Source: a virus
Strand: one strand, 5' to 3'
DNA length: 24,398 nucleotides
IMG/VR virus record: IMGVR_UViG_3300031758_000555
Coordinates: 1 to 24,398 of that record
In this document: piece after piece, positions 1 through 24,398 of the stretch
Layout: every line of letters begins with the position of its first letter
Numbering within the stretch: the stretch's first letter is position 1
The notes under the pieces: model-generated
Database searches by the model: none
The model's input: the letters and a program-made list of their open reading frames with translations, nothing else
Told to the model about the DNA's origin: nothing
Position numbers and translations under genes: made by a program

Positions 1-50
1 GTGCTTGATGGTACACCAAGCTTCTTCAAAAATGATTCAATGTTTTTCAT
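1..50 (-). CDS. 5' end of an unidentified late gene, cut by the window edge
   Basis: An ATG at 50-48 on the minus strand opens a reading frame that runs off the left edge; only about 16 codons are visible (MKNIESFLKKLGVPSS). It begins five bases after the stop codon of the preceding minus-strand gene, as expected in a tightly packed late operon. The visible part is an amphipathic, lysine-rich helix. Given its place after the probable portal gene, a head protein (scaffold, protease or capsid) is a reasonable guess, but too little is visible to say. Confidence 0.55.
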   Translation of the reverse strand, partial: MKNIESFLKKLGVPSS

Positions 51-55
51 GGTTG

Positions 56-307
56 TTATTGTTCTTTACGTTTACGATATGTACGCTTTGTTTCCGATGG
101 CTCGTCATTAGCTTCTTCAGCACCATCTACAAATGCGTCTTCCACTACTTCTTCAGCCACAACAGGCTTAGGAGCAACAGGAGTTGGCTTGTCTGATAGA
201 ATCTCAAAATTCTTAAAATGACCTCCTTTTTTTAGTTGGTCAACGGCAAACTTGGTCATAATAGAAACCTTGCCTGTCTTGACATTTAAAACTTTAATCT
301 TGTTCAT
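56..307 (-). CDS. Small head-region protein, function unknown (83 aa)
   Basis: The 83-aa product has a compact N-terminal part (residues 1-40, starting MNKIKVLNVKTGKVSIMT) that looks like a small beta-rich fold, followed by a Pro/Ala/Val linker, an acidic stretch (about residues 50-72) and a very basic tail ending in RTYRKRKEQ. Small proteins of this build often follow portal genes in phages of Bacteroidetes, but I cannot name a family. The acidic-to-basic tail is probably disordered and could bind DNA or another virion protein. It starts at ATG 307-305, about eight bases after the predicted transcription start of a strong promoter at 322-352, so it may be transcribed more than the upstream genes. 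Confidence 0.75.
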   Translation of the reverse strand: MNKIKVLNVKTGKVSIMTKFAVDQLKKGGHFKNFEILSDKPTPVAPKPVVAEEVVEDAFVDGAEEANDEPSETKRTYRKRKEQ

Positions 308-321
308 TGCTTAATTTTTTA

Positions 322-352
322 CAAATATAATTGATTGATGTTTGGTTACAAA
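322..352 (-). promoter_or_regulatory. Bacteroidetes-type promoter for the head-region genes
   Basis: On the minus strand, TTTG (352-349) is followed after exactly 19 bases by TATATTTG (329-322), a full match to the Bacteroidetes consensus TTTG-N19-TAnnTTTG. Transcription would start near 315, giving a leader of only about eight bases before the ATG at 307. The -33 box overlaps the end of the portal gene, so this is an internal promoter boosting expression of the genes to the left, plausibly the abundant capsid proteins. Confidence 0.75.
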
Positions 353-2094
353 CTGCTATTATTCATTGGTCTTCCCATCATGTCTGATGTGTCAACGCCA
401 TTGTCATTTGCCTCGTCTTCCATGCTCTCTGATTCATTCTCACTTGCGGCAATCATTGGTGCAAGATAGGCATCAATCATGGCAAATATGGTTGGAAGCG
501 GCTGCTCAAGAACTATTGTTCCATTTGAAGCAACAATTGATGATAAAGCTTTGTAAGCATGAAGCGACTTCATCACATCTTCCTTCTCAATGATACCCGC
601 TTGCATCATGCTAATCTTGTCTTTTGAGCTGATGGTATAGATTGGGTCATAGCTAACTAAAACCTCTACTAAACGCGAAACAGCTTTATTTCCGCTGAAA
701 CGCTTACGAGCCAAGTCTTTCGTTGTCTCAATCAAGAATGAAACAGGGGCGTTGCGGTCAGTTAGGTTTATAATCTCCTGCATCAAATCCCACTCAGTCT
801 TCATTGAGAATGAGATAGGCTTGATGATATTAGGGGCTTGTGGATTTGTTACATTGCGATAAGCCTCAACATAGACAAGCGACTTGTAGATGATTTCATC
901 AAAGATGTTATTGCTGATTTTAGTCAGCTGGGCAAATGAGTCTTCCCTGTCAATAATCTTAGCTACGCCACTCTGAGCCTCTTCAATCATATTTAGGTGC
1001 AAAGCATCTTCCGCCTTTTTGAGCAAAGTTTGCCAAGCATCACCCGAATACTGAATAATGTCAACTGGCGGACTGATAAATCTCACAAGTGGGTCACTTC
1101 CCGTTTCTCCCGTGAACGCAGCATTGCCTTTCTCTCTAATAAACACACCATAAGGTGAACGAGAGACTATACGTCCTGTTCCATTACATCTACGGCACAT
1201 ATCATGCTCTTCATTCTCTGAATCGTAGATGATACCATCACGGCATCCCTTAGCGTCACAGGTTTCACCAACTTCTTCCCGATACGGGAACGCTGATGTA
1301 GTCATCACACCTTGCCAGTCTGAGTATTGACGAATAGCCTCGTTTGCAAAAGGCACAAACGCACTAAAGTAACTCTCAAAGTACTTCTCAGGAGTCAAGT
1401 CACCACCAAGCACACATCCAGGTACTTTACCAATGTTGTGCATATAAACAGGGATGATTTCAAACTGAAGTTTGCGGTCATCACCGTATTGAATGTGCTT
1501 GTAAAAGCCAATATCAGTCAATGTGTAATACACAAGACCTTCATTCACATATTTATTTGACTTTTTAATGCGGCTTTTTTCCTTATCATCAAGCCAAGTG
1601 ATGTGATTCTTGTCAAGATATTTGATTTGCTCAGTAGAGATAATCAAAGGCTCAACATCAACTTTAATAGAAGGATTTATAAGACCTTCACCAACGGGAA
1701 TCCACACAATCCATCCGTTAGGGTCTTCAATCATGCGTGGCACGACAAACTTTTGGATGTATGAGTAGAAGAAGTTCTCATTGAACTTAACTGTACTCAA
1801 GTAAGCGTTAAGCTCATCGCTAACTTGGATTGAGAAGTTGGCGTTTTGGAATATGCGATAAAGCTTGTCTATCGCCTTTTGAATTGAGCCCTTTGTAATT
1901 GGCTCATATATCATCTCGCGATACTTCTTTATCTCAGGGTCTTCATTTGGTCTGCGCTCAGTCAATATCTTTCCTGGCTTCTTTCCTCGTGTATGCACAA
2001 ACATTGTCTCGCGCACATCATACCACTCATTGTAGTAATCAGGGCGATACTTTTTGTCTGTGAGAATTATATTTATATCTTCAATTGTTATCAT
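346..2094 (-). CDS. Probable portal protein (582 aa)
   Basis: The size (582 aa) and the order of segments fit phage portal proteins of the SPP1 gp6 type: a helical N-terminal part, a central beta-rich region, then a long helical section beginning near QYSGDAWQTLLKKAEDAL, which resembles the portal stem and crown helices. The portal is the dodecameric ring through which DNA enters and leaves the head. An unusual insertion carries four cysteines (C279, C284, C300, C303), the second pair in a CRRCNGTG motif like the zinc-binding repeats of DnaJ. The start at ATG 2094 overlaps the TGA of the upstream gene (ATGA), which is better than a TTG six bases earlier. The gene lies after the tail genes instead of next to the terminase. 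The call rests on fold-like features and context; another large head or neck protein is the alternative. Confidence 0.62.
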   Translation of the reverse strand: MITIEDINIILTDKKYRPDYYNEWYDVRETMFVHTRGKKPGKILTERRPNEDPEIKKYREMIYEPITKGSIQKAIDKLYRIFQNANFSIQVSDELNAYLSTVKFNENFFYSYIQKFVVPRMIEDPNGWIVWIPVGEGLINPSIKVDVEPLIISTEQIKYLDKNHITWLDDKEKSRIKKSNKYVNEGLVYYTLTDIGFYKHIQYGDDRKLQFEIIPVYMHNIGKVPGCVLGGDLTPEKYFESYFSAFVPFANEAIRQYSDWQGVMTTSAFPYREEVGETCDAKGCRDGIIYDSENEEHDMCRRCNGTGRIVSRSPYGVFIREKGNAAFTGETGSDPLVRFISPPVDIIQYSGDAWQTLLKKAEDALHLNMIEEAQSGVAKIIDREDSFAQLTKISNNIFDEIIYKSLVYVEAYRNVTNPQAPNIIKPISFSMKTEWDLMQEIINLTDRNAPVSFLIETTKDLARKRFSGNKAVSRLVEVLVSYDPIYTISSKDKISMMQAGIIEKEDVMKSLHAYKALSSIVASNGTIVLEQPLPTIFAMIDAYLAPMIAASENESESMEDEANDNGVDTSDMMGRPMNNSSL

Positions 2095-3155
2095 TGGCAA
2101 GTAAGTGATTTGTTACAATCAATAGTTTCAAAGTTGACTTCTAAATACCAACGTGAGCCAGTATCGTTATTTCTGTTTATTTCTCCTTGAACTTGATATT
2201 CTTTTCCATTGACATAAACGCTTCTGCCTGAAAAAACATTTACCAAATACTTGACAAATGATTGTGGCAGCTGATAGGTGCGTAATTGCCAAATCTCAGC
2301 ACTTTGTGACATCGTTGTTTTGAGCGATGTGCTTATTACCTCCTTAGTTATAGAAAAGTTTGTTTGCTCAAAGAACCCTGGTACTCGCACCTTATTTGAG
2401 TATTGAAAAGGAATGCCGCTTCCAAGGTTGTAATTATCACCATAATAGATATTAAAGCAATCATCTTTTGGGTAAATCGACTCAACCACAACCGTTCTGT
2501 TGTAATTTGTACAAGCCACCTCTTTAAAAGGCTCAGAGCAGAATGTGATGGTAGACTCAGTTATACCAAGGCATTGGCGAGTAGTGGTGAACGTAAATTC
2601 AAAGTAGAAACAAGTTTCTAATCCTTCGGCTTCTAAAAATTGACGAATTGCGTCAAGATTGAAACGAATCATCTGAATTGGATTAACCGAAGTGTTTCCC
2701 GTATAATCTGTTTGATTGTAAGTGCCCACATAATTTAAGTAGGCTATTGCATCAAACATACTCTCATCAATAACCAACTCTGTATCATCACAGCAGGTTT
2801 TTATTGCAAAAGTTGCAAATGCCGTATTAGTTGGTGACAATAGATTAGCGGGAAGCCATCCATGTTCACATCCTGTTTCATTTATTTCGTATGGCTGTTG
2901 GAATTGAAAATCAAAGGTATCTCCCTGTTGATATGGAGTCCAAAAAGGCATATCGTTGCCACATAGATTGCAGTTCCAAGAATCATCACAACTGCAAAGC
3001 ACAAATCCATTTGTTACAATCAATCCATTGCAAACACCACATATAGTTGTTATATCTTGACAAAAAACCCTTGAGATTGGGTCAGGTGGGTAGCAAATCG
3101 TTGTGGCATCACAAATTATTGCGTTTGAATATATATAGCTGTCAAATAATTCCAT
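2091..3155 (-). CDS. Cysteine-rich tail or tip structural protein (354 aa)
   Basis: I do not recognise a named family. The 354-aa product is rich in aromatic residues, Thr, Asn and Cys. Its N-terminal 70 residues contain a zinc-ribbon-like set of cysteines: C39/C42, C54/C56 and C62/C65. The rest reads as beta structure with many short polar turns, as in phage tail tip or fibre proteins. It follows two other large tail proteins in the late operon (18 bases after the previous gene) and its stop overlaps the ATG of the probable portal gene. A role in the distal tail or host contact is inferred from position and composition only. Confidence 0.7.
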   Translation of the reverse strand: MELFDSYIYSNAIICDATTICYPPDPISRVFCQDITTICGVCNGLIVTNGFVLCSCDDSWNCNLCGNDMPFWTPYQQGDTFDFQFQQPYEINETGCEHGWLPANLLSPTNTAFATFAIKTCCDDTELVIDESMFDAIAYLNYVGTYNQTDYTGNTSVNPIQMIRFNLDAIRQFLEAEGLETCFYFEFTFTTTRQCLGITESTITFCSEPFKEVACTNYNRTVVVESIYPKDDCFNIYYGDNYNLGSGIPFQYSNKVRVPGFFEQTNFSITKEVISTSLKTTMSQSAEIWQLRTYQLPQSFVKYLVNVFSGRSVYVNGKEYQVQGEINRNNDTGSRWYLEVNFETIDCNKSLTCQ

Positions 3156-3173
3156 ACTTCAAAGATAATTGTT

Positions 3174-6100
3174 TTATGGGCATAGAGCATTACCAAGTTT
3201 AAATGTTGCAGTATTAGTCATGTTAGTTCCTGCCTTTGTGACTATACTCCATTCTCCTGAAGTTAATCCAGACCATACAAAAGAAAAAGAACCACTTGTT
3301 GTTCCAATAGGAAGAGTAAGCGTTGGGATTCCATTTACAGTAAATTGACCCATATAAAGTTCAATTATTCTTGTAGTTGGAACATTAAATGAATATTCAA
3401 TTACATATGTTTCTCCAACAACAGGGAATGTAGTTTCTCCAACCTTACTCGATATATACAAAAACCTTGAAGCATTTGTGTTGTTAAATGTGACTGGTAT
3501 TGTATCTCCAAGCACAAGAATCGGCATTGTTAAATTGCTACTGCTATTAATCCTGTCGTGACGAATGAAATACTCGCAAACAACTGCTGCTTCAGGGAAA
3601 CTGATGTATCCGCAGAAACGATACTTCCCATTATCAAAGTTAGGAGCATCGAGAACAACAGAGGCTTTAAAAGTAACAGGGTCAAAAGCCGTGTCCATTG
3701 AAAGCACAAGCGGATTGTTTAACTCACTCATGCCCCAAAGACTTAGAGCTTCATTATTTTCAACAATAGTTGGGAATCCAAACGGGTCTTTTTCCATAAA
3801 GAAGATGAAGTTACCCTCTCTATCCGCTTCATAAGTAAGTCTAATCGCGTCCCAATCTGCAAAACAAATTGGTGCTTCAATCTCTTGATAAAGACCTGTA
3901 ATCTTATCCTTTCCCTCTATAACAACATCGGTTATTACTTGGTCGTATCCTCCGTTGTTAGGCTCAATCTCAATAGCGTTTACTTTAAAAGCTTTCACCG
4001 TTTTCCAAAAGAACGGAACACCAATTTGAGGGAATAAGTCAAACTCAAAGGTGTATTCAAAATAAACGTCTTCATTTGTCCAAGTCTGAGTAGCTAAAGC
4101 ACTCGTTATATATGAATTTGTAAGTCCACCCGCAGGTGTTCTGTTTAGATATGTAGCTGTATCTGAAGTGCTCACTTGACCTGGCTGAAAAGGAATGTAT
4201 TCCCAAGGCACACGAATGTTTCTAATAGACGTAAGAACATCATCTCCTATGCTTGGGCCAGCGTCTGCAACAATCAGGTTATTGTAGTTATGGAAGTTTC
4301 CTGGATAGGCATAATCCCTTTCTGAATAGTGTGTTTCATATTCAAAGAAAGTTGTTTTGCCCACAGTTGGAAAATTGTCTTTGCGCTTATAAATCTTCAG
4401 TCTAACAGACTTTAGTTGTCTCGGCCAAAATAAATTATCTACCCCCAAATCGGCAAGGCAATCACCAAAATCACCTTCAGATAAAGTCAAGTCATGCCCA
4501 ATTCTTTCTTTAGCAACAGGCTGAAAGCATTCTGTGTTTGTCTTTTGCCAATATTGAACAAAGTTTGAATCAAAGTCAGGAACACAATCACAATCCATAT
4601 CGGGGAAACGAGTAACCCTTATTTCTTCAGATAAGAAGGTGTTTACCATTTCTCCGTTAGAACCATAAACGATTGCGGCCACACGATAAACCGAAGTTGG
4701 ATTGACGCTTGTTCCTACATAAAGAAAGCACTCCCAATAAGCACCACTTAAATATGGAGTACCTCCAGGAGCTACAAGGTGATTATTTAAAACCGCAGTT
4801 CCTGGATAAGTAAGAACTCTGTAACGAGATGAATCAGTAGCGGTTAAAAAGTCAACCGTATCATCGCTTGCCGATGTATCAAACAAGTGATAAACTATTA
4901 CAGGCGCAGTAGCCCCATGAATAGGAGGGACGATGACTTTAAAGGTTATTCTTGTTGGTTCAAGAACAGAAAAGTTATTTACAACTCCATTCGCTCGTGA
5001 CAATGTGAACTGCGGAAGTAAAAACTCAGAAGCCGCATTATTGATTCCTTTATTGTAAAATCTTGCGGCAAAGTTTGAGCAAGTTATTTGATTACAGGCA
5101 AAAGGAGAATCACCCACAAGCGTTGCGGGGTCACTCATGTAAAAAGCTCCTGACAAATACTTTTTATTGCTATTGTAGACCGATGGGAATGTGTTTGTCC
5201 AATCTGAAGAAGTCGATAAAGTTGTCCTTCTGACTTTTGGTGCGTTATTCCAAAGCAGATTGGTTATGAAGTTCTCATAATCTTGAATCAAGTAAAAAGT
5301 AAACTCTACATTGAAATAACCATTAATAGCATCAACTGGTCTGAAATAGACTTCCCAATTTTTTAAGTTTAAAGCATTAGATGTTGCTCCATTAAGAGTC
5401 ATCTGCTGAGCGATTCCATCAGGATGCGCACCCGATAAATACTGAATGTAGTATCCTGTCGGCAGTTGCTGATTGAGTTCAAAAGGTGATTCGCAATCAA
5501 AAATGAATAAAGCAGGATTGAATTGAAGCCTAAAACCTGTCACCAAACCAGGCTCATATCGCATATTGTAAACAACAGTCTTCTTGTCTAAGAAAGAGGC
5601 TTTGCTGTACAATACATCGGGAGAGCAAAATCCTGAACTTGGACTTAGATATCCGCCATCTGTTTGGATTTCAATATCTAAGCAACAAAGACAATCGCAA
5701 GGTTCTTCAACAGCAGTTCCTACAATATCAATTATAATGCTTGAACAAGCTCTAATCGTAGTTGTGCAATCAGGAGTTTCAGAAGGAGAGGTAGGTGTCC
5801 ATTCTAAACATACTTGCGCACTTCCATATGCGGGAATAATAGTTGCTATTGATGGCGTTTGTATTGGCTCAGGAGAACCGCAACCTGATGTTAGAACCTC
5901 AATTTCAATATCTGTAAAAGATGTATTTGCAACAGTTATACATTGAACATTGGTTACACCAACCTGTGTTCCTGTAAAATCAAAAGTTGTAGACAAAAAC
6001 ATATCCTCAACATCTACACAGCTGTGATTAAAAGTCCAAGAAAGGTCATCACCGTGTTCATTGGTCACAATAGTTCCTTCCCAAGAAACAGGAGTTGGAA

Positions 6101-6377
6101 GTGGAGGGCCAGGACAAAAAAGAAAATCTATTGTAAATGTATCACCTTCGGCAACTAAAAATGGAAAAGAGGGTGTTGCCCCATTTATTTCCACAATAGT
6201 CACAGCACCAGCACTCCATCCCGTTAAGTCAATAGTAAAGTCTGTTATGTTTAGGTCTGAGTTATGTATGTTTTTAAAGGTGACTAATTGTCTTTGACAA
6301 CCTAAACAACAGGCAATTGGGTTATCACCTGTGTCTGCCTGAATACCACTAACTATTTCAAACCTATGTATCGCCAT
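3174..6377 (-). CDS. Large beta-sandwich tail protein with Ig-like domains (1067 aa)
   Basis: This 1067-aa protein begins with two repeated beta-sandwich domains (about residues 1-115 and 120-225). The second shows the hallmarks of ASH/choice-of-anchor-type Ig domains: VTNVQCITVANTS, a Pro-rich turn, VCLEWTPT, and a closing IIIDIVGTAVE strand. A Cys-rich linker (CDCLCCLDI) follows, then a long beta-rich middle and a C-terminal domain (about 990-1067) that resembles a small carbohydrate-binding jelly roll. Cysteines are common in the N-terminal third. It lies between a hub-like protein and a Cys-rich tail protein, 16 and 18 bases from its neighbours. A tip or side fibre that contacts the host surface is likely. 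Ig-like domains are well known on tailed-phage virions; the C-terminal reading is weaker. Confidence 0.75.
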   Translation of the reverse strand: MAIHRFEIVSGIQADTGDNPIACCLGCQRQLVTFKNIHNSDLNITDFTIDLTGWSAGAVTIVEINGATPSFPFLVAEGDTFTIDFLFCPGPPLPTPVSWEGTIVTNEHGDDLSWTFNHSCVDVEDMFLSTTFDFTGTQVGVTNVQCITVANTSFTDIEIEVLTSGCGSPEPIQTPSIATIIPAYGSAQVCLEWTPTSPSETPDCTTTIRACSSIIIDIVGTAVEEPCDCLCCLDIEIQTDGGYLSPSSGFCSPDVLYSKASFLDKKTVVYNMRYEPGLVTGFRLQFNPALFIFDCESPFELNQQLPTGYYIQYLSGAHPDGIAQQMTLNGATSNALNLKNWEVYFRPVDAINGYFNVEFTFYLIQDYENFITNLLWNNAPKVRRTTLSTSSDWTNTFPSVYNSNKKYLSGAFYMSDPATLVGDSPFACNQITCSNFAARFYNKGINNAASEFLLPQFTLSRANGVVNNFSVLEPTRITFKVIVPPIHGATAPVIVYHLFDTSASDDTVDFLTATDSSRYRVLTYPGTAVLNNHLVAPGGTPYLSGAYWECFLYVGTSVNPTSVYRVAAIVYGSNGEMVNTFLSEEIRVTRFPDMDCDCVPDFDSNFVQYWQKTNTECFQPVAKERIGHDLTLSEGDFGDCLADLGVDNLFWPRQLKSVRLKIYKRKDNFPTVGKTTFFEYETHYSERDYAYPGNFHNYNNLIVADAGPSIGDDVLTSIRNIRVPWEYIPFQPGQVSTSDTATYLNRTPAGGLTNSYITSALATQTWTNEDVYFEYTFEFDLFPQIGVPFFWKTVKAFKVNAIEIEPNNGGYDQVITDVVIEGKDKITGLYQEIEAPICFADWDAIRLTYEADREGNFIFFMEKDPFGFPTIVENNEALSLWGMSELNNPLVLSMDTAFDPVTFKASVVLDAPNFDNGKYRFCGYISFPEAAVVCEYFIRHDRINSSSNLTMPILVLGDTIPVTFNNTNASRFLYISSKVGETTFPVVGETYVIEYSFNVPTTRIIELYMGQFTVNGIPTLTLPIGTTSGSFSFVWSGLTSGEWSIVTKAGTNMTNTATFKLGNALCP

Positions 6378-6392
6378 TTTGTTGCTTTTTTA

Positions 6393-8180
6393 TTAAACTA
6401 TACCCTTTACGTCAATAGTTCTCTTCACAAAATCCACCTTCAACTCCTTAATCTCTCCAAATTTAATGTTTGAACCCATCTTGATGCGAACATTTTTTGT
6501 AAAACTTATTGCATCGAACTGAGCACAATCAAATTCAAAAGTGAAGCTAAAGTCATAAACCTTGTTGCCAGGGACTCTTGGGTTATTGATATAATGAAAT
6601 AAAGTGTAAAGGTTATTTGAGTTATTCTCATTAAACCACATTGGGTAGTTGAAGAGCTTGTTTGGAAGTACTGATTGATTGTCCGCTACGGAATAATCAT
6701 TGTTTAAAGGATACCAGTTGGTTACTGGTCCAACAGGGCCATCTGTAAAAGCACTTGAATAATCCCTTTTAATCAAAGCGTTGTTAACGGGTGATGTAGC
6801 ATCCCAAATCAAAAACTTATAGTTAAAAGCCGTGTGCTGCGACATCAGAAGCAAGTTTCTTGAATTGTCAATAGCGTTACCAAATACAGCATTAAAAAAC
6901 CCTACATTAAATGTTGCAAAAGTGTCAATTCCTGCATAATCATCCCTAAATCGAGCAATACCTGATAAAAATTGATTCTCCATAAAACCTTCTTGAGCAG
7001 GTGATGGAGGATTATTCCACTCTACGATTTCGTTGTATCTATCAGCTGCTTCATAGCTAATCAAGTCAGAGCCGTCCTGAAGATAGGTGTATGTAGAATA
7101 AGCATACTTCTTTTCATCAATCCAAGAAAAGCAGATGCGATTATTTATGATTTTCCCATCGTTTAGTAACTGCTCAGAATCTATCCAAGTATTTGTATTC
7201 TCAAAATAGTCTTTTCGCTCGAAAATAAATACACCATCAATAATCCAATACCTTGCATTAAACAAAGGTTTTAGATGCCTTTGCATTAATGTATCAAGCG
7301 TTTCTATTGGAAGATTCTCGGTCATCAATAAACCATTCGACTCACTTGGCTTGTATCCTTTGCGTACTGGGGCTGAGAAAAGCAAAAGATTGTAGTATGG
7401 AGAAGCTGGGTCATTAAGTATAGAGCTTTCAAAAGTAAGGCCGCATTTATCACAAACATTTTGAATGTAATCACGAACAAGTGCTGTTGGATGATACCAT
7501 TGACATTGAATGAGCCTGTTTTGCAAATCTGTAAACCAACCACTTATTTCGGAAAAAGAATCAGCTGGATTAGTCCAAGTTCCTCCTGTACAAGTTGCGC
7601 TATTACAAGATGTTCCTGGAATAGCACATACAATTTGACAAACAACAAAAGCAATTGATTGAACAGCTACTACAACGAGAGAAAGCGGTATTAAAACAGC
7701 ATAAATAGCAACATTCAATATTGAATAAAGAAAAAGTAAAACCTCAGTTATAAACTCAGGCTTCATCTCAACACAATACCTAACCTTTTTTTGTTGTGTG
7801 CCTAAAAGACCATCATAAATAAGTGTTGACTTAACGCAATCAAGTTCGGGCTCTTTTTCTACCATCTGACAAGTAACCCAGCACTCAGGTTCACACCAAT
7901 CAATGGAATCACCTCTTATCACCCCGCTAAACACTAATCTACCGCAGCACTCATCATAAACCTCAGCATTAACCTCATTGATATATCCGTTTGGGTCATC
8001 AATCAAAGCGGTCTTTAAAATGTTATACCCATCTTCATAAAACGTAAGCTCATTGCTGTAAGACTTGACTAATATACCCTCGTCATCACTTTCGCGAAAG
8101 GTTACTTCAAACTTGTCAATACCATCAATCTGACCTGTAATCTGTACGTTGTTAAGCTTTATTACTACGGGTGACTTCAT
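6393..8180 (-). CDS. Tail hub or distal tail protein with a hydrophobic hairpin (595 aa)
   Basis: The gene directly follows the tape measure gene (ATG overlapping its TGA), where siphophages encode distal tail and hub proteins. Residues 1-125 form a beta-rich domain starting KSPVVIKLNNVQITG. Residues about 143-188 are a strikingly hydrophobic stretch (ITEVLLFLYSILNVAIY onwards, ending CQIVCAIPG), long enough for two membrane-spanning helices. The part after residue 220 (YIQNVCDKCGL, LDTLMQRHLKPLFN, WIIDGVFIFERKDYF) resembles the gp27-like hub proteins of tail tips, in which a domain repeats the tail tube fold. The expected role is to cap the tube and hold the tape measure C-terminus. The hydrophobic segment is odd for a hub and might insert in the host membrane on DNA delivery; that is inference. 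Confidence 0.72.
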   Translation of the reverse strand: MKSPVVIKLNNVQITGQIDGIDKFEVTFRESDDEGILVKSYSNELTFYEDGYNILKTALIDDPNGYINEVNAEVYDECCGRLVFSGVIRGDSIDWCEPECWVTCQMVEKEPELDCVKSTLIYDGLLGTQQKKVRYCVEMKPEFITEVLLFLYSILNVAIYAVLIPLSLVVVAVQSIAFVVCQIVCAIPGTSCNSATCTGGTWTNPADSFSEISGWFTDLQNRLIQCQWYHPTALVRDYIQNVCDKCGLTFESSILNDPASPYYNLLLFSAPVRKGYKPSESNGLLMTENLPIETLDTLMQRHLKPLFNARYWIIDGVFIFERKDYFENTNTWIDSEQLLNDGKIINNRICFSWIDEKKYAYSTYTYLQDGSDLISYEAADRYNEIVEWNNPPSPAQEGFMENQFLSGIARFRDDYAGIDTFATFNVGFFNAVFGNAIDNSRNLLLMSQHTAFNYKFLIWDATSPVNNALIKRDYSSAFTDGPVGPVTNWYPLNNDYSVADNQSVLPNKLFNYPMWFNENNSNNLYTLFHYINNPRVPGNKVYDFSFTFEFDCAQFDAISFTKNVRIKMGSNIKFGEIKELKVDFVKRTIDVKGIV

Positions 8181-11100
8181 CGTGTTCTATTGTTTATGCG
8201 TTGTTGCTTGTAACTGATTCGCGAAACTATGCCGTTGATTCCGTTCTCATCAATAGAAAGATTCAATCTGTTTTGTTCTTTAATTGCATTTTCTATTCTT
8301 GAAAGTTTATCGTCCATAGAGCGATTATTCATTACAACAGTCTTCTCAACAAGACCTTTTCCAAGATTCTGAACTCTACCTGAGTGAATAGCCTCCAAAA
8401 GCGGACGATACTGACGAGTGCGCTGAGCATTCATAACGAACTCACCCTTGTGAACTGTACCCGCTGCTTGGAACTGATGACCATCACCCGTGTAACCACC
8501 CTTGGCAAAGGTAGCCGCTGATTGAGCCTGTGCTCTTGCTTGAGCAAAGCCAGCCGCCATAGCAGCAATAATAGCTATGATTGTAAATGGAGCGCCAGGT
8601 TTACCAGCTGCTTGAGAAACGGCAATGGCACTATTAAGTGCTATTTCAACAGCCGCAAGATTTTGTTGTTGACGCACAAAGTCTGCTTTTTGACGATTGA
8701 GTTTGTCAAGTCGGTCTTGCTCGGCCTTCAAAAGAGCTACATTACCCTTATCAGCTATTTCTCTTGCTGCATCAACTCTTCTTTGCTGAGCATTGATAGC
8801 TGCTTCAGTTTGCTTTATCTGGGCATCAATAAAGACCTGTGTAAAGTCAAGCAAAGCATCTGTTACTTCCTTGATAGTATCTAATTGGTCTTCTTTGGTT
8901 AATTCAAGAAACTTTTTCCTTGTTTTTCTTTCTTTCTCGCTTGTTTCTTCTGTTATTGTTTCTCTTTCTTTAGTGCCATCGTCGTGAGCCTTAGTTACCG
9001 CAAGCTCAGTTTCAGCGGTTATCTTTGCAATTTGATACCCGTTTTCTTCAACGATTCCTTTTTCTTTATCATAAAGGTCTTGATATATCTCCACTCTTCC
9101 GTCTGCCGCAGCCTCTTCAAAAGAAAGTGTAGTAAGTAAGCCCTTTTTCTCTTCTTCTGAAATACCAGTATCTGCTTTAACGGCGGCTTTTTTACTCCTT
9201 ATCTCTTGTCTTTTCTCAAGAGCATCATTTAGCTTATTTTCTATTCTTATGAACTCATCAGTTTTATTTCGATAAACCTCCTTTTCAACTTCTGCGGCAG
9301 AAATAATCTTTTGAATATTTTCTTCTTCTCTTTTAACAGAGTTAGCAATAAGCTCAAAGTCTTGTCTTCTTAAATAATCAAAATAATCTTCAGTCAACTC
9401 AAAAAGCTTAGTGTTTGAATTTGTTCTTATTTCAGTTATCTTGTCTTCACCCTCCTTAATTGTGTTAGCTCTTTGTTGAGTTAAAAATTGAATTTTACTT
9501 TCTTCAGCACCAGTATCTTCACCTTGAAGTTCTTTTAATGCAATTAATTCTTTTTGAGCCTTTATTTGCGCATCAATGCCAGAAATATTCGCTTGTGCAA
9601 CCTTTTCGGCATCAGCTATGGCCTGGTCTTGACTTGCCTTTATTCTCTTGGTTTCTTCGTCTATCTCTTTTTGTGTTCTTAAAGTAAAGTTTTTACCTTC
9701 AACAATTACTTCTCTGGCTATTTTACGAAGCCTTCTTGCCGCTCTTCCATCATCTTGAACATCAAAGAAAGAATCTAAAAACTCATCTGTTTTGTCCTTT
9801 AGTTCATTTAATGAATCAAATTCTTTTTCAAGCCTAAATATTGCAAGGTCGCTATAAATGTCTTTTGTTTCTTGAATAAGCTTTCTTCTTTCTTGATAAC
9901 CCTTTCGCTCAATATCATTGATTTTTTTATTAGTGTCAATGTACAGTTTTTCAATCTCTTGTTGAAGAACTGTGTTTAAAAGCTTAATGCGCTCTGCGGA
10001 AGTTGCTCTGCGGCTTTCTTCCTCAGTTATTGCTTTTTTAACAAAGTCAAGCTCTTCTTTCAATCCAGAGGTTACTTCTTCTGCCTTTTCTTTTGTGACC
10101 GCTTTATTTGCTTTAATCGTTATCTCCGATTGAAGGTCTAATGATTTTTGACGTAATTCACGAAGAGTTCTATCTTGCGCAAGTTCTCTTTTTATTTTAT
10201 CTTGCTCTCTTTTGATTTCTCTTCTAATACCCTCCTCTTCTATTTTTTCAACGGCGCGTAATTGTTCAACCTCGCCTTCAAAAAGAAGTGGCGTTCTAAA
10301 CTCTATTCTTTTCTTTCTAATGTCCTCATCGTTCTTAGCTATACGATTTAAAAGGTCGTAATAACTTTCAAGGCCATCTTTTCTTCTCTTGATTGAGTCT
10401 TCAAACTCATCGGTAGCCTTTTTTAATCTTTGTTCTTCTTCGGGGTCAAAGAAAGTAGTTCCCTCGGTTGTTTTAAGTTCGGAGTTCAATGCGCCAATAG
10501 AAGTCTTTGTCTCAATCGCTTTTGAACCAAGGTCAAGAACAGTGTCTCCAAATCGCTTTAGTGTGTCGGATTGAGCGCGTTCTATATCATTAGCTGCCTC
10601 TCCAGCAACATTTGCACCCGTTTCAATAGCACCAAGAAACCCTTTTTCGGCATCTTTTTTTAATGCGTTAACCTTATCCGCCGTCACTTGTCCATTTGCT
10701 ACGGCTACCGAATCAAGTCTTTGCAAATTTTCTTCCGCAAAAGTGGCAAAATCACCAAACTCTTCCTTGAATTTTGGAAGGTCTATTATGTTTTCGGGTT
10801 TTATACCTTGTCTTGCTCCTTTTTCAAGTTCCGCACTTATTTTTCCAACTGTGTCAAACAATTGAGCGTATTGCTCGGTTCTAACTTGAATCAAAGCCGC
10901 GCTTCTTGCGAAGTTATCCGCCGCTATTGCAGCTTTATCATATTGAAGGCTAAGGTCTGATAAGAATTGAGTTTCATCTTTTATGTCCTTAGCGTTTACC
11001 TTGTATGTCTTATTTAACTCATCAAGTAATTTCTTTCTTTCCGCTGTACCCGTATTAGTTCTTTTTATTGACTCATAAAGCTCATCAAGCCTTTTCTTTT

Positions 11101-13084
11101 CTTCTTCTCGTGATTTACCAGAAATTGCATCAACCTTAGCAAGAGCTTCTGCTGAATTTACAAATCCATCATTTGCTTCATCAACACTATCTTTTAGCGC
11201 ATAATAAAGACCAATTACGGCTGTTAATATTGTAATCCAAATTCCAAGTGGATTTGCGTTTTGAACCGTATTCCATCTTTGTTGAGCCGCCGTTTGAATG
11301 TTTATTGCAGCGGTAGCCCTTGTCATTTGGCCCGTAAAAAGTTGATACGCGCCCGTTAATGTTGACACGGTTGCTCTAATCAATCCTTTTGTAATTAAGC
11401 TCGCTTTATCGGCTACATTTCCAGCAATCGTCCTTGCCGTTACAATCAAGCGCAATTGGGCGTATCTAAACATTGCGGTTGTCAAATAAACCGTTGCGGT
11501 TCCAAGTGCCGTGAATGTAAGTTTGTTTTCGCTTATAGTTTTTGGAAGGTCGGCCAAAAACGCTACAACACCTCTAAGTGCGGATACAAGCAAATTGAAG
11601 GCGGGCAACAAACCCTCACCAATTTGAATAGAAAGTGTTTGCCATTCCTCGGCAAGCTTAGCCACTTTACCCGCCGTTGTTTCGGCAAGTGCGTTAGTAA
11701 GCCCATAGAATTTACCGCCCGCACTTGTTGCGCGAGTAAAGGCATCATTAACATCGTCAAATGTTACATTACCCTTGCGCATTTCATCACGCAATTCACG
11801 AATAGATTTACCCGTGTTCTTGGATATTTCCTGAAGAGGGTTGAAACCAGCGTTAATAAGCTGAAGCAAGTCCTGTCCATAAAGACGACCAGCTGCTCTA
11901 ACCTGACCAAATACAAGAGCCAATCTCTCAAGTGGTGCACCTGTACCACCCGCAACGTCACCAAGCTTCCTAAGAGTTGGCAAAAGATTATTAGCTTCAA
12001 CCCCATAACCAAGGAGAATCCTTGAAGCCTTAAACACCTCATCGGTAGTAAATGGAGTTTCGGCTGCAAATGTGCGAAGTTGTCTAATCTTTTGTTCGGC
12101 TACGGCCGCATTACCAAGAAGCGTAGTAAAGGAAACCTTGAGAACTTCAAAGTCTTTCGCGGCATTAATAGCTTGACGGCCAATAGTAGCAATAGCGGAA
12201 CCCGCCGTAATAGCTCCAAGAGCAACACCTGTACGAGCGATTACGTTTTGTAAGCGAATAAAGTTGTTGCTTGAGTTAGCAACCGCCCTTGCGACAAAAT
12301 TTATTTGATTCCCAAGTGGGCCAAAGTCTTGTCCCCTTTGTCTTGCTCCGCCTCTATTGAATCCTCCACGAATATCTCTTTGCTCGGCTCTTGCTTGAGC
12401 AGCCCTTTGCTCTTCTAACTTTTTGGCATCTTCTCTTTCTTGCTTTCTTGCAGCCGCATCGTCTTTTCTCTGCTGTGCGTTGTCAGCACGCTTTTGAGCC
12501 TTTCTTTTTCTTTCTTCTTGGTCTTGCTTTTTTAAATCAGCATCAAGAACCTGCTGCGCTGCTTTTTTACCTCTTAAAAGAACTTCATTATTCTGAATTT
12601 CTTCTTGAGTAATCTTTTTGTTTTCAGCTTGCCTCTTCTTTTCCGCCTTGTCCCTTTGGTCAAAAAGCTCCTTAACCTGCCTGGCCTTTTCGTCTTCTGC
12701 TGCCTTAGTTGTTTTTACCTGTTCATTTGCGGCCTGCGTGAACTTCTGGTTATTGGCATTTATTTGATTGTCATATTCTGCCCATGCGTCATTACGCTCT
12801 TTAGCTTTTTTATCCTCAAACTTTATAGAAGCATCAAGCAACTGAGAGTCACTTTGATTAATTTTCTTATTGGTGTTTTGCGCTCTTGTGACATTATCTT
12901 TTGCAAGCTTATCAAGCTTACTTGATAAAGCAGATATTTGAGCGTCTAAATTACCTGTTGACTGGGTTAAAGAAATTTTAGACCCAGCCTTTATCTTTTC
13001 AAGTTGCTCTATAAGTTTATTTAATGAATCTTCTGCGTTTTTAGTGTTTGCAGACACATTAAATATGACGTTCTTTACAGCCAT
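8177..13084 (-). CDS. Tail tape measure protein (1635 aa)
   Basis: This is the longest gene of the window, as usual for tape measure proteins, which set tail length and pass into the host with the DNA. The first 240 residues are a charged coiled coil rich in Lys, Glu, Gln, Arg and Ala. A typical tape-measure domain follows (about 255-500), with AAKDFEVLKVSFTTLLGN, TFAAETPFTTDEV, VFGQVRAAGRLYGQDLLQL and MRKGNVTFDDV. A hydrophobic helix (GIWITILTAVIGLYYAL) lies near residue 615. Long coiled coils then run to about 1500. The end (FAKGGYTGDG, VHKGEFVMNAQRTRQY) is typical of tape measures from Bacteroidetes phages. At the usual 0.15 nm per residue the tail would be about 245 nm long. The ATG is four bases after the stop of the chaperone extension; the TGA overlaps the next ATG. 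Confidence 0.95.
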   Translation of the reverse strand: MAVKNVIFNVSANTKNAEDSLNKLIEQLEKIKAGSKISLTQSTGNLDAQISALSSKLDKLAKDNVTRAQNTNKKINQSDSQLLDASIKFEDKKAKERNDAWAEYDNQINANNQKFTQAANEQVKTTKAAEDEKARQVKELFDQRDKAEKKRQAENKKITQEEIQNNEVLLRGKKAAQQVLDADLKKQDQEERKRKAQKRADNAQQRKDDAAARKQEREDAKKLEEQRAAQARAEQRDIRGGFNRGGARQRGQDFGPLGNQINFVARAVANSSNNFIRLQNVIARTGVALGAITAGSAIATIGRQAINAAKDFEVLKVSFTTLLGNAAVAEQKIRQLRTFAAETPFTTDEVFKASRILLGYGVEANNLLPTLRKLGDVAGGTGAPLERLALVFGQVRAAGRLYGQDLLQLINAGFNPLQEISKNTGKSIRELRDEMRKGNVTFDDVNDAFTRATSAGGKFYGLTNALAETTAGKVAKLAEEWQTLSIQIGEGLLPAFNLLVSALRGVVAFLADLPKTISENKLTFTALGTATVYLTTAMFRYAQLRLIVTARTIAGNVADKASLITKGLIRATVSTLTGAYQLFTGQMTRATAAINIQTAAQQRWNTVQNANPLGIWITILTAVIGLYYALKDSVDEANDGFVNSAEALAKVDAISGKSREEEKKRLDELYESIKRTNTGTAERKKLLDELNKTYKVNAKDIKDETQFLSDLSLQYDKAAIAADNFARSAALIQVRTEQYAQLFDTVGKISAELEKGARQGIKPENIIDLPKFKEEFGDFATFAEENLQRLDSVAVANGQVTADKVNALKKDAEKGFLGAIETGANVAGEAANDIERAQSDTLKRFGDTVLDLGSKAIETKTSIGALNSELKTTEGTTFFDPEEEQRLKKATDEFEDSIKRRKDGLESYYDLLNRIAKNDEDIRKKRIEFRTPLLFEGEVEQLRAVEKIEEEGIRREIKREQDKIKRELAQDRTLRELRQKSLDLQSEITIKANKAVTKEKAEEVTSGLKEELDFVKKAITEEESRRATSAERIKLLNTVLQQEIEKLYIDTNKKINDIERKGYQERRKLIQETKDIYSDLAIFRLEKEFDSLNELKDKTDEFLDSFFDVQDDGRAARRLRKIAREVIVEGKNFTLRTQKEIDEETKRIKASQDQAIADAEKVAQANISGIDAQIKAQKELIALKELQGEDTGAEESKIQFLTQQRANTIKEGEDKITEIRTNSNTKLFELTEDYFDYLRRQDFELIANSVKREEENIQKIISAAEVEKEVYRNKTDEFIRIENKLNDALEKRQEIRSKKAAVKADTGISEEEKKGLLTTLSFEEAAADGRVEIYQDLYDKEKGIVEENGYQIAKITAETELAVTKAHDDGTKERETITEETSEKERKTRKKFLELTKEDQLDTIKEVTDALLDFTQVFIDAQIKQTEAAINAQQRRVDAAREIADKGNVALLKAEQDRLDKLNRQKADFVRQQQNLAAVEIALNSAIAVSQAAGKPGAPFTIIAIIAAMAAGFAQARAQAQSAATFAKGGYTGDGHQFQAAGTVHKGEFVMNAQRTRQYRPLLEAIHSGRVQNLGKGLVEKTVVMNNRSMDDKLSRIENAIKEQNRLNLSIDENGINGIVSRISYKQQRINNRTR

Positions 13085-13088
13085 CGTT

Positions 13089-13301
13089 TTATTTCCTTAG
13101 TGATGTTCGTTTAGCGTTGTTGTTGTCGCCACCACTTGAAGTCGATTTATCATGCGCCTCATTCTTCTCTTCAATAATACGAAGATAAGTATTTAAGGTC
13201 ATATAATACTCGTCAACTGATAAAGACTCAAGAGCTTTAATATCTGAGACTTTATTGTCACAAATAATTTGATTTAGATAATTGATGTCATCAATGTACT
13301 C
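13089..13301 (-). CDS. Tail assembly chaperone C-terminal extension, reached by -1 frameshift
   Basis: Between the 190-aa chaperone and the tape measure gene, the -1 frame is open across the chaperone stop codon (TAG at 13303-13301) and runs 70 codons further to TAA at 13091-13089, four bases before the tape measure ATG. The product (EYIDDINYLNQIICDN..., ending RTSLRK) has normal protein composition: acidic and helical, then a polar tail. It has no ATG of its own at its beginning; the first in-frame ATG lies halfway in. This is the layout of the lambda G/GT genes, where a -1 frameshift makes a small amount of longer chaperone that binds the tape measure. Candidate slip sites are listed under findings. 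Confidence 0.65.
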   Translation of the reverse strand, partial: EYIDDINYLNQIICDNKVSDIKALESLSVDEYYMTLNTYLRIIEEKNEAHDKSTSSGGDNNNAKRTSLRK

Positions 13302-13873
13302 TACGATTTCCGCATGTGCAAAAACTCGCTTATTCGTTTTGCGTTGCGGGCGTTCAGTTTCAAAAATTCGTGTATATCGCTGTCTGATAGTTCTGAATAT
13401 ATCGTTGTGTACTCGAACGCCCTTTGGACAAAAAAATTGAAAGCCTCTGGGTCTGATTTTATGTATTCTACTTTCTTTTTGCGATAAACCTCGCTAAAAT
13501 CAGCCTCGTCTTCTCCATCCATTACAAAATAGCAAGCCGCAAGCTCAATAAGGGTTTCCTCCTCGGCTATAAAGTTGAGCCTAAACTCAATTTCATTAAG
13601 GGTATGGAAAAGTTCAACTATGTTTCCGCTATTGGCTTGGTCTTTCATGATTTTCATCATGCCAAGTAGTTTCTCTTTTGTGAGATTCATCTCTTGCATC
13701 CTGGTAGCAACCTCGGCTGCAATAGCTCTTTTAGCTGGCATGGCAAGTGCGTTATCAAATTGATACCACCTTACCCCATCTTTTGCTGTAAAAATGTGAT
13801 TTAGCACAAGTTTTTTACCTGTTGCTTCATCAATTACTGTTTTTTGTTGTTGTTTTCTCTTAAACCACTTCAT
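13301..13873 (-). CDS. Tail assembly chaperone (190 aa, G-like)
   Basis: The 190-aa, largely helical protein starts with a basic tip (MKWFKRKQQQK), then a short beta segment (KDGVRWYQFDNALAMPAKR) and long helices. Its place just upstream of the tape measure gene and the open -1 frame at its end match tail assembly chaperones, which coat the tape measure protein during tail assembly and are absent from the finished virion. The ATG overlaps the TGA of the small gene upstream (ATGA), so translation is probably coupled. The sequence does not show a motif proving the function; the call relies on size, position and the frameshift arrangement. Confidence 0.72.
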   Translation of the reverse strand: MKWFKRKQQQKTVIDEATGKKLVLNHIFTAKDGVRWYQFDNALAMPAKRAIAAEVATRMQEMNLTKEKLLGMMKIMKDQANSGNIVELFHTLNEIEFRLNFIAEEETLIELAACYFVMDGEDEADFSEVYRKKKVEYIKSDPEAFNFFVQRAFEYTTIYSELSDSDIHEFLKLNARNAKRISEFLHMRKS

Positions 13874-13989
13874 TTTTTACCTTTTTTCTTTGATTTGTTC
13901 AATGATGCGTTGCAAATGGCGTAAGCGCCACTCCTTGATTGTCCTGATTTGATTACGTCTTTGACGCAGCGTTCAAGTTTCTTTGGCAT
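13870..13989 (-). CDS. Small basic protein between large terminase and chaperone (39 aa)
   Basis: A 39-codon ORF starts at ATG 13989, one base after the large terminase stop codon, and its TGA overlaps the next ATG. The product begins MPKKLERCVKDVIKSGQSRS, continues with GAYAICNASLNKS and ends in a lysine-rich tail. The pattern K-LE-RCV-V-G-S-AYAIC is familiar from small phage proteins of unknown function, with two conserved cysteines (C8, C26) and a basic C-terminus that could bind nucleic acid. Perfect packing between neighbours on both sides supports a real gene despite its length. Function unknown. Confidence 0.75.
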   Translation of the reverse strand: MPKKLERCVKDVIKSGQSRSGAYAICNASLNKSKKKGKK

Positions 13990-13990
13990 T

Positions 13991-15268
13991 TTATTGCTGT
14001 TTTAGATATTTGACAAAGTTACTATGAAAAGACCACAAATAATAGCGGAAGCAGTCAAGCAAGTGAGTCTTTGTTGCGTCTCTTGCCTTGTCAATTGCTC
14101 CTAATTCATTACTTTCAACAGCCATTAAGTCACCTACCAAGAATTGACAACTTGCATCAATCAAAAAGTCAGGGTGTTTTTCAAGTAATGAGTTAAGCAG
14201 GACGCGTGAGTTCTTAATAGATGGGTTAAATGATGGCACTCTGAATGAGCTGCGAGTGATTTGAAGCTGCTCTTTGATAATCATGTAGTAGTTCATAGCA
14301 CCTTTGGTCATGGCTGAGCGGTTTGCCCCTGACGCATCACCTGTAACTATGAATGGTGTATTGCCATACTCAGTCTTAATCGCTTCGCATAAAGCAAAGA
14401 TGTCTGAGTTGCGCAGTCTAAACTCTTTGAGTATCCTAATCTTACCGCCATAGTGCTGGGCAGCTATGCAAGTAATTGGGTCTACGTTAAAGTCAAAAGA
14501 CAAGTAAAGGTCTTCATTCGCGTTGTAGCTAAGATTTGGTCTAACGGTCTTATTCTTGTCAAAGGCATAGGCAAATGGTCGGTCAACATCAACGGCATCC
14601 CAATTACCATCTACGAAGATTGCACGAGTAATTTCATCCAGGTTATTCAAACTCTCAATGTAGTCTTCAGGCAACAAAGTATTATCAGCCATCGTAGCAG
14701 GTAGATAAAAATGCTTATCAGGCATAATCCCTTCTACATAGGGCTTGTAGAATCTTGTTTTAGTCCAATTTTGGGAAGGATTGCAAGTAACAAAGATGAG
14801 TTTAGGCGGCATTGGCTTGATGATATTACGCCCACAGCGTAGGATAGCTTTGTTAAAAGTCTTCTCTTGTAATTCCTGCCCTTCTTCTAAGAAAAAAAAG
14901 TTACCTTCCAATCCATCAAACTGAGTCAAGTCTTTATCGTTTTGGAAGTTTTCACTTATAAACTGAAGCTCACTCCCATTTTTAAATATCACAAGCTTGT
15001 CTTGTTGGTTGTATTTCTTGACAAAAGATTTTGGGCATAGCTTAAAAAAGCTTTTGATAGATGTCTTTTTAAGACGTGGTAAACTTTCCCTTACTACAAA
15101 AGACCTACTCCCAGGGTAAAACTTGGCAAGCATAATAGCAATAGCCATTGTTACATACGTCTTCCCACCACCCGCTGCTCCTCCGTACATCAAGTAATTG
15201 TAGTTGCCGCTAAGCGCAGCATCAATAAACTCTTCTTGCTTTGGAAAAGGCTCAAATGCTACACCCAT
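13991..15268 (-). CDS. terL: Terminase large subunit (425 aa)
   Basis: This is the ATP-driven DNA packaging motor and headful or cos nuclease. The ATPase part shows a Walker A motif GGAAGGGKT (residues 29-37), a Walker B motif FFFLEEG (124-130, catalytic Glu 128 or 129) and the coupling motif TCNPS (161-165). The C-terminal RNase H-like nuclease has its expected acidic residues in YLSFDFN (D259), VTGDASG (D311) and HLLDCFRY (D405). The length of 425 aa is normal. The gene overlaps the end of the small upstream ORF by ten bases and ends one base before the next gene. It is in the same operon as the probable small subunit, two genes upstream. Confidence 0.97.
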   Translation of the reverse strand: MGVAFEPFPKQEEFIDAALSGNYNYLMYGGAAGGGKTYVTMAIAIMLAKFYPGSRSFVVRESLPRLKKTSIKSFFKLCPKSFVKKYNQQDKLVIFKNGSELQFISENFQNDKDLTQFDGLEGNFFFLEEGQELQEKTFNKAILRCGRNIIKPMPPKLIFVTCNPSQNWTKTRFYKPYVEGIMPDKHFYLPATMADNTLLPEDYIESLNNLDEITRAIFVDGNWDAVDVDRPFAYAFDKNKTVRPNLSYNANEDLYLSFDFNVDPITCIAAQHYGGKIRILKEFRLRNSDIFALCEAIKTEYGNTPFIVTGDASGANRSAMTKGAMNYYMIIKEQLQITRSSFRVPSFNPSIKNSRVLLNSLLEKHPDFLIDASCQFLVGDLMAVESNELGAIDKARDATKTHLLDCFRYYLWSFHSNFVKYLKQQ

Positions 15269-15537
15269 AATCTTCTTTTAAAATATTGCCTCTCAAATGA
15301 GAATCTGTGTAAACCAAAATACTCCTCAATATCCTTCCAATCCCTGTAATCATCCTTCTCAAAGTCATTAATCGTTTTATTACGATAAAGCAACTCATAC
15401 TCGGTAAGCCTTGTCTGAATAAACCTATCCACCAGCCTAATGCTGTCACTATGCTTACACATAGAGCCAATCAACATCTCAATCTCAGACACACTAAAGC
15501 CAATCCTTGACTTAATATATTTAGGTAACTCACTCAT
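15259..15537 (-). CDS. Small protein between terminase subunits, unknown (92 aa)
   Basis: The 92-aa product starts at ATG 15537, which shares its A with the TGA of the upstream gene; a TTG four codons earlier is less likely. It is helical and charged (SEIEMLIGSMCKHSDSIRLV, then RNKTINDFEKDDYRDW) and ends in a basic, aromatic tail (RFSFERQYFKRRLWV). No family recognised. Its overlap with the terminase genes suggests a packaging accessory role, but nothing in the sequence proves this. Confidence 0.7.
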   Translation of the reverse strand: MSELPKYIKSRIGFSVSEIEMLIGSMCKHSDSIRLVDRFIQTRLTEYELLYRNKTINDFEKDDYRDWKDIEEYFGLHRFSFERQYFKRRLWV

Positions 15538-15761
15538 CAGTTCAACCAAATCCTTTCCTCTATCTCATCATACACGCTACAATAAAACATATACTCATTG
15601 TTTAACTTATCATTTATGTCTAAACGGCATATCGTGTATTCAAGCTTAGTCAAAACATATTCAGTATAGGCAAGCGCTTGTAAGATACCTCCATGTTCAC
15701 GAATAACATTACTCGCAAAACGTCTAACAACATTCCACTCAGCTTTAGTCATATTATTCAT
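15537..15761 (-). CDS. Small protein after terminase small subunit, unknown (74 aa)
   Basis: A 74-aa acidic, helical protein (MNNMTKAEWNVVRRFASNVI..., ending EIEERIWLN). It begins 11 bases after the probable small terminase gene and its stop overlaps the next start (TGATG). No recognisable domain. Its packing in the terminase operon supports expression; function unknown. Confidence 0.68.
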   Translation of the reverse strand: MNNMTKAEWNVVRRFASNVIREHGGILQALAYTEYVLTKLEYTICRLDINDKLNNEYMFYCSVYDEIEERIWLN

Positions 15762-15772
15762 TTTAAGTAAAC

Positions 15773-16276
15773 TTAGGTAAACTTAATAACCTGGTCGCCA
15801 ATCTTAAACACCTGCTCATCAGCAACAGCCTCGTGCATTCCTTCATTGTTCCAACTCATTGGGTCACAGTTCTTTAAGGCAAAGATGATAGCAGTCACAT
15901 TAGGCTTAATAAACACCCTCTTCTTGCTCTCAACCCTTCCTGCTGGGTCACCTATCTTGTTGAAGCGTTCAACAACCTCCGATTCTTCGATATAATAGCC
16001 TTCTATTGCCTTTTCTAAGGCCGACTGAGCCTTCTCTATCAGTTCGCCTTTATATGCCGCTAATGCCTCTCTCTTTGCGTTTTTATATATGTCCGAACAC
16101 TCCGTATACTTAGCGCAGTACTTATGGAAGGCTCTATCGCTAAAACCCTCCTTACTGCAACACGAAGCAATCGTATAGTTACCGCTCTCGTAATGGGCAC
16201 AAACACGCGTAACCAAATCAATCGCATCCAGCTTCTTCTGCTCGTCCTTATCTATTTTCTTATTCTCGTCTTTCAT
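15773..16276 (-). CDS. terS: Probable terminase small subunit (167 aa)
   Basis: The product is of the usual length for phage small terminases, which recognise the packaging site and load the large subunit. After a lysine-rich start, residues about 18-57 form a helix-turn-helix (AIDLVTRVCAHYESGNY, TIASCCSKEGFSDRAFHKYC), a typical DNA-binding N-terminus. A long helix follows (residues 62-92, NAKREALAAYKGELIEKAQSAL...) for ring formation. The C-terminal segment (IKPNVTAIIFALKNCDPMSWNNE) is seen in many Bacteroidetes and Gram-positive TerS proteins. It is first in the late operon, with the large subunit three genes on. Specific family not provable by eye. Confidence 0.78.
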   Translation of the reverse strand: MKDENKKIDKDEQKKLDAIDLVTRVCAHYESGNYTIASCCSKEGFSDRAFHKYCAKYTECSDIYKNAKREALAAYKGELIEKAQSALEKAIEGYYIEESEVVERFNKIGDPAGRVESKKRVFIKPNVTAIIFALKNCDPMSWNNEGMHEAVADEQVFKIGDQVIKFT

Positions 16277-16295
16277 ATCAATTCGTTTTGTTAGT

Positions 16296-16303
16296 CAAAG
16301 ATA
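16296..16303 (-). promoter_or_regulatory. Possible -7 box of the late packaging operon
   Basis: On the minus strand TATCTTTG matches the Bacteroidetes -7 consensus TAnnTTTG, 19 bases before the terS ATG. No convincing TTTG lies about 19 bases further upstream, so this may need an activator, as late phage promoters often do, or be chance. Confidence 0.35.
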
Positions 16304-16473
16304 ATACGAATCAAACCAATCTGCGTTGCATAAAATTCCGAACCAAGACCTCAGGCTCAAATTCCAAAAAAATAGCGGGGTATGGAGCTTAGAGAATTTG
16401 GCCCGCCAAAAATCAGGGTAGGGGGGGTATTTTGCCGAAAATCGGGCGAAAATTGGCTGTTTTGGGGCTTTTT

Positions 16474-16511
16474 CCGTGAAAAATGGCCGTGAAAAATGGC
16501 CGAAAATAGCC
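16474..16511. repeat. Tandem 13-bp repeat near terS
   Basis: The 13-mer CCGTGAAAAATGG occurs twice head to tail (16474-16486 and 16487-16499) and a third, degenerate copy (CCGAAAATAGCC) follows directly. Related GCCGAAAATC and GCGAAAATTGG words lie just before. Such iterated sites beside terS would suit binding by the small terminase. Confidence 0.6.
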
Positions 16512-16569
16512 TGAATGGCTGCAAAGCTTTGCGCAAAATTGCGTTTCTGGGAATTACAAGCGCTCATGT

Positions 16570-16716
16570 TCATCGCGTTTTTAGCTTCATCTTCCTTTCC
16601 TTGTGGCGTTCATCTTTACGTTCATCTTCTGCTCCTTGTGAAGGTCCTTCACCCTGTTTGCTTCCTCTGGCTGCGTCTTTCATTCCGTTTCGGGTGCTGT
16701 TCATTCGTGCAGGCAT
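16570..16716 (-). CDS. Possible small charged protein (48 aa)
   Basis: A 48-codon minus-strand ORF starts at ATG 16716. The product (MPARMNSTRNGMKDAARGSK... ending KERKMKLKTR) is very hydrophilic, rich in Lys, Arg, Glu and Gly, and composed more like a real disordered protein than the ORFs around it. There is no clear ribosome binding site, promoter or neighbour in the same unit. It could also be noncoding sequence between the terminator at 16845 and the terS region. Confidence 0.33.
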   Translation of the reverse strand: MPARMNSTRNGMKDAARGSKQGEGPSQGAEDERKDERHKERKMKLKTR

Positions 16717-16844
16717 GGAATTACTTTCACTTTTTACCGAATGATCTTGGCAGGATTCTCAGGGTATTTTCTTTCCCGGGATCATGTCATAAAGTACTGT
16801 GCTTTTTTTCGTTCATTCTTGTACTGGCAATAAATAAGGGGCAA
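16717..16844. other. Spacer between possible small ORF and terminator
   Basis: No gene supported. The only visible structure is a 6-bp inverted repeat, ATGATC at 16741-16746 and GATCAT at 16780-16785, around a stretch that contains a CCCGGG. Confidence 0.4.
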
Positions 16845-16870
16845 TAAAAAAGCGCCCGTTTCGGGGCGCT
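16845..16870 (-). terminator. Intrinsic terminator of the amidoligase unit
   Basis: On the minus strand a perfect 7-bp stem AGCGCCC/GGGCGCT with a CGAAAC loop (GAAA closed by C) is followed by a run of T. It lies 29 bases after the stop codon of the amidotransferase gene and separates this unit from the terminase operon. Confidence 0.88.
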
Positions 16871-16898
16871 CTTTCAATCTGGCGGTGTTTGGTTAGTC

Positions 16899-17762
16899 TT
16901 ACCATAGTTCGAAGGTGTACGGGCTTGCCTTGCTGCTCGGCGGGCTTGTCAGCAGTCTTTCGAGTTCTTCTAAGTCATAGGTGTTGTATGTTCTCGCCGC
17001 CTCTTCAACTTCCCAAAGAAAAGAAACGTCGTGTGTATCGCATGCAAGTGCTTCGGCTATGTTTTCGGCGGTTCTATATGTCACTCCTGTAAAGTAGTTG
17101 CGCAAATAACTCATGTTCTCCGCTTCCATTTCGTGGCGGTGGTTATATTCTGACGGGCTCAATATGGTCTTTGCTTTGCTCTTGGTGTACTTGCTTGCGT
17201 ACTTATCTATTCGGGTCGTTCCGTGGTATGAATAGCGGCTCTGCTGGTGGCTGTCGTTGCTGTACCATGTATCGCCATTCCATGTTCCCGCCTGCTCGTT
17301 TATTATCGTGTAACGGCCTGTTGATTCAAGAAAAACTAACTTGCTCCCGCTGACATAGCTCGCTATTAGTTCCCGGGTTGTTTCGCAGGCGAGAAAGTTA
17401 GCAGGCAACTTTTGCAACATATGGTTGAATTGGGCCGTGTCGCTGTGCGTCTCGTTTCCAAGTCCTGCTATTACTCCGTTATGAACGAATGACAAGTTGT
17501 TGTTTACCTGAAAAGGGTGCAAGTTGTCAAGGGTGCGTGCTCCTGACGTCGCTATTCTGAAGTGCAGTACAATTGGCTGCTTGTTCTTTGGTCGGATGGT
17601 TTGGTATGTCTTTAGCAGTTCGGCGCGGTCGTATGTTTTGAACGTCTTAACTTGGCCGCGTTCAATCCATATCAGGCCCGCTCCCTCGGGGTTGTTGTTC
17701 CATGCTGTGTTGATGGTTGCCGCGTTTAATTGGCTCCGCTTGTTTAGTATTGCTATACACAT
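16899..17762 (-). CDS. Class II glutamine amidotransferase (287 aa)
   Basis: The N-terminal domain is an Ntn-type glutaminase, which removes ammonia from glutamine by means of an N-terminal cysteine. C2 comes directly after the initiator Met (MCIAIL). The arginine motif is HFRIATSG (R69), the oxyanion motif is FVHNGVI (N95, G96) and the aspartate motif is SDTAQF (D108), matching GlmS/PurF-type domains. Residues from about 190 on form a charged helical C-terminus without a synthase domain, so ammonia or a glutamyl group must be passed to another protein. The amidoligase is encoded just upstream, 44 bases away, and a cyclotransferase before it; a terminator follows. Asparagine-synthetase or GlmS function is excluded by size. 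Substrate unknown. Confidence 0.88.
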   Translation of the reverse strand: MCIAILNKRSQLNAATINTAWNNNPEGAGLIWIERGQVKTFKTYDRAELLKTYQTIRPKNKQPIVLHFRIATSGARTLDNLHPFQVNNNLSFVHNGVIAGLGNETHSDTAQFNHMLQKLPANFLACETTRELIASYVSGSKLVFLESTGRYTIINEQAGTWNGDTWYSNDSHQQSRYSYHGTTRIDKYASKYTKSKAKTILSPSEYNHRHEMEAENMSYLRNYFTGVTYRTAENIAEALACDTHDVSFLWEVEEAARTYNTYDLEELERLLTSPPSSKASPYTFELW

Positions 17763-17806
17763 AGATTTGATGTTGTTACTTGTTGTTGTTGTGGTTCTGG
17801 GTTTGA

Positions 17807-19189
17807 TTAAAACAGGGTGGTTTGTCCATCTTGCGGGTCTATCTGTTCGAACTTGCGGGTGTAACGTATTACACGCGCGCTGAGGCGCTCAAATACTTCT
17901 GGCGTGTATACCTTTAGAAAGTGTTTCTTGAGTGCGTTGTGGAGGTTATAAAAGGCCTTGCGGGGGTTGTCTGTCTGGTGCTCTAACATGAGCGCAATTA
18001 ACTCCGTTCGCCATATCAGGTTGTCTACATTCTTAACTGCCGAGAATATACGGAACTCAATCCTGTTGCCAAGTATGTTAATGCTCTGGTATCTGTCGCG
18101 TTCGGCTTTCATTTTGTCAATGCTCTTTGCCGAACAAAACGATACATTGTCGGCCCTATTCGGGTACATTGCATGGAGCAAAGGTGTATAACCTTGAATG
18201 CTGTTGTATAGGCTCAACCCGCTGGTGTTCTCTTGGCTTAGATGGATATGCCCGCCGCAATTGCTTGAATAGGCCGCGTTGACATGCTGGGTCAATACTT
18301 CGCATCGCTTCAACATTGCTTCAATCTTCTGGGGCTGCAATTCTAACGGCGGGCTGATTAATTCGTAGCCTGTTGAGCTATCAAGACTCCCGTCTCTCTC
18401 CTTTCTCCATTTCGGGTGCTTGCTGTATAGGTCGCGCAACTTTACGCTGTACTTGGCTTCTTCGTCTTCCTTCTCTATTTCGTAGCCTATTAAATACTCG
18501 CTTCGCTCTCCTTCTGGGTTGAAATATTGCGCGGGTTGGCTTTGTCTGTGATGGTAGTTGTCGATATAAAGTGAGTCACTATCTTCCTCCTCTCCGTGCC
18601 ATGTTCCATCCTCCCACTGATAGCAGTCACTTTGATAGTCTACTTCGTTTGTGTCCTCATTCAAACACAGGTCGTAATAATACAGGGCGCCAATATCGTA
18701 GTACGACCCGTCAAAGTAGTATAGTTCGTTTGCGTCAATTGCGCGCTCGCTCCATTGCTGGCGGCGTGGGGTTCCCCATCTGGTTCCCGTTCTTACTTCA
18801 TAGGTATTGGCTGCCGTTCTTGCTTCGTAATATTCGCAATATTCCATCTCTTCGGCTTCCTCTTCTGTTATCCATTCGCCTTCTAACGTCTCTATCTTTA
18901 CCTCTTCTTCTTCCTCCTCTTCTGGCTCCTCTTCGTGTATCTCCCAAGCAAGCGGTCCCGCTTCTTTTTCGGCTATCGTGTAAAGGGTGTGTCCGTCGCT
19001 CGCGTGCTCGGTTTCAGTGAGTACAATTGTAAGTTCTGGCGCTGCGTTCACTATCGCCCGGGCTGCTCTCTCGGCTTCCTCGTGAACGAATAGGGGCTGT
19101 TGTATGCCTGCAATAATTGACGCGGCGAATGTTTGGTTGGTGTATTGGTTTGATACACTTAACCATGTGAGGGTGTTTGTTGTGTTCAT
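17807..19189 (-). CDS. Putative amidoligase, COOH-NH2 ligase of the GCS fold (460 aa)
   Basis: The C-terminal half carries the motifs of the amidoligase family related to glutamine synthetase and gamma-glutamylcysteine ligase: GYEIE (235-239), ERDGSL (264-269), GYELISPP (274-281), CGGHIHLS (311-318) and NRIEFRIFS (375-383). The acidic, His and Arg residues in these motifs normally bind Mg-ATP and activate a carboxylate for amide formation. The N-terminal 230 residues are extra: a small alpha/beta part, a long acidic run (about 86-119) and a Tyr/Trp/Asp-rich segment (150-200) that resembles a degraded zinc-binding module. Flanking genes encode a gamma-glutamylcyclotransferase and a glutamine amidotransferase, so glutamyl peptide or amide chemistry is likely. 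The leader holds ACACAAACAC just before ATG 19189. Substrate unknown. Confidence 0.84.
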   Translation of the reverse strand: MNTTNTLTWLSVSNQYTNQTFAASIIAGIQQPLFVHEEAERAARAIVNAAPELTIVLTETEHASDGHTLYTIAEKEAGPLAWEIHEEEPEEEEEEEVKIETLEGEWITEEEAEEMEYCEYYEARTAANTYEVRTGTRWGTPRRQQWSERAIDANELYYFDGSYYDIGALYYYDLCLNEDTNEVDYQSDCYQWEDGTWHGEEEDSDSLYIDNYHHRQSQPAQYFNPEGERSEYLIGYEIEKEDEEAKYSVKLRDLYSKHPKWRKERDGSLDSSTGYELISPPLELQPQKIEAMLKRCEVLTQHVNAAYSSNCGGHIHLSQENTSGLSLYNSIQGYTPLLHAMYPNRADNVSFCSAKSIDKMKAERDRYQSINILGNRIEFRIFSAVKNVDNLIWRTELIALMLEHQTDNPRKAFYNLHNALKKHFLKVYTPEVFERLSARVIRYTRKFEQIDPQDGQTTLF

Positions 19190-19208
19190 CTTGTGTTTGT
19201 GTTTGGGG

Positions 19209-19556
19209 TTATTGTGCTGCTGCTGGTGTTGGTGCTGCCATGTAAATTTGAACGGGTACCTGTTCGCCCGTTTCGGCGGTTATCACTTGAGACTCTACCC
19301 GAATGTATAGTTCGGTTTCGTACTCATCCAATATGGCGAGCTCCTCGGCGGTTACTTTGTAGGCGTGGCCATAAACTACCGACTCGGTATCAAATACAAG
19401 TGACGGGTAAAAATTGCCGTCGGTCGGGTCATATACATTGCGCACTATCTTAAACCCTTTCAGGGTGCAAATAGGGCCGTTTAACGTGCGGCCGATTAGC
19501 TCGCGCTGTGTGTGTGGCTGCTGGAGTGTGCCGTAACAAAAAATTGTGTTTTGCAT
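19209..19556 (-). CDS. Gamma-glutamylcyclotransferase (AIG2)-like protein (115 aa)
   Basis: The protein shows the AIG2/GGCT fold signature: FCYGTL near the start (residues 6-11), followed by the usual basic helix (QRELIGR), a mid-protein GHAYKVTAEELAILDEYE and an Arg after Tyr (YIRVE). E80 in LDEYE is at the position of the catalytic glutamate of this family, which cyclises gamma-glutamyl groups to release 5-oxoproline. The start chosen is ATG 19556, right before the first strand; a longer frame starting at 19631 would include promoter and leader. It is first in a unit with the amidoligase (19 bases after it) and the amidotransferase, and may cut or trim gamma-glutamyl linkages made by the ligase. 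Confidence 0.87.
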   Translation of the reverse strand: MQNTIFCYGTLQQPHTQRELIGRTLNGPICTLKGFKIVRNVYDPTDGNFYPSLVFDTESVVYGHAYKVTAEELAILDEYETELYIRVESQVITAETGEQVPVQIYMAAPTPAAAQ

Positions 19557-19573
19557 ATTGTGTTTGTGTTTGT

Positions 19574-19595
19574 GCTGGGGCTTAATTACCCCAGC
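19574..19595 (-). promoter_or_regulatory. 5' leader hairpin of the amidoligase unit
   Basis: GCTGGGG and CCCCAGC pair perfectly around an 8-base AT-rich loop. The stem starts almost at the predicted transcription start (about 19594) and ends 18 bases before the cyclotransferase ATG, so it would form the very 5' end of the mRNA, where a hairpin can protect from decay. No T run follows, so it is not a terminator. Confidence 0.55.
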
Positions 19596-19600
19596 GGGGC

Positions 19601-19633
19601 CAAATATATATCGAACTTTCGCTTGTTTCACAA
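19601..19633 (-). promoter_or_regulatory. Promoter of the amidoligase unit
   Basis: The minus strand has TATATTTG (19608-19601), a perfect Bacteroidetes -7 box, with TTG (19633-19631) 22 bases upstream, a slightly long spacer. The mRNA would start near 19594, about 38 bases before the cyclotransferase ATG. It faces away from the early promoter at 20130-20161 and has nearly the same ATATATATTTG core. Confidence 0.62.
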
Positions 19634-19786
19634 TTTACTGTACTTTTTACTTTACTTTTTCTTTGCTTCCCCTGTGTGGCGCGGGTTCCGTTTCAAATTA
19701 TTGATAATTGTTAATTTTCTTGGCGCTTGGTTCTGGCTTCCTCCCGTGCGTGGCGAGGGTGAACGGCGGGTGAATGTACGCGGGCC

Positions 19787-19887
19787 CGTATGCGTGCGCT
19801 TGCGTGTGTACGTACGTGTGTGTGTATGCGCGTGTGTGTACACGTGTGCGGGTGCGTGCGCGTATGCGTGTGCGCGTGTGCGCGTAT
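19787..19887. repeat. Alternating pyrimidine-purine tract (GT/GC/AC), Z-DNA-prone
   Basis: Bases 19801-19850 alternate strictly pyrimidine-purine for 50 nt (mainly GT, CG, TA and CA steps). Shorter alternating runs flank it (19787-19799 and 19853-19887), separated by single phase breaks. The tract is far richer in G+C than the adjoining phage DNA. Confidence 0.85.
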
Positions 19888-19897
19888 TATGGATCTG

Positions 19898-20073
19898 TCG
19901 AAAATGCGCCTATATGCCCCTGTCGAAAACATAACTCGCCTATGAGCGTGCGCTCGAAAATGCGCCTATGAGCGCGTTGTCGAAAACACAGGTGTGCCTA
20001 TATGGGTGTATCGAAAACACGCATGCCCCTATACGCACCCGTCGAAAACACGCCTATATGTGTGCGTCGAAAA
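19898..20073 (+). repeat. Seven-copy TCGAAAA iteron-like array
   Basis: TCGAAAA occurs at 19898, 19923, 19954, 19980, 20011, 20042 and 20067, with distances of 25, 31, 26, 31, 31 and 25. Five copies continue with C plus mostly AC or GC and two with TGC; six are followed by a CCTATA or CCTATG word before the next copy. The sequences between differ but keep these anchors. The unit lengths and the drift of reading frame argue against coding. Probable multiple binding sites for an initiator or regulator. Confidence 0.8.
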
Positions 20074-20129
20074 CGCAACTATTTTTACTTTAGTAAACGA
20101 AAAAAACGAAAAAAAAATTAAGAAAAAAC

Positions 20130-20161
20130 TTGACTTTAATAAATCGAGGCATATATATTTG
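20130..20161 (+). promoter_or_regulatory. Rightward early promoter
   Basis: TTGAC (20130) and a perfect -7 box TATATTTG (20154-20161) are 21 bases apart, and a C follows as in many Bacteroidetes promoters. The mRNA would start near 20168, inside a leader CGAAACACAAACACAA, about 22 bases before ATG 20190. The iteron array ends some 55 bp upstream, so a protein bound there could control it. Confidence 0.65.
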
Positions 20162-20189
20162 CAGCTCGAAACACAAACACAATTTTACC

Positions 20190-20462
20190 ATGAAAGAAGA
20201 AATCAGAGAAAAGGCTCTATCTTTTATTGAGGAGCTGGATGGAGAAGCGAAGGAGCAACTTACATTGCTTTTAGATGAGCTTATCCCTTGGGTGAAAGAT
20301 ACCCATAGCAAGCCACCAACTACGAAAAACTATTATGGCGACTATATGCGAATCATGTCTTATAGGCCAGAATTTGCAAAGGCCATTGGAATCATGCTTG
20401 TTGCTGCTGGTGCTAATCCAGAAGGTGTAAGGGCCGCATACAATATTGTAAGAATGTTTTAA
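20190..20462 (+). CDS. First early gene, unknown (90 aa)
   Basis: The 90-aa product starts at ATG 20190; a longer frame from TTG 20130 would include the promoter and can be excluded. It is helical: an acidic N-terminal helix (KEEIREKALSFIEELDGEAK), a second one (QLTLLLDELIPWV), a polar hinge, and a C-terminal helix with AIGIMLVAAGANPEGV and a closing basic end (AAYNIVRMF). No family recognised. As first gene after the rightward promoter and iteron array, it could be a regulator or host takeover protein; nothing in the sequence proves it. Confidence 0.72.
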   Translation: MKEEIREKALSFIEELDGEAKEQLTLLLDELIPWVKDTHSKPPTTKNYYGDYMRIMSYRPEFAKAIGIMLVAAGANPEGVRAAYNIVRMF

Positions 20463-20478
20463 TAAAAAACTCAATCCT

Positions 20479-20643
20479 ATGAAAAGCAAAATTATTTATT
20501 TGACTGACCGAAGAACAAATGAAAATGAGGAAGATAAATTAAACGAGTTTCTGAGTACTATGCAACCTTCGCAAATCATTCATATTTCAATGGTGCAGCT
20601 TATCGGCGCTAATGTTCAAAAAATAGTTATCATTCATTCTTGA
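20479..20643 (+). CDS. Small early protein, unknown (54 aa)
   Basis: An ATG at 20479, 16 bases after the previous stop, opens a 54-codon frame. The product has a basic start (MKSKIIYLTDRRTNENEEDK), a helix (KLNEFLSTMQ) and a beta-rich end (QIIHISMVQLIGANVQKIVI). This resembles small phage proteins with a single alpha/beta unit in which the same pattern recurs, but I cannot assign a function. It is followed by the hairpin at 20677-20706. Confidence 0.6.
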   Translation: MKSKIIYLTDRRTNENEEDKLNEFLSTMQPSQIIHISMVQLIGANVQKIVIIHS

Positions 20644-20670
20644 AGTTGTGTGTCATGTGTTGATGGGTGT

Positions 20671-20706
20671 GTAAAAAATAAGCCCCTCACGTTTGGGGGG
20701 CTTATT
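20671..20706 (-). terminator. Intrinsic terminator on the minus strand (perhaps bidirectional)
   Basis: A perfect 10-bp stem AATAAGCCCC (20677-20686) and GGGGCTTATT (20697-20706) with a 10-base loop. Read on the minus strand it ends in TTATTTTTT, a strong T run; on the plus strand it is followed by TAAACTT, a weak one. It therefore fits leftward transcription best, here the short RNA from the promoter at 20753-20783. Confidence 0.8.
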
Positions 20707-20746
20707 AAACTTAAACTTACACAAACACTTAAATTACACACAAATT
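20671..20746 (-). ncRNA. Candidate small RNA antisense to leader motifs
   Basis: A consensus promoter (TTTG-N19-TATATTTG, 20783-20753) and a strong intrinsic terminator, both on the minus strand, bound a segment of about 75 nt with no ORF. The 5' half (about 20746-20708) is an unpaired U/G/A-rich stretch with GUGUUUGUGUAAGUUU; the 3' half is the terminator stem. Its 5' part is complementary to start regions of several genes here: 13 nt with the leader and start codon of the gene at 21759, and 10 nt with the leaders at 19189, 19556, 20190 and 21542. That design is known from bacterial trans-acting small RNAs; expression is not shown. Confidence 0.5.
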
Positions 20747-20752
20747 GAATCG

Positions 20753-20783
20753 CAAATATAAACCCTTTTAAAAATAAGTCAAA
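20753..20783 (-). promoter_or_regulatory. Perfect-match promoter of the candidate small RNA
   Basis: Minus strand TTTG (20783-20780), 19-base spacer, TATATTTG (20760-20753), identical in boxes and spacing to the promoter at 322-352. The -33 box overlaps the start codon of the plus-strand gene at 20783. Transcription would start near 20746 and run left into the terminator at 20706-20671. Confidence 0.72.
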
Positions 20784-21061
20784 TGGCAAGAAAATCAAAA
20801 ACACTACCACAGGTGCTGGGCATTGAAGATGAGGACAGAATCCTTGAACAATGCTTGTTGTGGCAAATCACAGAGGAGGACCTTGGGGATGTACTCAAGA
20901 AAGTTATGTGCTCAGATTTCAATTCAAAAGAAATGCTGTTTGCTGCCTTTTGCATTGGTAAAATGCAGAATGCTGACGCACAACATATCGAGGGCATGAT
21001 GATGTATATGACCATGCGCAAGATGAAGCAATTGATTGACCAACAAAAAGAGGAGGAATAA
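20783..21061 (+). CDS. Early protein, unknown (92 aa)
   Basis: The 92-aa helical protein starts with a basic tip (MARKSKTLPQVLGIEDEDRI) and continues with acidic helices (LWQITEEDLGDVLKKVM), a hydrophobic helix (EMLFAAFCIGKMQNADAQHI) and a Met-rich helix with MMMYMTMRKMKQL. No known family is visible. Its start codon overlaps the -33 box of the minus-strand promoter, so the two transcripts may interfere. The gene ends one base before the next, whose ATG is preceded by a GGAGGA sequence. Confidence 0.72.
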   Translation: MARKSKTLPQVLGIEDEDRILEQCLLWQITEEDLGDVLKKVMCSDFNSKEMLFAAFCIGKMQNADAQHIEGMMMYMTMRKMKQLIDQQKEEE

Positions 21062-21062
21062 T

Positions 21063-21251
21063 ATGGAGTATCAAGAAATGAGTTTTGACAAGGTAAAGCT
21101 TGATGAGTTCAAGATTGCCTTTGACCAGGCCAAGAAAAGAAATGAGCATTACTTTGTCTTTGATGGTCAGGAGTTCTTTTTGGGATACGCAAAGTATGCC
21201 ATTGAGCATTTAGAAAATCAGTTTAACCTAAAAAAAGAAGAACATGAATAG
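21063..21251 (+). CDS. Early protein, unknown (62 aa)
   Basis: ATG 21063 is chosen because it follows GAGGAGGAATAAT, a rare good Shine-Dalgarno sequence, and sits one base after the previous stop; an in-frame ATG at 21036 would overlap the previous gene. The 62-aa product has an alternating beta/helix pattern (VKLDEFKIAFDQAKKRNEHY, FVFDGQEFFLGYAKYAIEHL). Small proteins with FxFDGxEFxxxYAKYxIEHL are common in Bacteroidetes phage early regions, of unknown function. It overlaps the next gene by eight bases. Confidence 0.72.
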   Translation: MEYQEMSFDKVKLDEFKIAFDQAKKRNEHYFVFDGQEFFLGYAKYAIEHLENQFNLKKEEHE

Positions 21252-21432
21252 CGATAAGATTATGGAGGCAGCAAGACTGCTTCACAAGGGAGGACTTTCA
21301 ATTCATACCTATGATTTAGATAAGGCGCTTCAAATACTTCAAACGCAAGATTCAGCCCACGATGTAATTCAGGCTTTTGAGAAAAATACCTTTGAGGTTT
21401 TTTTAGAATTAATGAAGATTCAGGTTGGTTAA
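21244..21432 (+). CDS. Early protein, unknown (62 aa)
   Basis: A 62-aa protein starting inside the end of the previous gene, showing translational coupling. It is made of two or three helices (KIMEAARLLHKGGLSIHTYD, LDKALQILQTQDSAHDVIQA, NTFEVFLELMKIQVG) and is slightly acidic. No family recognised. Confidence 0.68.
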   Translation: MNSDKIMEAARLLHKGGLSIHTYDLDKALQILQTQDSAHDVIQAFEKNTFEVFLELMKIQVG

Positions 21433-21503
21433 TATCAAAAATAATAACAAATAAATGTTACAATCTTTTGACTTTAAGCATAGGATAACGAGTAGGAAAA
21501 ACG

Positions 21504-21511
21504 TAATTTTG
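21504..21511 (+). promoter_or_regulatory. Possible -7 box upstream of the gene at 21542
   Basis: TAATTTTG followed by C matches TAnnTTTG, and the sequence after it (AAATACAAACACTTTACC) resembles the leaders of the promoters at 19601 and 20154. A TTTG about 19 bases upstream is absent, so the promoter is weak or chance. Confidence 0.4.
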
Positions 21512-21541
21512 CAGAAATACAAACACTTTACCATAGAAAAA

Positions 21542-21742
21542 ATGTTCAAGATATTTGTCACAAATATGAAAAGCGGTCACGTTGTTGAGTTTAGCTACAA
21601 GACAAAAAGGTCAGCACACAACAAGTTTGTTTCCGTTTGCAACGAGCTCAGCTATAACTACACAGAGGTAAAATCAATGAATGTTGTTATTGCTGGTGGT
21701 ATTGGTCACGATTTCAGACTTGAGTTAGTAGAGGTTAAATAA
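21542..21742 (+). CDS. Early protein, unknown (66 aa)
   Basis: I choose ATG 21542 (MFKIFVTNMKSGHVVEFSYK) over ATG 21455. The 29 extra residues of the longer form look unlike protein, and the extra DNA contains a -7-like box and an ACAAACACTTT leader. The 66-aa product has beta strands at both ends (MFKIFVTNM, VVIAGGIGHDFRLELVEV) around a basic helix (KTKRSAHNKFVSVCNEL), a build seen in small nucleic-acid-binding proteins. Family unknown. If the longer start is right, the protein would be 95 aa. Confidence 0.65.
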   Translation: MFKIFVTNMKSGHVVEFSYKTKRSAHNKFVSVCNELSYNYTEVKSMNVVIAGGIGHDFRLELVEVK

Positions 21743-21758
21743 TTTAAAACTTACACAA

Positions 21759-22304
21759 ATGCACAGAGTACACATCTTTCGCGGTGGCGATGTAGTCACC
21801 CACGAGTTTAAAGACCCCAAAGAAGCGGTTAGATTCTATTACCTTTCTCACATCAATCCCAGCGAGAAAACGCACATTGAGCTTATCCCTTATGGCTATG
21901 AGTTTTGGGATTTCTTTCCTCCAAAAGTCCTTTCATTTGAAGGCGCTTTTGTAAATGAAATGTTTGTAGGTTCATGTAAGATTGAGCGAGAAACAGGGGC
22001 AATTGAGAAAATTGATGGAGTGTTCCCAATATGCGAGCTTGACTTCTCTAAGTTTAGCATTCAAAAACTAAGCGATAGCGCTAAACAGGCAATCACAGGA
22101 TTACTGTTGTCTGGGGCAAGAGAGATTGGTCGCAATGATGACACTTGCCAAACTTTCTTGATATACGGAGAGCATATGGTTGCAGTCGATGACCTTGGTG
22201 GATTAAAGGTATCTCAAAAGCTTTCCAGCTGGAACGATTCAATTGATGAACTAATGTATGAATACCAAATCTATAACGAACATGACGAAATCGAGCAAGA
22301 CTAA
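21759..22304 (+). CDS. Early protein, unknown (181 aa)
   Basis: A 181-aa acidic protein of mixed alpha/beta character (MHRVHIFRGGDVVTHEFKDP at the start; later CQTFLIYGEHMVAVDDLGG). No motif or family recognised. The leader AAACTTACACAAA overlaps the A of the ATG and is exactly complementary to 13 nt of the candidate small RNA encoded at 20671-20746, so it is the best predicted target. The gene is 16 bases after the previous one, and its end overlaps the next gene. Confidence 0.72.
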   Translation: MHRVHIFRGGDVVTHEFKDPKEAVRFYYLSHINPSEKTHIELIPYGYEFWDFFPPKVLSFEGAFVNEMFVGSCKIERETGAIEKIDGVFPICELDFSKFSIQKLSDSAKQAITGLLLSGAREIGRNDDTCQTFLIYGEHMVAVDDLGGLKVSQKLSSWNDSIDELMYEYQIYNEHDEIEQD

Positions 22305-22611
22305 AACAAAGGGCGAAGCCAACGACCTCGCCCTAAGCATTGAACCACCTTTTAGTGAGAACAACAACAACAGCCACAAAGATATGCCCCTATTTGGTGA
22401 TTGTATCCATAAATTTAGTGACATAGAAATTAAGTTCATTCTGACTCACTTTAATAACGGGAACATCCTCGGTAGACATATCCAAAGAACAGATTTAAGG
22501 CACGTTGAACAGGCTTTTGTTCTCAAGGTCATCAGAGGCATAGTTGTGGCCGAGTACGGCTCACTTTTAAAAAACATCATAGAAATCAAATTATTAAACT
22601 CAATCAAATGA
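22258..22611 (+). CDS. Early protein, unknown (117 aa)
   Basis: The frame starts within the end of the previous gene, at ATG 22258 or eight codons later at 22282. The first 45 residues are polar and probably disordered (Lys, Thr, Ser, Asn, with NNNNSHKD). Residues 46-117 are a helical domain (FSDIEIKFILTHFNNGNILG, then HVEQAFVLKVIRGIVVAEYG) with mixed charge. No family recognised. Its TGA overlaps the next ATG. Confidence 0.65.
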   Translation: MNTKSITNMTKSSKTKTKGEANDLALSIEPPFSENNNNSHKDMPLFGDCIHKFSDIEIKFILTHFNNGNILGRHIQRTDLRHVEQAFVLKVIRGIVVAEYGSLLKNIIEIKLLNSIK

Positions 22612-23084
22612 ATACATTACAGCAAACAAGAGGCTATGAAACTTTTAGCAAAGGACTTGTAAAAGAAACAGCCCAATCACTCATCAATGAGGCTCAGGAC
22701 GGAAACGTAGATACCCTATCAGCACTTGCTCACCTTGAGTTCATGAGTCAGGTAATAGAAATGGCAAAAGATGAGCTGCGTCAACGAGCGGTAGCTGAAT
22801 TAGACCTATATGGCGCTGAGGCAAAATCAGGAGTTGTAAAACATGGCGTTACTTTCAAGCATAAAGAGTCTGGCGTTCGGTATAGCTATGACAACACCCC
22901 AGCTTGGGCAGAGGTTAGGTTAAAGGAAGACGCTGTTGTTGCCGAGCGTAAGGAGTTAGAAGAAAGGCTCAAGGTTTTGAAGTCTAAGCAAACCATTTTA
23001 GATGAGACTACTGGCGAGTTGATAGAGCTTTACCCGCCAATCAAGACCTCTAAGACTACTGTGGAAATTAGTCTTTCAAAATAA
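22608..23084 (+). CDS. Protein next to RecT, function unknown (158 aa)
   Basis: The 158-aa product starts at an ATG overlapping the previous stop. It has an N-terminal helical part (NTLQQTRGYETFSKGLVKET, LSALAHLEFMSQVIEMAKDE), a central beta segment (AKSGVVKHGVTFKHKESGVR, with YSYDNTPAWAEV) and a long charged coiled coil (KEDAVVAERKELEERLKVLK). A closing PPIKTSKTTVEISLSK follows. Proteins of this layout often stand before RecT-type genes in phages of Bacteroidetes, so a helper in recombination is a reasonable inference, unproven. Confidence 0.68.
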   Translation: MNTLQQTRGYETFSKGLVKETAQSLINEAQDGNVDTLSALAHLEFMSQVIEMAKDELRQRAVAELDLYGAEAKSGVVKHGVTFKHKESGVRYSYDNTPAWAEVRLKEDAVVAERKELEERLKVLKSKQTILDETTGELIELYPPIKTSKTTVEISLSK

Positions 23085-23124
23085 CACGATTGTTTTGTAT
23101 CTTTATATTTAATTCAACAACAAC

Positions 23125-23991
23125 ATGAACAGCATTGAAAAAGCAGCAGCATTTGACATTGAACGTGTCAAGAATTATTTGAGGAGCATGAATCTGGCTT
23201 CTAACCTGACTCAGGCAGAGGTTACGCAGTTTATCGAGATAGCACAGGGATTTGGTCTTAATCCATTTAAAAGAGAAATCTACGCAAGTAAGTATGGCAA
23301 CAACTTTAGCGTGATTGTAGGTTATGAGACTTATATCAAGCGTGCAGAGCGTAGCGGTCGTTTGGCTGGGTGGAATGTTACAACAGATGGTAAATTAGAT
23401 GACGGAAGCCTGAAGGCAATTATTACGATTCACCGAAATGACTTTACTCACCCTTTTGTGCATGAGGTTTTTTACTCAGAATATGTACAGAGAACAAAGG
23501 AAGGTCGCCCGACTAAGTTTTGGGCCGATAAGCCTTACACCATGATTAAAAAGGTGGCAATGGCTCAAGGGTTTAGACTTTGCTTTAGCGATGAGCTTGG
23601 TGGTATGCCTTACACGGCTGATGAACTTCCCGACCAGGTTGGGCAGAATCAAATCGTGATTGAGGCTGTTGACCTGACTTCTGTTAAGCAAGAGATTGAA
23701 GATTGTCGCCAAATGGATTGCCTTGCTGAGATTTGGAAAAACAATGCTAATCTTCACTCTAATGAAGAGTTTAAAAACCTTGTAAAGGCTCGTAAAGAAA
23801 AGATTGCGGCAATGGAGAAGGAAGACAGGGAAGCAGACGCTGAGTTTTTAAGAAGCGAGGTAATCTTGCAAAAGATTGATGACGCTAAGACAGCAGATGA
23901 GGTAGTTGAGATTTTGCAGAATGAGGAAGACCCAGAAATCTTAGAAGCGGGCATGAGACAGATTGAACTATTTACAAATTCAAATCAATAA
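23125..23991 (+). CDS. RecT/Bet-family single-strand annealing protein (288 aa)
   Basis: The N-terminal 190 residues match the RecT/Bet family (phage recombination protein Bet), which anneals single strands during replication and recombination: LTQAEVTQFIEIAQGFGLNP, FKREIYASKYGNNFSVIVGY, a central WNVTTDGKLDDGSLKAIITI, and KPYTMIKKVAMAQGFRLCFS near residue 140-155. The rest is a charged helical tail ending in an acidic patch, as usual for these proteins, where SSB and partner contacts lie. A short AT-rich gap with TATCTTTATATTT precedes the gene (41 bases from the previous stop). No exonuclease (RecE or lambda Exo type) is visible in the window; it may follow on the right. Confidence 0.92.
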   Translation: MNSIEKAAAFDIERVKNYLRSMNLASNLTQAEVTQFIEIAQGFGLNPFKREIYASKYGNNFSVIVGYETYIKRAERSGRLAGWNVTTDGKLDDGSLKAIITIHRNDFTHPFVHEVFYSEYVQRTKEGRPTKFWADKPYTMIKKVAMAQGFRLCFSDELGGMPYTADELPDQVGQNQIVIEAVDLTSVKQEIEDCRQMDCLAEIWKNNANLHSNEEFKNLVKARKEKIAAMEKEDREADAEFLRSEVILQKIDDAKTADEVVEILQNEEDPEILEAGMRQIELFTNSNQ

Positions 23992-23993
23992 TT

Positions 23994-24398
23994 ATGAATC
24001 AAACAGAAACAACCGTAGAGGTAAAAGTTGCCACGGGCATCGACAAGGAAACCAAAAACGCACTCAAAGCAAACATCAGGAGCAAGTATGGCTCCATGCA
24101 CAACTTTTGCAAGATTGCAGGCATTTCTTACTCAAGAATGAATATGTTTTTTGTAGGCAGACTGCGTAAAGACACCGAGGAGAAGATGTATAACGATGTA
24201 AAGGTTTTGGTTGACAGTTTGCTTAACCAAATGGTTGACCAAATTATGACCGAAGAGGAGCGTAAAAGTATCCGAGGAATCATATTTTCTAAGTTTAAAA
24301 ACGTAAGAACTTTTTGTCTTGACCACGATGAATTTAGCATCACTTTCGTGTCTAAAATAGTCAACGGCCAGCGCAGAAAAAAGGATGAGAAGTATGAG
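23994..24398 (+). CDS. Possible HTH protein after RecT, cut by the right edge
   Basis: An ATG two bases after the recT stop opens a frame that stays open to the window end (135 codons visible). Residues about 24-52 read like an HTH domain (NIRSKYGSMHNFCKIAGISY, then SRMNMFFVGRLRK). The following helix (MYNDVKVLVDSLLNQMVDQI), the MTEEERKSIRGIIFSKF segment and the basic end (GQRRKKDEKYE) support a DNA-binding protein, perhaps a regulator or replication factor. The stop codon is not in the window. Confidence 0.7.
   Translation, partial: MNQTETTVEVKVATGIDKETKNALKANIRSKYGSMHNFCKIAGISYSRMNMFFVGRLRKDTEEKMYNDVKVLVDSLLNQMVDQIMTEEERKSIRGIIFSKFKNVRTFCLDHDEFSITFVSKIVNGQRRKKDEKYE

Follow-up and report, generated by a model that had tools for sequence, protein, structure and literature searches.

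A mobile phage cassette of a predicted amidoligase, a class II glutamine amidotransferase and an optional gamma-glutamyl cyclotransferase

Results

The stretch of phage DNA analysed here (the window: 24,398 nucleotides, positions 1 to 24,398 of the IMG/VR record IMGVR_UViG_3300031758_000555) carries three closely spaced minus-strand genes between its packaging genes and its rightward early region (Table 1), which is where the original prediction had placed them, between a packaging operon and a control region. The gaps between the genes are of 19 nt (GGCT-ligase) and 44 nt (ligase-GATase). The hairpin that follows the last gene is a strong terminator closing the three-gene unit; it came from direct folding and was not listed by a generic terminator scan. 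The unit had been credited with its own promoter as well, and here the case is plausible but weak and unproven, since the pattern TTG-N22-TATATTTG occurs 10 times in the window where 4.75 are expected, or about twice chance. The leaders at the gene starts are A/C-rich with no evident Shine-Dalgarno sequence and this, together with the promoter type, suggests that the host is probably a member of the Bacteroidota.

Table 1. The three-gene unit, its transcription signals and the flanking marker genes (window coordinates)
Feature	Position	Strand	Remarks
GGCT (AIG2/GGCT-like gamma-glutamyl cyclotransferase)	19209..19556	-	115 aa, first gene of unit
Ligase, GS-superfamily amidoligase (PF12224)	17807..19189	-	460 aa, second gene
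GATase, class II (Ntn) glutamine amidotransferase	16899..17762	-	287 aa, third gene
Intrinsic terminator 3' of GATase gene	16846..16875	-	12-bp stem and T run, -18.1 kcal/mol
Candidate Bacteroidota-type promoter TTG-N22-TATATTTG	19601..19633	-	pattern scan; 45 nt 5' of GGCT start
TerL (packaging side)	13991..15268		PF04466 match
RecT (rightward early region)	23125..23991		PF03837 match

Pfam supports the three enzyme classes predicted for these genes, and the fold models back those of the ligase and the GATase. The GGCT matches PF06094 (E=9.7e-17, above the cut-off), and keeps both the YGTL loop (Y8-L11) and the predicted catalytic glutamate E80; Y8, G9, T10, L11, G47 and E80 are invariant in an alignment of six phage GGCTs. 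Its closest solved relative by sequence is 2g0q, the Arabidopsis protein AT5G39720.

The Pfam score of the GATase is weak (PF13230, E=2.9e-5, 23.6 bits against a cut-off of 23), but is backed by its AlphaFold (AF2) model (pLDDT 89.6), which matches the Ntn fold of the E. coli GlmS glutaminase, the best PDB match (E=2.5e-7), followed by EgtC and PurF. Nine residues (C2, H67, R69, G74, H82, P83, N95, G96 and D108) are invariant among 50 homologues and correspond to the class II set, including the nucleophile C2, the glutamine-binding R69, the oxyanion hole N95-G96 and D108. C2 and the E80 of the GGCT are the active-site residues singled out in the original prediction, and both are conserved. An extra helical region extends the protein at its C-terminal side (~203-272). 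The fold matches take in both GlmS, a glutaminase, and EgtC, a gamma-glutamyl amide hydrolase, and the conserved residues listed do not so far discriminate between the two; EgtC is itself an Ntn enzyme of the GATase class, which takes off a gamma-glutamyl group (PMC6374457).

The ligase aligns with the amidoligase family, the point on which its predicted identity hinged, both by sequence and by fold. It matches PF12224 (E=3.2e-7, 30.9 bits against a curated cut-off of 22) and, in agreement with Pfam, the PHROGs family phrog_7469, an amidoligase enzyme (3.9e-7). Among 50 viral homologues E237, E239, E276, G312, H314, E378 and R380 are invariant, and D266 and R345 nearly so. By their order and motif (ExE, E, H, ExR) we assign E237/E239, E276, H314 and E378/R380 to the putative metal, ATP and substrate residues of GS. 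Whilst the profile of the ligase found no PDB match by sequence at E<=10, its AlphaFold (AF2) model (pLDDT 87.0) gave 22 PDB fold matches at E<=0.001, all of them GS or GmaS (lowest E 7.8e-6), with YbdK, Dop, PafA and plant glutamate-cysteine ligase (GCL) among the weaker ones. TM-scores are low (~0.27), partly since the ligase is a multi-domain protein with long-range alignments, and the matches support the fold class rather than its fine detail. The model thus supports a GS/GCS fold, and the protein is predicted to be an ATP-dependent amide ligase. Judging from the residues kept, the predicted catalytic sites of all three proteins are intact.

The catalytic domain of the ligase occupies residues ~230-450 and is preceded by a disordered acidic linker (~79-93) and by folded N-terminal modules (~95-208), which are confidently modelled as Cys-poor, aromatic/acidic beta structures. 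Several distant homologues (L012, L123, L129, L132 and that of phage Tesla) have a Cys-rich, zinc-ribbon-like segment ahead of the catalytic domain. The Cys-poor modules may be derived from such zinc ribbons, or they may bind the substrate. A scan of genome contigs with short exact peptide patterns, which is an insensitive method, found no relative of this ligase branch, and a host-genome origin of the branch was rejected on this empty scan.

The genes do occur together elsewhere, as had been anticipated, and in many phages, including Salgado and Ottawa. Across 94 viral contigs from many phage types (43 baited with the ligase and 51 further ones with the GATase), 87 have the ligase next to the GATase. 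Of the seven others, six end at a contig edge or no more than ~160 bp from it, and the last (L055) holds a ligase fragment. The two are the sole families common to all 87 neighbourhoods, the next commonest being found in 20. The GGCT is another matter: it is present in 9 of the 50 whole contigs bearing the pair and missing from 41. The conserved unit in this ligase branch is, therefore, the ligase-GATase pair, with the GGCT as an option, and the fixed trio of the original prediction was rejected on the same count.

The GGCT is a non-random option all the same. An unrelated 15-mer was used to collect 42 control contigs, of which 40 are ligase-free, and none of these 40 carries a GGCT (9/50 against 0/40, Fisher p=0.004, in small samples of related sequences). 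The GGCT was found in two of the 42 controls, and these same two carry PF12224 (Fisher p=0.001 for the overlap, again in small samples of related sequences), the genes being ~700 bp apart in one and ~48 kb apart in the other. Set against all 42 controls, the comparison with the 9/50 gives p=0.06 (Fisher, with the same small samples and relatedness). In MW202828, C75C1 and L058 the GATase and the GGCT are fused into one protein.

A set of 17 PF12224 loci in named phages, picked by their similarity to a few bait proteins, shows which partners accompany the ligase. GATase and GGCT are both present in nine of them, GATase only in four, GGCT only in three (Bacillus 055SW001, Geobacillus GR1 and a Faecalimonas phage, with no GATase detected), and neither in one, the ligase of Porphyromonas phage 019a having no GATase or GGCT within 6 kb. 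Over these 17 bait-chosen loci, GATase and GGCT look exchangeable beside the ligase. Larger clusters (in CW02, the oyster phage T4S1 and an Alcaligenes phage) also contain a PF07722 protein, of the gamma-glutamyl hydrolase and PuuD family, and since this joins the GATase and the GGCT, up to three unrelated folds able to cleave gamma-glutamyl amides may accompany one ligase.

Close relatives of the window, for which RecT served as bait, amount to only seven loci. The RecT of these contigs is 74-98% identical to that of the window, and in 7/7 of them TerL is 94-95% identical. The ligase is present in one (L003, contig 3300034104_004198) and absent from six, some of which are partial; with the window counted, two of the eight phages in this comparison thus have the trio. 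In the six without the ligase, the interval from the terminase-side genes to the early region holds other genes, including those for GP88 (PF17338) and DUF932 proteins. Between the window and L003 the proteins of the trio are 46, 59 and 71% identical as against 94% for TerL, and pN is 0.19-0.36 in the trio as against 0.04 in TerL. Even so, pN in the trio is well below pS, and dN/dS is 0.24 for the GGCT, the only gene of the three for which it is given because dS is saturated for the ligase and the GATase. GC content is 0.47-0.50 across the trio and 0.36-0.40 in the flanks, some 10 points lower. Since the relatives differ at this place, and the trio is more diverged than TerL with pN below pS, the site is a variable one, with the trio as maintained cargo. 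As a whole the cassette is mobile phage cargo, acquired horizontally.

Two other explanations bear on this distribution. So patchy a presence of the trio, in only two phages out of eight close ones, is what a decaying passenger without function might show, but this is highly improbable given three intact reading frames that keep all catalytic residues and have their own terminator, and given the low pN relative to pS and the dN/dS of the GGCT. Fast-evolving, swappable cargo, at a site where relatives hold other genes and with a pN so far above that of TerL, could also be expected of an anti-defence or defence function, in which the trio would modify or unmodify a host immune component, or shield the phage genome. 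However, a variable site by itself is no proof of an immune role, no known anti-defence gene adjoins the trio, and none of the GGCT, the ligase and the GATase matched a PADLOC defence model. We regard this explanation as hardly probable; a known anti-phage defence system, in particular, was rejected on the lack of PADLOC matches.

Discussion

We consider it very likely that the three genes belong to a single pathway for the formation or cleavage of amide bonds. Its core would be a two-component enzyme, consisting of a GS-fold ATP-dependent ligase and a dedicated class II Ntn amidotransferase, with the GGCT as an optional third member. The version tentatively preferred here, at somewhat less than an even chance, is one in which the ligase adds a gamma-glutamyl group that the GATase and/or the GGCT remove. 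The ligase would activate a carboxylate with ATP and couple it to an amine, most likely yielding a gamma-glutamyl amide, and the gamma-glutamyl group would then be handled by the Ntn enzyme through hydrolysis and/or by the GGCT through release of 5-oxoproline. The outcome would be a cycle of protection and deprotection, or of tagging and removal, as in EgtA/EgtC, PuuA/PuuD and BtrJ/BtrG, and the acceptor could be a small amine, an amine of the cell envelope or of nucleic acid, or a protein.

The main alternative, which we hold to be rather unlikely, is glutamine-dependent amidation, where ammonia from the GATase would be channelled to the ligase and used to convert a carboxylate on some molecule of the host or the phage to an amide, with the GGCT as a side partner. 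The near-obligatory pairing of ligase and GATase and the complete class II glutaminase site are just what an ammonia channel needs. The target might be, for instance, the peptidoglycan stem peptide, whose amidation would change the cell wall and perhaps exclude other phages. This agrees with the proposal of Iyer et al. 2009, as cited in PMC10580990 and PMC11318856, that the phiEco32 amidoligase and GATase alter the cell wall and block superinfection; by these citations, Iyer, Aravind and colleagues were correctly credited in the original prediction. Related phages have named hosts among Gram-negatives, Firmicutes and Actinobacteria, which makes a general target plausible. Amidation, however, leaves no obvious task for the GGCT, and the ligases of Bacillus 055SW001, Geobacillus GR1 and the Faecalimonas phage are accompanied by a GGCT with no GATase detected. 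In addition, among characterised GS-fold ligases we are aware of none that is supplied with ammonia by a class II GATase.

The gamma-glutamyl scheme is placed above amidation for that last reason, because the GATase and the GGCT each occur alone beside the ligase, and because of the GATase-GGCT fusions and the presence, in the larger clusters, of PF07722 enzymes whose reaction is of the same kind. The reasoning is by genome context and analogy and falls short of proof, and there are observations that count on either side. The fold matches of the ligase include gamma-glutamylmethylamide synthetase (GmaS) and those of the GATase include EgtC, which counts for the scheme. Against it count the residues that the GATase shares with GlmS, which suit the production of ammonia from glutamine equally; the redundancy of having GATase and GGCT if both merely remove gamma-glutamyl groups; and the absence of the GGCT from 41 of the 50 pair-bearing contigs, together with an exchangeability that rests on 17 loci chosen by bait. 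It is tempting to speculate further that the gamma-glutamyl tagging is reversible, with a ligase that would tag the amines of macromolecules bound by its N-terminal modules, and with the Ntn amidase and the GGCT as two unrelated erasers, although to this particular form we would give only a small chance.

An auxiliary role in nitrogen or thiol metabolism, in which each enzyme would work on its own to help the infected cell, with free glutamine, gamma-glutamyl peptides or glutathione-like thiols as substrates, seems improbable. Its support comes from an eLife study (PMC10945688), in the available passages of which a phage with a GATase, an amidoligase, a glutathione synthase and a GGCT is proposed to aid nitrogen use, and growth of its host and of P. 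stutzeri was promoted; these passages describe no enzyme tests. The pairing of ligase and GATase, far above that with any other neighbour, and the GATase-GGCT fusions point instead to one shared pathway, and a bulk metabolic enzyme would hardly be expected to carry so sizeable an additional N-terminal region as the ligase has, one with zinc-ribbon-like relatives.

The original prediction thus stands in its enzyme classes, in its operon-like unit and in the co-occurrence of the genes, but not in its fixed trio, nor in the particular targets it named (peptidoglycan, a defence protein or the virion), for and against which the evidence is equally silent. PF12224 amidoligases are scattered through phages, and predictions dating back to 2009 have them making or modifying peptides or cell walls; in none of the literature found is a substrate demonstrated. 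This work narrows the problem to a two-gene core of ligase and GATase with an optional but non-random GGCT, and cultured models exist on laboratory hosts (Tesla for the pair, Salgado for the same trio order), so that the question of the substrate is now testable.

Among known systems, Methylophilales phage MEP402 (gp06-07) and Mycobacterium phage Tesla (gp108-109) have, like the window, a ligase directly followed by a GATase; unlike the window, they have no adjoining GGCT, and their ligases carry Cys-rich, zinc-ribbon-like segments where that of the window has Cys-poor modules. The phages MW202828 and C75C1 share all three enzymes with the window, but with the GATase and the GGCT as one fused protein. 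The cluster of phiEco32, LUZ24-like and CW02-type phages consists of a PF14395 COOH-NH2 ligase, a PF12224 ligase, a GATase II, an ATP-grasp protein and AIG2, and resembles the window in its PF12224 ligase, class II GATase and GGCT (CW02 gp9, gp3 and gp16). LUZ24-like UFV-P2 has the amidoligase, GATase, ATP-grasp and AIG2 (PMC3890496), and its ORF23, 25 and 29 form the set of ligase, GATase and GGCT. The unit of the window, in contrast, has three genes only, with no adjoining PF14395 ligase or ATP-grasp protein in this part of the genome, and is better seen as a relative than as a member of that cluster; the five-gene cluster was rejected as its home since the extra partners were not seen, PF14395 being present in 0 and the RimK ATP-grasp in 1 of the 50 pair-bearing contigs.

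The closest parallel in gene order is that of the Arthrobacter phages Salgado (gp97-98-99) and Ottawa (gp64-65-66), both cultured, where the order GGCT-ligase-GATase is exactly that of the window. They differ from it in their distant sequences, their Actinobacterial host, their location beside replication genes and the best profile of their GATase (PF13522, as against PF13230 in the window). In Salgado's cluster gp97 had already been named AIG2-like and gp98 an amidoligase, with gp99 called a GTPase domain protein (PMC5513430); the sequence record has gp99 as a glutamine amidotransferase. By its sequence the trio of the window is, then, a new example of a known, predicted enzyme set whose exact order already exists in cultured phages. 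Outside phages, EgtA/EgtC (ergothioneine), PuuA/PuuD (putrescine use) and BtrJ/BtrG (butirosin) each combine a ligase that forms a gamma-glutamyl amide with the enzyme that removes it. Theirs are characterised cellular small-molecule pathways, and the likeness drawn here is at the level of fold class.

Between the amidoligase trio and the rightward early operon, the window holds a GTGTGCGCGT tract in which purines and pyrimidines alternate. After it come GTCGAAAAC-type repeats, at least six of them, spaced by about 25-60 nt; with up to one mismatch allowed, GTCGAAAAC is matched six times in this region, against 1.44 expected. Sequence resembling this stretch is also found in two of the viral contigs compared, L003 (a close relative also carrying the ligase) and L153. 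The repeats are candidate iterons, or a candidate origin or operator.

Features of the window and of compared viral contigs
Feature	Position	Location
GTGTGCGCGT tract and GTCGAAAAC-type repeats	window 19780-20090	between trio and early operon
Glu-rich run EEEPEEEEEEEVK	window 18850-18960	ligase residues ~78-97
GP88 (PF17338) proteins and one DUF932 protein	L151 6115-6918, L152 4812-5540, L153 3876-4877	variable site in close relatives

In the ligase model, the Glu-rich run is a low-confidence linker, joining the N-terminal segment to the folded modules. Five other contigs (L092, L095, L097, L103 and L104) have the order ligase-GATase-ligase, with one glutamine amidotransferase (GATase) flanked by two PF12224-like ligases.

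Among named phages, the amidoligase cluster of Aeromonas phage LAh_9 (L271) is followed at short distance by PRPP synthetase and nicotinate phosphoribosyltransferase genes (11106-12627). In Mycobacterium phage Tesla (L275), the gene at 2483-3844 is an amidoligase (profile E=2.5e-21), though annotated as a glutamine amidotransferase, and the GATase is the adjoining gene (3926-4825).

Follow-up and report, generated by a model that had tools for sequence, protein, structure and literature searches.

Upstream of the early genes of an uncultured phage of Bacteroidota, we have identified an array of seven asymmetric, bipartite sites that all face the early genes; a conserved promoter follows shortly after the last of them. 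Judged by its geometry and its distribution among related phages, the array is most likely a place where a regulatory protein docks and not the main origin of replication. The more specific reading that we favour, tentatively and at slightly below an even chance, is that the array would act in cis on the early promoter, as its operator, and would be bound unit by unit by a two-module protein. The window, the whole stretch of DNA analysed here, is a linear IMG/VR record of 24,398 bp.

The setting is an uncultured group of phages of Bacteroidota that has no close relative among isolated phages. Phage records gave no match when the whole window was searched by Megablast, its TerL is only about 24–28% identical to those of isolated phages, and the 22608 product had no match among isolated phages. 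A scan of bacterial genomes returned only distant Bacteroidota TerL homologues (24–39% identity). Elements of this kind are known; among the annotated phage records searched, the array, its unit and the phage group have no precedent, and literature searches brought up no evident account of similar arrays in phages of Bacteroidota or of parS in phages that lack ParB. The array is a sharply defined and testable putative regulatory site, with a unit, a spacing rule and a candidate binder. Related phages are cited below by our record handles (L006, G017 and the like).

The repeat unit

Seven exact copies of TCGAAAA lie on the plus strand, at 19898, 19923, 19954, 19980, 20011, 20042 and 20067, with steps of 25, 31, 26, 31, 31 and 25 bp. 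This repeat, which the original prediction had placed at 19898–20073, is real and is confirmed here, as are all six of the CCTATA or CCTATG words said to be interleaved with it. Elsewhere in the whole 24.4-kb window TCGAAAA occurs once, at 7219. When the local 211 bp were dinucleotide-shuffled 5,000 times, TCGAAAA never exceeded two copies and no 7-mer of any sequence exceeded five. Complete CCTATR-N8/9-TCGAAAA units number six in the window, against a mean of 0.0 in shuffled windows.

The repeat had nevertheless been framed wrongly, since the constant unit is a CCTAT half together with the TCGAAAA that follows it. An A-type unit (CCTATAYG-N6-TCGAAAA) measures 21 bp and a G-type unit (CCTATGAG-N7-TCGAAAA) 22 bp. 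In the window and the related phage L006 taken together, CCTATA always stands 14 nt, and CCTATG always 15 nt, before TCGAAAA or ACGAAAA (11 of 11), the latter being a variant of the right half found once, in L006. The exact permutation chance of this match between type and distance is 1/330, a generous figure, as the copies share ancestry. A left half precedes the first TCGAAAA as well; this half, GTATTATGGATCTGT, is divergent and resembles the units of L032. Counting this variant unit, which starts at 19883, the array consists of seven full units over 19883–20073. The features of the region are as follows.

19601–19631, minus strand: leftward promoter-like site, TATATTTG on that strand, weak consensus only
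19774–19891: alternating purine-pyrimidine (Z-prone) tract, 118 bp, left of the array
19883–19904, plus strand: unit 1, variant, CGTATTATGGATCTGTCGAAAA, left half like the L032 units CTATTATNNNNNNNTCGAAAA
19909–19929, plus strand: unit 2, A type, CCTATATGCCCCTGTCGAAAA
19939–19960, plus strand: unit 3, G type, CCTATGAGCGTGCGCTCGAAAA
19965–19986, plus strand: unit 4, G type, CCTATGAGCGCGTTGTCGAAAA
19997–20017, plus strand: unit 5, A type, CCTATATGGGTGTATCGAAAA
20028–20048, plus strand: unit 6, A type, CCTATACGCACCCGTCGAAAA
20053–20073, plus strand: unit 7, A type, CCTATATGTGTGCGTCGAAAA
20074–20160: AT-rich stretch, 78% A+T, right of the array
20084–20097: inverted repeat TTTACTTTAGTAAA, between array and promoter
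20130–20161, plus strand: early promoter, TTGAC ... TATATTTG
20190–20462, plus strand: first early gene, 90 aa, all-helical model, no known family
23994–24398, plus strand: gene for a tandem helix-turn-helix (HTH) protein, candidate array binder, cut by the window end

From one TCGAAAA to the next CCTAT the distance varies from 11 to 17. Spacing is thus fixed within units and loose between them, and the loose part differs in relatives, the steps of the L006 array being 25, 27, 29, 25, 27 and 26. No helical phase was found at 10.0 or 10.5 bp, and the best value, at 11.0 bp, reached only p ~0.08 with small numbers. The alternation of 25- and 31-bp steps had been taken as a possible sign of two protein arrangements. 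Because the spacing between units is loose, unphased and different in relatives, this alternation is accidental or loosely constrained and has no conserved meaning. A supposed degenerate copy in the leader of the first early gene, CTCGAAACAC, is probably due to chance as well, since its counterpart reads CCTCAAACAC in L006 and CTCCAAACAC in L020.

Flanking sequences and genes

The Z-prone tract noted originally on the left of the array is real, with a score of 90 where 200 shuffled windows gave no more than 32, and L006, L051/G016 and G022 have an equivalent tract on this side of their arrays; it is absent from L032, L028, L027, L038 and L047. To the right follow the AT-rich stretch and, overlapping its end, the early promoter. 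TTGAC...TATATTTG elements with equal spacing stand downstream of the arrays in L006, L020, L051, G022 and L032. The core of the intervening inverted repeat, ACTTTAGTAA, is also present in L006 and L020, and no counterpart was seen at the same place in L051 or G022.

Left of the Z-prone tract, the minus strand carries genes for a gamma-glutamyl cyclotransferase (GGCT), an amidoligase and a class-II glutamine amidotransferase (GATase), which are preceded by the leftward promoter-like site. They form an operon-like set (16899–19556) with a GC content of 0.45–0.50, compared with about 0.38 for the rest of the window, and the set may modify a metabolite or a peptide. Further left, at about 16328–16380, a block GCATAAAATTCCGAACCAAGACCTCAGGCTCAAATTCCAAAAAAATAGCGGGG that is conserved in L027 and L038 lies just upstream of the small terminase gene (terS). 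The array had been thought to sit between divergent promoters. In L032, a terminator-like sequence lies at the end of the gene to the left of the array. As this upstream gene runs on the strand of the early genes, the constant partner of the array is the early promoter and not the divergence.

Arrays in related phages

L007/L010 are the same phage as the window. A search of related phages recovered arrays of the CCTAT/TCGAAAA unit in distinct phages, namely L006, L051/G016, G022 (locus L039) and L032/G015. The record of L020 begins within its array and shares half of that of the window. The five array sequences contain 4–6 relaxed matches within 220 bp, compared with at most two in shuffles, and relaxed units cluster in no other of about 150 fetched loci. 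Every array lies on the early-gene strand and ends shortly upstream of the conserved TTGAC...TATATTTG promoter. L006 is close to the window in TerL (94% identity), and their amidoligases are 58% identical. The geometry and orientation of the unit persist in phages with different flanking genes, which supports the idea of a protein-binding array or master regulatory site put forward in the original prediction: unit, orientation and position before the early promoter are kept while the neighbouring genes change.

Positions 1–108 of L020 are 99% identical to window positions 19966–20073, and the gene that follows is 71% identical at the DNA level. A recent exchange or a shared assembly break could explain this identity.

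None of these arrays was found in L038/G019 or L047/G020, and near-complete G017 lacks the array, as does G020, which is also near-complete. In L028 (reverse complement, about 9410–9690), AAAATCA words recur at 21–50 bp steps before the early promoter; the early proteins of L028 are close to those of L032, yet its repeats differ and fit the unit poorly. In G017/L027 (40.4 kb), five parS-like sites, including two perfect copies of TGTTCCACGTGAAACA, occupy 6777–6997, upstream of terS and between it and the early genes. No ParB gene was detected in that record. Among the fetched relatives, such a cluster was seen only in G017.

A proposed operator array and its candidate binders

The fixed spacing within units and the free, unphased spacing between them, seen in both the window and L006, suggest single sites that are bound independently. 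Repeated binding-site-like sequences that stand beside a promoter and are conserved with it, as would be expected of an operator array, are present here. We picture seven asymmetric 21–22-bp sites, directed towards the early genes, each of which would be occupied on its own by a protein that contacts DNA through two modules, one for CCTATR and the other for YCGAAAA. Occupancy of the array would then set the activity of the promoter at 20130–20161, by either shut-off or activation. For a simple operator, seven would be a large number of sites, which argues against this reading. No integrase was found in 13 records, so that the phages look lytic and a repressor of the lysogeny type is not expected.

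The best phage-encoded candidate for the binder is the tandem-HTH protein at 23994, which is conserved after RecT in nearly complete relatives. Its AlphaFold model (pLDDT 83.5, pTM 0.48) places two helix-turn-helix units in one chain and resembles POU domains and Cro/CI-type repressors weakly (best E 0.38). By analogy with a mycobacteriophage repressor (PMC9283540), a chain of this kind would fit an asymmetric site made of two halves. The HTH recognition regions are alike in the window, L020, G016 and G022, whose sites are also alike; in L032 the recognition regions differ, and so does the left half-site. G017/L027, however, lacks the array and still encodes a tandem-HTH protein that is 75% identical to that of L020, with nearly identical HTH segments, while the HTH protein of L028 is 92% identical to that of L032 despite a different repeat region. 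These two cases disfavour a strict coupling of HTH protein and array. The proposal that the 23994 protein binds the array thus survives as a candidate assignment, weakened by the retention of the protein in a relative without the array.

Other proteins fared less well as binders. The product of the first early gene (20190), also proposed originally, is absent from the array-bearing phages G016, G022 and G015 and is present in L021–L024, where the motif does not cluster; its five-helix model has no credible match among solved folds. A small XRE protein of G022 occurs in G017 too. No protein was limited to the array-bearing phages, except for short ORFs common to a few of them.

The array and the origin of replication

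In the original prediction an origin of replication was the other proposed role. On that reading, as developed here, the array would provide iterons for a phage initiator and the AT-rich stretch at 20074–20160 would be the unwinding element, whether of a sole origin or of a second one like oriR of SPP1. In its favour, direct repeats do adjoin a 78% AT stretch in a non-coding region, and this part of the proposal stands. In SPP1, about 13 kb separate the two origins; each consists of direct repeats and an AT-rich region, and oriR adjoins moron genes (PMC6316719), much as the array borders a GC-rich accessory operon. We nonetheless regard an origin as unlikely, though as an alternative to be taken seriously.

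Evidence against it comes from the replisome organizer genes, and since that of the window lies beyond its end, the argument rests on relatives. The early region of L020 encodes a replisome organizer (PHROG 13246, E 2.4e-9), another early protein and an SSB-like protein; organizer genes were located at 4337–5194 in L020, 3870–4655 in G016 and 8042–8833 in G022. The organizers have a common C-terminal part and two unrelated types of N domain, type I in L020, G015, G017 and G020 and type II (PHROG 9327-like) in G016, G021 and G022. In the relatives, the linker-coding part of the gene holds palindromic repeats of its own, directly before an AT-rich run. These are TTGGTTAACCAA in L020, with a 21-bp version in G017, for type I, and TGCCACGGCA at 12-bp steps in G016, G021 and G022 for type II; they are weak or absent in G015, L028 and G020. 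The in-gene repeats thus follow the initiator type, and N domain and repeats appear to constitute a natural swap of initiator plus origin.

The intergenic array, by contrast, shares no sequence with the in-gene repeats and occurs with both initiator types (type I in L020 and G015, type II in G016 and G022). As it accompanies both and is missing from G017 and G020, it is unlikely to be the organizer's origin. Its unphased sites, few as they are, also speak against an iteron origin. The suggested comparison with GC skew did not point to the array either, the minimum of the window being at 16365 and the minima of other records also lying elsewhere. Two kinds of repeat can therefore be told apart in one phage group, of which the in-gene kind follows the initiator and the intergenic kind the early promoter, and this cautions against calling every iteron-like array an origin.

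Other explanations

The stretch upstream of the early promoter could instead be a landing pad for a nucleoid or segregation protein of the host, with sites that vary with the host: parS-like in G017, the CCTAT/TCGAAAA unit in the window. The parS-like cluster of G017/L027, a record without detectable ParB, fits such a role, as does the finding that no phage protein tracks the array strictly. Yet parS is palindromic and the array unit is not, and viral contigs have paired parS-like sites in at least 120 stretches, so that those of G017 may be unrelated. Moreover, the unit is not enriched over its reversed pattern in 395 Bacteroidota genomes, a set that may not include the actual host; it is thus not an obvious host site, and a host chromosomal motif was rejected on the same grounds. 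We regard the landing pad as improbable. A further reading, in which the early-promoter stretch would be an exchangeable docking platform that keeps its place while its site family is swapped (CCTAT/TCGAAAA array, divergent AAAATCA repeats or host parS), likewise seems to us improbable. If true, control or tethering of the incoming genome would fall to different DNA-organising proteins, possibly those of the host.

That the array has no role in early transcription or replication, being instead a passive or selfish repeat or a signal for recombination or packaging, we consider quite improbable. The near-identity of its last 108 bp in L020 and the window, beside a more divergent gene, would fit recent exchange, but unit geometry and orientation are maintained despite different flanking genes, no integrase was found, and the conserved block beside terS is a better candidate packaging site. 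An integrated or partition system was set aside, as the 13 records yielded neither integrase nor ParB. Mu-like transposase-end sites, suggested by the CGAAAA-like half, were dropped too, because the array separates the late gene block from the early one and none of the proteins read was noticed to be a transposase.

Comparison with known systems

Iteron plasmid origins of the pSC101 and RK2 type carry asymmetric direct repeats of about 20 bp in tandem. The array of the window is similar in this respect; unlike those origins, it has no recognised Rep initiator gene beside it, and its spacing is unphased. The lambda origin within gene O (PMC7466680) and oriL and oriR of SPP1 (PMC6316719) resemble the array in having direct repeats beside an AT-rich stretch, whereas these phages have the lambda O and SPP1 gene 38 layout inside the organizer gene, with other repeat sequences. 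Clusters of parS bound by ParB have their parallel in the parS-like cluster that G017 carries in the same genome stretch. However, parS is a 16-bp palindrome, and the array units are asymmetric, unrelated in sequence and contain no TGTTTCACGTGAAACA-like palindromic sites.

The operators and stoperators of cluster A mycobacteriophages such as L5 differ from the array in that they are 13-bp sites spread over the genomes of temperate phages. Here, seven 21–22-bp sites serve, as we propose, one promoter of an apparently lytic phage, and the full units of this partial genome form one cluster rather than being dispersed. There is no sequence relation between the two, and the binder of the array is a candidate. 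The likeness is that numerous asymmetric sites all face the same way with respect to transcription (PMC9283540), and the repressor of TipsytheTRex, a monomer with two DNA-binding domains, reads one such asymmetric site (PMC9283540).
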